From NCBI GenBank assembly GCA_937981985.1, contig CALJNB010000005.1, positions 248,001 to 312,000 on the forward strand: DNA of 64,000 nt, written 5' to 3'. Shown here piece by piece: positions 1 through 64,000 of this stretch. Made by a program: the position numbers and the translations under genes. Below the pieces are notes generated by a model. That model was given only the letters and a program-made list of their open reading frames with translations, was not told where the DNA came from and made no database searches. Within the stretch, counting starts at the first letter, position 1; each line of letters opens with the position of its first letter. The stretch is from an uncultured bacterium (GTDB lineage Bacteria; Myxococcota_A; Bradymonadia; Bradymonadales; Bradymonadaceae).

Positions 1-747
1 GAACCCGATATTTTTAACGCGATAAAATTTGGGTCGGTTTTAGAGAACGTAGTTTATGACGAAAATACGCGTATTGTAGATTATACCGACGTTTCGATTA
101 CCCAAAACACGCGTACATCGTATCCGATTAATTATATCGAAAACGCCAAAATTCCATGCATGGGTGGGCATCCTAAAAACATTATTTTTCTTACCTGTGA
201 TGCGTTCGGCGTTCTTCCCCCGGTAAGTCAACTTTCCCCGGATCAGGCGATGTACCACTTTATAAGTGGGTACACCGCGAAGGTTGCAGGGACCGAAATG
301 GGCGTTACTGAACCAGAAGCGACATTCTCAGCTTGCTTTGGTGCCGCATTTTTAGTTTGGCCTCCTACCAAGTACGCGGAAATGTTGGCCGAAAAAATGA
401 AAGAGCACGGAGCGAAAGCTTGGCTCGTTAACACAGGTTGGACCGGTGGTGCTTATGGCACCGGGTCACGTATTAGTCTCAAATATACCCGCGCGATTAT
501 CGATGCGATCAATGACGGAACTTTGGCAGGAATCGATACTGTTGAAGATACCAACTTTGGTATTCGCGTTCCGATTTCATGTCCGGGCGTTCCCTCTGAG
601 CTTCTTCAACCCAAAGGAACTTGGAACAACGACGCATCTTACGATGAAACGGCGAAAAAATTAGTAGGTCTTTTCACTGACCACTTTAGCCAGTACGCCG
701 ACTATGCAAGCGATTCGTTGAAGAATGCAGGACCGAAGAGCGTGTAG
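1..747 (+). CDS. pckA: Phosphoenolpyruvate carboxykinase (ATP), C-terminal part (5' truncated by window)
   Basis: Frame 1 is open from base 1: [30 protein letters not shown]...[45 protein letters not shown]; typical ATP-type PEPCK C-terminus. Confidence 0.95.
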
Positions 748-776
748 TCGCCCAACAAAATAGCTATAAATTTCTT

Positions 777-805
777 ATCCTATGTTCCGCATAGGATTTT
801 TTTTT
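777..805 (+). terminator. Rho-independent terminator after pckA
   Basis: ATCCTATG-TTCCG-CATAGGAT perfect stem followed by a T tract. Confidence 0.85.
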
Positions 806-881
806 ATGATAGAATGGTGAAATGTGAAAAAAATTATTGATTCGACCTTGCGCTTGATTCCCTTTTTTTATCGGACAAATA

Positions 882-3167
882 ATGAAATTTATCTTGATTT
901 TCATCGTCAGTCTTTTTCCCTTTCAAGTGTTCGCTGATGAACTTAATGCACCTTTTGAACAGACCGATCATCGTGTTTTTTTGAAGTTGAAAAACACGTT
1001 AGCGAAGGTCCGCGTTGAACGATCATTTCAAAATAACTCGAGAAAGAAGCAACAACTCGAATTGCTTTTTTCCCTGCCTACGACTGCTGTGATCACCAAT
1101 TTGAAAAGTTTTGAAGGTGGTGTTTGGAGAAAAGCGAAAACAATACAATCCGAAGAAGCGTCCAATATTTATGGGGTTCCAAATAAGAAGGGAAAATCCC
1201 GCGGAAAAACATCTGTGCTACTCACAAAAATTTCGTTGAACGGAACTTATTCACTGATTGCTTCCCCGATCGTTGGTAAAACATCTTTTCGAATCACTTA
1301 CGATGTTGAAATTCCTTTCGATTACAAATCAGGTCTGTACCATTTTTCCGCTAAGTCCTTGTTCGGTAACTTGCCCGGTACGAAGCCAATCATTTTGAAA
1401 ACTAAAGACCGTTTTATGTTTCGAAACGTTCTACGCGAACCCGGCGTGACTTATAGCATTTTCCAAAACGAGTGCGAAAAAATGGGTGCGCCCTCTCATT
1501 GCGAAATTAGAGAAATAGAAATTCCTTTTTTGAAGAAACCTATATTCTCGGCGCAGTATGAATCAAAAAAACAGTCGTTGAGTTATCTTCTCGTTCCACC
1601 CGGTTCCTTGCGGGCTGGCAACCCTTCTCGTTTAAAACGATCGTGGAAAAGTAAGCCAACCAAAACTGTAATCGAAGAAAGGTTATCAAGCGAAGTGGGT
1701 AAATGGCGTTTTGTCGTTTGGAGTGACGGAAAGGGGACGGGCACTTTGAAAGAAATCAAAATTGTTGACGATAAAGACGTTTACTTACCAACAACGCCAA
1801 ATGGAATCGAACTTCCAGAACATGCCGTCAAGGATTCCTCGAACATTATCGTGCTCAATGCAAAAGATAAAAAAACGAAAATAGGTCTCGGGAAGATGCG
1901 TTTTGATGGCCGCGAATATGTATCTATAAATATAGATGCGGCGCGACGTCTTTCCGAAATTCCTGATTCGCCTTCTTTAATTTTTGTTATCGATACTTCG
2001 ATTTCTCAAGGGTATCTTGGTGTGATTCGACAGATCAATATAGCTCGGTCGATTACTCAGCACTTTCCGAAGTTTGAAAGCCAAGTGGTCAGTTATAGTC
2101 GGTATCCTCAAAAAACTACGAGTCTTGAGGCGTTTATTAAGGATTTTCGAAACAAACCCAATTCATATTTAGCTAATGGTTCTAATTTCGACGCAGCGTT
2201 AGGGTTCGCAGCGCAGATAGAAAAGAAAATGAAGAAAGGACCCGTGCTTATCTACGCGATGACCGATTTATACCTTAAGAAGTCCTACGCTTTATCTGAC
2301 TTTTTAACGCCTTTGGAAACATTAAAAGAAACAACTACGGTGCACTTATTGAACGTCCACGAAGTGGAAGGTTCCCATTCTATTAGTGTTAGGCGAGATA
2401 AAAGTCTTCGTTTTGCTGAAATGGCATCGTCACATCATGGGGTCGCGACGCATGTTTCCATTCCTTCGGTCTACCAACATAATGTTAAAACCAAAGATAT
2501 CGAAACGAGATATTTGGCTCGACCCGATCGATTGGATGAGGTTGAGATATTATCAAAGAATATTTCTTTAGACCCAAATACAAAACCTTTTTTAATGGAA
2601 GGGGAACGCCTGCAACTTAATTCTGGGTGGGGCGTATTTAAAAATAGGATTCGTATAAAGGCAAAATTATGGAACAAAGAGATAATATTTAGCGCGCAAC
2701 AGCGCGCCTCCGAAAACCGAAGCGCGCTCCTGTTTTATTTAGCCTCAGATAAGACAACAAAACTAAAAAAAGTAGCGGCTAGGCTGACAAAAGTCGTGAG
2801 TATGGGGACCTCTTTTTATCTCGAGGGCCGGGCTAATCGCAAAATTACGCAGCCCTTCCAAAAATCGAATTCCTTCAACTTCAAAAGCGACGAAATATCG
2901 TCCGAACTATTGGGTATGGGAAGAGGACTATTCGTATTACAGGAAAGCGTTTTTTCTAAAACGAAAGACAAGTGTCGCAGAAAAGGCAAGGTTGAGTCCT
3001 TTCGGGTTACACTGGAAACGGTGCTTTTTGAAATTGTTGATGTTGGAAAAGGAAGCTCGGCGTTTTCGAAGTGTATCGCAGAAGGAATTTGGAATACCGT
3101 TTTGCCCAGCGCAACGAAAACTGGAAATTATACGTTCGAATTTTTCTCCGACGGTACGGTAAAGTAA
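882..3167 (+). CDS. Secreted VIT/vWA-like protein with TonB-like C-terminal domain
   Basis: Signal peptide MKFILIFIVSLFPFQVFA; VIT-like N-terminus, central FVIDTSIS...NIARSI vWA-like segment, C-terminus FSKCIAEGIWNTVLP..TGNYTFEFFSDG resembling the AgmX/PglI-TonB C domain. Confidence 0.65.
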   Translation: MKFILIFIVSLFPFQVFADELNAPFEQTDHRVFLKLKNTLAKVRVERSFQNNSRKKQQLELLFSLPTTAVITNLKSFEGGVWRKAKTIQSEEASNIYGVPNKKGKSRGKTSVLLTKISLNGTYSLIASPIVGKTSFRITYDVEIPFDYKSGLYHFSAKSLFGNLPGTKPIILKTKDRFMFRNVLREPGVTYSIFQNECEKMGAPSHCEIREIEIPFLKKPIFSAQYESKKQSLSYLLVPPGSLRAGNPSRLKRSWKSKPTKTVIEERLSSEVGKWRFVVWSDGKGTGTLKEIKIVDDKDVYLPTTPNGIELPEHAVKDSSNIIVLNAKDKKTKIGLGKMRFDGREYVSINIDAARRLSEIPDSPSLIFVIDTSISQGYLGVIRQINIARSITQHFPKFESQVVSYSRYPQKTTSLEAFIKDFRNKPNSYLANGSNFDAALGFAAQIEKKMKKGPVLIYAMTDLYLKKSYALSDFLTPLETLKETTTVHLLNVHEVEGSHSISVRRDKSLRFAEMASSHHGVATHVSIPSVYQHNVKTKDIETRYLARPDRLDEVEILSKNISLDPNTKPFLMEGERLQLNSGWGVFKNRIRIKAKLWNKEIIFSAQQRASENRSALLFYLASDKTTKLKKVAARLTKVVSMGTSFYLEGRANRKITQPFQKSNSFNFKSDEISSELLGMGRGLFVLQESVFSKTKDKCRRKGKVESFRVTLETVLFEIVDVGKGSSAFSKCIAEGIWNTVLPSATKTGNYTFEFFSDGTVK

Positions 3168-3176
3168 GCGCTTGGC

Positions 3177-3785
3177 TTATCTTTTAGGCGATGGACGCCA
3201 ATCAATGCTTTCGATTACCCAATTTTCGTTCGGTTTATGTTTGCCTTTTTCATTCGAAACGAAATGATAGCGAAGATTATCCGCTTTAGGCACGTTACAT
3301 AAATAGACATGACCCCAATCATCTTCGCCCATAATGCAGTTCGCGCTTTTGGGGTCAGGAAAAACGTTTTTAAAGGTCGACCCTATCTTCTCTCCAGTTT
3401 CGTGAACGACGACGTCACTCTTAACCAGAATTCGACCTATTTCTTTCTGGTCATAAGAAGATATTTCCATGAGAAGCGTGTCGTTTTCCTTCACCGTAAA
3501 TATCTTATAAGGGCTACCTTCCGCCATACGTTCGTCGACCTCCACGGTGTATCCGGGATACGCTGCTTCTATAGTACTGATATTGAAAACCGCCGCCCTT
3601 CCTAACCTTCCGACACCACTCTCTGACATCAATATTTTTTTGATAGGCGTTTTGTCGAGCATTTTTTCGAGCGATTCTTTCACTACCGCCTTTTCAACTT
3701 TAACCGCGGGCTTCGGGTCGATTTTTTCGTTCTTGGTCGAACACGCGCTAAGACCAATAACTGTTAGAATGATTCCGTATTTCAT
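3177..3785 (-). CDS. DUF1131-like lipoprotein
   Basis: MKYGIILTVIGLSACSTKN lipobox; SESGVGRLGR...YKIFTV...GEKIGSTFKNVFP...C.MGED..GHVYLC...W.IESIDWRP resembles DUF1131. Confidence 0.65.
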   Translation of the reverse strand: MKYGIILTVIGLSACSTKNEKIDPKPAVKVEKAVVKESLEKMLDKTPIKKILMSESGVGRLGRAAVFNISTIEAAYPGYTVEVDERMAEGSPYKIFTVKENDTLLMEISSYDQKEIGRILVKSDVVVHETGEKIGSTFKNVFPDPKSANCIMGEDDWGHVYLCNVPKADNLRYHFVSNEKGKHKPNENWVIESIDWRPSPKR

Positions 3786-3933
3786 ATTATCCCTCATGAA
3801 TGATGGTCGGTCTAAGAATGTATAACAACTTAGGGTTTTTATTCGCAAGGGACAATACGAGTGATTTTATCAACGCGATAAAGTCGAAGCTTACGTCGGG
3901 GTTTCGGATATCAGGTTTTGACCATGGAGATTT

Positions 3934-4890
3934 TTAGGTACGAAATTCTTCCAGCCACGAAATAACGCGAGCACTATAATCGACTCCGTCATATCGGCTC
4001 ATTTCCTGAATACCGGTTGGGCTGGTTACGTTGACTTCTGTTAGTGCGTCCCCGATCACATCTAAGCCTACGAAATACAGACCGTCTTCTTTGAGCTTCG
4101 GGCCGACTAAGTCACAAATCTTTTTATCGTTTTCAGTGAGCGTCGATTTTTGGGACGTTCCGCCAACATGCATATTTCCTCGATGCTCGTCCGCTTTTGG
4201 GATACGCATCAAAGCACCTAAGGGTTCGCCGTTTAACATTAGAATGCGTTTATCGCCTTCGCGTGCTTTGGGAAGATAGCTTTGGCAGATGACGCGTTCT
4301 GTCCCATCTTTGGTCGAAACCTCTATCATTGAATTGAGATTCTTATCATCGCTTGTGATTACAAAGATTCCGGCTCCACCATGACCATCCACAGGCTTAA
4401 CGACCGCAATTCCATCATGATTTTTAGTAAACTCTTTTATTTTTTCTGAAGATGCCGTGACGATTGTATCTGGGATCAAAGAGGGAAAATGTAAAGCATA
4501 TAACTTTTCATTTGCGTTACGTAATCCATCGGGTCGATTCAAAACGGTACAGCCGGCGTTTTCAGCGATCTGCAATAGGTGAGTTGCGTGTAGATAATCT
4601 GTGTCGAATGGAGGATCGGTGCGCATGAAAGCGCCATCAAAAAATTTGCCGACGTTCACACTCGTTGTTTCCTCAGTAGTATAGAAATCATCATCGTCCC
4701 GCCGAACAGAAATCTTGTTCACGTCCGCGCGACATTGAGAGCCGCCCGACGAAGATTCGGCGTAAAGGGCTTCGTACCCGCAATAGTATATATCATGTCC
4801 GGCATCTTGACCGGCCAACATGAGGGCGAAGGTCGTGTCTGCATTAATTTGAACTTTTTCGATGGGATCCATGATAAATAATAATTTCAT
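3934..4890 (-). CDS. gshB: Glutathione synthase
   Basis: MKLLFIMDPIEKVQINADTTFALMLAGQDAGHDIYYC; NRPDGLRNANEKLYALHFP; GHGGAGIF; ICQSYLPKAREGDKRILMLNGEPLGALMRIP; ends NVTSPTGIQEMSRYDGVD. Confidence 0.95.
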   Translation of the reverse strand: MKLLFIMDPIEKVQINADTTFALMLAGQDAGHDIYYCGYEALYAESSSGGSQCRADVNKISVRRDDDDFYTTEETTSVNVGKFFDGAFMRTDPPFDTDYLHATHLLQIAENAGCTVLNRPDGLRNANEKLYALHFPSLIPDTIVTASSEKIKEFTKNHDGIAVVKPVDGHGGAGIFVITSDDKNLNSMIEVSTKDGTERVICQSYLPKAREGDKRILMLNGEPLGALMRIPKADEHRGNMHVGGTSQKSTLTENDKKICDLVGPKLKEDGLYFVGLDVIGDALTEVNVTSPTGIQEMSRYDGVDYSARVISWLEEFRT

Positions 4891-6221
4891 TTTTTCTCGT
4901 TTAACTTTAATGACTCTAATCCGTATTTGGCTCTGTCCCAAATATAGGACGGAATCTCCATAATATATTCAGAATCTGACCAACGTGCATAGCGGCTATT
5001 GTCTTTTTTGAAAATTGCGCCGATTTCGAAACGATGACTCGAATTCTTTGTGTTTATGATAACTCTACCAGCTGGCTGAATGAGTCCAGCAGTTTTGCGA
5101 TCTTCGTGTTTCCATTTCACCGCTGTCATTCTAGCGAATGCACCAAGTACCGGCGCAACCTTACTCGAGTCGAGCTCTTTTGTTCCGGCAAACCATTTGT
5201 TTCCCCGCTTAACAACCTTCAAATTCTCTTTCCCGGCGAGCTGAAAGGAGATCACTTCATCGATTGGGACTATTTTTTCGACTCGGTTCTTGAAAATGAG
5301 ATAATCGCCGGCCAAAACCCGTCCGGGACCTTTGGTGAGTTTAAAAGCACTCTTTTCCCCGACGATTCGCACATAAAAGACTTTCTTGGCAGGGTTACCG
5401 ATCTCGTATTGAACACTTTTATCCCCTATTTTCGCCACCACAGTGGAATGTGGGTTTTCAAGACCCATCTCCTCATCGGTCTTTGCGTCTCCAAACCCGA
5501 CAGATTTCATTTGAGTGAAAGCGTCGACAAGCTGTTGGACTTGGATTGGGTCTATTTCAAAATGTTTCTTTTTGGGGGCGGTCATTTCCCATTTGTTTCC
5601 TACAAATTCAAACTTTATGATTTCCCCACCACTCGCTGAATCGTTCCTAGGAGTAATCGTAATTGAAGTTGGTTTTTCTTTGCTTCGAAAAACGATCTTG
5701 GTTCGCAAGTTGTTAACGGGGGCACGCACAATAGAGGAAATATTGCTCTTAGCGAAGTAGGGGATTCCGTCCATTGTTTTAATATGACTTCTTTGTTCGC
5801 CGTTCTCAGTTTTAGCCTCTTTGCCAACATAGAACTCCGTAATCGTTTTAGCTTCCTCGCTTTTAAAGAAGGCTACTTTATAAGCACGGTCGTCGGACAG
5901 ATCGTAACGCTTCAATTTCTCTTTAGATAAAATCACATCGACGTCCTCAGAAATCTTCTCTTTCAAGGCTCCTTGAATCCTTTCCGAATAAAAATCGGAA
6001 ACAGCGGCATCGATCGGACTAGATATTCTCCAATGATCCCCTCGCTTTTTTAGGACGACCGATTCGCCGTTCGGTTTTGAAATTTCTAATCGTTGCGTTT
6101 TCGAAAGGTCGTAGGTTGGTGAGGCGTTCTTAACCTTCTCCCCGATTCTTTTTTGCTTACCCTGACACGCCACAGTCGTAACGACGAGAAGAGCACAGCC
6201 AATGAGACAGGTCCGGTTCAT
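4887..6221 (-). CDS. DUF4340-type lipoprotein (ABC auxiliary protein)
   Basis: MNRTCLIGCALLVVTTVACQGK lipobox; repeated YDLS..RLEI/LENP..V..I pattern typical of DUF4340; 4-nt overlap with gshB. Confidence 0.75.
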   Translation of the reverse strand: MNRTCLIGCALLVVTTVACQGKQKRIGEKVKNASPTYDLSKTQRLEISKPNGESVVLKKRGDHWRISSPIDAAVSDFYSERIQGALKEKISEDVDVILSKEKLKRYDLSDDRAYKVAFFKSEEAKTITEFYVGKEAKTENGEQRSHIKTMDGIPYFAKSNISSIVRAPVNNLRTKIVFRSKEKPTSITITPRNDSASGGEIIKFEFVGNKWEMTAPKKKHFEIDPIQVQQLVDAFTQMKSVGFGDAKTDEEMGLENPHSTVVAKIGDKSVQYEIGNPAKKVFYVRIVGEKSAFKLTKGPGRVLAGDYLIFKNRVEKIVPIDEVISFQLAGKENLKVVKRGNKWFAGTKELDSSKVAPVLGAFARMTAVKWKHEDRKTAGLIQPAGRVIINTKNSSHRFEIGAIFKKDNSRYARWSDSEYIMEIPSYIWDRAKYGLESLKLNEKK

Positions 6222-6237
6222 AAGAAAATCCTTGCGT

Positions 6238-7935
6238 TTAAAGTTCAAAATTCTCGCGACGTCGCCGCCTGAAATTGACGACAAAAATGCCGATAAGTGC
6301 GAACATGCTCGGGACAGCAATGATGTTCGCGAATTGGATCTTGCGCTGTGCTTCTTTTGGCACCTCGCCAACGATTCTTGGTACTTTTTTCCCGCGTATC
6401 TCGCTAAGCGCCGTGTTTTGTGCCAGCCACTCGATGCTGGATAATAGGAATTGCCCACCTAATCCAGAAAGTTGATTGTTAAAGCCGATTTGTGGGTTAG
6501 GCACGAAAAAATCACCACTACCGACGATGAGTACTCGGCCGCTTTGGCTGTTTTCGGCGAGCTTGCTTTCGTCGACGCCTTCAGGAAGGGCGGCGTCTCG
6601 GTAGTAGGTTGGAATGTTGCCGCTTATAGCCGCAGCCACGACGAAGGGTCCGGGTATCTCATTGGGTTGGATCTTAACGAATTCCTTGTAGTTTAGGCTG
6701 CCGGGGGTTTCTTGGCGCGCGATAGAGGTGCTGTCTGTCTTAGCGATTTCAAAAATTTTTAGGTCTTTGCGTTTTCGCGCCCCCTCGGTCACCGTGATGC
6801 TAGACGGAGCAGGCAGAACTAACGCAGGCGCTAAAGCCACAAAAGGCAAAGTCCGATCAAGATCCTCCAAAAGAAAAGATGCAGGGTGACTGACGTTGGC
6901 TGGTCCTTGATCAGTGTTAACATAACCCATTGCGAGGGCCTTTTTTCGGTCCAAAATCATATCAGAGTTAAGCTTCAATCCCATCTGTTCAAAGAAGGCA
7001 TTCAGACCGGTATCAATTTTTTTTCTCACGTCAGGTATTTGACCTCGTCCCCCCATCTTTTCCATAATCTCTTTTGCTTTGGTGACATCGATTCCCGAGG
7101 CGGACTGATACCAACCCACTGAACCACCACTTTGTATATACTGGTCTAGAAGAAAAAGGGCTTTGGAATTCACGGTCTCATCAATATTGAGAATAACAAC
7201 CGCGTCTATTGATTCGTCAATGTTTAAGTTTTCATCCGCGAGAGCATTAGACAGATCGATGACCGATACTTCTAAAAGCTTTCCATAGATTTGTTGAAAC
7301 ATCGGTTGGATTTGAGACAGAAAACGTGGGTCTAATGTTGGACCGCCGAATCCGGCGAGGAACGCAATTTTTTTCGGTTCAACGCTATTTAGATTGAGGA
7401 GGGCTTTAGTAAACTCATATTCGAAATTATCAAGTTCCGGATTCCCTGATGAACGAAGGTCCTTAATAACCTCCACGCGGTCACCCATTTTGAAGACGAC
7501 GCCTTTGTACACCGCTCTCAACGAAACTTCATCGTCACTTCGTTGACCAATGGCGACCTTTTCGATTCCAAGCTTTCGCGCTTTTTCTACCGCCTGTTTA
7601 TCTCGGGAATCGGGGTAAATTATTTCGTAGTCAAATTTACCATTTGAGGCGTTTGCATAATCTCCTAGAAGATCGTCCAGGCTTTGTCCTAAAGTATGAA
7701 ATGGCATCGGCAGATCCGGAGAAATATAAGCTTTCACGTGGACTGGGGCTTCCATATTTTGGACGGCGTTCTTACTGGCATCGCTCAAAGTATAGATCTT
7801 ATTATCCGTGAGGTCATAAGTGATCGTCTGCTGAGAGACCAAGATGTTGACGATTATAGCCAATGCGATCGACATGAACACGATGACAATTGCGTTCGCT
7901 CCGGAAAAGAGGCGTTGCTTCTTTCGACTATCCAT
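6238..7935 (-). CDS. GldG-like ABC transport auxiliary protein
   Basis: MDSRKKQRLFSGANAIVIVFMSIALAIIVNILVSQQTITYDLTDNKIYTLSDASKNAVQ...; C-terminal TM helix; 1-nt overlap with permease gene. Confidence 0.85.
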   Translation of the reverse strand: MDSRKKQRLFSGANAIVIVFMSIALAIIVNILVSQQTITYDLTDNKIYTLSDASKNAVQNMEAPVHVKAYISPDLPMPFHTLGQSLDDLLGDYANASNGKFDYEIIYPDSRDKQAVEKARKLGIEKVAIGQRSDDEVSLRAVYKGVVFKMGDRVEVIKDLRSSGNPELDNFEYEFTKALLNLNSVEPKKIAFLAGFGGPTLDPRFLSQIQPMFQQIYGKLLEVSVIDLSNALADENLNIDESIDAVVILNIDETVNSKALFLLDQYIQSGGSVGWYQSASGIDVTKAKEIMEKMGGRGQIPDVRKKIDTGLNAFFEQMGLKLNSDMILDRKKALAMGYVNTDQGPANVSHPASFLLEDLDRTLPFVALAPALVLPAPSSITVTEGARKRKDLKIFEIAKTDSTSIARQETPGSLNYKEFVKIQPNEIPGPFVVAAAISGNIPTYYRDAALPEGVDESKLAENSQSGRVLIVGSGDFFVPNPQIGFNNQLSGLGGQFLLSSIEWLAQNTALSEIRGKKVPRIVGEVPKEAQRKIQFANIIAVPSMFALIGIFVVNFRRRRRENFEL

Positions 7936-8645
7936 CACCACCTCCTGGCTGAAATGGAAGTCTGAGCGATGACGAGGCTTACACAGATTAATGATAAGTA
8001 ATAAGTGATATCTTTGAGGTCGACGACTCCACGCGCGATGTTTTGGAAATGGTAATTCGTCGATAAATATTCTAAAATATGTGCGCTCATACCGGTCGGG
8101 TTTCCTCCGAATTTTTCGATTAGGAAAAGTCCAAAACAAATTGAAAAGGAAACTAAGATCGCGACGACTTGGTCTTTTACAAAGGATGACGCGGCAATTC
8201 CAATTGCAGAATAAGCAGAAGCTAAAAGTATCAAGCCCAGATAACCGGCCCAAACCGATCCCCAATCAATCTCCCCCAGTCGAGACAACGATAGAGGGTA
8301 TGGAAGAGTCATCAGAAAAACGACGCCTAATAAAGTTGTTGCCGCAAAAAATTTCCCGATGACGATTTCAAACGCGCTGATAGGCATGGTCATAAGGAGT
8401 TCAAGCGTTCCGTCCCTTCGTTCGGTCGCAACCAGCCCCATGGTTATCGCGGGGGCAAAGAAGGCCAAGAAAAGAGGAGCTTCATTAAAGAAACCACGTA
8501 GCGTTAGCAGATTGATATCATTAAAAAAATCAAACCAAAAAATGGAACCCGTGATCAATAGAAATAAAATCACGACGATATAAGCGACCGGAGAGGTAAA
8601 GTAAGCTGTTGTTTCTCGCTTCCAAACGAAATAAATATTTTTCAT
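7935..8645 (-). CDS. ABC-2 type permease (GldF-like)
   Basis: MKNIYFVWKRETTAYFTSPVAYIVVILFLLITGSIFWFDFF...ALLVATERRDGTLELLMTMP-type sequence; six TM segments. Confidence 0.88.
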   Translation of the reverse strand: MKNIYFVWKRETTAYFTSPVAYIVVILFLLITGSIFWFDFFNDINLLTLRGFFNEAPLFLAFFAPAITMGLVATERRDGTLELLMTMPISAFEIVIGKFFAATTLLGVVFLMTLPYPLSLSRLGEIDWGSVWAGYLGLILLASAYSAIGIAASSFVKDQVVAILVSFSICFGLFLIEKFGGNPTGMSAHILEYLSTNYHFQNIARGVVDLKDITYYLSLICVSLVIAQTSISARRW

Positions 8646-9586
8646 TCTTCCTCTTCTTTGGAAACGTAGCTGTTGCTTGTGAGGTAGCGGAAGATATCCT
8701 CCAAGGTCGGTTTATATTCGTGTAATCCTTGAATTTTGTCCGGAAAAAAATCGTAAAGATGCTTGCGAACTTTATCGATGTTATGAGTTTCTATTCGAAA
8801 GCTGTTTGGAGATTGTAAAGATTTTACTTTGATCACTCCCTCAATCGAAGACAGCGTATGGGATGTTTCGGTGGTCTCAACGATTAAGCCCCCATGCAAA
8901 TCAATCAGGGTCTGTTGGAGGCCTTCGACGCTGTCGTCTGCGACGATTCGTCCTTTATTTAGAACGATGATCCTATCGCATAGTGCCGCAATTTCCTGAA
9001 GAATATGCGTGGAAAAAATAACGGTTTTTTCTTTTCCAATTTCTTTAATGAGATCTCGGATTTCAAGAATTTGGTTTGGGTCTAAACCGGAAGTAGGTTC
9101 GTCCAAAATAACCACTTCAGGTTCGTGTATAATCGCTTGCGCCAATCCTACCCGTTGTCGATAACCCTTAGATAATTCTTTGATGTCTCGAGTTATCATT
9201 TCAGATAACCCTGTGAGTTGAATCACACGCTTGATCGCGTCGCGTCGTTTATCAGCGGCTATACCGCGAATTTCGGCGATGAAATTCAGATAATCAAAAA
9301 CCATCATCTCATCGTAAAGCGGTACACTTTCCGGTAAATAACCAATTCTTTTTCGTACTTCTTTCGAATCGTTATAAACATCAAAACCGCAAACACTCGC
9401 CTTACCCGATGAAGGCGTCATGAAACACGTTAGGATTTTCATGGTGGTCGTTTTTCCAGCACCGTTAGGCCCAAGAAAACCGACAATTTCGCCCGGCCGG
9501 ACTTTGAAGTTTATTTGGTCAATCGCCTGAAAATCTCCATAAGATTTACCCAGACCTTCTACCGTAATCGAATGAGGTGCTGACAT
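8642..9586 (-). CDS. ABC transporter ATP-binding protein (GldA-like)
   Basis: GPNGAGKTTTMKILTC Walker A, LSKGYRQRVGLAQAIIHEPEVVILDEPTSGLDP signature and Walker B. Confidence 0.93.
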   Translation of the reverse strand: MSAPHSITVEGLGKSYGDFQAIDQINFKVRPGEIVGFLGPNGAGKTTTMKILTCFMTPSSGKASVCGFDVYNDSKEVRKRIGYLPESVPLYDEMMVFDYLNFIAEIRGIAADKRRDAIKRVIQLTGLSEMITRDIKELSKGYRQRVGLAQAIIHEPEVVILDEPTSGLDPNQILEIRDLIKEIGKEKTVIFSTHILQEIAALCDRIIVLNKGRIVADDSVEGLQQTLIDLHGGLIVETTETSHTLSSIEGVIKVKSLQSPNSFRIETHNIDKVRKHLYDFFPDKIQGLHEYKPTLEDIFRYLTSNSYVSKEEEE

Positions 9587-9792
9587 TAATACTGGAGATT
9601 TTCCATACGTGAAACACGTAAACCGGCAACCAGGCTTTGGCTGGATTTACTGGCCCGTTGAGGGGCGGGGCGATCGAGTCGAGCTCGTAATTGCTCTATT
9701 TCATTCTCGAGTTCCACAATGAAAGCGGGTCCATTTTGGTGGTATTTCTTTATAAGTGAAAAACGTAGGCTTTTATCTTTTTTCTCAGTCAT
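9586..9792 (-). CDS. Small hypothetical protein, first gene of the ABC operon
   Basis: 68 aa; stop overlaps the ABC ATPase start by 1 nt; AAGGATAAAAAATG start context. Confidence 0.55.
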   Translation of the reverse strand: MTEKKDKSLRFSLIKKYHQNGPAFIVELENEIEQLRARLDRPAPQRASKSSQSLVAGLRVSRMENLQY

Positions 9793-9857
9793 TTTTTATC
9801 CTTTCTTGGAATCTATCGAAATTTATCACGACTTGATCCTTTGTCGAAAAAAAAAGG
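9793..9857 (-). promoter_or_regulatory. Upstream element of the ABC operon, similar to 14097-14160
   Basis: TTTTTCGACAAAGGATCAAGTCGTGATAAATTTCGATAGATTCCAAGAAAGGATAAAAAATG (minus strand) aligns with the upstream region of the 14096 gene. Confidence 0.5.
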
Positions 9858-9869
9858 TTTCCATGAGTC

Positions 9870-9896
9870 AAAAAAAGCGACACCCTAGGTATCGCT
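9870..9896 (-). terminator. Rho-independent terminator of the TSP3-repeat gene
   Basis: Minus strand AGCGATAC-CTAGG-GTGTCGCT followed by T7. Confidence 0.8.
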
Positions 9897-9917
9897 CATG
9901 AGAAATTTTGATATAAA

Positions 9918-12900
9918 TCAGTTTGATTTACGTCGACGAATTAGGACTGCAAATCCGATTAGGAACATCGCAAAGCCTATTGGGCCAGAACCGTTTACAG
10001 ACGAACAACTACCGCCTTGGATTAAGATGTCTCCGGCAATGTTGTTACCGCCGTCCCCTTTACTATTAGGGTCAAGGTAGTCGGGAGTTCCGTCGTCATT
10101 ACTATCGTCGTTGGCTGGATTACCGTCATCGTTCGTATCTTCTTCGATCGTATCCACTCCGTCGCCGTCGTCGTCAGGATCCAAATAATTAGGCGTTTGG
10201 TCACCATCAGTGTCGTCGTTTGTGGGGTCGCCGTCATCGTTGAGATCTTCGTCGCTGGTAGGGACGCCATCGCCGTCATCGTCAGGGTCTAAAAAGTTTG
10301 GTACGCCGTCGGCATCGCGATCATCGTTGGTTGGGTTGCCGTCGTCATCGATGTCTTCTGCTGCCGTAGGTACACCATCGCCGTCGTCATCGGTATCTAA
10401 AAAATTTGGGATTCCGTCGCCGTCTGTGTCGTCGTTTGTTGAGTCTCCGTTGTCGTCAAGATCTTCATCGACCGTCGAAACGCCATCACCGTCATCATCA
10501 GGATCGAGGTAGTTGGGGGTCTGGTCTCCGTCGGTATCGTCGTTGGTTAAGTCACCATCTTCGTCAATATCCTCATTGGCGGTCGGTACCCCGTCACCAT
10601 CGTCATCGGTATCCAAAAAGTTTGGAATGCCATCGCCATCGTTATCGTCATTTGTCGGATCGCTATCGCCGTCCACATCTTCGTCAGCCGTATCGATTCC
10701 GTCTCCGTCATCGTCACTGTCCTGGAAGTTGGGTGTTCCATCATCGTCTCCATCTGGAGTTGGGGCGGCTGTTCCGCCGTTATCAGGATCAAAAGCGTCG
10801 ACTAATCCATCCATATCAGTGTCAGTTGTATCCGGTGCTACCACGTCTGGGATGCCATCAAAGTTTGAGTCGAATCCTTCCACGTTGTCCGTTAATCCGT
10901 CATTATCAGAATCGGTATCAAGGTAATCAGGGGTACCATCCTGATCGGAGTCCTCACATGGAACCATGGTACATTCAAAGTTATCTAAAATGCCGTCGCC
11001 GTCAGCGTCGACGTCTAAATGTGAGGAGTAACTATCACCATCATTATCGTCAGTACCGGTTTGATCATCCATTAGCTCTTGAAGGGTAGGAATACCGTCG
11101 CCATCATCGTCTGGATCTTCGAAATCGTCCAAGCCATCGTTATCCGTATCGGGACATCCGTTTACAACGGGTCCTCCACACTCGATCGAATCTGGAATAC
11201 CATCCATGTCTGTGTCTATCGGCGCAGAATCGGGGTCTAGATAATCCGGGATATTATCGTTATCTAAATCGAAACCAATTTCGGCCATATCACTGACGCC
11301 ATCACCATCTGAATCGGGATCAAGGTAGGCCGGGATCCCGTCGTTATCCGGGTCATCTCCGAACAAAATGCCGTCCGAAATTTCATCTTCAGTGGTAATT
11401 CCATCGTTGTCATCGTCGGCATCTTGGAAATTAGGATCGTCTACGCCGTCCGTATTTGGTGGTGTTGTCGGGTCACCAATGACATCGTTGAGGCAATCAC
11501 CGACTGCAGCACAATCGGTATCAAAAGCATCATCTAGACCATCACCATCGGAGTCGTTTCCTACAGGGGTAACATCAGCTACGCCGTCTTCGTCGACATC
11601 TGTACCCTCAATACCATCTGTGACGCCATCACCGTCAGAATCGTCGTCAAGGTAGTCAGGCCCCCCGGTTCCATCTGTATTTTCGCAAGGTGCCATAGAA
11701 CATTCGGCTCCATCGGGAATACCATCGCCATCAGAATCTACGTCTTGGAAATCAGGAACAGAGTCACCATCAAAGTTAGGTTGACGAGCCTGTGTACCGA
11801 TAACATCGTTGAGACAATCTCCGGCAAGAGCACAATCGGGATCGAAGGCATCATCGAGTCCGTCGTTATCACTATCGTTATTGACTGAAACGACATCAGG
11901 TGCACCATCTACATCGGCGTCGTGCGCTTCAATGGCATCATCAATTCCATCACCATCGGCATCGGTTGATTGAAAATCGAAATTTCCGTCGTTATCAGAA
12001 TCGGTGGGGGTGATTCCGTTCATTTCTATCGGATCGTGTTGTCCACTCATGTCTACATCGGTAAACCCATCGACTATTCCGTCGCCGTTAAGATCTCCAG
12101 CGCCACTTTCAGAAGCATCTGTAACGCCGTCGTTATCGGAATCAAGATCAAGGTAGTCGGGAAGTCCATCCATATCGGTGTCAACACAAGTCGAGCCGTT
12201 TCCGCATTCGATGTCGTCGGGAATTCCATCATTATCTGAATCAAGATCTTGGTAGTCCGGAATCAGATCGTTATCTGTGTCTGGGACTGGTGCGATGACG
12301 GCGATCGTGTCGTTGAGGCAATCGCCGGCTGCCGCGCAATCCGGGTCGAACGCATCGTCGATCCCGTCGCCGTCAGAATCGTTTCCGACCGGAGTAACAT
12401 CCGCTACACCATTTCCGTCGCCGTCTTGTCCTTCTTTAGCGTCGTCAATTCCATCATCATCTGAATCTGTCGTTTGGAAATCAGGTAGAGGTGTTCCGTC
12501 CGTATCGTTTGGAAGGGTGCCGTCGGTAATAATCGTATCGTCTGCACCATCTCCATCTTGATCGTCAAAAGAATCTAGAACTCCATCTCCGTTGACATCA
12601 TCATTGTAAGCTTCTTGAGCATCGGTGATACCATCGTTATCTGAATCACGGTCTTGGAAGTCAGGAATTAAATCGTTATCTGAATCTTCACAAGGTTGTG
12701 TAGTACATTCGATAGCGTCTGGAATTCCATCGTTATCCGAATCGAGATCTTGGTAATCAGGGAACGCATCTCCATCGGTGTTTTCACAGTTAACGAAAGT
12801 CGGGTCAGAACACTCATCAAAATCAATGATGCCATCTCCATCGTCATCGCCGATGACGCAATTTTGTCCATTACCGGAATAGCCAGGATTGCAGACGCAA

Positions 12901-14096
12901 TTAAAGCTGCCTGGAGCATTGATACAGGTGGCATTCATATCGCAATTATCTGTTGCGTTAGCGCATTCATCAACATCGGCGCAAGTGGAAGGCAGACCCA
13001 TGCAGGTGTATCCAACTTCAATATTACATTGAGAATTACAACCGTCACTATCCATGGTGTTCATGTCATCGCATTCTTCGACACCGGATATGAGTCCGTC
13101 TCCACAAATTTCAGCACAACCGGCCGCACCATTGATAGCCGAAAGGATGTTACCTTGTTGAGCGAAGGTATAGAACCCGTACTTACCGGTTGTTGGGAAA
13201 CTGATATCCGTTTCGTCAATTTCTAAAATATTATTCACAAATACTTGAACGCGACCGGTCGTATAGACAACGCGTAACTCGGGTTTTACAACGGAGTTAA
13301 ATCCAACGTTTTCGTAATTTGTCGATTCGGCAACCACGGTCACATCCCCGGGTGTCAAAGCACAAGGTACTTGTCCCCAGAGCTCGTCTAAAGAAACTAA
13401 ACCTTGAACCCTAATTAAGTTTAGCCCATTGGCCGTGACGGGTCCTGTGCAGCCGTCGGCGAAATCGATTGTTTGTGAAGAACCTTTCCACATTGCGATT
13501 AAAAAATCTGAATTAGGATTTGCGAAATCACCAGCTTCGTAGCCGAGTACGATTCCAATAAAATCGTTATCGCCACCGCCCTCTATGATGGTCCCAAAGT
13601 TGAGGATCGTTCCGTTATCAAAAACGTTGTCTGGTGATATGAAAACACCCGGTTCAGGATTGGTGGTATTCGAAATCGTGACTTCATATCCGTTTGGGCT
13701 TAAGTCCCAAATTGCGGGGAGTAATCCGGCAGATCCATCAAGTCCGCCAGATGTATCGGGAACGAACATCGAGAGGGGACTTTCGATATTACAGCCATTA
13801 TTACAGCCATCACCGTTATCATTATTACCATCATCGCATTGTTCAGGGGCTTCCTTAACCCCGTTTCCGCATGCCGGACAGCTAAAACCCGCCTCTGTTT
13901 GGCAGGCGGTAGAACAACCATCTCCGGCATTCACATTACCATCATCACAGGTTTCGGGAACTTCTATTAATCCGTCACCGCAGGTTTGCGCGCTTGCAAC
14001 TGCTGATTCCGTAACAGAAACTAAGAAAACGCTGACAAAAACGAGTAACCATTTTTGTAGTCGGGTGATGTGTAGGTTGTTACTTGGTTCCGTCAT
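9918..14096 (-). CDS. Very large Asp-rich secreted protein: DUF4215/Myxo-disulfide repeats, EGF-CA-like domain, TSP3-like calcium-binding repeats, C-terminal TM/basic sorting tail
   Basis: [66 protein letters not shown]; dozens of D.DNDGI.D/D.DGDG motifs; end [22 protein letters not shown]. Confidence 0.85.
10068..10715 (-). repeat. Six tandem ~36-aa (108-bp) repeats in the Asp-rich protein
   Basis: [36 protein letters not shown] and five variants end to end. Confidence 0.8.
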
Positions 14097-14160
14097 TTTT
14101 TATCCTTCATTTGGGAATCACGCCGAAGTTATCATGCCTCGATCTTTTGTCGAAAAAATA
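14097..14160 (-). promoter_or_regulatory. Upstream element of the TSP3-repeat gene, similar to 9793-9857
   Basis: TTTTTCGACAAAAGATCGAGGCATGATAACTTCGGCGTGATTCCCAAATGAAGGATAAAAAATG (minus strand). Confidence 0.5.
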
Positions 14161-14240
14161 TTGAGGGTCTTCAGTTATTTGAAAAGGAAAGGTCTCGTGC
14201 TAGGTTTTTATCAAGACAACTCAATCTGAAGTGGTGGGAT

Positions 14241-15246
14241 ATGAGAATCATATCAATTCTAATTTTTTTTACGGTCCTAGCTTTTTCTAACCCACTCTTT
14301 GCGTGCCTGTGGGATTCCGACACGATCGCAGATGAGATTAAAAATCGACGACCGATTATTAACGCCATTGTTGGAAATGTAGCCCAATATCCCGATAAAT
14401 ATTATGAGATGCGTTTAGAACGCGTTACGCAGGAAATTGTTGAGGGTAAAAAAACACCCGCGCTTTTTGATAACGCCGGTGTAGCGGCCAATAAACTCAA
14501 GGATTACGACAGCGCCATTAAGTGGATGGAAAAGAAGGAAATCGTTCTCACTGAAATGGGAAAAAAAGCGAAGAAGGACGACTGGTATCGTCTTTATGCA
14601 AACTGGGGAACGTTTTACGTTCATAAATTTATGATTCAACCCGATAAATCGGATTTAAGTGCGTTGAAGAAAAGCCGCGCCTATATCCAAAAAGCAATCG
14701 CAATACAGGATCTAGTAGTAAGGGAAAACTGCACAGGACCGACGCGCGGACGCTTTCAGGGAGAACCTTAAAGGATACGATATCTGGCCTTGTTGGGTTG
14801 ATTCATTTGGGGGATGCAAACAATAGTTGAGATATTCTTATTTTGGACCTTTTGTGACTACCTCTGAATCAAGATGTTTAACTGAACAATGGTATTTAAA
14901 GGCCAGAGAAGTTGCTAAGAAAGATGACAAAAGACGGGAAGCGTTTTTTATGAAGAAAGCAAAAGGCGGAAAACATCCAGATACACATCTCAATTTCTGG
15001 CGCGGGTTTAAAGCGAAGAAACTACCGGCATTTCCTAGGTTCAAAGGTAAAGGCAGAGCCGTAGAAAAGGCAGAAGAGAACTGTAAGAAGAAATATGAAA
15101 AGAAACGTAAACGAATATCCAAGGATGATGCAAAAGATCTATTCAAATTTTTTTCGATATTAGCTGTGAGGGTTAATGTCGTTGGTGATCGATTTATGTT
15201 GGTCTCTTCCGAATTAATCGACAATCGAGAGGTCGGCGACTTGTAA
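14241..15246 (+). pseudogene. Disrupted TPR-like secreted protein (frameshift plus in-frame stop)
   Basis: ORF 14241-14771 (signal peptide MRIISILIFFTVLAFSNPLFA) and ORF 14827-15246; the intervening frame reads ENLKGYDIWPCWVDSFGGCKQ*LRYSYFGPFVTTSES, joining the two. Confidence 0.55.
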
Positions 15247-17295
15247 GAATAATGCTTCAAGTTTAAAGAGAATCGCGAGACGGTTTTTCTTTAAATCAGG
15301 GTCGTCCACCATCACCATTATGTTATCGAAAAATGCATCAACCGGAGATCGAAGCGCAGATAAAGCTTCACATGCACCCGTCCAACTTCGATTCTCAAGC
15401 GCCGCTGCTAATGCTTTTTCGGCAGTTTCGCTTGCTTCGTACAATTCCTTTTCATTTTCTTCGACAAGCTGGCTCACTTCGACATTGGGTTTTTCGTCGG
15501 CATATTCCTTCGCTTGTTTACGGAGTATATTTACAACGCGTTTAAAGCCCGCGGTCAAAGGTTCAAAGTTGGGATCTGATCGAAATTTTGAAAGTGCATC
15601 AACGCGGTCAGATACACTCAAGATATCGTCCATACCCACGGCTAAGACCGCCTCAATGATATCACCATCGTAGTTTGACCCAAGCTGAGCTTTTAGGCGC
15701 GCACGAAAGAATTGAAAGATTTTGTCCTCATACCCGTCGTTTGTAGGTGTGATGTCTTTAGCGTTATCGCGCGTCATCGAAATCAATTCACGAATAGATA
15801 TCTGATACCCGCGATCTTGAAGGATGCGAATGACGCCAATAGTTGAACGTCGAAGTCCATAAGGATCTGCAGTTGCTTTGGGTTCGATACCCATCGCAAA
15901 GCATCCAAAGATGGCGTCCATTTTTTCGGCAATTGCAACGCAAGACCCAGCGTCTGAGGTTGGGGTAGAATCGTTTGAGCCCTTAGGCAAATATTGTTCT
16001 GCGATAGCTAAGGCCACTGCATCACTTTCTCCGAACTTGGTGGCGTAAGCTGCACCGATTACACCTTGTAGGTCCGTAAACTCGACTACCATTTGGGAGG
16101 TAAGGTCGGACTTACAAAGCGCACCGGCTTTGTGGGCCGTTTCTGAAGCATCTTTTAGTTCCAGACGGTTTGCAATTGATTCTGCAAGGTTTGCGATACG
16201 CTGAGCGCGATCAAACATCGATCCCAGCCCACGAATCCAAACCACCTTTTTGAGTCGTTCGTCAAAGGCACCAAATCCACCGTGTTTGAGATCTTGGTCC
16301 CAGAAAAATCGTGCATCATCGAGTCGTGCTTTAAGAACACGCAGGTTGCCTGCGGCTACAACCGTAGGATCTTTCACGGGGGTGTTGTATACCACTGCAC
16401 ATGCATTCGTAAGGGTTCCATCGGACCTCTGAATGGCAAAATAACGCTGGTGCTTACGCATGGATGAAATCAAAACTTCGTCAGGAAGTTCTAGATAGCT
16501 TTCGGCATACTCTACTAAAACAGCATGTGGTTTTTCCACAAGGTTTGAGACTTCGTTCAACAGGTCGATATCGTCTACGATTTTACCATTTTTACTATCA
16601 GCGATTCCGTCAACGAGAGTTCTAATGGTAGATTTACGCTCATCGAAATCGACAACCACGTCCGCTTTAGCGAGGGCATTTTGATATTGATCACCATCGG
16701 TAATCGTGATCGCATTTGGTGCAGAAAAACGATGTCCGAAGGTTTGATTGCCTGAATCGACGTTCGCAAAATGTACGGGAAGGGTTTTCCCGTCCAGTAC
16801 CGCAACCATCCATCGCAAAGGTCGTCCAAAAGAGGTCCGTAGAGATCCCCAACGCATCGATTTCGGGAACTTTAGATCGCCTAGCGCGCTTTCCAAAATC
16901 GCGGGTAAAACGTCGGCTGAAGGTGCTCCTTTTTCTTCGACTTTAACAGCGACATAATCGCCTTTTTTTGTCGTCACGATGTAGATGTCTTTTGGGTCAA
17001 CACCCTGACCTTTTGCAAAACCGATGGCAGCCTTTTGAGGCTCACCATCTTTCATTGCAAACTTTGCTGGTGGACCGGTCCTTTCTTCGCTCAAATCGCT
17101 TTGCGATTCTGAGATATCGGCAATGATAGCAAGACGTCTAGGAGTGGCGTAAGTCGATATTTTTTTTACATCAATACGTTGGTCGGCCAATCCGGTTTTA
17201 ATAGATTCAGCTAAACTACTGAGGGCAGGATTAACGAAACGAGCGGGTAGGTCTTCGCAACCGACTTCAAATACAAGATTCATTGTTTTACTCAT
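15214..17295 (-). CDS. glyS: Glycyl-tRNA synthetase beta subunit
   Basis: [25 protein letters not shown]...; [38 protein letters not shown]-terminal anticodon-binding domain. Confidence 0.96.
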
Positions 17296-18218
17296 GATGA
17301 CTCCTCCGTTGCGAAGTACTTGGCATAGCGTTCTCGCTCGTTTTCTTGAAGCATCGGGAAATCTAAAGTCTGACGCTTTTTCAAGTAGGCTTCCGCGACC
17401 TGACAAGATAGCCCGCGAATAACGCGTATATATTTTTGTCGCTCGGTCACACTAATTGCAGAACGTGCATCGAGTACATTGAATGCGTGGCCGGCTTTCA
17501 TAATAAAATCGTAGGCTGGAAAAACGAGTTCCTTTTTCATTAATTCTTCGGCTTGATCTTTATATTCTTCAAACCATCGAAAGTGTTTTTCGGTATCGGC
17601 TTCTTCAAAGTTAAAGGTAGAAAACTCTACTTCTTCTTGGTGGCGAATTTGCCGGTAGGAAATGTCGTCTGACCATTTCAGATCAAAAATACTGTCTTGG
17701 TTTTGTAAGTAGGTTGCAATGCGTTCTAGACCGTAGGTGATTTCTGCAGAAATAGGATCCAGTTCTACGCCACCGACTTGTTGGAAGTAAGTAAATTGTG
17801 TGGCCTCCATTCCGTCGATCCAAACTTCCCAGCCTAGACCCCATGCACCTAATGTGGGTTGTTCCCAATCATCTTCGACGAGTCGCAAGTCGTGAGCCAT
17901 CGGATCGATACCCAGTTCACGTAGACTTTCAAAATAGAGTTCAAGCACGTTATCAGGGCTGGGTTTGAGAAGAACTTGAAATTGGTAATAGGCGCCCAAA
18001 CGATTTGGATTTTCACCGTAACGGCCATCGGTGGGTCGTCGACACGGTTCGACATAGGCTACATTCCAAGGTTCTGGGCCCAGAGCCCTAAGAAAGGTCG
18101 CGGCGTTATAGGTACCCGCACCTTTTTCAACATCCCAAGGTTGTTGGATAACGCATCCATGATCTGCCCAGAAGCGTTGTAGGGTTAGGAATATATCTTG
18201 GAAATTTTTGACGGTCAT
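17292..18218 (-). CDS. glyQ: Glycyl-tRNA synthetase alpha subunit
   Basis: [87 protein letters not shown] overlap with glyS. Confidence 0.98.
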
Positions 18219-18305
18219 AGCGCACTCGTTTAACGGATAATCGTTGTCGCGCTTATAGCTGCGTCGTATGTAACGAGCAATGAAGATTTTTGTCGAGGTG
18301 AGAAG

Positions 18306-19098
18306 TTATGACGCTAAGGTGTTGTTGATTATCGTTTGTATAGACTCAACGATTTTTTTTGCCTTTTCATCATCGAGCCCGTCGGCCTGCGGAGGAGCAT
18401 ACTTTTGATTATCGTTGTCGTAGTATTCACCAGAGTGATCTGCGTGTTCATGGTCCAATGATAAGCTTTTGATGATATCAACCCCAATATTTATATCATT
18501 TCCATTCGTGTTAAATCCTTGCTTAACCATTTTCGTACCAAGCAAAGAGCCCGGATTTACAGCAATAATAACGGGCCCGTCAGCGCCAACTTGATTTGTT
18601 AAATGCCTTGACCACATCGTTATCGCGAGCTTGCTTTGGGCATAGGCTTCAAAGTCGCTAAGTTCTACCTTTCCGTTTAGTGCTTCAAAATCAACAGACG
18701 CTTGCGCGGCAGAAGACAGATTAATTACTCGGCCTTTTCTTAAGATCGGAAGTAATTTCGTCGTCAGTAAATACGGGGCAAAAGTATTAACCATGTATCT
18801 TACATCATAGCCGTCTTTTGTCGTGGTGTTTGAAGTTTTGAATACACCGGCGTTATTAATGAGCACATCAATCTTATCGTACTTTTTTAATATGGTGTCG
18901 GCCATTTCGCTAACTTCTCTAAGATCGGAAAAGTCTGCCTTAACAGCCTCGACTTGGAGTTCTTTCGCAAGGTTGTCGAGTTTGGATCCATTGCGACCGT
19001 GAACGATGATCGTATGTCCAAGAGACTTCATTTTTTTTTGCCGTCTCCAAACCGATTCCGTCAGTCGCTCCGGTGATTAAGATTGTTTTGATATTCAT
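18306..19098 (-). CDS. Short-chain dehydrogenase/reductase, apparent frameshift at an A9 tract
   Basis: Main ORF 18306-19031 lacks the cofactor motif; upstream in another frame MNIKTILITGATDGIGLETAKKK* abuts it exactly at AAAAAAAAATGAAG. Catalytic-region motifs NNAGV and YAQSK are in the main ORF. Confidence 0.75.
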
Positions 19099-19174
19099 AA
19101 TTTTCCTTTTCGTTTTCAATAGCCGGTCAGTTTTTCGATAAATCTTTGCTTTCGCTGGGTACGATAATTAGTGT

Positions 19175-20164
19175 TTATCCCACCGAAACGACAATTTTAC
19201 CAATTGCTGCACCACTTTCGAGACGATCGTGTGCGTGACCGACTTCCTGCAGGGTAAAGGTTTTCTCATCCAAAATGGGTTTCATTTTTCCTGCATCAAC
19301 GATGTCTGCGAGCTTGGATAAGATCTCGCCGTGAACTTTTCTGTTTTGGTTGTGAAGCATAGGAAGAAGCATGAAAACGACATGTAAGGAGAGTCCTTTA
19401 AAATGAGCAGTGGTTAGATCTAGTTCAAGTAACGAAACCGTGGTCGCGACATGGGCATTCAAAGCCGCAGCTTCAAACGACTTAGCTAAGTTTGGACCTC
19501 CGACTGAATCAAAAACGACATCAAATCCCCTACCTTCGGTATATTCTTGGACGTAGCTTTCAACGGTTTCTGTTTTAAAGTTTATAGGAGTCGCGCCCAG
19601 TTCTTTTATCAACTGTAATTGTTCTTCAGTTCCCCCGGTTGAGAATACTTCAGCTCCTAGATGATTTGCCAGTTGGACTGCTAGGTGACCGACGCCACCT
19701 GCTCCGCCGTGGACCAAAACTTTCTGACCTGTTTGAACTCCCGCTCTGATGAGTCCTTCGTAGGCAGTTATGCCCACTAAAGGTATTGCAGCGGCTTGTT
19801 CCATTGAGATCGTTTCAGGTTTTAATGCGACTAGATTTTCATCGGCTAATAGGAATTCTGCCAAAGCACCCTTAATGCCGACCAGGCCCCCCGCACAACC
19901 ATATACTTGGTCTCCGACTTTGAACTTCGTCGCACCATCTCCGATTTCTTCAACGGTACCGGCAAAATCCATTCCCAAAATCGCTGGGGTTTCTGGAGAT
20001 AGTGGAAGATCTTTTCCCATCTGCCGAATCATAGTATCGACGGTGTTAATACTGGTGGCCGCTATTTTGATTACAACGTGACCCGCTGTGACGACTGGTT
20101 TTTCGACTTCTGCCGGTTCGAATTTATCACTCGTTCCAAATTCGTTTAAAATCATTGCTTTCAT
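19175..20164 (-). CDS. Zinc-type/quinone oxidoreductase-like alcohol dehydrogenase (MDR family)
   Basis: MKAMILNEFGTSDKFEPAEVEKP...ILGMDFAGTVEEIGDG...KVLVHGGAGGVGHLAVQLANHLGAEVFST. Confidence 0.92.
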   Translation of the reverse strand: MKAMILNEFGTSDKFEPAEVEKPVVTAGHVVIKIAATSINTVDTMIRQMGKDLPLSPETPAILGMDFAGTVEEIGDGATKFKVGDQVYGCAGGLVGIKGALAEFLLADENLVALKPETISMEQAAAIPLVGITAYEGLIRAGVQTGQKVLVHGGAGGVGHLAVQLANHLGAEVFSTGGTEEQLQLIKELGATPINFKTETVESYVQEYTEGRGFDVVFDSVGGPNLAKSFEAAALNAHVATTVSLLELDLTTAHFKGLSLHVVFMLLPMLHNQNRKVHGEILSKLADIVDAGKMKPILDEKTFTLQEVGHAHDRLESGAAIGKIVVSVG

Positions 20165-20271
20165 TTCTATCTCCGTATTTTTGTTAATCACTCTAAAAAG
20201 TCACACTAGCTATTTCGTTTTTGATTGATAATATCTCATCTTAACGAATGAGAATCAGGATATCGTTGATA

Positions 20272-21165
20272 ATGAAGATCGAGCATTTAAAGTTCTTCGT
20301 AAGAATTGCGGCCCTCAATAATATAAGTCAGGCTGGTAAGGAATTCGGACTTTCTCCCGCAGTATCGAGCGCACACGTCAACAAATTGGAAAACGATGTT
20401 GGCGTCCGTCTTATTCATAGAACGACACGACGCGTATCGCTAACGGAGGAGGGGAAATCGTTTTTACCTCATGTATTAAATATCGTTGATAGTATCCAAT
20501 CTGGTTTGGCTTCGATCGGGCAAGGAGAGGTCCGTCCGAGTGGAAAACTAAGAATTACAGCACCTGCATCGTTTGGTCGAATGCACCTTATACCCGCATT
20601 AGGTAGATTTCTAGACGAACATAAGAAATTGAACATTGAGATCCAACTAAGCGACGCGATTGTGGATTTAGTCGAAGGAGGTTTCGATATTGCAATTAGA
20701 ATCGCGCCAATGAGTGACTCCACAATGATCGCTAGAAAAATGGCCGCAGATACTAGAATTTTATGTGCCTCGCCAAGTTATTTGGAAGCATACGGCGAGC
20801 CCGAAAACCCGAGCGATTTAATGAACCATAAATGTATTAATTTAATCGGGTTAGAGTCATGGACTTTTACGACAAAATCGGGCCAGCAAACTATAAAAAC
20901 GAATAACCGTTTTCGCACAGATAACGGCGAGGCTGCCAGGGACGCTGCAATCAATGGTGTGGGAATTATCGCGTCGTCGACATGGTGTAGTTACGAGGCG
21001 CTGAAAGAAGGGAAGTTGGTTCGGATCCTAAAAACCTATCCATTAAAATCTGAGGCGGCGATTTGGGCTGTGTATCCTAGTTCTCGTTTAGTTGCGCCGA
21101 AGGTGCGTGTTTTCATCGACTATCTTAGTGAGTATTTCTCTGGGATACCTTACTGGGACGAGTAG
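20272..21165 (+). CDS. LysR-family transcriptional regulator
   Basis: MKIEHLKFFVRIAALNNISQAGKEFGLSPAVSSAHVNKLENDVGVRLIHRTTRRVSLTEEG HTH; divergent from the oxidoreductase. Confidence 0.93.
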   Translation: MKIEHLKFFVRIAALNNISQAGKEFGLSPAVSSAHVNKLENDVGVRLIHRTTRRVSLTEEGKSFLPHVLNIVDSIQSGLASIGQGEVRPSGKLRITAPASFGRMHLIPALGRFLDEHKKLNIEIQLSDAIVDLVEGGFDIAIRIAPMSDSTMIARKMAADTRILCASPSYLEAYGEPENPSDLMNHKCINLIGLESWTFTTKSGQQTIKTNNRFRTDNGEAARDAAINGVGIIASSTWCSYEALKEGKLVRILKTYPLKSEAAIWAVYPSSRLVAPKVRVFIDYLSEYFSGIPYWDE

Positions 21166-21337
21166 GGATGACTTAATCAAGTGCTTGATCGTATCTATGT
21201 ATCAAACACCAATTTTTGACGGACCTTCTATTTCTGAGCGTTTATTGAATTCCTCTCTAACCTACTGAAGTTATTGATCTGTTTTCAATGCAAAGAGGTT
21301 TCCTGGGAAGGATTTTTAACAATAATAGGGCCCCTTA

Positions 21338-21366
21338 TTGACACTTAAAAATGCCCGTGTTACCTG
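21338..21366 (+). promoter_or_regulatory. Possible sigma70-like promoter of the atp operon
   Basis: TTGACA, 17-nt spacer, weak TACCTG; lies ~40 nt before the atpF' start. Confidence 0.3.
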
Positions 21367-21405
21367 GCGCCCAGCGCTGATTTAAGGCTTGTTAGGAGTG
21401 CTTTC

Positions 21406-21870
21406 ATGATAGGACAGTTTTTCCCCATTTTCGCCTCTATTTCGATCGATGTAGATCTCTCAGCAGTCTACATGGGCCTTTTATTCCTTGTGATGTTCCT
21501 CATTTTCACCCCGCTTTTAATTAAGCCTTTTATGAAAGCAATGGACGCAAGAGAAGAAGCGACTGGTGGTGCGCGAGAAGATGCCGACGCGGATACTAAA
21601 GCAGCAGAAGCAAAAATTGCAGAATATGAAGAAACGATGAAAACCATTCGGAACGAAGCAACAGACATTCGCGAATCGCTTCGAGGTCAGGGCGTCGCCG
21701 AATCTAAAGAGGTTTTGGCAGAGGTTCAAACCGAAATAGCATCGAAGATTGCCTCTGAAAGAGAGAAGATCGAAAAGAACAAAATTGCAGCACTGGCGGA
21801 AATTAAAAGTAAGTCCAGTACCCTTGCAGATTCAATCGTTAGAAAAATTCTTCCCTCAGGAGCAGCCTAA
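21406..21870 (+). CDS. atpF': F0F1 ATP synthase subunit b'
   Basis: Single N-terminal TM, FLIFTPLLIKPFMKAMDAREEATGGAREDAD.. coiled coil; first gene of atp cluster. Confidence 0.85.
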   Translation: MIGQFFPIFASISIDVDLSAVYMGLLFLVMFLIFTPLLIKPFMKAMDAREEATGGAREDADADTKAAEAKIAEYEETMKTIRNEATDIRESLRGQGVAESKEVLAEVQTEIASKIASEREKIEKNKIAALAEIKSKSSTLADSIVRKILPSGAA

Positions 21871-22433
21871 TGAACAAGAGTTTCTTTCAAATACTTTTGT
21901 TTCTCGCCGTATCTTTAACAGCGGTCCCCGCATTTGCAGCAGGCGCCGGTGGTTTCTCTTGGGCTAACTGGGGTTGGAACTTTCTCAATTTCGGTATTTT
22001 TGCAGCTATTATCTGGAAATTCGCCATTCCTGCGATGCAAGATTTCTTTGCTAAACGTCGCAGTGAGTTGATGGCCGAGATGGATGCTGCAAAAGCGTTG
22101 CGCTTAGAAGCCAAGGCTGAGTTGGAGCGTTTCCAAGCGAAGCTCAAAGATCTTGAAGGCGAGCGTCAATCAATTATGGATGAGTATCACGAACAAGGAA
22201 CGCGTGAACGAGACCGTTTGGTGGCAGATGCCAAAAAACAGGTTGAGAAAATGCGTGTTGATGCTGAAATAATCATTACGCAAGAAACACGAAAAGCAGT
22301 TGCGGCGATCGAAAAACAAGCTATCGACGAAGCAATTGGGCTCGCGATGACGAAATTAACGACAAAAATGAGTGACGATAACCAAAACGGTTTGGTCGCA
22401 GGTTTCGTCGATGAACTTAGAGTAATGGACTAA
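21870..22433 (+). CDS. atpF: F0F1 ATP synthase subunit b
   Basis: WNFLNFGIFAAIIWKFAIPAMQDFFAKRRSELMAEMDAAKALRLEAKAELERF. Confidence 0.92.
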   Translation: MNKSFFQILLFLAVSLTAVPAFAAGAGGFSWANWGWNFLNFGIFAAIIWKFAIPAMQDFFAKRRSELMAEMDAAKALRLEAKAELERFQAKLKDLEGERQSIMDEYHEQGTRERDRLVADAKKQVEKMRVDAEIIITQETRKAVAAIEKQAIDEAIGLAMTKLTTKMSDDNQNGLVAGFVDELRVMD

Positions 22434-22435
22434 AA

Positions 22436-22981
22436 ATGCGTGGATCTATAGTTGCAAAACGATATGCAAACGCACTTCTCGAAGTGGGCATTGCACATAA
22501 TAAGTTAGAGGTTATTCAAGCCCAAGTGCAGGATGTCGCTGGTGTTTACGAAGCGAGTAATGAACTCCGAAACGTGATCAATAATCCGGTCGTCCGTGTC
22601 GCTGAACGTCATGCGATCGTAAGAAGTGTTGCAGACAAAAAAGGCTGGGATGCTTTCGTAAAAAATTTCGCGTTAATCTTAGTAGACAATAATCGCTTTG
22701 CGGCGATACCTGACATCGTCGACGCGCTTAACGATCTAATCGACGCACACCGCGGCGATGTTCGTGCCTTCGTTACCACTGCGCGTCCTTTACAAGACGC
22801 ACAAGCGGCGACTGTTCAAGGCGCTTTGGCAAAAATGACTGGTAAAAATATTATTCTCGAAACCCGAATCGACGAATCGTTGATTGGTGGAATCGTAACT
22901 CGCATTGGAAATAAAGTGTATGACGGCTCGGTGAAAACCAAGCTTGCTTCATTAAAAGAATCGATCCTAAAGGACGTATAA
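22436..22981 (+). CDS. atpH: F0F1 ATP synthase subunit delta
   Basis: SIVAKRYANALLEVG...; C-terminal DESLIGGIVTRIGNKVYDGSVKTKLASLKESI. Confidence 0.95.
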   Translation: MRGSIVAKRYANALLEVGIAHNKLEVIQAQVQDVAGVYEASNELRNVINNPVVRVAERHAIVRSVADKKGWDAFVKNFALILVDNNRFAAIPDIVDALNDLIDAHRGDVRAFVTTARPLQDAQAATVQGALAKMTGKNIILETRIDESLIGGIVTRIGNKVYDGSVKTKLASLKESILKDV

Positions 22982-24549
<1,568 letters not shown>

Positions 24550-24550
<1 letters not shown>

Positions 24551-25425
24551 TGCCAAACCTTAAAGATATTCGGACGCGTATTGCATCCGTAAAAAATACT
24601 CAGAAGATTACCAGCGCCATGAAGATGGTTTCGGCTGCGAAACTTCGTAGAGCGCAAGAGGCTGCTGAGTCCGCGCGACCGTACGCCGTAAAAATGGCCC
24701 AAGTCATAGCGAGCTTATCGTCTAGAGTTGATGCGTCTAAACATCCATTGCTGCAATCCAGCGATGATGCCGGAAAAACTCTTGCCATCGTTGTTTCAAG
24801 CGATCGTGGTCTTTGTGGTGGATTTAACTCCAGCCTTTTTCGTAATTTCGAAAAACACGTTGAAGCCGATATGGGTACCCAGTACGAGGTGATAACGATC
24901 GGTCGTAAGGCATCGCTTTATTTCAAGAATAATCCTCTCGAAGTCGTTGGCGATTTTCCGGAGATTATTGGGAATGTTAGCTTCGTCCAAGCAAAAGAAA
25001 TCGCCAAACTAGCCGTAACCGAGTTTACTTCGGGTAAAGTCGATACGGTCTTCTTGGTATATAACGAATTTGTTTCTGCGATCGAATATCGTAATACTTA
25101 TCAGCAAATTTTGCCTCTATCTATGGATGAGGTAGCGCCAGAAGAGGGTGCCGACGATGTGATGGGTGACTTTATTTTCGAGCCCGACGAACAAAAATTG
25201 CTAGACATGATTCTTCCAACCAATGTTGAAACTCAGGTCTTGCGTGCGTTGCTTGAAGCAGAAGCAGCAGAACATGGTGCTCGAATGAGCGCGATGGATA
25301 ATGCGACGACGAATGCAAACGATATGATCGAAAGCTTAACGCTCCAATATAACCGAGCGCGCCAAGCATATATTACAAAAGAATTAGTTGAAATTGTTTC
25401 CGGGGCAGAAGCCCTACAAGGTTAG
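24550..25425 (+). CDS. atpG: F0F1 ATP synthase subunit gamma
   Basis: MPNLKDIRTRIASVKNTQKITSAMKMVSAAKLRRAQ; SDRGLCGGFNSSLF; MSAMDNATTNANDMIESLTLQYNRARQAYITKELVEIVSGAEAL. Confidence 0.98.
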
Positions 25426-25432
25426 TGAGTAG

Positions 25433-27033
<1,601 letters not shown>

Positions 27034-27034
<1 letters not shown>

Positions 27035-27465
27035 TGTCACAATTGCTTCAAGTCGAAATCGTAACGCCCGAGCGTGCAGTTTTTTCAGCTGAGGCGACTG
27101 AGGTACTAGTACCTGGTGTTGATGGCGAGCTTGGTATTTTGCCGGGTCACTTACCGCTTTTTACAACTATTCGAGTTGGCGCAATGACTGTGAAAACAGT
27201 TAATGACGGCGAACGCATTTTTTGTATAGAAGGTGGATTTGCGGAAATTCTTCCCCATGGTGTGACGATTCTTACCGATTCGTGCGAGGGGTCTGAGGAT
27301 TCTGACGTATCGATGGCGCAAGAAATGGTTGAAAAAGCCGAAGCTGCACTCAAAGCCCTCCAAGAAGATAAAGAGGACGTACACCACGAACTTCGTGAAG
27401 ACTATTATGACGCTCTGGATCGTGCGCGTCGACGCCTCGCTTTCTCCGAAGAACATAAGAAGTAG
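27034..27465 (+). CDS. atpC: F0F1 ATP synthase subunit epsilon
   Basis: LLQVEIVTPERAVFSAEATEVLVPGVDGELGILPGHLPLFTTIRVG. Confidence 0.96.
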
Positions 27466-27487
27466 TAAATTATTTCTTAAGCGACTA

Positions 27488-27514
27488 AGCGATACATTTG
27501 TATCGCTTTTTTTT
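27488..27514 (+). terminator. Rho-independent terminator of the atp operon
   Basis: AGCGATAC-ATTT-GTATCGCT perfect stem followed by T tract. Confidence 0.9.
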
Positions 27515-27603
27515 GGTTTAATCTGTAGGTCCTATTGCTTGCCCATCGTTACCGCAAAATGTTAATTTGTACCTTATTCGCAATTCAAAATTAGGGATCA
27601 GCA

Positions 27604-28335
27604 ATGAAAAATCTAGTGCATTTGCTAGGTATTTTTTTTGATGATGGGTTGCGCGAAAAAAAAATAAGAGATGGAAGAATTAGTTCTAGAGGGTACGGGA
27701 CAGCACTCCTCTACAGGGGATCTCCAGCCGTCCAAAGAACCCTGTTCGCTGGATGGCGTTGTGGTCCCGGGTTTGTTCCCGAGGATTAAGTATTGTATTT
27801 ACGACGATCTTTTCGTGAGTAAAGATCTCAAACTCACTGCAGTATCGAGGTACATCGGAAAATTGGTGTGGCTGAATTTGAACCCAAAATCCAGTGGGAT
27901 CTCGAAGAAATGAGTGAAAAAATTGGGGCTAAAAAATCCAATTTTGCTTGAAAGAGAAAGGCATGGTGGTAAGCAGCCTTTGGGTATTGCGTTCTTTAAA
28001 AATCCGTCACAGCTTATTTCCGAGCCTCATGCGATAAAAATGCAGGTTGATGAGGTAATCAAGTTAGAAATGTTCACGTCTATGTTGGTATGGGCCTGAC
28101 TCTAATTTCCCTAATCGATAACGTCGAGGAGGAGATGCCCTTGGTTGGTGATATGAACCGACTACGTTTTCTTCCAGTGGTACCGCTTCTTATGTCTGAA
28201 TCGGACGGGGCCCTTTGTTTCCGAATTGCAGAAAATGAAAACGAGCTATTTGAAGTGGTTAGTGACGGGCCGATAGATCGCTTTCAACCCGTTTTAGGTG
28301 AGGGTACTTGCGTTGTACGCGTCCGTTTGGACTAG
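27604..28335 (+). pseudogene. Degraded lipoprotein, paralog of the gene at 28562-29934
   Basis: Fragments in several frames (MKNLVHLLGI / FLMMGCAKKK*EMEELVLEG..KEPCSLDG / KYCIYDDLFVSKDLKLTAVSRYIGKLVWLNL / GIAFFKNPSQLISEPHAIKMQVDEVIKLEMF / LRFLPVVPLL) align in order with the downstream copy. Confidence 0.65.
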
Positions 28336-28369
28336 TTTGTGAACCAGTTCTGTTTAAAGTTTTGAAGAG

Positions 28370-28395
28370 CGATACGTTTTTGTATCGTTTTTTTT
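28370..28395 (+). terminator. Putative terminator after the degraded paralog
   Basis: CGATAC-GTTTTT-GTATCG followed by T8. Confidence 0.65.
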
Positions 28396-28561
28396 CTTGT
28401 CTCTGATTTATTTATCCATAACGGTTTCACTACATGTCTCCTGAGATTGATTTTTTCTAACGATATTTTCTCTTTTATCTAATTTTTAGGATGTTCACGT
28501 TGTTCTAGATTTATCATTAGTTGAGAGTGTTTCTCTTTTGTGACTTAATTAAGAGGTAAGT

Positions 28562-29934
28562 ATGCGTGTTTCGTTTTTTGTGTTGTTCTTGAGTTGGCTT
28601 ATGACGTTCGGTTGTTCTTCAAATAAAACTTGGGACGTTCTCATTCAAGATGAAGACGGTCCGCATTTCGCTAACGGTCATCTTCTTGCGTCCACACAAA
28701 AATGTTCAAAAGATGCTACCTCGGAAATTGGCCAGAAAATAGACAGAGGTTACTTCGATATGCCGATTCTTGTTTCTACGATTATCGCCTGGTCAATGAG
28801 AACTTAAAACTGGAAAGAATCGTTTGGGCTAAAGGAAAAATCGCGATGATTGACTTTACGTTCAATGAAAAATTGTCGCTAGAAAAAGCGATGGCAAAAC
28901 TGCGTTTAACAGAACCAAGTCTTTTCTATTTGAGCTATTATGAAGGTGGTTATTACAAAGTCGCGTATTTCAAGAACCCGTCGCTACTTTTGGAAGGTCA
29001 TCAAGCGCATTTACGGATTGGTGAAGATAACAAGGTAACGCGTTTTTCTGTATTTCTTGGGAAGGGCACAGGTCCAACGCGAGGTCATCTTTTCAAAGAG
29101 TTAGACCAGATCTCGAATTTAGTCGGAAAGTTACCGCTTCTTCCTTTTCCAAGCCGACACACCGACGCGATGGGCGAGCAACTCCCTTGGGTTCGGATAG
29201 ACGAAAAGGCAACTCAGGTTTTTGGGACCATATATGAACCATGGGGAACGTGGCGCTTTAAAGATCCCTGGAATCAGGGGCTTGATTCTTTCATTAAATC
29301 TGAAAACGAGATCTTAGAAAACAAAGGCCTCGAACCGATGTCGTTGATGGTATTTTTGTTCGGTGCTTTTACAGAGGTCAGTATCATTAATACCCAAATG
29401 GGTCTTGCGCTTGAGCAAGGGATTTCGGAAATCAAAATTGTGGGTCAACAAGAAACGCCGCCGAAATTTTTTCGCCAGCTTGAGTCGTTTTCTATTCAGC
29501 CTGTCCGTAGGGCCGACGTTAACCGTAAATTAATCGAGGATAATGGTGTGGTGATTATCCGTATTACTGAAGCGGGGATCCATTTCAGCGGTTATGATAA
29601 TTTATGTGATGGAAAGAATCATATTTGTTTCAAGAACAATCTGTCGTTATCGGGAATGTCGTCTATGACGATGTCGTCCAGCGCCTCTATAAAATCTACG
29701 ATGGATGGTTATCCAATCAAGGAGTTTCTAGATTTCATGGCGAAGTTTGAGATATACAAAAACCATCATAAATTCATCTGGGATTTCAGCGATACCTTGC
29801 CAGCCTTTTTGTATCCCATTTCTTGCTACATTCTAGACTCTATGGTTCCGAAAAATTCGGTGGATTCCGAAAGTTTAACTGGCTTATCGATTAATACGAA
29901 TCTTCGAACTAAAACGAAATTTTCTCGTAACTAA
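28562..29934 (+). pseudogene. Hypothetical lipoprotein interrupted by a frameshift near 28760-28790
   Basis: ORF 28562-28807 (MRVSFFVLFLSWLMTFGCSSNKTWDV.. lipobox) and ORF 28702-29934; continuity across frames (..DRGYFDM / ADSCFYDYRLVNENLKL) supported by the upstream paralog. Confidence 0.6.
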
Positions 29935-30118
29935 GTTTATCATCCGCGTCGACATTCAAAGTAGTAAGTTCACGATCGTCTAAAGAGACGTTGTCCGTAC
30001 GTTGGGGGGATGGCAAGCTCTAGTCTCCTAATGTTTCGTTTCCCCTGCTAATCGTGTTTCCCGCGAAAAACATTTTCCCTAAGCAATTCAACAAGTATGC
30101 AATTCTTGGAATAAAAAA
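29909..30118 (-). pseudogene. C-terminal remnant of a calcineurin-like phosphoesterase
   Basis: Minus-strand frame reads PRIAYLLNCLGKMFFAGNTISRGNETLGD*SLPSPQRTDNVSLDDRELTTLNVDADDKLSYEKISF*, matching HAILNRYNVNMLFAGNSSEGRQEKLGD...RNIVILDADQEGNLSYERVSF* of the intact gene at 32581. Confidence 0.65.
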
Positions 30119-30162
30119 GAAGACGGAAACGTGATTTGGGTATTCAGTGAAAGATTGATGGG

Positions 30163-30770
30163 TTGAACGTGACTCGCCACTCGGCGAGTTTTCTTCGAAT
30201 CGAAACCGAATGTAATTTTGAAGATTGCTCGCGGGTGTTTTTTGCGACTAAAGCCACACTTATCGTGAGCGATCTTGATATAGAAACGGGCGCGATTTCT
30301 GCGACTATAATGAATTTGGAAGCCGAAGAGATCGTCGTCGTGGGTAACGGTGAGGATCCGTTGACCACAACCCGAGTTGTTGACGGTCATAGCTTTTGCG
30401 TGTCCGAGATTGAATTTACCCCGGAGTGTAAAAAGAGCGTAGATTGTACCGATGTATCAAAATCGATCTGTGAGAGAGGTACTTGTGTTGAATGTCTAGA
30501 TTTCAACTGTTTCTAAAGTCCGCGCCACGGTGGCATGGGATGAGGCGGACGCAACGAACCCTGTTCGTGATCTCGACGTTTACATCTATGATGAAAGATT
30601 GAAGTAAGTCCCAATACAAGATTTGGGAACAGGACAAAGTGGTGACGTTCCTAGGATCTTTGAGCTTAAGTCACTTCCCATCGGAGTATACTACGTCGCT
30701 ATTGTCCAAAACATGTCAATGATGAAGGAAGTGGCCGAAGAGTATAGGCTCCTCATGGAGCGGTTCTAAG
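30163..30770 (+). pseudogene. Broken secreted protein remnant
   Basis: ORF 30163-30516 (..CKKSVDCTDVSKSICERGTCVECLDFNCF*) followed in another frame by KVRATVAWDEADATNPVRDLDVYIYDERLK*VPIQDLGTGQSGDVPRIFELKSLPIGVYYVAIVQN. Confidence 0.5.
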
Positions 30771-31204
30771 ATCGATCGTCCCACCCCTCTTTGATCCTGT
30801 GAGAAAGCGTTAGGTTTGGTATCTTTTTTGGTAGTTGATTTCGACCAACTTCCGCTGGTTCTCCCAGAAAAGAAACCTATTCCGTGAATATAGCAGCGTG
30901 GCGCTTGCCAAATTTTCGAGTCTTTTTTCGACATTCCAATTCCATTTTGATGCTTTAATAACCGATCAGATAGCATCTGAGCTGGACTCCAAAACACCGC
31001 CTATTGATTTTTCTATCGAATTTATAGCTCCTCTGCGAAGTCAAGTTTCATCGTTTTAGGCATATCCTACAAGGACTTCGTGAACTTTGTGCTATTTATT
31101 TGCACGATTGTGGCTATTTATTGCTCTTTTGTTGTCAATCTTAGGTGGTAGAACCCTTTCTGAACGAAATGGTTTGTTCGCAAATGACTTAATGGAGCTT
31201 CAAA

Positions 31205-32578
31205 ATGAAAAATTTACTTCTACTTATGACCTTACTCGCTTTTGCTGGATGTTCAGATGCAACTGATGATAGCGATCCGATTGCACCCACCAAAATCCAG
31301 GACTCTTCTTCGCTCAAGAGCGCTGAACGTGCTCTTTCTTCTTCTGCGAAGGCGGATGGGCCGGACATCCGAATTCAAGGTGATCGTGTTTTTATCTACG
31401 GTGAGGTTGCTCAAGAGTTGCGTTCGTATTCTGAACGCTACTTTCAAAACACAGTCACTGAAAGTGGCGGTGCAACTTACGTTCGAAGTGCGTTGGGATT
31501 GTGCGCATTCAACGCAACAACCGACGTCTGTGTTCTCGGACTTGATGCCCGAAACCAACAAGACGGATATAAATTAACCTTTGGTGGTTCTCTACTAAAT
31601 CCTGGAACAGCAGCAACCAAAGCGTATTACATCACGCAAGCACTTCTTTTGAGTCAAGGTTCAAGTAGCGTTTTAGCTTCGGGACGAAATTTCGTTTCAT
31701 CAGCGACGATCGATTGCGCCGTTAACTTGTCAGGACGCGCTTCAACCGCGTTCTGTGGTTTTAAAAATGATTCGGCAGTTGTCGTAACGCCACCTCCCGC
31801 TGAGAAGAGAACGATCGTTTCCCTTCGAGCTGAGAATTTAGAAAGCCTCGGTGAGGACTTCGTTTATGAAGGTTGGTTGATCGTTAATGGGCAGCCGCTT
31901 ACAGCAGGTCGTTTTGACGGTAGTGGAGATACTACTTTTGATTTCGAGATCGAAGGAGATCTTACCGCATCAACACTCTATATCCTTACGATCGAACCAA
32001 AATTCAACGACGACCCAGCACCGTCGAGTACACATATTATCGGCGGCGCGCTGCGCAACAATCGCGGAGTGCTTAGCGTAGATCACCGGACCGCACTTGG
32101 TAACTCATTCGCGAACGCATCTGGGCGTTTTATTTTAGAAACACCTTCGTCAGCTGATACGCGCGATTATGATCAAGGTATCTGGTTTGTGAATCCTTCT
32201 GCTGGCGTCGCCAGTCTCGATCTTCCTACACTTCCCGCCGGTTGGGTTTATGAGGGTTGGGTTGCCGGTCCAGAGGGCCCGATATCCACTGGGACCTTCT
32301 TGAGCGCGTCAGGACAAGATTCGGACGGCGCAGGCCCGACTGCCGGGCCAATGGGTACTCCTCCTTTTCCCGGACAAGATTTCATAAATCCAGCTAAGGT
32401 ATTGATCGGTCAGATGGCTGTTATTTCAATCGAACCTAGCCCTGATAATTCACCAGCACCTTTTCAGTTGAAGCCCTTAGTTGGGAACATTGTCGATGCC
32501 GGTGCCGGACAACTTCAGAACATGAACACTGATATTTCAGAGTTCCCTACAGGCGTGGTGAGCGTGAGCTACGAGTAG
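31205..32578 (+). CDS. Lipoprotein with two anti-sigma-factor-like 'YEGWxxxxGxPxxxGxF' domains
   Basis: MKNLLLLMTLLAFAGCSDA lipobox; FVYEGWLIVNGQPLTAGRF and WVYEGWVAGPEGPISTGTF, each followed by a YILTIEP/AVISIEPSPDN element. Confidence 0.7.
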   Translation: MKNLLLLMTLLAFAGCSDATDDSDPIAPTKIQDSSSLKSAERALSSSAKADGPDIRIQGDRVFIYGEVAQELRSYSERYFQNTVTESGGATYVRSALGLCAFNATTDVCVLGLDARNQQDGYKLTFGGSLLNPGTAATKAYYITQALLLSQGSSSVLASGRNFVSSATIDCAVNLSGRASTAFCGFKNDSAVVVTPPPAEKRTIVSLRAENLESLGEDFVYEGWLIVNGQPLTAGRFDGSGDTTFDFEIEGDLTASTLYILTIEPKFNDDPAPSSTHIIGGALRNNRGVLSVDHRTALGNSFANASGRFILETPSSADTRDYDQGIWFVNPSAGVASLDLPTLPAGWVYEGWVAGPEGPISTGTFLSASGQDSDGAGPTAGPMGTPPFPGQDFINPAKVLIGQMAVISIEPSPDNSPAPFQLKPLVGNIVDAGAGQLQNMNTDISEFPTGVVSVSYE

Positions 32579-32580
32579 GT

Positions 32581-33849
32581 TTAAAAAGATACTCGCTCGT
32601 AACTGAGGTTACCTTCCTGGTCGGCGTCCAAAATAACGATGTTTCGTGTGCTCGACGAATTTCTTTCGGCGGTTCCAGTAAGGACTACTTCGAGGTCCCC
32701 TAATTTTTCTTGTCTACCTTCTGAACTATTGCCCGCGAACAGCATGTTTACGTTATACCTATTTAAAATTGCATGCACTCGGGCACCTTCGATCGGATTT
32801 CGGAATCCAGCATCACGGGTTGGATCGATATCCAGAGGAGGGGTGTGGGTGAAGACAATAAAAGGGACATCGTCAGCGCCCCGTCGCGCCTGGGCGAATA
32901 AATTATCGATGCGTTGAATTCCAACTTCGCCAAGCGATCCGGTCGCTGAGTAGAAAGTGAAAAACTTTACCTTTTTATGCGCAAAAACATGTTCATGAGG
33001 TCCGAAGCGTCTTAAAAATGGGGATCCACTATCGATAACGGCTTCGTTGTCTCCAGCGACGACGACTGCAGGTATCGGGAGCGCATTTAGTATTTTTGAT
33101 AGCTCATCGAGTCCTTCAGGCGAGAAGTCGGACGTCATATTGCCGAGAAAAACAAAGAAGTCCAAATTCTGTTGTGAAACGAGATCGCTGAGGGCTGAAA
33201 AGGTCTCTTTGTTCTCAATGGATCCGACTATGGCGACACGTACGGTGTCATTTTTAATATTTTCTTCGATCGTGAATCGAAGACTCCGGCACGGAAGTAC
33301 ATCGTAGGTGAACAGTAGCGTGGTTGGATTATTGCGATCGTGGGAGAACGCTGGAAGAGTGCAATCGACAAACGCCTCGGTCGCCTCACATATTCCAAGC
33401 TTACATTGTGTTCCATCGGGGCATTCCGAGATTTCGTCACATGTCTGCCCAATTGCGGCTCGTGCGGGCTCACACGATAAAAGAGTGGATTTTCCGAAGG
33501 GGCATCCATCTTCGTTTTCAGAGTTCAACGTGATGACATCGCTAATTTTCAAGACGGCTTGTGGAGAGATATTCTCAACGGCAAACGCGCGTTCGCGTTC
33601 CGGCAAAGGCCCGCTGCGGACTGTGAGAGAGATTTCCGGATTTGCGGCCCTGGCGACAATAGGTTCAGAGGTAACATTTCTGAACGCACCGTAGACCAGT
33701 GATGCCTCAACGCCGTCTGTGAAGTTCGCTAAGCCTATCGATCGTTGAGTTGCGCTACTTTGAGAGGTATTGGAACTGCAATTAGTACCGAAAATGACGC
33801 AAAACAAGGCCATGCGCAGGCCAACGCGATATGTTATAGACTGAGGCAT
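32581..33849 (-). CDS. Calcineurin-like metallophosphoesterase lipoprotein
   Basis: MPQSITYRVGLRMALFCVIFGTNCSSN; FFVFLGNMTSDF, VVVAGDNEAV, VFTHTPPLD, MLFAGNSSEG motifs. Confidence 0.75.
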   Translation of the reverse strand: MPQSITYRVGLRMALFCVIFGTNCSSNTSQSSATQRSIGLANFTDGVEASLVYGAFRNVTSEPIVARAANPEISLTVRSGPLPERERAFAVENISPQAVLKISDVITLNSENEDGCPFGKSTLLSCEPARAAIGQTCDEISECPDGTQCKLGICEATEAFVDCTLPAFSHDRNNPTTLLFTYDVLPCRSLRFTIEENIKNDTVRVAIVGSIENKETFSALSDLVSQQNLDFFVFLGNMTSDFSPEGLDELSKILNALPIPAVVVAGDNEAVIDSGSPFLRRFGPHEHVFAHKKVKFFTFYSATGSLGEVGIQRIDNLFAQARRGADDVPFIVFTHTPPLDIDPTRDAGFRNPIEGARVHAILNRYNVNMLFAGNSSEGRQEKLGDLEVVLTGTAERNSSSTRNIVILDADQEGNLSYERVSF

Positions 33850-33862
33850 AGGAGCAAACCTG

Positions 33863-36800
33863 ATGTTGATGGAAGACATCCAAATAGAGGTATATCGTAG
33901 TACGCTAAAGATTCCAGCGATCTTTTTTGTACCTGCGACTATTGCGTTATCACTGTATGCCATTCTCTATCTATTTTTAAACTCAAATTTTCTAGTACAA
34001 CAGCTTCAGGAACGCTCTCAGGAATATATCCCTGGGCAAATTGCAGTCGGAAAAATTATCACCGATTCTTCGCTGACCAATTTCCAGATTATCGGTGCGA
34101 AGATTCGATCGGCTTCCGGCGCTCCTATCGTCGAGAGCGGAACCGTACAATTTGGGTATAATCCACTTCTTTTGTTCGCTAAACGATTTCAAATTTCCTA
34201 CGTGAATGTATCAGATGCGCGCGTTCATATTGGCTTGGAAGATCGAGTCAATTTATTACGAGCTTTGGGATTGTACGAAGAAAAGGAAGTGCGTGACGAT
34301 AACGAATCGTCGTTGAAGATTGACCTTGGGATCAAGAATATCTCGATAGTGGATTCTTATTTTTCCTACTCGATGGATCATATGCGATTTAAGATCGCGG
34401 ATGCGAATATCATCGGTGCTGAACTTGATATTAGTGACGGTGAATTAAATATTTTTGTGCCCGAAATTTTGGTGGAAGAAATACCTTTTCACTTTCAGCA
34501 CGAGATGTTTCACCTCAAAGAGAAGTGGGGCGATTGGGAACCTAAAGCAGAGGACGTAAAGCTTACAAATTGGCGTTGGATGGGTGATGGATTTTTCGCC
34601 GATGAAATCTCTTTCGAATTGGATGGAACTCGTTTGGTTGCCGGTGGCTGGATGAATTTCCCGAACGACGTACACGACGACCAGTCGGTAGCTTATGGGG
34701 CGAAAGCCCGTTTATCCGGGCCTTATTGGTCACGTGCCGTTCAATATTTCGTTAAAGATTTTGCACACGTCGACGCCGAATTTATCGACTTGGAGGTCAT
34801 CGGGGATTTGGGAAAAGTAGACTTGTTGGCTGACTATTCTCTGAACCAATTGGATGCATACGGCCTTCAATTTTTTAATGTCAAAGGAACATTTGAACTT
34901 GATAATCAATATATTTCTATGGGGAAGACGACGGGCCGCGTTGCCGGCGGTAAAATGGACGTTAATTCCGCGTTTTACGATATGTATACCGGAGTTTTTG
35001 GAGCAAATTTTTCCGCCGAGGATGTTGATCCCTATACTTCAGTTAAGGCTTTCGGATTTGAATATCCTTATCTTGAGGGCGTCGCTTCGGGAACATTTCA
35101 GGTTACCGGACATGTCCCCTATGAAGACACGGTTGGTAAGACGACGCTTCCGCTTCTTGGAGGGTTCACGGACGCCGCGCGTCCACTCATCTCTCTTAAA
35201 CTGCTGAAAGATGCGACTTATGAACGCATTTCTTCAGAAACCTTACCTGGTAAAAAATTTCGAATTCTTAAAGGTGCAGAAGTTTGGTCACAAGTTGATC
35301 GCGTGGGCGTTCCGAAAGCAATTCTCTTATCAGAGCTTGGTCGATTTTCTTTTAAGGATTTTGTACTTCATTATGATCGGTATGAAATTGAAAGAACCTT
35401 AAGAAGTCGAAAGATGCAGGCATCGATTGAAAGCGATGATATGAGTAAGCTCGTAGACTTTTACGGAGGTTCAGGCGTTGCAGGACGTTTGAAGTTAAAT
35501 GTTGATGCACTCGGTAGGCTCAATTACCCGGAGGTGAACCTTTCTATGGAAATGGATAGACCCAAGTTAGCTATTGCTGGTGTCGAGTGGATCGGAGAGA
35601 GAATAGGCCTTACTGGTAACATATCCAACGGTCGCTTCTCGATCTCCGATTTAACATTGGTTGGGAATAGCGGTCGGGGAGAGATAAACGGTCATCTGGC
35701 GCTTCTTGCCGACCCGAAAAAAATCTTAGATGAAAAGGGACTGACAACAAAAGACTTTCAATATCCCCTGGAAAACGAAGCGAATCTCAATGTCAATTTG
35801 TCGGATCTACATCTGAAAAATATCGCGAATAGTGCCGGTTTAGATAACGCCATGAATCCAAGCGGCTTGATGGATGTTGAAGGTAAAATAACCGGATCGT
35901 TACAGCGTCCTGACGGTGAACTTGCTTTTACAGGAAAGAAGATTGAACTATTTGGACAGAACATTCCTAATTTGGAAAGTGTTTTAAGGTTCACAGATGA
36001 TGGCGGTTACGCATTCCAGGAAACCGAAGTTGATTTGGGTCGTGCTGGTTTATTAAGGGGCAAGATATCGGGCAAGGGGGAGGAGATTGAATATGACATC
36101 TCAGGAAAAGATATCGAACTTCAGCACTTCGAATTTCTAAAAGAGACCGAACTTTCCGCCCGAGGTAAGGGTGACTTTCGAGTGTATGGTAAAGGTACTT
36201 ACGATAATCCCAATGCTGGTGGCTTTATTCGCATCGATGATGTGGAGGTCATTGGACGAGATTTAGGCGACCTTGCATTGGTAATCAATACACTTGATTC
36301 TACCATTCATTTGTCGGGGGCCCTTCTTCCGTGGGTAACCGTCGATGCCGAAATACCGCTGAGCGACGAAGCATTTTACGCCCGTTTTGGAATCGATGAT
36401 ATTAATATTAGCGATGCGGTGAGTGAGTTGCGAGCTCTGAATATCATCGAAGATTCGTCCGCAAGCGGTATGGTTGAACTTTTTCTGGAACGTGATTTTT
36501 CCCGATATCAAATTCTGGTTAACCTAGCAGACCTGCGGGTTTCTGCTTTTGGTAAGGAGTTCAGAAATCAAGGACCAGTCGTTGCAGGTCTTAACGAAGG
36601 ACGCTTATTACAGATTCAAAATAGCCGGGTGGGTGTCGACGGAAAGTATCTTGATATCCATGGCGGTGTGTTTCTCGATCAGTCGTTGGTCGATTTAGTT
36701 ATTTCGGGCGATATGGATTTGTCTCTCCTAAATGGCGTACGTTTAGCATTCCCGGCGTATATGCCTGAGATGTTTTTAGAAGCAGACGGGAGTGCCAGAG

Positions 36801-38137
36801 TTGATTTAGCAGTGAAAGGTCCGCCCGAAGCGATCGCAGCGAACGGAAACGTCAGGTTTGATCAGAGCGAATTTTTATTACGCGGACTTTCCGAGCCGCT
36901 CATTCTAAACGGCGGAAGGATCGACGTGAATGAGAATCAAATCAGTGTGAGTCGAACGGAGCCGATCGAAGGAAGGATGCTTGGAGGCCTTTTCAGTGTT
37001 GGCGGAACCGTTGGTTTAGATAATATGTCGCCCCGCGATGTTGACTTAAGTCTGAGTGCCCAAAATTTTGGATACCGCATACCTACCGTAGCAGACGCAA
37101 CCTTTGGGGCAGACCTACGTGTTCGAATCGGTGAATTCGATAAACCCGAATCTTGGTTGATCAGTGGCGAAGTTGATATTCTCGATGCGCTATATTATCA
37201 GAATTTTTCTGTATTACAGGATGCGTTGACGAATCGACTTCTCGGTACCTTTACCCAGAGCACTGAACGATATGATGCATCCGTTTTCGAACGGTTTCCC
37301 GAGCTCGCTGATATTGGTTGGGACGTTAACTTGGTTGCCCGCGATGGGGTTAAAATTCGAAATGAGATCGATCGGCTTGGACTTGATATCGAATTGCGTT
37401 TGGGACTTCGACTTCAAAATACATTGTTAGAGCCTAATCTGACTGGAGAGATCAATCTTATTGGTGGGCTTGTTAAGTTTCAAGGAGAGGAGTTTCGTGT
37501 CAGAACAGGTATTCTGAATTTCGATGGGAATCCGAGGAATCCGACAGTGGACGTCATCGCAGAAGCGGATATTGAGAACGCTTGTCGTGGCCCCGAGAAC
37601 TCCAATCAAGGTCAAACCATGACCTTATCTGGGGTGGCAGACCAAGGTGAACAGCAGACCTATCATGTTATTTTAAATGTTAGTGGTTCACTGGATAACA
37701 TGAATATCCAATTCGAAAGTAATCCTTTTGCAGACCAACGCGATATTTTGAGTTTGATGTTAACGGGTTGTACTGTTGATCAACTCACAGCTTCTTCAGC
37801 AGGATCTCCGACGCTCGAAGTTGCTCTCGGACCGGTGTTGGGTTGGATCGAGGGGCAGGTTCAAGATGCTGTTAAAGTGGAAGAGTTTACGATCACGCCA
37901 AGTTTTGATCGCCTAAAAGCGACAGTTGGAGATAGTATCACGCGTCGCGTAAGTTGGCGTTTCCAGCTAGATACCGGGCTTACAGATTCGGCAGGTGGAC
38001 AACTTGGTAAAGTAGTATACAAGATATCAGATGAATGGTCTGCTTTGTTGAGCGAGAGCACAAGTAATAACGCACGATCTGACGAAAGTAATTTTTTAAT
38101 TGAAGTTAAGCTGAAGTACAGACTATTAATCGACTAA
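33863..38137 (+). CDS. tamB: TamB-like translocation and assembly module protein (DUF490 C-terminus)
   Basis: 1424 aa; N-terminal TM; long beta-rich AsmA/TamB-like repeats; C-terminus ..DQRDILSLMLTGCTVDQL...EEFTITPSFDRLKATVGDSITRRVSWRFQLDTGLTDSAGGQLGKVVYKISDEWSALLSES. Confidence 0.85.
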   Translation: MLMEDIQIEVYRSTLKIPAIFFVPATIALSLYAILYLFLNSNFLVQQLQERSQEYIPGQIAVGKIITDSSLTNFQIIGAKIRSASGAPIVESGTVQFGYNPLLLFAKRFQISYVNVSDARVHIGLEDRVNLLRALGLYEEKEVRDDNESSLKIDLGIKNISIVDSYFSYSMDHMRFKIADANIIGAELDISDGELNIFVPEILVEEIPFHFQHEMFHLKEKWGDWEPKAEDVKLTNWRWMGDGFFADEISFELDGTRLVAGGWMNFPNDVHDDQSVAYGAKARLSGPYWSRAVQYFVKDFAHVDAEFIDLEVIGDLGKVDLLADYSLNQLDAYGLQFFNVKGTFELDNQYISMGKTTGRVAGGKMDVNSAFYDMYTGVFGANFSAEDVDPYTSVKAFGFEYPYLEGVASGTFQVTGHVPYEDTVGKTTLPLLGGFTDAARPLISLKLLKDATYERISSETLPGKKFRILKGAEVWSQVDRVGVPKAILLSELGRFSFKDFVLHYDRYEIERTLRSRKMQASIESDDMSKLVDFYGGSGVAGRLKLNVDALGRLNYPEVNLSMEMDRPKLAIAGVEWIGERIGLTGNISNGRFSISDLTLVGNSGRGEINGHLALLADPKKILDEKGLTTKDFQYPLENEANLNVNLSDLHLKNIANSAGLDNAMNPSGLMDVEGKITGSLQRPDGELAFTGKKIELFGQNIPNLESVLRFTDDGGYAFQETEVDLGRAGLLRGKISGKGEEIEYDISGKDIELQHFEFLKETELSARGKGDFRVYGKGTYDNPNAGGFIRIDDVEVIGRDLGDLALVINTLDSTIHLSGALLPWVTVDAEIPLSDEAFYARFGIDDINISDAVSELRALNIIEDSSASGMVELFLERDFSRYQILVNLADLRVSAFGKEFRNQGPVVAGLNEGRLLQIQNSRVGVDGKYLDIHGGVFLDQSLVDLVISGDMDLSLLNGVRLAFPAYMPEMFLEADGSARVDLAVKGPPEAIAANGNVRFDQSEFLLRGLSEPLILNGGRIDVNENQISVSRTEPIEGRMLGGLFSVGGTVGLDNMSPRDVDLSLSAQNFGYRIPTVADATFGADLRVRIGEFDKPESWLISGEVDILDALYYQNFSVLQDALTNRLLGTFTQSTERYDASVFERFPELADIGWDVNLVARDGVKIRNEIDRLGLDIELRLGLRLQNTLLEPNLTGEINLIGGLVKFQGEEFRVRTGILNFDGNPRNPTVDVIAEADIENACRGPENSNQGQTMTLSGVADQGEQQTYHVILNVSGSLDNMNIQFESNPFADQRDILSLMLTGCTVDQLTASSAGSPTLEVALGPVLGWIEGQVQDAVKVEEFTITPSFDRLKATVGDSITRRVSWRFQLDTGLTDSAGGQLGKVVYKISDEWSALLSESTSNNARSDESNFLIEVKLKYRLLID

Positions 38138-38148
38138 TCTACATTTTT

Positions 38149-41100
38149 TTGGTGATTTTTAGCGGAACGTTTTTTTCCGTTAAGGGATATTCTCAAACCG
38201 ATACCGGTACCGAAGAATCATCGGCGGACGCTTCGGCAATGGAAGAGCGTATTCAGTCATCGGATGCGTCCGACGTTGATCCTTCTTTGAACGGTCTCGT
38301 AAAGGGGGCCAAAGATGACAAACAAGGGTTAGCTGAAGACAAGCTTCTTGAAGGGAAAAAGATTCGTACCTTCGATTTTTCTTGCGATCTTCCTGTTTGC
38401 AAAAATAAAATGGGCCTAAAAGCGTTCAAAGATATTGCGGGGCTTAAGGTTGGTGCAGACTTTCGACTACAATCACTGAGACTTGCGGAACGACGATTAG
38501 CAAAAACCGGATTTTTTGAATCGTTGAAGGTCGAAAAACAGCTTCGTAATAACGAAGTCGACGTACGGATTTTCGCAAAAGGTGCGCTCCTCATCCGTAA
38601 GGTCCATTTTGAGGGCGTTGATGCGCCGCCTTTCGAATCTGATATTCGAAAAATCGTTACCTTTCGTCAGGGGCAGCGGTACTTGCCGGATTCTACTAAA
38701 GTGTCTGCCCAATTGGATAGTATTCGCGCGTTGTATAAAAAGGAAGGTTATTTCGGGACAACGATAGAGGTTTTTGTAAGAAGCGTAGAAGACGATAAAC
38801 ATTCAGTTGATTTGGTTTTTAAAATCAAAAAGGGGAAGCAGCGCGGGGTTTGTAGTGTCGGGATACGGGGTGTCCGTGCAATGACCTACTCCAGATTAAA
38901 GGAGCTTTTGTTATCCGAGTTTGCAACGCTGCCTGCTCGTCTGAATGTTTTCTCGACTAACTTTACCACCGAGTATTTTCGAAAAGGTCGCGAGAAAATA
39001 ATCGAGGCATATCGGGAAAAAGGGCATTATCAAGCGAGGATCATCCGCCACGAAACGAAATTCAACGCGAAAAAGAATTGTGAAACACTCATCTTAGATA
39101 TCATCGAGGGCCCTCATTGGGACGTTGAGTTTTCCGGCGTTGAGCGTTTCGACGACGAGGATCTCCTTGCCGTGCTTCCTTTTTCCGAGTCGGGATACGT
39201 AGACTCTCAAGAAATCGTCGGCGGTGAATTTGCGATAAGACGTCTTTATGAAACTAGAGGTTATCCTTTCGCCCAGGTACGAGGAAAAGAAAGCAAAATT
39301 TCGGATAGTGAACGTAAGGTATCTTTTGAAATTAGCGAAGGCCCACTGGTTGAGATAAAGGAGATTCGATTCGAAGGAAACAACTCTATTGAAGACAGTG
39401 AACTTCTCGAACAAATGGCGACTAAGGCATACGGTCTTTTCGAATCAGGTGGGTTCCTTCAAACCGACGAGCTTCTGGGCGATTTTGGAAAAATTGAAGC
39501 CTTATATAGCGCCAAGGGTTGGCTTTTAGCTTCGATAAAAAATTTCCGTGTTGAACTTTTCGATGACGGTATTGTTATTGTGGTAGTTGTGGACGAAGGC
39601 AAACGGATTATTGTTGAAGCTCTAGATATTGCAGGTAATAGAATGATCACTGACGCTACTTTGAAGCGAGGGTTAGTGAGCAAAAAGAATGAATCTTTTG
39701 TTCCCTTAAACTTAAAAGCCGATCTCGCAAAAATTACGACTAAATATTCAGAACTCGGTTATCCTATGACACGCGTTAAATCGTCGTGTCGATTATTGAA
39801 TGGAAATGAAGTCCCGTGCCAAGCTCCTCGACGAAAAACTCAATGCGTGGCAAGAACACTCGATCAGCTGGCGAAATTTTGTGAGTTTGATTTCAAAAGC
39901 CAACGCTACACCTGTCAGCGGATCGTAGACAGTGATGCATGTGAACCGAGTGGTGGTGTAGATGCACGAGTTCGTATTCGTCACACTATTGAGGAAGGGC
40001 CTCGCGTCAGAGTTGGGGCAATTTTATTACGAGGGAATTTCGATACGGATTCAAAAGTGATTTATCGCGAAGTTCCCTTTGAAGAAAACGCGTTACTGGA
40101 CACCAAAAGCGTTCTGGAGGCTCAGAGAAATTTGCGTTCCCTAAATATATTCGATTCAGTGAGTGTTGAATCTATCGGCCTCGATGACGAGTTATTCATG
40201 GAAGATGAAGGACTTGCAGCGTTGGTTATAAGTGTGGAAGAGAGTCGTTCATCGGAAAGTCTTGAGTTCAAATTCGGCCTGGAATTGCGTGAACTTCTAT
40301 CGGAGAATTTTCAATTACTGGTTACAGCTGAAAGCCAGTATAATAATCGCAATGTAGCCGGAAGTAGTATCGGCTTGCAACCGAGGATAATTTCGGCGGT
40401 CGATACTTTAGATCTTCTGGCCTTGAGTTCTGATACCGCCATTAGCGGAGCAAGCTCAAAAGGCGTCGACTTTTTGGTAGGTGCTGAAATCGTTTTAAGC
40501 CATCCGCGCTTTTTGAAAAACGCTTTAGGAATCGACAAACTTAAAGCCACGCTTTCTCCTTTCTATCTTCAAGATTTACTAGGCATTATTAATCGTAATG
40601 TGTTGCGAGAAGAGGGCGGACTCCGCTTGGAACTGCGTAAAGAGCTTATTGAGATTTTGGCACGTTTCTACTTTAAACTCGGTCTGGAATTAAAATCTAT
40701 TGCGTCTTTTGCGCCTGACGGACCGGTCATTGATGGAACGCGAATTTTTTCACCTCGTAGGTCCATTGGTAAACTCACGTTCGAATTCGTTTTGGACCGT
40801 CGCGATAGTCCGCTCAACCCTAAAGAGGGGTTTTTCGTTCGTGTTGAGCCGTCGATCATCTCCGGTGATGCCTTTGGACAGGGAGGCGAGGATTTCTTTT
40901 CAGATTCGTTTTTGAAGTTAACATTGACCAGTTCAATCTATTTTAATTTTTGGGAAAATTTCGTGCTAGGCCAATCGATTCGCGTCGGACAGATCTTTCC
41001 CTTGGCTACCCGAGAAAATCCTGTGCAGGCAGATGAGCGATATTTCTTGGGTGGGATTCGCAGTGTCCGCGGATTCCCCGACGGAACTCTTGGTCCGATC

Positions 41101-41436
41101 GGTTCGAATCAGCAGCCCAGCGGAGGCGAGTTTTTGTTGAATTATAACGCTGAATTTCGATATCCACTTTTCGAGAAGTTCGGAATATACGGTGCAACCT
41201 TTTTCGACGTGGGCCTTCTTACCGATTGTCGTGAACGGCGTACCGGTGATCGTGATTGTTTTCGCGAAGCTTTCGACAATCCATTGGAACAACTTAGGCC
41301 CACCGCAGGGATAGGAATTCGCGCACTAATTTTAGGACAGATTCCTGTTGTATTAGACTACGGAGTTGTGTTGAATCGAGAAGCTGGAGAGCAATTTGGA
41401 GAAATCCATTTTAACGTAGGATATACTTTTGATTAG
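38149..41436 (+). CDS. Omp85/BamA-TamA family outer-membrane protein with multiple POTRA domains
   Basis: POTRA repeats; barrel motifs RRSIGKLTFEFVLDRRDSPLNPKEGFFVRV and ERYFLGGIRSVRGFPDGTLGP, terminal FNVGYTFD; TTG or GTG start. Confidence 0.88.
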   Translation: MVIFSGTFFSVKGYSQTDTGTEESSADASAMEERIQSSDASDVDPSLNGLVKGAKDDKQGLAEDKLLEGKKIRTFDFSCDLPVCKNKMGLKAFKDIAGLKVGADFRLQSLRLAERRLAKTGFFESLKVEKQLRNNEVDVRIFAKGALLIRKVHFEGVDAPPFESDIRKIVTFRQGQRYLPDSTKVSAQLDSIRALYKKEGYFGTTIEVFVRSVEDDKHSVDLVFKIKKGKQRGVCSVGIRGVRAMTYSRLKELLLSEFATLPARLNVFSTNFTTEYFRKGREKIIEAYREKGHYQARIIRHETKFNAKKNCETLILDIIEGPHWDVEFSGVERFDDEDLLAVLPFSESGYVDSQEIVGGEFAIRRLYETRGYPFAQVRGKESKISDSERKVSFEISEGPLVEIKEIRFEGNNSIEDSELLEQMATKAYGLFESGGFLQTDELLGDFGKIEALYSAKGWLLASIKNFRVELFDDGIVIVVVVDEGKRIIVEALDIAGNRMITDATLKRGLVSKKNESFVPLNLKADLAKITTKYSELGYPMTRVKSSCRLLNGNEVPCQAPRRKTQCVARTLDQLAKFCEFDFKSQRYTCQRIVDSDACEPSGGVDARVRIRHTIEEGPRVRVGAILLRGNFDTDSKVIYREVPFEENALLDTKSVLEAQRNLRSLNIFDSVSVESIGLDDELFMEDEGLAALVISVEESRSSESLEFKFGLELRELLSENFQLLVTAESQYNNRNVAGSSIGLQPRIISAVDTLDLLALSSDTAISGASSKGVDFLVGAEIVLSHPRFLKNALGIDKLKATLSPFYLQDLLGIINRNVLREEGGLRLELRKELIEILARFYFKLGLELKSIASFAPDGPVIDGTRIFSPRRSIGKLTFEFVLDRRDSPLNPKEGFFVRVEPSIISGDAFGQGGEDFFSDSFLKLTLTSSIYFNFWENFVLGQSIRVGQIFPLATRENPVQADERYFLGGIRSVRGFPDGTLGPIGSNQQPSGGEFLLNYNAEFRYPLFEKFGIYGATFFDVGLLTDCRERRTGDRDCFREAFDNPLEQLRPTAGIGIRALILGQIPVVLDYGVVLNREAGEQFGEIHFNVGYTFD

Positions 41437-42691
41437 ATACGCTCATTTTTGCTCGATTATATTAGTATCCTTTTTTACTTTGTTTTTAGTCCCTCAGCTA
41501 ACTCAGGCTGCGGTCCCCTGGTCGAATGGTAAATCGGCAGGCGAAGATCTAGAAGTAAGTATCATAACCTATTCTCATAGCGAAGAAATCGCGTCGTGGT
41601 TTGGTCATACTTCAATTTTGATTCAAGATAAAAAGTACAACATCGGTCGAGTTTACAATTACGGGATGTTCCACTTTGGGCCGGACTTACTGCCGAAATT
41701 TCTTACTGGCGAGATGAGGTTTTGGGTTGGCGAAGCAAACGTGAAGAGAACCTTTGACCTTTATCAACGTCATAACCGAGATATTCGAATTCAAGAACTC
41801 AATATCTCCAACGCTAAAAAAATTGAGATAGCGAAATATATGGCCGATTATGTCTTACCTGAAAACCGGTATTATATTTACGACCATTACTACGACAATT
41901 GTTCGACACGTCCGCGCGATGTTGTAGACCTGGCCAGTGGGGGACAGTTTAGGAAATTCGCCGAAAAAAAGTCCAAGTTCACTCTGCGTGAGCACACGCA
42001 ACGCTATGCCCAGCACAATCCTTATATTTATTTTTTATTAAGTGCGTGGATGAATAAAGAGATCGATCAGCCTCTCACCTTATGGGAGGATATGTTTCTG
42101 CCGGGTGAACTAGAGAAAAATCTTAATGATTTTACTTATGTGGACGAAGCTGGTGTGTCCAAGCCTATGGTACTTCGAACTTACACGATCTTTGAATCTG
42201 ACAGGGAAGCTGTGCCTGCTGAACCTAATCAGTTCTGGATACTTACTTTGTTGGCTGGTGTGATTTTGGGTGGTTTAGGTTTTGTTCTTCGACGTCGTAT
42301 CGATGAAGAGAAGTTTACGAAGAAGAAGCGAGTTCCTTACGCATTGTTCACAATACTATTCGGCGTGTTTTTGGGGATCCCCTCGTTAGCCTCTATGGGA
42401 TTCAACTTCACCCATCATACCATCACGCATTGGAACGAAAGTTTATTCATGATGAACATCTTTACGTTCCTAACCTTACCACTTGGCTTTATGATTTTTT
42501 TCGGATCCCGTCGCGCTTTAGGATGGTTAGATAGGTCTTGGATAATTCTCTCGGTTCTGACCTTATTGTTGGTGGTTTTAAAAATTACACCATGGTTTGC
42601 TCAAGAGAATGTTCAGGTGATTATTTTTTTCCTCCCGTTTTATCTTTTGATGGGAGTATTTGGTTTTCGTCTTTTTCGTAAAAAGAACTGA
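41429..42691 (+). CDS. DUF4105 (Lnb N-terminal-like) membrane protein
   Basis: IITYSHSEEIASWFGHTSILIQDKKYNIGRVYNYGMFHFGPDLLPKFLTGEMRFWV...YDHYYDNCSTRPRDVVD; C-terminal TM helices; overlaps the Omp85 gene by 8 nt. Confidence 0.85.
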   Translation: MIRYAHFCSIILVSFFTLFLVPQLTQAAVPWSNGKSAGEDLEVSIITYSHSEEIASWFGHTSILIQDKKYNIGRVYNYGMFHFGPDLLPKFLTGEMRFWVGEANVKRTFDLYQRHNRDIRIQELNISNAKKIEIAKYMADYVLPENRYYIYDHYYDNCSTRPRDVVDLASGGQFRKFAEKKSKFTLREHTQRYAQHNPYIYFLLSAWMNKEIDQPLTLWEDMFLPGELEKNLNDFTYVDEAGVSKPMVLRTYTIFESDREAVPAEPNQFWILTLLAGVILGGLGFVLRRRIDEEKFTKKKRVPYALFTILFGVFLGIPSLASMGFNFTHHTITHWNESLFMMNIFTFLTLPLGFMIFFGSRRALGWLDRSWIILSVLTLLLVVLKITPWFAQENVQVIIFFLPFYLLMGVFGFRLFRKKN

Positions 42692-42802
42692 ATCGTCGCG
42701 GACGCCGTTCGTGATTTCTTTTGCATCCAGTTTTTGTCCGGTTGTCATCTTCGAAAATTATGATTATGTTGCTGCTCTTTCCTTCTCTATAAGAGGTTAC
42801 TA

Positions 42803-43960
42803 GTGACTCATCCAGCTCTCACACAATTATCCGAAGACGAAACTATGTTCCGCGATGCGGTTGCCGAATTTGCAAAACGTGAGGTTGAGCCTCATGTGAT
42901 GGAAATGGATGAAGCCCAAAAAATGCGATCCGAAATCATCAAAGGTGCATTTGATATGGGTTTGATGGGAATCGAAGTACCGGAACAATATGGTGGATCG
43001 GGGGCTTCTTTTTTCACGGCAATCCTGACGATTGAAGCCTTGGCGGTGGTCGATCCTAGCGTTTCAGTTTTCGTTGATGTGCAAAATACTCTTGTAAACA
43101 ACGCGATAATTCACTTTGGCTCGGATGCTTTGAAAGAAAAGTATTTACCCAAACTCGTGAGTGAATGGGTGGCAAGTTACGCACTTAGTGAACCGGGGTC
43201 AGGAAGCGATGCTTTCGCCTTAGCAACTCGCGCCGAGGATTGCGGCGATCACTATAAAATCAACGGTACGAAACTATGGATTACCAACGGTGCTGAAGCG
43301 TCTTTCTTTATCGTTTTTGCAAACCTAAACCCTGATGCGGGATATCGCGGAATTACGGCTTTTATCGTTGAAAAAGGTTTTGATGGTTTTTCGGTTGGGA
43401 AGAAAGAGGATAAGTTGGGAATTCGTGCCTCTTCTACGGTTGAACTCATGTTCAACGATTGCATTGTTCCTAAAGAGAACGTTCTAGGAGAAATCGGTAA
43501 AGGTTATAAAGTCGCCATTGAAACCTTGAATGAGGGTCGTATTGGAATTGGTGCTCAAATGATTGGTCTAGCGAAAGGCGCTTTGCACAACGCGATGCAG
43601 TACATGGTGGAGAGAAAACAGTTTGGGAAATCAATCGCCGATTTTCAAGGTATTCAGTTTCAGTACGCCGAGGTGGCAACGCAAATCGAAGCGGCGAGAT
43701 TGATGGTTTATAATGCTGCCAGGCTCAAAGATGCAGGGAAACCCTTCGCAAAAGAAGCTGCGATGGCGAAATTATTTTCTAGCCAAGTCGCCGAACGAGC
43801 GGCGTCTCAATGTTTGGAGTTTTATGGTGGTGTCGGATTTACGAAAGAATTTCCCGCTGAGAAGTTCTTTCGCGATTCAAAGATTGGCGCGATCTACGAG
43901 GGGACTACAAATATGCAATTGCAAACGATCGCAAAGATGATGCTTTCTGAATATAGATAG
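42803..43960 (+). CDS. Acyl-CoA dehydrogenase
   Basis: YALSEPGSGSDAFALATRAEDCGDHYKINGTKLWITNGAEA; QMIGLAKGALHNAMQYMVERKQFGKSIADFQGIQFQ; RDSKIGAIYEGTTNMQLQTIAKMML. Confidence 0.97.
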   Translation: MTHPALTQLSEDETMFRDAVAEFAKREVEPHVMEMDEAQKMRSEIIKGAFDMGLMGIEVPEQYGGSGASFFTAILTIEALAVVDPSVSVFVDVQNTLVNNAIIHFGSDALKEKYLPKLVSEWVASYALSEPGSGSDAFALATRAEDCGDHYKINGTKLWITNGAEASFFIVFANLNPDAGYRGITAFIVEKGFDGFSVGKKEDKLGIRASSTVELMFNDCIVPKENVLGEIGKGYKVAIETLNEGRIGIGAQMIGLAKGALHNAMQYMVERKQFGKSIADFQGIQFQYAEVATQIEAARLMVYNAARLKDAGKPFAKEAAMAKLFSSQVAERAASQCLEFYGGVGFTKEFPAEKFFRDSKIGAIYEGTTNMQLQTIAKMMLSEYR

Positions 43961-44026
43961 TCCAAAGAGACGTTCCTGCCTAATTAAGATTGTAGTGTTA
44001 TTTAAAATATAAATAGGGGGTTGGGA

Positions 44027-45703
44027 TCAGTCCCAAGCCTTAACTTTGTCAGTCTTTTTGATAGGCGCCCAGTCCGGAGATTTTTTCTTAGTTTTCTTCT
44101 CGACCTTTTTAGGCTCTTTTTTCTTAGGAGGCTTCCTCGATTTTTTCTTCGACTTTTTCTTTTTCTCTTTTCTCTTGGGCTCTGCTTTCACTTCAGTCAT
44201 CGCGACAAAGATTTCGTCACTCGATGACGGAGAAATAACAAGCTCCTTATCCTCGTGTCCTTTTGCTTTAACTTTAAAAGTTGTTGGCTTGTCTACAGAA
44301 ACTTCGAGTGGAAGATCGCCAAGGGGTTCGTCCGCGTCACTGAATACCTCCGCGAATTTCGGTCCCCTCAGATAGACCCTTTTGCTCTTCTCTTCGGTCC
44401 CAAGTTTTATCTCCTCGGCAACGTTCTCAACGACGACTTCTTTTTCGATTTCGGGCGTGACTTCTTCGGCGGGATCACCGGTAAGAAGAACAACACCTAT
44501 GATAAGCAAAAGAGCACCAGCGATTGCGGCAGCTATTAATATTGCGGTTTTGTTTTCGGCGAACTTAGAAGGAACGTGAGATGTGGCGTCGCTTTGATAG
44601 TCTGAATTTTTGACTGCTGCAGATTCAGCGGTTGGTAGAGGTCGTCGATCCACCAGCGCCGGAATCTCTTCTAGATCATCGGGAGATAGCGGAATCGGTT
44701 GATTTGGGGTGTCTTGAGTAGGAATTGGGCCCGAATTAGAAATGGGTCCGGATTGAGAGATGGACGCGGCCTTAACGCCACTTTTGGCTGATTTTTTCCA
44801 ACCTTTTTGACTCAGCGGTGTTTTGGCGCAAGTTCCAACGTCGTCTAAGGCTTTAATCATTTCCAACGCCGTTTGGTAGCGTTCTTCAGGATCTTTGGAG
44901 ACAGCTTTCATGAAAACACGACCGATCGGATCATTCTGAACGAAGTCGGGAGTTTCAATCGGGTCGCTGGAAATCTGCTTATTTAGGATTTCCCACTTTC
45001 CGGATTTCGCGAAAACCGATTGGCCCGATAACATTTCAATTCCAATAAGGCCGAGTGCGTAGATATCGGTAGTTGCGCCAATATTCTTTGAACTAATTTG
45101 CTCTGGCGACATGTAACTAATTGTACCTATGAGTACGCCGGCGTTGGTCAATTCCTCTTCGCCGTCTTCGGTGTCGAGAAGTTTTGCGATTCCAAAATCG
45201 AGCACTTTTACGAAATCAACTTCTCCGTGCATCTCAGCAAGCATAATATTGGCGGGCTTGAGATCGCGATGAACGATGCGAGAGGCGTGAGCTTCGGATA
45301 GGCTTTTTAGGATTTGTCGCGTTATATGTCTAACCCTAGATGGTGGAAGCGGCCCATCGTTTTTGATAACGTGCTTTAGAGTTGGTCCTTTGACGGACTC
45401 CATTGCGTAGTACAGAAAGCCCGCTTTACTTGTATTGAAATCATATATTTGGATGGTATTTGGGTGCGAAAGGTTGCGGATGGCCATAACCTCACGTTTG
45501 AAACGTTGAACCATCTCTTTCATATTCACGGATTGAGAGAGCAGGATCTTCAATGCAACTTCTCGATCCATGGAGATCTGGCGCGCTAAATACACGGCCC
45601 CGAAACCACCACGCCCCAAAAGCCCCATAAGTTCATAACGTCCATCGACATGCGTCCCAATAGCGGGAAGGCCTGGTTGGAGCTTGACGTTTTTTTTAGT
45701 CAT
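44027..45703 (-). CDS. Serine/threonine protein kinase with TM segment and Lys-rich C-terminus
   Basis: YELMGLLGRGGFGAVYLARQISMDREVALKIL; IVHRDLKPANIML; DFGIAKLL; TM IAAAIAGALLLIIGVVLL; K-rich tail. Confidence 0.93.
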   Translation of the reverse strand: MTKKNVKLQPGLPAIGTHVDGRYELMGLLGRGGFGAVYLARQISMDREVALKILLSQSVNMKEMVQRFKREVMAIRNLSHPNTIQIYDFNTSKAGFLYYAMESVKGPTLKHVIKNDGPLPPSRVRHITRQILKSLSEAHASRIVHRDLKPANIMLAEMHGEVDFVKVLDFGIAKLLDTEDGEEELTNAGVLIGTISYMSPEQISSKNIGATTDIYALGLIGIEMLSGQSVFAKSGKWEILNKQISSDPIETPDFVQNDPIGRVFMKAVSKDPEERYQTALEMIKALDDVGTCAKTPLSQKGWKKSAKSGVKAASISQSGPISNSGPIPTQDTPNQPIPLSPDDLEEIPALVDRRPLPTAESAAVKNSDYQSDATSHVPSKFAENKTAILIAAAIAGALLLIIGVVLLTGDPAEEVTPEIEKEVVVENVAEEIKLGTEEKSKRVYLRGPKFAEVFSDADEPLGDLPLEVSVDKPTTFKVKAKGHEDKELVISPSSSDEIFVAMTEVKAEPKRKEKKKKSKKKSRKPPKKKEPKKVEKKTKKKSPDWAPIKKTDKVKAWD

Positions 45704-45793
45704 AAATCACAGTTAAGACAGTGAAGAACTTGCCGCATATGTGGCGGTGAAGTATAGATGGTACAACTAATTTCGGTTTCGAGCAAAATCAAA

Positions 45794-46789
45794 ATGGAAT
45801 CATCTATGTTAAATCAATTCAGAATTATAACATTTGCTATAGTTGTGGGTGTTTGTTGCGGGTTTTCGACGCAACTTTTTGCCCAATCTGAGGGGTTTCA
45901 AGATTATTTAGACGCGGCAAAGACCGCTTACGATAAGGAGGACTATGAAGAAGCCATTCGGAACCTTCTCCTTGCCAATAGCGTCGAAAACAACGCTAGG
46001 TTACTTTTTAATATCGCAAAATCTTACCAAAAGCTTGAATATTGCGACAAAGCGATTGTGTATTTCATGGCCTTCCGTCGTGAGCCGACAGCAGGGGCTG
46101 AACTTCGAGCTCAAGCTCTCGCAGAAATAAAAAAAAGTCGTTCTTGTCAAAACGTAAAGCCATTGGCTGGAAGATTTTTTATTAAATCCGATCCGATCGG
46201 AGCGCGTGTGTCGATCGATGGCGGTTACGTAGGGGTTACGCCGCTCGAAGTGGCGGGTTATAAGTCTGGCTCTCATAATATTACCTTCACTTTGGACGGC
46301 TACAATCAAAGCTCACGTACTGTAGAGACCTTACCAGGTAACGATCTCCTCATTACGGAAAAGCTTGTTTCATCATCTTCAGGTGGTGTTCAAGATGACG
46401 TTGAACCCGAGCAGGGCGACGTGGAGGGGGAAGAAAGCGCAAGCGTTGTTCCGATGATTATCGCGGGCGGGTTAACGGCGGTGGGTGTGGGTGTCCTCAG
46501 CTACGGAATTTATACTGATGTCGTTACGATCGTCGATCTTAAGGATGAAAGAAGTAAACTCGATCTAAATACCGCTGATGGTGTCGAGAAGTCCGGGACT
46601 CTTACTGAAGATATCGATGGCGCAATTACGACCTCGCTCGTTAGTTATATTATCGGTGGAACGCTCTTGGCTGGTGGGGTGGGTTATTTCGCGTATAGCC
46701 AATTTTTCGACACGGACGAAAATACTGTCGTGATTTCGCCGGTTGTTAATCAAGAAGGATACGGACTAAGTTTTTCGAGCACGTTCTAA
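45794..46789 (+). CDS. TPR and PEGA-domain secreted/membrane protein
   Basis: Signal peptide; AKTAYDKEDYEEAIRNLLLANSVENNARLLFNIAKSYQKL; GRFFIKSDPIGARVSIDGGYVGVTPLEVAGYKSGSHNITFTLDGY. Confidence 0.85.
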   Translation: MESSMLNQFRIITFAIVVGVCCGFSTQLFAQSEGFQDYLDAAKTAYDKEDYEEAIRNLLLANSVENNARLLFNIAKSYQKLEYCDKAIVYFMAFRREPTAGAELRAQALAEIKKSRSCQNVKPLAGRFFIKSDPIGARVSIDGGYVGVTPLEVAGYKSGSHNITFTLDGYNQSSRTVETLPGNDLLITEKLVSSSSGGVQDDVEPEQGDVEGEESASVVPMIIAGGLTAVGVGVLSYGIYTDVVTIVDLKDERSKLDLNTADGVEKSGTLTEDIDGAITTSLVSYIIGGTLLAGGVGYFAYSQFFDTDENTVVISPVVNQEGYGLSFSSTF

Positions 46790-48840
46790 TGCCCGCTGAC
46801 GATTTCAAAGCCGGCGATATCATCTCGGAACGTTATAAACTCGTTCGAGAGATCGGTCGTGGCGGGTTTGGTATTGTTTTCAAAGCAATACAGTTAGGTA
46901 TGGAGCGTGATGTTGCTCTCAAGATTTTACACGTAAATGGTACTTTCGACCCCAACGCACGTGAACGTTTCAAACGAGAGGCTTTGGTCGTCCGAAATCT
47001 AAATCACCCCAATACGATCCGACAATACGAATTTGGTGAAACTGAAAACGGATCCCTTTTCCTCGTCCTCGAATATCTTCAAGGTCTCAATCTCGTCGAA
47101 ATGATTCGAAGAGATGGTGCGTTGGGAGACGTTCGGACTAAAGCTTTTGCCAGCGGAATTCTCAAGTCGTTGTCTGAGGCACACGCGCAAGGAATCATCC
47201 ATCGAGATCTCAAGCCTGGCAACATCATGCTTTGTGATATTTATGGAGAGACCGATTATCCGAAAGTTCTTGATTTTGGGATAGCAAAAGTCATGTTTGG
47301 AGATTCTCCTGACTTAACGGGTGCTGGTATTGCTCTGGGTTCTCCGAGATATATGGCGCCTGAAATATTGAATGGAGAAACCCCGACGCCTGCAGCTGAC
47401 GTCTACTCGATAGCGATTTCCTTTGCAGAGTCGATTATTGGCCAGCCATTATTTGAAAGTAAGGGTTCTTTGGACGCAGCAAAAATTCAACTCGATCCCG
47501 CCCCTTTGCCGATTCCCGATATTCTAAAAGAGTCGTCCTTGTGGCCTTGGCTATCACTTGGGTTAACCAAAGATATCTCTCGTCGGTATAAAAATGCCGA
47601 AGAAATGTTGAATTTTTTGGATGCCGATATCAAAACTCTGGCAGCAAGAGGAGCCGATTTTTTAGCCGATGTCGATACTCGAATTTTGCCGCTGGCGGGT
47701 TTTGAAACAAGTGAAGCTGACGACGTGACAGGAGCCTTGGAACTTGCGGCACTAGAGAATATCCCTGGGGCGGTAATAGAAATTACACCCGACGATTTCG
47801 AGACCGATGTCTTTCCGGATATCGCCCGGCAAGCGCGCATCGCTAGTGAGGCTTCAAGTCTGTCCGAAGCATCCAATCTTCCCGATTTGGCCGAAGATGA
47901 TGAGATGAACATTGGCCGAAGTGTTGAAGTTGACATTGAATTAATGGATGGGGATGTCTTGATGTTGGACGAGCCAGAAACCGTCCCTGCAATCAATGGC
48001 AACTTTGATTCGAATACCGAAATCATTCCCGGCGCCCTGCTCACGGAAGAACGTACTACCGCTATTTCAGTGGGCCTTCTTTCGTCTGAAGGGAGCCGGA
48101 CCGAGATTCCAGAAACTCCAACGTCAGTATTCGAACCGGTGAAAGCAAATGTCGTCCCGAATGAAGTACCAAAGAGTCGCTCGACCCAACCTCACGATCA
48201 GGATCGAATACAGCTCAGCCGTGAACAAGTGCTTTTAGCGACGGGTTCGGAACCGGAAAAGTCTTCATTTAAACCTCAAAATCCGTTGGCGAAAAGATCT
48301 AGTGATATATTTCGAACCGCGGCTCTAAAAAAGGCTGAACTCTCTCAAAAAACAACAACCCCGGTAGAAGCTCCCGTCACAGAAAAGGTCTCTTCAAACG
48401 TTGTTATTATCGTCGGTATTGTGACGGTAGGCATCATCATTCTTTGCGTCTTGGGTATGTTATTTTCTCACTTTTCGTCGCGCGAAGAGACGCAACATTC
48501 TGATATGGGCGGTAAGGTGGAACGCGCAGAGAAAGAGCGAGCGGTTGATGATAAAGTTCCTGTGGCAAAGCCACTTACTTTTGAGGTAACCAGTGTGCCT
48601 ATAGGCGCGACTCTCTTTTTAGATGGGTATCGATCTGGTGAGACGCCGTATACCTTTTCAGTGGAAGTTAGGGATCTACCCGTTTCAATTCTCTTGATGA
48701 AAGAAGGTTTTGAAAGCGTCGAAATGGACCTTAATGGCGAATCAACAACGATCGAAACCGTACTCGTTCCAACCCCAAAAAAATCCATAAAGAAACCGAA
48801 AAAAAAGAGAAAAGTCCCTGGCGTACCCATTATTCAATAG
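46789..48840 (+). CDS. Serine/threonine protein kinase with TM and PEGA domain
   Basis: YKLVREIGRGGFGIVFKAIQLGMERDVALKIL; IIHRDLKPGNIML; FEVTSVPIGATLFLDGYRSGETPYTFSVEVRDLPVSILLMKEGFESV. Confidence 0.93.
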   Translation: MPADDFKAGDIISERYKLVREIGRGGFGIVFKAIQLGMERDVALKILHVNGTFDPNARERFKREALVVRNLNHPNTIRQYEFGETENGSLFLVLEYLQGLNLVEMIRRDGALGDVRTKAFASGILKSLSEAHAQGIIHRDLKPGNIMLCDIYGETDYPKVLDFGIAKVMFGDSPDLTGAGIALGSPRYMAPEILNGETPTPAADVYSIAISFAESIIGQPLFESKGSLDAAKIQLDPAPLPIPDILKESSLWPWLSLGLTKDISRRYKNAEEMLNFLDADIKTLAARGADFLADVDTRILPLAGFETSEADDVTGALELAALENIPGAVIEITPDDFETDVFPDIARQARIASEASSLSEASNLPDLAEDDEMNIGRSVEVDIELMDGDVLMLDEPETVPAINGNFDSNTEIIPGALLTEERTTAISVGLLSSEGSRTEIPETPTSVFEPVKANVVPNEVPKSRSTQPHDQDRIQLSREQVLLATGSEPEKSSFKPQNPLAKRSSDIFRTAALKKAELSQKTTTPVEAPVTEKVSSNVVIIVGIVTVGIIILCVLGMLFSHFSSREETQHSDMGGKVERAEKERAVDDKVPVAKPLTFEVTSVPIGATLFLDGYRSGETPYTFSVEVRDLPVSILLMKEGFESVEMDLNGESTTIETVLVPTPKKSIKKPKKKRKVPGVPIIQ

Positions 48841-48878
48841 GTAGAGGCACCGCCTACGTCGCTAACCCTGGACCCAAA

Positions 48879-50564
48879 ATGAGCGAAAAATTACTTGATC
48901 GATTGAACGAAGAAAGAACGGTCGTTTTACCCCCAGGAGAGCCGGCCGACCAAATTGAGCGTATTTTAGACCGTCCTGATGCTGATGCCTATATTGCAGC
49001 CATCGATCCACCTGTTCTGCATCATCTCATTAAAACTGCGGGGTGGGCTGAAGCGACGGATCTCATTCCTTTCGTCACGACTTATCAGATCCAAGTTTGC
49101 GTTGATTTGGATTGTTGGTCCAAAGAGTCGTTTGATACCGAAGCCTTGTCGCCATGGCTCGCCGCATTGATAACAACGACCACAGATGCACAATTTGCTT
49201 CGACGTGTCGCGAGCTTGATCCCGAAATACTGGCCATGTTTTTTAAGGAAAATTTAAAGGTCGGAGAAATGAGTGACGAGGGCGAAGTTCCTGAAGCTTT
49301 CTATCATATGGAGGTTGAAACGAGTCCCGATGGGGTCTATGGTTTAGTCTATCCTGACGACGATGCGACCGCAGATCTCCTTCGGAACATCATTAAGCAT
49401 CTTTATCATAGCGATCGTGTCTTAGCTTGGACCTTGCTTGAAGCATGTCGTTGGGAACTCATGTCACCGATGGAGCACGAAGCCTTACGATGGAGAAATA
49501 GTCGCCTCGAAGAATATGGATATGTGAGTCGAGATGAGGCGTTCCAAATTTATCATGTCCTTCCACCGCTTTGGCTTCGTAAAAGTTTGGAAGATGGCAG
49601 TTATGATCCCAAAATTGAAACGCGAATACGACCTGACAATTTGCCAATCGTACCTTCGTTAGACGAAGAAAATGAATTCTTTTTCTTCCGTGCAATGGAA
49701 AAAGTCGACGACGCGGAAATTCGTAGCCGACTGACTGTTGAATTCGTTACTTTACAAAATCGCGCAGCAATTGCTGAGGGAATAAATCCAGGGGATGCGC
49801 AATCAGCAAGTACCACAGTGAGGCGCACTGCTGGATATCTCAGTTTGGGGCTATCATTTATAAGTCGTGATGATCTCCTAAAAGCAGCAAAAATGTTGGA
49901 GGCCGTAAAGCTTATTGATGTTTTTAGAGCCGGCTTTACAGCTGTTTCGACGATTTCCAAAAATGCTGCGAAACTGCGTTATCGCCCAAGTTTGACCCTT
50001 ATCGACGGCGAACACTATTCTTTGCTTAAGCAAAGTAATGCATTGCTGTTGACCCATCTCAATCATGCGCGTCCAGAATATTTTGAAAACGAAAAACTGG
50101 ACGTTTTTCGGGAGCAATCTCAACTCGACGGCGCCGCATTGAGAGTGGCATCGATAGCCTTGAAGCAAATCGTTGTTTTTAATGCGTTTGAGTTATCACC
50201 CCAAAAATTAAGTAAAATTGCATATGATAAAAATAATATCAGTACACCCGATGTTGTTACTTTCGATTTTATTTTAAGAACCGCGTTGGCGCAATCGCTT
50301 ACGAAGGGAAGCGATTTCTTTGCTCCGCTCTCATCATCCCAGATAAAAAGCTTACCTTCGATAATTCGTTCCAAACCCTGGGGACAAGACCCGGTCGGTT
50401 TCTTTGAATCCATTAACGGAGCTATAGTTACGATCGTGCCTGCTGCAATGATTCGCCTTGTGGGTTCTTGGTTTCAGCAGTGTTTAGAAAGTTTAGAAGA
50501 TGAGTTTTCCGAAATCGTGTCAGTTGACGATGCGAAAGTATTCGCAACAGTCGTTCTGGTCTAA
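48879..50564 (+). CDS. DUF6178-like hypothetical protein
   Basis: LDRLNEERTVVLPPGEPADQIERILDRPDADAYIAAIDPPVLHHLIKTAGWAEATDLIPFVTTYQIQVCVDLDCW. Confidence 0.7.
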   Translation: MSEKLLDRLNEERTVVLPPGEPADQIERILDRPDADAYIAAIDPPVLHHLIKTAGWAEATDLIPFVTTYQIQVCVDLDCWSKESFDTEALSPWLAALITTTTDAQFASTCRELDPEILAMFFKENLKVGEMSDEGEVPEAFYHMEVETSPDGVYGLVYPDDDATADLLRNIIKHLYHSDRVLAWTLLEACRWELMSPMEHEALRWRNSRLEEYGYVSRDEAFQIYHVLPPLWLRKSLEDGSYDPKIETRIRPDNLPIVPSLDEENEFFFFRAMEKVDDAEIRSRLTVEFVTLQNRAAIAEGINPGDAQSASTTVRRTAGYLSLGLSFISRDDLLKAAKMLEAVKLIDVFRAGFTAVSTISKNAAKLRYRPSLTLIDGEHYSLLKQSNALLLTHLNHARPEYFENEKLDVFREQSQLDGAALRVASIALKQIVVFNAFELSPQKLSKIAYDKNNISTPDVVTFDFILRTALAQSLTKGSDFFAPLSSSQIKSLPSIIRSKPWGQDPVGFFESINGAIVTIVPAAMIRLVGSWFQQCLESLEDEFSEIVSVDDAKVFATVVLV

Positions 50565-50569
50565 CTTAA

Positions 50570-51388
50570 CTAACTCAATGCCTCTTTGGAGAAATCAATT
50601 CCGATCGGGCAGTGATCGGAGCCTAAAACCTCAGGTAGAATATAAGCGTCGCTTACTAATTTATCGGCGGCCGGAGATGCTAAGATATAGTCGATTCGCC
50701 ACCCTACGTTACGTTCGCGACAGCCCGATCTTTGGCTCCACCAGCTATAATGATCGGGTTCAGAACACCGGTCCCGAAATGTATCAGCATAGCCACTATC
50801 CAGGAATGCTTGGAAGCTATCTCGTTCGATTTGTAAAAATCCGCTTGAATTTTTATTACCTTTGGGACGCGCAATATCAATCTCTTCATGGGCAGTGTTG
50901 AAGTCTCCAACCACAAAAATAGCGTCGCCATCGTCATGCAGCGGTTTGAGTCGCTTTAGAACTTCTTCGTAAAACTCCAGTTTGTAGGGAATGCGACTAA
51001 GATCTCTATTCTTTCCAGACCCGTTCGGAAAGTAACCATTTGCAACCCAAACCTTTCCATGACGTGTAAGGACAAAACGTGCTTCTCGATCAAATTTTTC
51101 GATGCCCATCCCTATGTGAATTTCATCAGGTGCAGTTTTAAAAAAGGTGCCGACACCAGAGTATCCCTTTTTTTCAGCTTCGGCTAAAACGCTGGTATAC
51201 GTCTCTGTTTTGAGAAGACTTTCATCAATTTGATGTGCATGTACGCGCGTCTCTTGCAACGCAAAGATGTTTGCGCCGCTATTTTTAAGTGTTTCAGAGA
51301 ACCCTTTTTTATAGGTTGCACGTAATCCGTTTACATTCCACGAGAGTAAACGGGCGGTATTTCGTTTTAAGGGTCGAATTCGGGTCAT
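50570..51388 (-). CDS. xthA: Exodeoxyribonuclease III
   Basis: LLSWNVNGLRATYKKGF; IFALQETRV; VVGDFNTAHEEIDIARPKGN; GWRIDYILAS; LGSDHCPIGI. Confidence 0.93.
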   Translation of the reverse strand: MTRIRPLKRNTARLLSWNVNGLRATYKKGFSETLKNSGANIFALQETRVHAHQIDESLLKTETYTSVLAEAEKKGYSGVGTFFKTAPDEIHIGMGIEKFDREARFVLTRHGKVWVANGYFPNGSGKNRDLSRIPYKLEFYEEVLKRLKPLHDDGDAIFVVGDFNTAHEEIDIARPKGNKNSSGFLQIERDSFQAFLDSGYADTFRDRCSEPDHYSWWSQRSGCRERNVGWRIDYILASPAADKLVSDAYILPEVLGSDHCPIGIDFSKEALS

Positions 51389-51458
51389 CTTTTCATCATC
51401 TAAAGTTGCCTGGCTTTGTAAATTAGCATCCTGTATTGAGCAACCCGAACTTTATGTT

Positions 51459-52073
51459 ATGTATAGCGCCCTGACATTGTTATTTGGAGCAGTATTGAGA
51501 TCTCGTCTAAAACCTATCGCGCTAATTGGGTTAAAATCCACGGGTTGGAACTTAGTTGTCGAAGAACCCATTCCTGAAAAATGCGTCATTGCAGCCGCGC
51601 CTCATACCTCGAACTGGGATGGGCCTCTTGCTGTCGCTACAGGCCTTGCGCTAAATTTAGATATCAACTGGCTTGGCAAACATACTCTATTTAAGGGGCG
51701 CTGGGGCGGAGTTATGGAGTATTTTGGAGGGATTGCGATAGACCGAAGTCAATCTGGGAATTACGTAGAAACGCTCGCTGAGGAATTCGAAAAACGTGAT
51801 GGCTTGCGTTTGGTAATTGCGCCGGAAGGGACACGATCATTCACGAAATATTGGAAATCGGGTTTTTATCATATTGCTAAAGCGGCTGACGTTCCGATTG
51901 TTCCTGCGTTTTTAGATTATAAAGACAAAGAAGGCGGATTCGGAAAGGCCATCTATCCGATCGGAACCCTTCAAGAGGTTCTTGCTCAATTACGAGAATT
52001 TTATGACACCAAACAGGGTTATAACCCAGCTTGGTTCGGTCCAGTTATTTCTAGAGCGGAAGCGCAGGTATAG
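51459..52073 (+). CDS. 1-acyl-sn-glycerol-3-phosphate acyltransferase-like protein
   Basis: AAPHTSNWDGPLA (HxxxxD-like), WLGKHTLFKG, GGIAIDRS, VIAPEGTRS. Confidence 0.9.
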   Translation: MYSALTLLFGAVLRSRLKPIALIGLKSTGWNLVVEEPIPEKCVIAAAPHTSNWDGPLAVATGLALNLDINWLGKHTLFKGRWGGVMEYFGGIAIDRSQSGNYVETLAEEFEKRDGLRLVIAPEGTRSFTKYWKSGFYHIAKAADVPIVPAFLDYKDKEGGFGKAIYPIGTLQEVLAQLREFYDTKQGYNPAWFGPVISRAEAQV

Positions 52074-52139
52074 TTTCTCTTGCCGCATATTCGTAAATAC
52101 ATTACAAAAAGGGCAACAAACGTTCAGTTGTGACCTGTT

Positions 52140-54542
52140 GTGAAACAATACGCTTTAAAATCGAAAACCATCGTTCAATCCCATTTGTTGGACGGTTTGA
52201 ACGAACAACAACGTGTTGCCGCGGATCACGAAACGGGGCCTTTGCTCATTTTAGCGGGGGCAGGATCAGGTAAGACAAGGGTGATGACCCATCGCATTGC
52301 CCATATGATTTTAAATAAAGGGGTTGCGCCAGAATCGATCTTAGCACTGACTTTTACGAATAAAGCCGCCGGCGAGATGCGTGAACGTGTTGAAGACCTC
52401 TTAGCCTCTTCTAATTTGGGTTCTCATCCTACGGTTTCAACCTTTCATAGTCTTTGTGCGAAGCTACTACGCCGCGAGGCCAAACATCTGGGACTTGCGT
52501 CTAATTTTATCATCTACGATGACAAAGATCAGATGGCCTTCATTAAACGGATGCTAAAAGACGAGAATACGAAGGTTGATGTGGTCGAAGCGCGTCAGAA
52601 ACGGTCCTTTATTGAACGGCAGAAAAACGCAGCATTAACTCCTCAACAAACTCACGAATTAGCCTTTGATCAAGAGGCGGAAGATAATGCATTTTTTTAC
52701 GAGTCCTATCAGAAGAAGCTGCGCGAATCGAATTGTCTAGATTTTGGAGATCTTATTCTCGCGTTGATTGAAATTTTCAGAAATCAACCCGAAGTAGTAA
52801 AGAAGTACAGTACTTTATGGCAATTCATCATGGTCGATGAATTCCAAGATACCAATCCCGCACAAATGGAATTACTAAACCACTTGATCTCGACACACAA
52901 GAATTTGGCCGTTGTGGGTGATGATGATCAAGCGATCTACCGTTGGCGAGGCGCTACGGTTCGAAATATTCTAGACTTTGAAGAGCAACATTGCGATGTT
53001 TCGGTTGTAAAATTGGAACAAAATTATCGTTCGACGCAAACGATTTTGGATGCTGCTCACAATATCATCCAATATAATACGGATAGAAAAGATAAGAAAC
53101 TTTGGACTGCATTTGATCGTGGTGAGCCGATTACACTTTATACGTCCAACGACGATCGCGATGAGGCGATTTACGTCGTGAATACTGTCGAGGAGATCGT
53201 TAACGCGTCGAAAACGAGCTACAATGATATCGCTATCTTCTACCGTACTAACGCTCAGGCTCGTGCATTTGAAGAACAAATGCGCTTTTTAGATGTGCCT
53301 TATCAGATTGTCGGGGGAACTAGTTTTTATGCTCGAGAAGAGATCAAAGATATTTTGGCCTATCTAAAAATCGCGTTGAATCCGAAGAACGAAGTCGATT
53401 TTTTTAGGGTCCTCAATAAGCCGACACGCGGGATTGGTAAGAAGTCTGAGGATACGTTGAGAGTCGCAGCAGCGCTCCATCCGGAAGGTATTTGGGGCGC
53501 TATGGCGTCTCTTTACGATGATGCTTCCGCTGCGCATGAAGATCTTTTTTCGTTTACGAAACGCGCGAAAAAAAACATCTTAACTTTTTTCGAGATTGTT
53601 CAAACTCTACGTGAGATGCTTCGAGATGGTGCGTCGTTAGGTTCGGTAGTTACCCAACTTGTCGATCAAATTGATTACATTGCCTACGTTAATAAATCCG
53701 ATCCCGAGCGAGCAGAAGACAAAATTCGTAACGTCGAAGAGTTGATTAACGGGATGGATGCCTTTGAGGAAGAACAAGAAGATACTCCAGATGCGATGCT
53801 TCGGCTTCAGCTGTTTTTAGAGAAATCAGCATTACTGGCAAGTACCGTTAGCTTGGATCATTCAGCCGGCGCCGTTACTTTAATGACCGTCCACTCAGCA
53901 AAAGGATTAGAGTTCAACACGGTATTTTGCGTCGGTATGGAAGATGAAGTTTTTCCGAGCTCCCGGTCCGAAGGCGACCCCGATGCGATTGCCGAAGAGC
54001 GTCGACTCGCTTATGTGGCACTCACGCGTGCAAAGGAAAAGCTATATATTACCAACGCTCGGCGACGAAGAATCCGTGGGCAGTATTTTGAGACCAGTTT
54101 AAGTCGTTTTGTTTTAGACATTGAAGAAGAGTACGTAGAAAAGGATCCGAAGAGCGTTTACCGCCCGCAGCGAGCCGCTTCGATAAAGCGCAATCCTACC
54201 CAATCTCGTCCTTTTGGTTATGGGGTGGATCCTGAAGAATGGGCACTGGATCAATCTCCAGATATGTACAAGAATTCGCTATCAAAACCACCTTCGATTC
54301 CTGATTACGACGAGCTCTCTCAAGTCGCTGAGTACGACGACGAGCTTGTCTACGAAGTGGAGGATTTTTGTGCACCCGTGAACGACGACGTATTAATAGG
54401 CAAAGTGGTTAGCCATTCTCGTTTTGGGATAGGTGAGGTTTTATCGGTTAGCGGAACTGGCGACCGCGCAGTTCTCACGATTAAGTTTCCAATGGAAGTT
54501 GATGACACCGAAATCATCCGTAAATGGGTTAAAGTCCTTTAA
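52140..54542 (+). CDS. UvrD/PcrA/Rep-family ATP-dependent DNA helicase
   Basis: LNEQQRVAADHETGPLLILAGAGSGKTRVMTHRIAHMI; VDEFQDTNPAQ; VGDDDQAIYRWRGA; LMTVHSAKGLEFNTVFCVGMEDEVFPS; GTG start. Confidence 0.97.
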   Translation: MKQYALKSKTIVQSHLLDGLNEQQRVAADHETGPLLILAGAGSGKTRVMTHRIAHMILNKGVAPESILALTFTNKAAGEMRERVEDLLASSNLGSHPTVSTFHSLCAKLLRREAKHLGLASNFIIYDDKDQMAFIKRMLKDENTKVDVVEARQKRSFIERQKNAALTPQQTHELAFDQEAEDNAFFYESYQKKLRESNCLDFGDLILALIEIFRNQPEVVKKYSTLWQFIMVDEFQDTNPAQMELLNHLISTHKNLAVVGDDDQAIYRWRGATVRNILDFEEQHCDVSVVKLEQNYRSTQTILDAAHNIIQYNTDRKDKKLWTAFDRGEPITLYTSNDDRDEAIYVVNTVEEIVNASKTSYNDIAIFYRTNAQARAFEEQMRFLDVPYQIVGGTSFYAREEIKDILAYLKIALNPKNEVDFFRVLNKPTRGIGKKSEDTLRVAAALHPEGIWGAMASLYDDASAAHEDLFSFTKRAKKNILTFFEIVQTLREMLRDGASLGSVVTQLVDQIDYIAYVNKSDPERAEDKIRNVEELINGMDAFEEEQEDTPDAMLRLQLFLEKSALLASTVSLDHSAGAVTLMTVHSAKGLEFNTVFCVGMEDEVFPSSRSEGDPDAIAEERRLAYVALTRAKEKLYITNARRRRIRGQYFETSLSRFVLDIEEEYVEKDPKSVYRPQRAASIKRNPTQSRPFGYGVDPEEWALDQSPDMYKNSLSKPPSIPDYDELSQVAEYDDELVYEVEDFCAPVNDDVLIGKVVSHSRFGIGEVLSVSGTGDRAVLTIKFPMEVDDTEIIRKWVKVL

Positions 54543-54657
54543 AACAACGTCTGAAACGAAAAAATGCAAGACCTTTTCAAATTCGTGCCTAACCTTGTTC
54601 AGAACCTTAAAAAATGTTTATAAGGGTAAGCACTAAAAACCGACTCAAGAGACAAGT

Positions 54658-55740
54658 ATGACTGCAAATTTAGCAAGTGTTAACGACGAACTTAATAGTA
54701 TTTTTGCGGATTACGATCGCAACTTTGCCGGCCGACCGAGAGCGACTCGAAACTCAGCAATTTTGTCCGATATCATCGAACGCTTGGAAAGTTCTATCGG
54801 GACTGCAAAGTCACTTGCAAACGGAGACGATTCGATTGCGGATACGCTGAAGACCGCAAACGAAAATTTGGATAGGTACCTTGAAGAATTAGAGGCAATT
54901 CGTACCATTCAGTCTGATTCACGCGTTGTATTCGCTGCAGAACTTGCGGGTGAAGCTAATCGAGTTTTTGATCGTTACCAGCGACATTTTGCCGGCGCCA
55001 ATCGTGCTACACGTGACTATTTAAAATTGAATGCGATGGCCGATGAATTGGTTTCGATCGAAGATAAAATGGCACAGCTTGTTGAAGCGGGTGTGAATGA
55101 GGCGAAAAAAGACCGCGGCGTCGTTAAAGAGCAACTTTCGCTTTATCGCACCGAGATTGCCAATATCAAACAAGCACAGGTTTCAGGAAACAACAGCGAA
55201 AAAGTGGATCGATATGCACAGCTAGCTAACGATCAGTTTCGTCTATATCGCGTTCACTTTTCGGGCAAAAGTCGCCCATCGCGACGCGTTGGTTTGTTGG
55301 AACGAATGAAATCGAATTTGAAAATCTATCGTCGTTATATGAATGATCTTCAAAAGTCGGGGTTTCGTAATACAATGAATCAGAAGAATATCGACGTCGT
55401 TTCGGCGAATATTAAGATGTACGAAACTGAAATTGAAGAAGTTAAAAAAGCCAAGGCCGCGATTCCAGTAAAAGATCTTGCTGGTAATTTGGGCGGCGCG
55501 GCGAATGAAATCTTTCAAAGCTATCGCGACTCTTTTGCTGGTAAAGATCGATCTGGTGTTGATATCGAGTTACTTAGCGATCTTTGCGATGGTCTTCATG
55601 ATATCGTCTTACAAATGAAAGAGATTTCAAACGAGATTGATATTGAGGCAAACGACGCTAACCTAAGAATTGTGGAAGAAAATCTAACTTCCTACGAAAA
55701 CGAGTACCGCGCGATTAAAGAAGCACAAGGAACAAAATGA
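54658..55740 (+). CDS. Hypothetical protein made of four ~90-aa helical repeats
   Basis: Repeats anchored by FADYDRNFAGRPRATR, FDRYQRHFAGANRATR, FRLYRVHFSGKSRPSR, FQSYRDSFAGKDRSG. Confidence 0.8.
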   Translation: MTANLASVNDELNSIFADYDRNFAGRPRATRNSAILSDIIERLESSIGTAKSLANGDDSIADTLKTANENLDRYLEELEAIRTIQSDSRVVFAAELAGEANRVFDRYQRHFAGANRATRDYLKLNAMADELVSIEDKMAQLVEAGVNEAKKDRGVVKEQLSLYRTEIANIKQAQVSGNNSEKVDRYAQLANDQFRLYRVHFSGKSRPSRRVGLLERMKSNLKIYRRYMNDLQKSGFRNTMNQKNIDVVSANIKMYETEIEEVKKAKAAIPVKDLAGNLGGAANEIFQSYRDSFAGKDRSGVDIELLSDLCDGLHDIVLQMKEISNEIDIEANDANLRIVEENLTSYENEYRAIKEAQGTK

Positions 55741-56039
55741 CAGAATCGAATACCTACATGTATGCTCTATTATGGACTTGCTCAAGCTGCGGTTACGTCC
55801 GCGAAGGCGGCCAACCAAAGATGGAATGTCCAACTTGCGCGGCTTATAAAACAGCCTTCATTAGTTTTCCTCAGCATCTAGAAAAAGAGATCCGAGAAAC
55901 CTTCACCGAAGTGCCGCCGAATCATAAAGAATGTCGTGCTAAGCGAATGGAATTAATCGTGGAACATGACGTAAAGGAAAAGTCACCTTTTGCGGGGCGG
56001 ATACTTCCGGCCGCATCAGGCAATACGATGGATAATTAG
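55737..56039 (+). CDS. Rubredoxin-like zinc-ribbon/iron-binding protein
   Basis: WTCSSCGYVREGGQPKMECPTCAAYKTAFISF; ATGA overlap with the upstream repeat protein gene. Confidence 0.75.
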   Translation: MTESNTYMYALLWTCSSCGYVREGGQPKMECPTCAAYKTAFISFPQHLEKEIRETFTEVPPNHKECRAKRMELIVEHDVKEKSPFAGRILPAASGNTMDN

Positions 56040-56043
56040 CGCG

Positions 56044-56787
56044 CTATTTTTCTATATCTTGCCAGGCTTCAACCTGGGTCAATGACATTCTGTCGCCAGG
56101 CTTAATACCGAGTGCTTTTGTCTGGCCGGCAACTAATTCAAGAACATATTTGGAGGGGATCTCTACACCACGAGCTTGTTTGGTCATCGGTTCCGCACCT
56201 TCTACAATTCCCACGATAAATCCCTTTTCGTCCATGAAAAGCATATCGAGTGGAATAAGGGTATTTTTCATCCAGAAAGAACGGATGCGAACATCGCCGT
56301 AGATGAAGAGCATGCCCCAGTCTTCGCGCATCGTTTTTCGGTACATCAAACCGCGCGTCATCTGTTTTACAGAAATAGCCAATTCTACCTTAAAGGTTTC
56401 TGACGAACCGTCGGCTTTTCGAATAATAGCCGTTGGCGTCGTCTCTTTAGTAACGCCCGAAATAGCGGGTGGAATTGTACACTTTGAGTCGATGCATCGA
56501 AGGTATGTTTTGCATTCGTCATCGAAAGTACAGACTGCTGGGCTCGCTTTTTCTTTAGGAGCTTTAGGCGCTTTTTTTAACGCATCAACATCGGTTGGCT
56601 TTTGGTCGACCTTTGCTTCAGTCTCTTTTTTCGCCTTTTTTTCGCGATCAATGCTTTTTGTCTTGGAACTCAGACAAGAGAACGTTGAGAGCGTTAGTAA
56701 CACGAGGACGCAGGTTAACGTCGTTTGAACGATTCCCATCCGGTGATAGATGCGAACAAGCCCTAGGGAAAGGTTAGAAAAACTCAC
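56044..56787 (-). CDS. DUF192 family lipoprotein
   Basis: FKVELAISVKQMTRGLMYRKTMREDWGMLFIYGDVRIRSFWMKNTLIPLDMLFMDEKGFIVGIVEGAEPMT; GTG start coupled to upstream stop, or ATG at 56739. Confidence 0.88.
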   Translation of the reverse strand: MSFSNLSLGLVRIYHRMGIVQTTLTCVLVLLTLSTFSCLSSKTKSIDREKKAKKETEAKVDQKPTDVDALKKAPKAPKEKASPAVCTFDDECKTYLRCIDSKCTIPPAISGVTKETTPTAIIRKADGSSETFKVELAISVKQMTRGLMYRKTMREDWGMLFIYGDVRIRSFWMKNTLIPLDMLFMDEKGFIVGIVEGAEPMTKQARGVEIPSKYVLELVAGQTKALGIKPGDRMSLTQVEAWQDIEK

Positions 56788-59042
56788 AGTGATTTAAGTC
56801 CTTTTTGGAGTGCGTTCTTAACATCGAGGTCTTTTTCTATTTTGATTCGGTTTTGAATACCTTTTTTCGCGCTTCGATCTTTCAGTTTGACGAGGGTTTC
56901 GATTGTCGTAAGTCGAACACGACGATTGGTATCATCCAACATATTGACGAGCAGTTCAGTAGCCGAACCGTGTTTCGTGGCACCCAGAGCTCTAATGGCG
57001 GCTAATTGTAAAGGTTCGTGTTCGTCGTTGAGACGAAGCGCGATTGCAGTTACGGCGGACTCGTCTTTGAAGGTTCCAAGTTGCACGATTGCAGCCTCTT
57101 GAACGAATTTTGATTTATCGGATACGCGACCGGACAGCATGGAGATAACGTCTCTTACGCCGCGCTGATCGTCACGAGAAATCAGGTTTCCGAGTGCGGT
57201 CAAAGACGCAGCTCGTACTCCTTCATCATTAGAAGAGCTCAGTTTCTTAATTTTGTCCCATGCAAAGGTTTCGCCTCTTCGACCAAGTGCCGAGATGGCG
57301 CCTGCTTGAACTGCAGTGTTTTTATCAGCCAACATTTTGGTGAGTTCGTCCGTTAAAACGCCCTCTTTTAAAAATCCGATCGCGTAGGCTACGTCGGCGC
57401 GAACCGCATTGTCCCGATCTTTAAGCATTCCTTTGAGTACCGTTTCGGCGTCTTTATTGGCGTAGCGTCCAATGGCTCTGGCGCTGGCGCCGCGAATACC
57501 AGCATCAGAATTTTTAGCTCCAGTTTTTAAGATGGAGAAAATTTTGGCGCTCTTTCCTTCTTTAGCGGCTTTTTCGCCGAAGGCTCGGTAGGCCAGACGT
57601 TGTGTAAATTTGTTTGAAGATTTGGTTTGTCCCGAAATCACGTTCGTTTTCTGAGCGGTCATAATTCTGTAGCCGGCGGCATCTGTTTTTCGCGGGAAGG
57701 ATTTAATCATACTGGCAATCGCTGGTAAGGACGAAATGTTTTTCCGCTTGGCGAGTTCTTCTAGTGCGGCAAGCTGACGTTCCGATTTCGATTTTTTTAG
57801 TAGAGCTTCTAATGCGATTCGTGCCGAGTCGTTTGGTGTGGCTCCTAATTTGACGATAGCGTCTAAGGCGAGATCGTTATTTGCGTTCTGCGCAAGGTAT
57901 TTCAATCCGGTGACTTTCGTATTCGCGCTCTTTTCGGAAAGTCGCGTTGCGATTTGTATTTTTGTAATCGGCTTTATTTTCTGATTATCAAGGGCTTTGG
58001 TGAGTACTTTATCTTCTTTTAGTTTGCTGAGCGCATCAACGGCGGCCGACGCGATAGTGGTCTTTTTATCACTGATTTTTTCGTTAAGAATTTTGACCGT
58101 TTCGGGAGTTGTTTTTGATTTTCCAAGCACGGCAATTGCTTCAATCGCCTGTTTCTCCGTTCCTTTGTTGAGCAGGTAGTAGGTCATTTGGACGCTATAT
58201 TTTGAATTTTTCGACTTACTCAAAAAGTCGGCGGCCTGAACGACAATCTTCTGGCTTTTATCTTTTTGCATCACTCGAAGCACGGCCGACAGAACCTTGT
58301 CTTCGTTGCGTTTGGCCTCAAGAATCGTAAGTGCAGTTTTCCGTATTGATTCTGTTTTGTGGTTCAGAAGTGGAAGAACTTTATCTACAAAAGGAAGACC
58401 CAGAGTGGGTAATAGCTTTGCTACGGTTCCAACGGTGTAAGGATCGGATGATTTAAGGTAACTATACACCTGTTTACGTATTTTAGGAGTTTTGGATGAC
58501 CAAGCTTTGATGACATCAAAACTCGACGCGATAGTTCCGTCGGGGAGCTGAACCTGAATAGATTTACTTTTTACGTTAGGTAAAACTTTCCAAAGAGGCA
58601 TGATTAAACTGTAAGCGGCGAAAGGTACGTCTTTTCGTTTGAGCACTTTGGATGTGTATCCGGGGAACGAAACGCCAGTGACCCCCATTTCAGTTAATGT
58701 ATATACTGTTTCGGCAATAATGATGACCGCGTAGGGCATATTGCGCTGTGGTATCGCGATCGAAACGCGAGCACTCGCAGGACTTGAACCTGATATGGTC
58801 AGTTTCGACGCGCCGTAGGTGGATCGTTTTGCTTTCTTTAGTGCGTTAAAGGCCGAGGTGATTGTATTTTTTGACGCTACACCTTTTAGTGAGTCAGTGG
58901 GTACCGGTACCAATACCCAATCGGCTTTTGTGCCGATTTCTACTTTTTGATAGCTAAAAAGTACGTTTCCGGCGTCTGCAGAAAGTGAAGATGTGGAGAG
59001 TAAGATAAATACAAATGATAAAATAATTCTAGACATGATCAC
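56784..59042 (-). CDS. Secreted HEAT-repeat protein
   Basis: Signal peptide IILSFVFILLSTSSLSA; many DAGIRGASARAIGRYANKDAETVLKGMLKDRDNAVRADVAYAIGFL repeats. Confidence 0.88.
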   Translation of the reverse strand: MIMSRIILSFVFILLSTSSLSADAGNVLFSYQKVEIGTKADWVLVPVPTDSLKGVASKNTITSAFNALKKAKRSTYGASKLTISGSSPASARVSIAIPQRNMPYAVIIIAETVYTLTEMGVTGVSFPGYTSKVLKRKDVPFAAYSLIMPLWKVLPNVKSKSIQVQLPDGTIASSFDVIKAWSSKTPKIRKQVYSYLKSSDPYTVGTVAKLLPTLGLPFVDKVLPLLNHKTESIRKTALTILEAKRNEDKVLSAVLRVMQKDKSQKIVVQAADFLSKSKNSKYSVQMTYYLLNKGTEKQAIEAIAVLGKSKTTPETVKILNEKISDKKTTIASAAVDALSKLKEDKVLTKALDNQKIKPITKIQIATRLSEKSANTKVTGLKYLAQNANNDLALDAIVKLGATPNDSARIALEALLKKSKSERQLAALEELAKRKNISSLPAIASMIKSFPRKTDAAGYRIMTAQKTNVISGQTKSSNKFTQRLAYRAFGEKAAKEGKSAKIFSILKTGAKNSDAGIRGASARAIGRYANKDAETVLKGMLKDRDNAVRADVAYAIGFLKEGVLTDELTKMLADKNTAVQAGAISALGRRGETFAWDKIKKLSSSNDEGVRAASLTALGNLISRDDQRGVRDVISMLSGRVSDKSKFVQEAAIVQLGTFKDESAVTAIALRLNDEHEPLQLAAIRALGATKHGSATELLVNMLDDTNRRVRLTTIETLVKLKDRSAKKGIQNRIKIEKDLDVKNALQKGLKSL

Positions 59043-59101
59043 CTCAATTTTGGATCTATATTGATAACCTTCAAAAGCAACTCATCATTCCAAATGGGCA
59101 G

Positions 59102-59130
59102 CCAAAAAAAATCCCGCGAATTTGCGGGTG
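59102..59130 (-). terminator. Terminator after the small zinc-ribbon gene
   Basis: Minus strand CCCGC-AAATTC-GCGGG followed by A then T8. Confidence 0.75.
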
Positions 59131-59160
59131 ATAAAGATTAGCGAACTTGGGACACTTTTC

Positions 59161-59367
59161 TTAGAAATTTAGAACACCGGCTCTTGCGCCGCTGATGGCT
59201 ACGAGTGTGTTACATTTGCCGTCCTGACATAGCCAAAACATCCCACTCGGGCCGGTATCTCGTAAGATCTTGGAAACGACCATGTCAGTTTCACATGCAG
59301 GACACGATTTTTTATTGCGGGTCCCTTTCTTATTTGAAGCGATTTTTGCTGGTTTTTTAGTTGCCAT
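59161..59367 (-). CDS. Small zinc-ribbon protein
   Basis: Lys-rich N-terminus, CPACETDMVVSKILRDTGPSGMFWLCQDGKCNTLV. Confidence 0.7.
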   Translation of the reverse strand: MATKKPAKIASNKKGTRNKKSCPACETDMVVSKILRDTGPSGMFWLCQDGKCNTLVAISGARAGVLNF

Positions 59368-59544
59368 TCTTCACCTCGAGCGTTGGCTTTATAAGTAAAT
59401 TTACCTTGAAGTGTTCACCTCAGGGGCGCCATGGGTACCCTACCTTAGAACAATAGTCAAATGTGGACTTGATGTTGATGGTCGACTCAATTTTGACACT
59501 GGGATTTATTCTAAGTAGAATTCTCGTTCACCCCACACTTTACA

Positions 59545-59742
59545 ATGGAGATTCTACTGATGCGCAATAGAAACCAACCCCTAAATGCTAACGAGATTCG
59601 AGACGAACACGAAATTTTAGAAATTCGATTGGGCCAATTGGCTAAACACCTTTCTCTTTCTCCAGAAGAGCAGTATGAAGCGCAAGTTATCAAGAAGCGA
59701 AAGCTCGCTCTCAAAGACCAGTTAAATCAAAAGCCATCATAA
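59545..59742 (+). CDS. DUF465/YdcH-like small protein
   Basis: EHEILEIRLGQLAKHLSLSPEEQYEAQVIKKRKLALKDQLNQ. Confidence 0.65.
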   Translation: MEILLMRNRNQPLNANEIRDEHEILEIRLGQLAKHLSLSPEEQYEAQVIKKRKLALKDQLNQKPS

Positions 59743-59863
59743 CTTCCGGCATCTTGGTTTAAGAATTTTAAACTGGGCATCTCTCCAAATTTGAGTAAAA
59801 TCCTCATAGATTAGGTTACTAATGACCTAAATCGTAATATACACGTCTTCTGAAGGGTTTCTT

Positions 59864-60322
59864 TTGAGCGAACTGACTCACACCTCGAGTATTCCTATTC
59901 CTAAAGATTGCAGCGATCCGATCGGTGAGCTCGAAATTTTTCTACGTACAAACGGTTACCTCATCCAAATCGACGCAGATTCATTGAGCGCGACACGCGG
60001 AGAAAAAGGAAAGGGATTTTGGACAAGTGATCTCACGGTTCTTCCGACTTCAGTGAAGATCAAAATGAAGGATAACCAAGCTGAAGTCGAATATCGAGTG
60101 GATACGACGGGCCAAATTTTGAACGATGAGGAAAGACAATTTTGGCCACGTGAAGTTCAAGCAGCAGGATCCTTTATTGCCGGAGGATCCCTCGAAAATT
60201 TAAAGGAAGCCCAGAAATTTCAAGCTTCAGAAATTCGATCGCGTTTCTTTAAAAGAGGCATGACCCTTTCGATCTCTATCGCCTTCGTTTTGTTTATTGT
60301 TGGAGTGCTTGTCTTCAAATGA
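59864..60322 (+). CDS. Hypothetical protein with C-terminal TM helix, coupled to the FHA gene
   Basis: 152 aa; C-terminal MTLSISIAFVLFIVGVLVFK; 4-nt overlap with next gene. Confidence 0.7.
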   Translation: MSELTHTSSIPIPKDCSDPIGELEIFLRTNGYLIQIDADSLSATRGEKGKGFWTSDLTVLPTSVKIKMKDNQAEVEYRVDTTGQILNDEERQFWPREVQAAGSFIAGGSLENLKEAQKFQASEIRSRFFKRGMTLSISIAFVLFIVGVLVFK

Positions 60323-61239
60323 AACGCGATTTAGTTCTAGAAATTGTACGTGATTCAACCTCTTATACGATACAGGTTGATTCTCTGAATGGAATTTTGG
60401 GTCGCGGGCCAGATGCCGATATCCGTCTTCCTTTCCCTACGATAAGTAGCGCTCACCTCGAATTTAAAAAAGAGAACGAACTTTTCTTTTTTCGCGATCT
60501 CGGAACAACCAACGGGACATCGATCGAAGGCGTAAAAGTTGAACCCCGCAGGTGGATAGAAATTAAAGATCCCGTGACGTTAACGATCGTTGATACCCGT
60601 TTGATCTTTAGTGTTCATACCGAACATAAATCGCACTTTACAATGACCCAATCCGGGACCCTTGCGCGCAAACTTCTAATGGATGCTCTTGGATCCAAAG
60701 ATAGCGAGGGTCAAGAGAACGCATTTCTGGAGGCTTTGTCCGGATCCGGTAAAGGTGAACGCCTAACGCTCGATGACGGAATGGACCGAATTGAAATCGG
60801 TGGGATGCGTACAAATTTAGGATTCCCTCCCGGGACTCCACATGGGATTGCATTCATTTTTCGAGATGGGGATGGCTTTTCGATAAAGTCTAATGAGGCT
60901 ATTTCAATGCGTGGTAGGGTAGCAAAATATACCCAAGAACGACTCCGCGATGGCGATGAGCTTGTGATGCGCGAGATACGCTTTCTTTTTCGGGATCCGC
61001 TTGAGGCCTACTTTTCTGAAATCGATGATTCGCTACATGTTTCCTATGTGGCCGAACCTTCACCTTTGGTAACGCCTGGTGATACTTCGAAGGAGTTATC
61101 CGCACCAAAACCGATTCAGGGATCGACAAATCTGGTTCACGAAAAATCGAAAAGTGGCAAAGATTCGATTCTGATTGTCGTGGTTTTGATTGTGGTGGTT
61201 ATCGCAATTGTCGCGATAATTGGGGTCTTATCGCTTTAA
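60319..61239 (+). CDS. FHA-domain protein with C-terminal TM helix
   Basis: NGILGRGPDADIRLPFPTISSAHLEFKKENELFFFRDLGTTNGTSIEGVKVEPRRWIEI; C-terminal ILIVVVLIVVVIAIVAIIGVL. Confidence 0.9.
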   Translation: MKRDLVLEIVRDSTSYTIQVDSLNGILGRGPDADIRLPFPTISSAHLEFKKENELFFFRDLGTTNGTSIEGVKVEPRRWIEIKDPVTLTIVDTRLIFSVHTEHKSHFTMTQSGTLARKLLMDALGSKDSEGQENAFLEALSGSGKGERLTLDDGMDRIEIGGMRTNLGFPPGTPHGIAFIFRDGDGFSIKSNEAISMRGRVAKYTQERLRDGDELVMREIRFLFRDPLEAYFSEIDDSLHVSYVAEPSPLVTPGDTSKELSAPKPIQGSTNLVHEKSKSGKDSILIVVVLIVVVIAIVAIIGVLSL

Positions 61240-61262
61240 GTTGCTGCGCCTGAAAGTCTGTC

Positions 61263-61820
61263 TTAAACTTCGGTAATTTGGGCTACTTTCGCAGCTAAGA
61301 TCTCTTCGATCATCTTCGAATAGGATTCAGTTAGAGCGTTGATTTTCTCATAAGCTTTGTGTTCGTCATCCTCAGACACATCCCCATCTTTTTGCAATTC
61401 TTTCATCATGTCGTTGGCCTCGCGACGAGAGTTTCTCAACGAGATCTTATGATCTTCCCCATGACGTTTTGCTTGTTTGCCAAGTTCGATCCGTCGTTCT
61501 CCCGTAAGAGCGGGAATAGGTACGCGGATCACGACGCCATCATTGGATGGATTTAAACCTAGACCGGCAGAGCCAATTGCGCGCTCAATATCACCTATAA
61601 TTGTGGCTTCCCACGGTTGTACGGTGATCATCCTTGGGTCGGGTGCACGAAGCGTTGCAACCTGACTTAGCGGGCTCATATTTCCATAGTAGGAAACCCT
61701 GACGTCATCGAGCATCGCAATATTAGCGCGACCGGTTCGGATCTTAGCGAGTTCTTTTTTTAAGCCCTGAATCGTTTTTTCGAAACTTTCGGTGAGCTCT
61801 TTAATTACATCATTCATCAT
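61263..61820 (-). CDS. frr: Ribosome recycling factor
   Basis: FEKTIQGLKKELAKIRTGRANIAMLDDVRVSYYGNMSPLSQVATLRAPDPRMITVQPWE. Confidence 0.98.
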   Translation of the reverse strand: MMNDVIKELTESFEKTIQGLKKELAKIRTGRANIAMLDDVRVSYYGNMSPLSQVATLRAPDPRMITVQPWEATIIGDIERAIGSAGLGLNPSNDGVVIRVPIPALTGERRIELGKQAKRHGEDHKISLRNSRREANDMMKELQKDGDVSEDDEHKAYEKINALTESYSKMIEEILAAKVAQITEV

Positions 61821-61866
61821 ATCTTTTCTCCTGTCCTTAACGAGAAGGAAACAAGTGGCTAATTAT

Positions 61867-63138
61867 TTAACCTTTTTTATCTTTAGTTTTCGCGGGCGCG
61901 CAATGTCCTAGAGGCTTTGCTTTATCCAATCTAGGATGACTCTTTTTGAAGTCTTTTGCAGTTAAGCCTTTTCCGCCATTTGCTTTATCCATATGCTTCA
62001 ATAACGCAACGGTACCGTGAATTGCGGTCAAAACATCGGCGGTATGACCAAGCTCACTAATAGTGTGCATATTGCGAATAGGAAACCCTATGGAAGTTGT
62101 GGCTGCATCTATAGATGCGAGGAAAGGGGCCATCGCATCGGTTCCTGTATCGCGTCCAGCATGGTTCTCCTGAAAAGGAATCCCTTCGCCTTCGCATGCA
62201 TCTTTGTAGAGAAGGTTAAGGTAGGAAGACGTGACAGAACCCGATTTGACCGTAAACCCAGCGCCCATTTTTATAGGGGTCATGCGGCGGTCGCCAATTC
62301 CGGGAGCCGCTTTGTAATCGTGAGTGACGTCTGAAGCGATGACGACATTGGGTTTCAATTCTCCTGCCGCAACCCGGCTTCCGAATCGACCAATTTCTTC
62401 ATGGGACGCCATTGTGTAAAGTACCCGAATATTTTTTAAACCACCATCTTCTTCAATAAGTCGAGCTACTTCAGCGGTTACAAAACAACCCAGTCCATTA
62501 TCTAAATATGCACCGTAGAATGTATCTGGGGAGAAGCCGCGCTTGATCGGACGATTGAGTAGTATCGAATCGCCCGGCCTTATGCCTAAAGCCTCGACTT
62601 GAGCTTTAGGTTTGTCGCCATGAATTTGAAGTTCGAGATAGAGCATCGTTTTCTTAATGCCTCTGTCTCCGCTTCTTAATTTTGCGTCGGCGAAATGAAT
62701 TGCACCGATAGCCTCGATTGTCCCGCCTTCGATGATTCTAAAGTTACCACGATTATCGGGGTCTTCAGAAAACAAGTGTACCTCATGTCCGATTAGAGTC
62801 GTCGGAAGAAAGGAATCGCTATCAATCCAAATTTTTCCATCCTCACCGATGGTTCGAACTTGCATTCGAATCTTGTCTGCATGCCCGATGATCATGACTG
62901 TTAAAGCATCGGTATCGTCTGGCTTCGAATCGAAAACAACCCCTGCATTTCCGACGAATCGGTGTGTCTTCCATTTTTTGGGAGCAAAGGTTTTGAAGTA
63001 AGGTTCGAGAACACCGTGAGTCATGGCGCCTTCCATTCCGATAGGGCTTGGAGCGCTTAAGATGGATTTCATTAAATCAAACTGCCCTTTGGGCATCGAT
63101 TTTTCCCATAGTTTTTTCGTTTTCTTTTTGCTGCTCAT
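61867..63138 (-). CDS. M42 family metallopeptidase
   Basis: MIIGHADKIRMQVRTIGEDG; DTFYGAYLDNGLGCFVTAEVARLIEE; TMASHEEIGRFGSRVAAGELKPNVVIASDVTHD; GTDAMAPFLASIDAATTSIGFPIRNMHT. Confidence 0.92.
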   Translation of the reverse strand: MSSKKKTKKLWEKSMPKGQFDLMKSILSAPSPIGMEGAMTHGVLEPYFKTFAPKKWKTHRFVGNAGVVFDSKPDDTDALTVMIIGHADKIRMQVRTIGEDGKIWIDSDSFLPTTLIGHEVHLFSEDPDNRGNFRIIEGGTIEAIGAIHFADAKLRSGDRGIKKTMLYLELQIHGDKPKAQVEALGIRPGDSILLNRPIKRGFSPDTFYGAYLDNGLGCFVTAEVARLIEEDGGLKNIRVLYTMASHEEIGRFGSRVAAGELKPNVVIASDVTHDYKAAPGIGDRRMTPIKMGAGFTVKSGSVTSSYLNLLYKDACEGEGIPFQENHAGRDTGTDAMAPFLASIDAATTSIGFPIRNMHTISELGHTADVLTAIHGTVALLKHMDKANGGKGLTAKDFKKSHPRLDKAKPLGHCAPAKTKDKKG

Positions 63139-63211
63139 GACTACTCCTTCAAGCGATTCGAAATTATTTGCAAAGATATAGCAGTCCACGTTTGGATATG
63201 CACTGGTAATT

Positions 63212-63814
63212 TTAGGCTAAATTGTGAAGCTCCGAAATTGCTTCCAGAATTTCCGTCCTTGGAAGCCCTCCGTTTTGAAGAGTTAGATCATCGAGAAGTT
63301 GAATCCGATCGTAAAAATCGAGGCCGATTTGCAAGAATTCGTGATTTGCATGAATAAGTTTGAAAATCGCGTCTTCTGCTGAGCCAAAACGGTGTTCTTC
63401 TTCAAAAATGTGTATCAAGGTTTCTAATACCGCCGTGTCGGTTACACGGATGATGAAATCGGATAATATCTTCAGACCTTTTTTTCTCGATTGAGAGTCA
63501 CCCTGGCGAGCTTTGTTGGCAAAATCGATTGCGGTAATTAGCGACGATTCGTAGCAGCGATCGAGATTTTCTAGCGCTTCAACCCTCAGGGCAAGAAGTT
63601 GAGCCACGAAGATCGCTGCCCGTGGATCAATGGTATGAAGTTCCTCAGCGAGTCCGGAGAATAAAAACATCGGATCCACGTTGAGCGTAGCGCTGAGAGC
63701 AGTATCGATATTTTCTATTTTTTGGCTCGGACTTGATTCGCCGGATGCGATCGCTGCGAATAGATTGGATATTTCCGCGATGAGTTTGAGAAGGTGGTCA
63801 TTTTGAATTCCCAC
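63212..63814 (-). CDS. Hypothetical protein
   Basis: 200-aa helical ORF, no recognised family. Confidence 0.65.
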   Translation of the reverse strand: MGIQNDHLLKLIAEISNLFAAIASGESSPSQKIENIDTALSATLNVDPMFLFSGLAEELHTIDPRAAIFVAQLLALRVEALENLDRCYESSLITAIDFANKARQGDSQSRKKGLKILSDFIIRVTDTAVLETLIHIFEEEHRFGSAEDAIFKLIHANHEFLQIGLDFYDRIQLLDDLTLQNGGLPRTEILEAISELHNLA

Positions 63815-63916
63815 GAGGTCCTTTATTTTTCGAATATTCGAAAATAATCAATAACGAGAAATTGACAAAGAAACAATGCACGCCTTACAATGGACAAAAT
63901 CCCTACAGGTCTAAGC

Positions 63917-64000
63917 ATGAAACTTCATATTGTACTTCTAATTAGTTTGGTCGGTCTCTCATCTTGTGGTGAGGGGGGGGGAGAAAGCATCTTTTTGTAC
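63917..64000 (+). CDS. Putative lipoprotein, truncated by window end
   Basis: MKLHIVLLISLVGLSSCGEGGGEKASFC...; lipobox LSSC and G9 tract. Confidence 0.55.
   Translation, partial: MKLHIVLLISLVGLSSCGEGGGESIFLY

Follow-up and report, generated by a model that had tools for sequence, protein, structure and literature searches.

What do two genes that share four nucleotides in an uncultured member of the Bradymonadaceae encode, and do their products work together? We analyzed a stretch of 64,000 nucleotides (here called the window) from a draft genome of 4.09 Mb. The larger protein is named REP4, for four-repeat protein, and the smaller one RUB, for the small rubredoxin-like protein encoded next door. 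The features concerned are the following.

52140..54542, + strand: gene for a UvrD/PcrA-type helicase, upstream of REP4 with a 115-nt gap (Pfam/NCBIfam, synteny)
54658..55740, + strand: REP4, 360-aa four-repeat protein, predicted all-helical, stop included (open reading frame, repeat statistics, orthologues, AlphaFold2 model)
54667..54915, + strand: repeat 1, aa 4-86, predicted helices 2-23, 33-53, and 58-85 (alignment A1, full-length model)
54931..55182, + strand: repeat 2, aa 92-175, predicted helices 88-110, 121-143, and 148-175 (alignment A1, full-length and single-repeat models)
55201..55458, + strand: repeat 3, aa 182-267, predicted helices 179-200, 211-233, and 239-268 (alignment A1, full-length model)
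55477..55728, + strand: repeat 4, aa 274-357, predicted helices 271-292, 303-326, and 330-358; V301 replaces the second motif arginine (alignment A1, full-length model)
55737..56039, + strand: RUB, 100 aa, with a rubredoxin-like knuckle of the rubrerythrin type (CxxC...CxxC) plus a short conserved stretch at the C terminus (PF21349)

REP4 starts with ATG, and its stop codon TGA (55738-55740) overlaps the ATG of RUB (55737-55739), giving an ATGA in which 4 nt are shared; both reading frames proved to be exactly as initially annotated. The AAGGA upstream of the RUB start is a plausible ribosome-binding site, and a promoter and terminator scan returned sites no more numerous than expected by chance. 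The REP4 proteins of the window and of a same-genus relative are 76% identical. Between these two genomes dN is 0.17 for REP4 and 0.12 for RUB, and synonymous sites are saturated, which indicates that both are real coding genes under purifying selection.

REP4 consists of four ancient repeats

REP4 was cut into four segments of ~90 residues, and the six pairwise alignments between them scored 47 to 96, against 99th percentiles of 38 to 45 for shuffled sequences. For all six pairs, none of 1,000 shuffles reached the real score. Among 34 orthologues, the signature of each repeat is Y-x3-F-A-G-x2-R-x-[T/S]-R, plus Y..E on the third helix. When the four positions of these orthologues were counted together, the first arginine and the helix-C glutamate were each present in 136/136 cases, the tyrosine in 133/136, the second arginine in 131/136, and the glycine in 129/136. 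Repeat 4 of the window reads FAGKDRSGVD, in which the second motif arginine is gone, and an arginine occupies that site in 29 of the 34 orthologues. Thus, the four module copies with conserved blocks described in the initial annotation withstand the shuffling test, with the exception that repeat 4 lacks one residue of the block.

A single-repeat profile found exactly four matches in 44 of 53 positive genomes. Of the nine others, one had three matches and eight, all from family f12, had more than four, in line with the REP4 paralogues found in that family. In a tree of 88 repeats across orthologues, the repeats grouped by position: R1, R3, and R4 each formed one clade, and a single clade for R2 required one extra change. 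This clustering implies that the four-fold duplication is ancient and predates the split of these lineages, the copies having since been kept separately without turnover.

The predicted fold of REP4 matches no known family

AlphaFold2 modeled full-length REP4, using 30 orthologues, with a mean pLDDT of 92.9 and a pTM of 0.83; one repeat alone gave a pLDDT of 93.8. The full-length model comprises twelve helices, three per repeat, which fits the helical part of the scaffold suggested from the sequence at the outset. The same suggestion held that REP4 belongs to no named family, and the Pfam, NCBIfam, and PDB sequence searches likewise returned none: nothing exceeded a curated threshold in Pfam or NCBIfam, and no PDB sequence matched better than E = 0.17. 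PADLOC and PHROGs, which carry no curated thresholds, gave weak matches, mostly to short helical stretches (e.g., GajA, E = 3.8e-5 over 49 residues). A known-family identity was rejected, as the sequence matches across all five collections amounted to weak helical noise. No fold match with E < 0.001 came up, whether the whole model was searched in PDB and BFVD or one repeat in PDB. The best full-length Foldseek match was a designed protein (E = 0.017), and the matches were to generic helical proteins only.

REP4 is found in part of the Myxococcota

Of 58 relatives, 42 have a REP4 orthologue, as do 71 of 189 genomes of the phylum; the families concerned are f1, f2, f3, f4, f7, f12, f14, f19, f22, f27, f28, and f44. 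The gene is usually present in single copy, and f12 genomes often contain paralogues. Up to four per genome were seen in G131 (L154-L157) and other f12 genomes, some of the paralogues matching only part of the profile. Furthermore, one short REP4 pattern retrieved 30 loci from a collection of 84,980 species, all with titles of the Myxococcota type or reading Deltaproteobacteria, Proteobacteria, or bacterium. REP4 was found in none of the plasmid, phage, and viral-contig collections, so nothing points to a gene carried by phages or other mobile elements. Altogether, REP4 appears to be specific to part of the Myxococcota lineage.

A scaffold held by its signature residues is the preferred reading

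Our preferred reading, which we hold tentatively, is that REP4 is a lineage-specific scaffold or adaptor, soluble in the cytosol, in which the main task of the signature residues is to keep each bundle together, and that RUB is a separate gene, likely acting with RarA. The cytosolic location is suggested by an N terminus that, read from the sequence, is hydrophilic and without signal peptide. The fold and the absence of a catalytic signature, and these alone, point to a scaffold or adaptor. Four three-helix bundles would be joined end to end in tandem. Relative to the predicted helices, Y-x3-F-A-G-x2-R-x-[T/S]-R-D is placed where helix A runs out into the A-B loop, and the invariant Y..E close to where helix C finishes. 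In an up-down-up bundle both sites would lie on one side, at a single end, so the most economical reading is that arginine and glutamate lock each bundle by a salt bridge, the motif residues serving mainly as helix caps and as this lock. They would then resemble the fold-defining residues of other repeat proteins. Position-specific surfaces of REP4 would bind a partner not encoded next door, and RUB would have its own history, having come to follow REP4 on a single occasion, in a common ancestor of three genera.

However, charged residues that are invariant in four copies also fit four equivalent ligand sites. REP4 could bind a repeated or multivalent ligand, phosphate bearing or otherwise anionic, through the A-B loop arginines, the tyrosine, and the helix-C glutamate of each module. 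We consider this unlikely. The arginines, tyrosine, and glutamate did persist in all four repeats as the other residues diverged, and the repeat number was held at four, but fold-stabilizing residues predict the same pattern, REP4 is acidic overall (pI 5.5), and the window's genus has lost one of the eight motif arginines. More doubtful still is a larger role, in which REP4 would be a lineage-specific four-site adaptor around which a core complex is organized in the cytosol of Bradymonadia and other Myxococcota, with an equivalent Arg/Tyr/Glu pocket in each module for a repeated ligand.

REP4 is a real, conserved, and previously unnamed repeat family, ordinary in kind. The Myxococcota lineage thereby gains a well-defined and deeply conserved repeat family that had gone unannotated and that, with its signature motif and stable repeat count, can readily be annotated and tested.

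The neighborhood of REP4 is variable

The adjoining genes raise the possibility that REP4 works with replication-repair functions, namely, UvrD in the window's genus and RUB-RarA in sister genera. The orders UvrD-REP4-RUB in G000 and G001 and REP4-RUB-RarA in G004 and G005 agree with it, but we judge it improbable from the wider gene order. The UvrD neighbor is shared with the same-genus genome alone. In much of family f1, REP4 follows a universal stress protein gene and precedes a lipoprotein-like gene or glnE, and in family f3 an acylphosphatase-like gene (named from its sequence) comes after it. Across the phylum, no conserved neighbors were found except common kinases. Gene order gives no functional partner for REP4.

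Several other genes of the window were recorded. Convergent on RUB, positions 56044-59042 (- strand) encode a DUF192 protein whose N terminus is lipoprotein-like and a HEAT-repeat protein of 752 aa whose N terminus is signal-like, the two genes overlapping by 4 bases. The gene at 48879-50564 (+ strand) encodes a full-length DUF6178 protein (E = 3e-109), from a family of unknown function, and a 68-aa protein with a zinc-ribbon-like CPAC...C....C pattern, without a family match above threshold, is encoded at 59161-59367 (- strand). Two overlapping genes at 59864-61239 (+ strand) encode a 152-aa protein and an FHA-like protein, each with a C-terminal membrane helix as read from the sequence.

RUB is a rubredoxin-like protein usually encoded next to rarA in its family

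RUB had been called rubredoxin-like, and this is borne out by its match to the rubrerythrin rubredoxin-like domain PF21349 (E = 7.8e-8; 32.1 bits for a gathering cutoff of 26.5) and by its four-cysteine knuckle; some of its relatives fall just below the cutoff. All four cysteines are present in each of 28 relatives, and the tail has the conserved elements GQP, YK, PQH.E, and GR. RUB is presumably a small metal-binding protein. Strong matches were obtained in 31 of 58 relatives, all from families f1, f2, and f4; outside these families, the knuckle alone matched, and weakly.

In all 19 genomes of the family outside the window's genus (L065-L082, L123), RUB lies beside rarA. At the 18 loci from other genera of the family and in G007, rarA comes next after RUB in the same orientation, with a gap of about 550 bases at L078. 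The gene preceding RUB in G007 encodes a phosphorylase (PNP_UDP_1, MTAP-like). The identity of RarA is supported by its MgsA_C match (E = 1.2e-65). This usual place directly upstream of rarA suggests a role with RarA. Judging from the gene neighborhood in this one family, RUB is more likely to be a metal-binding accessory of the RarA replication-repair ATPase than a partner of REP4. Against this part of the preferred reading, RUB does not adjoin rarA in the stretches read from the sister families f2 and f4.

The initial annotation had proposed that REP4 and RUB work as a pair, with a redox or metal-sensing subunit on a helical scaffold, and had stated that the proposal would fall if the genes were not neighbors in other genomes, which is largely what we found. 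A conserved two-gene system would place them side by side in most genomes that hold both, but they are adjacent in only 4 of 26 (G000, G001, G004, and G005). The REP4 tree unites these four, from three genera, in a single clade (support 99/97), so the adjacency most likely has one origin, in an ancestor common to the three genera. Furthermore, 16 genomes of the class (families f3 and f7) have REP4 without RUB, and the converse holds in five (G007 and four f4 genomes), where RUB occurs but REP4 does not; as these are mostly drafts, single absences are soft, and the family-wide pattern is not. In the same-genus relative, the REP4 stop codon is TAA, and a few bases separate it from the next ATG. 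The ATGA overlap is therefore not kept within the genus and, in the window, is recent. Despite the 4-nt overlap and the adjacency in three genera, with the order REP4-RUB-RarA in two of them, a functional pair is the least probable of the readings and very improbable in itself, because the adjacency is confined to one clade, the distributions separate in both directions, and the conserved neighbor of RUB is rarA. The case shows that a tight gene overlap can mislead.

Comparison with known systems

In its AlphaFold2 secondary structure, REP4 resembles spectrin repeats, with three helices per repeat, long helices, and a tandem array, and spectrin and plakin entries were present among its weak fold matches. 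None of the spectrin matches was significant, the best having E = 0.23 at full length and a TM score of ~0.5 for the single repeat. The Pfam search gave no spectrin match for the window's REP4, and ANC1_spectrin appeared weakly in 3 of 34 members. The spectrin repeat is ~106 aa long, whereas that of REP4 is shorter (~90 aa) and bacterial and has different signature residues. On its model, REP4 works like a tandem three-helix-bundle protein, and any kinship to spectrin comes without a significant sequence or structural match. The BAG domain, the C-Ala domain of AlaRS, and designed three-helix bundles share the single-module shape of the REP4 repeat (TM to query of 0.62 to 0.75), but with Foldseek E > 0.2 for all; the likeness is that of a generic three-helix shape without sequence relation. 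Among the literature titles and abstracts consulted, none described a relevant bacterial tandem three-helix family of the REP4 type or a relevant link between RarA and a rubredoxin.

RUB shares the CxxC...CxxC knuckle with PF21349 proteins. Unlike rubrerythrin, it stands alone at 100 aa, without a di-iron domain and with its own conserved tail, and it occurs in some families of the class only. The gene for the AAA+ ATPase RarA/MgsA/WRNIP1 is its conserved neighbor in the window's family, while in the window's own genome rarA lies on another contig, without RUB. The RUB-rarA association is a concrete starting point for testing whether RarA has a metal-binding accessory.
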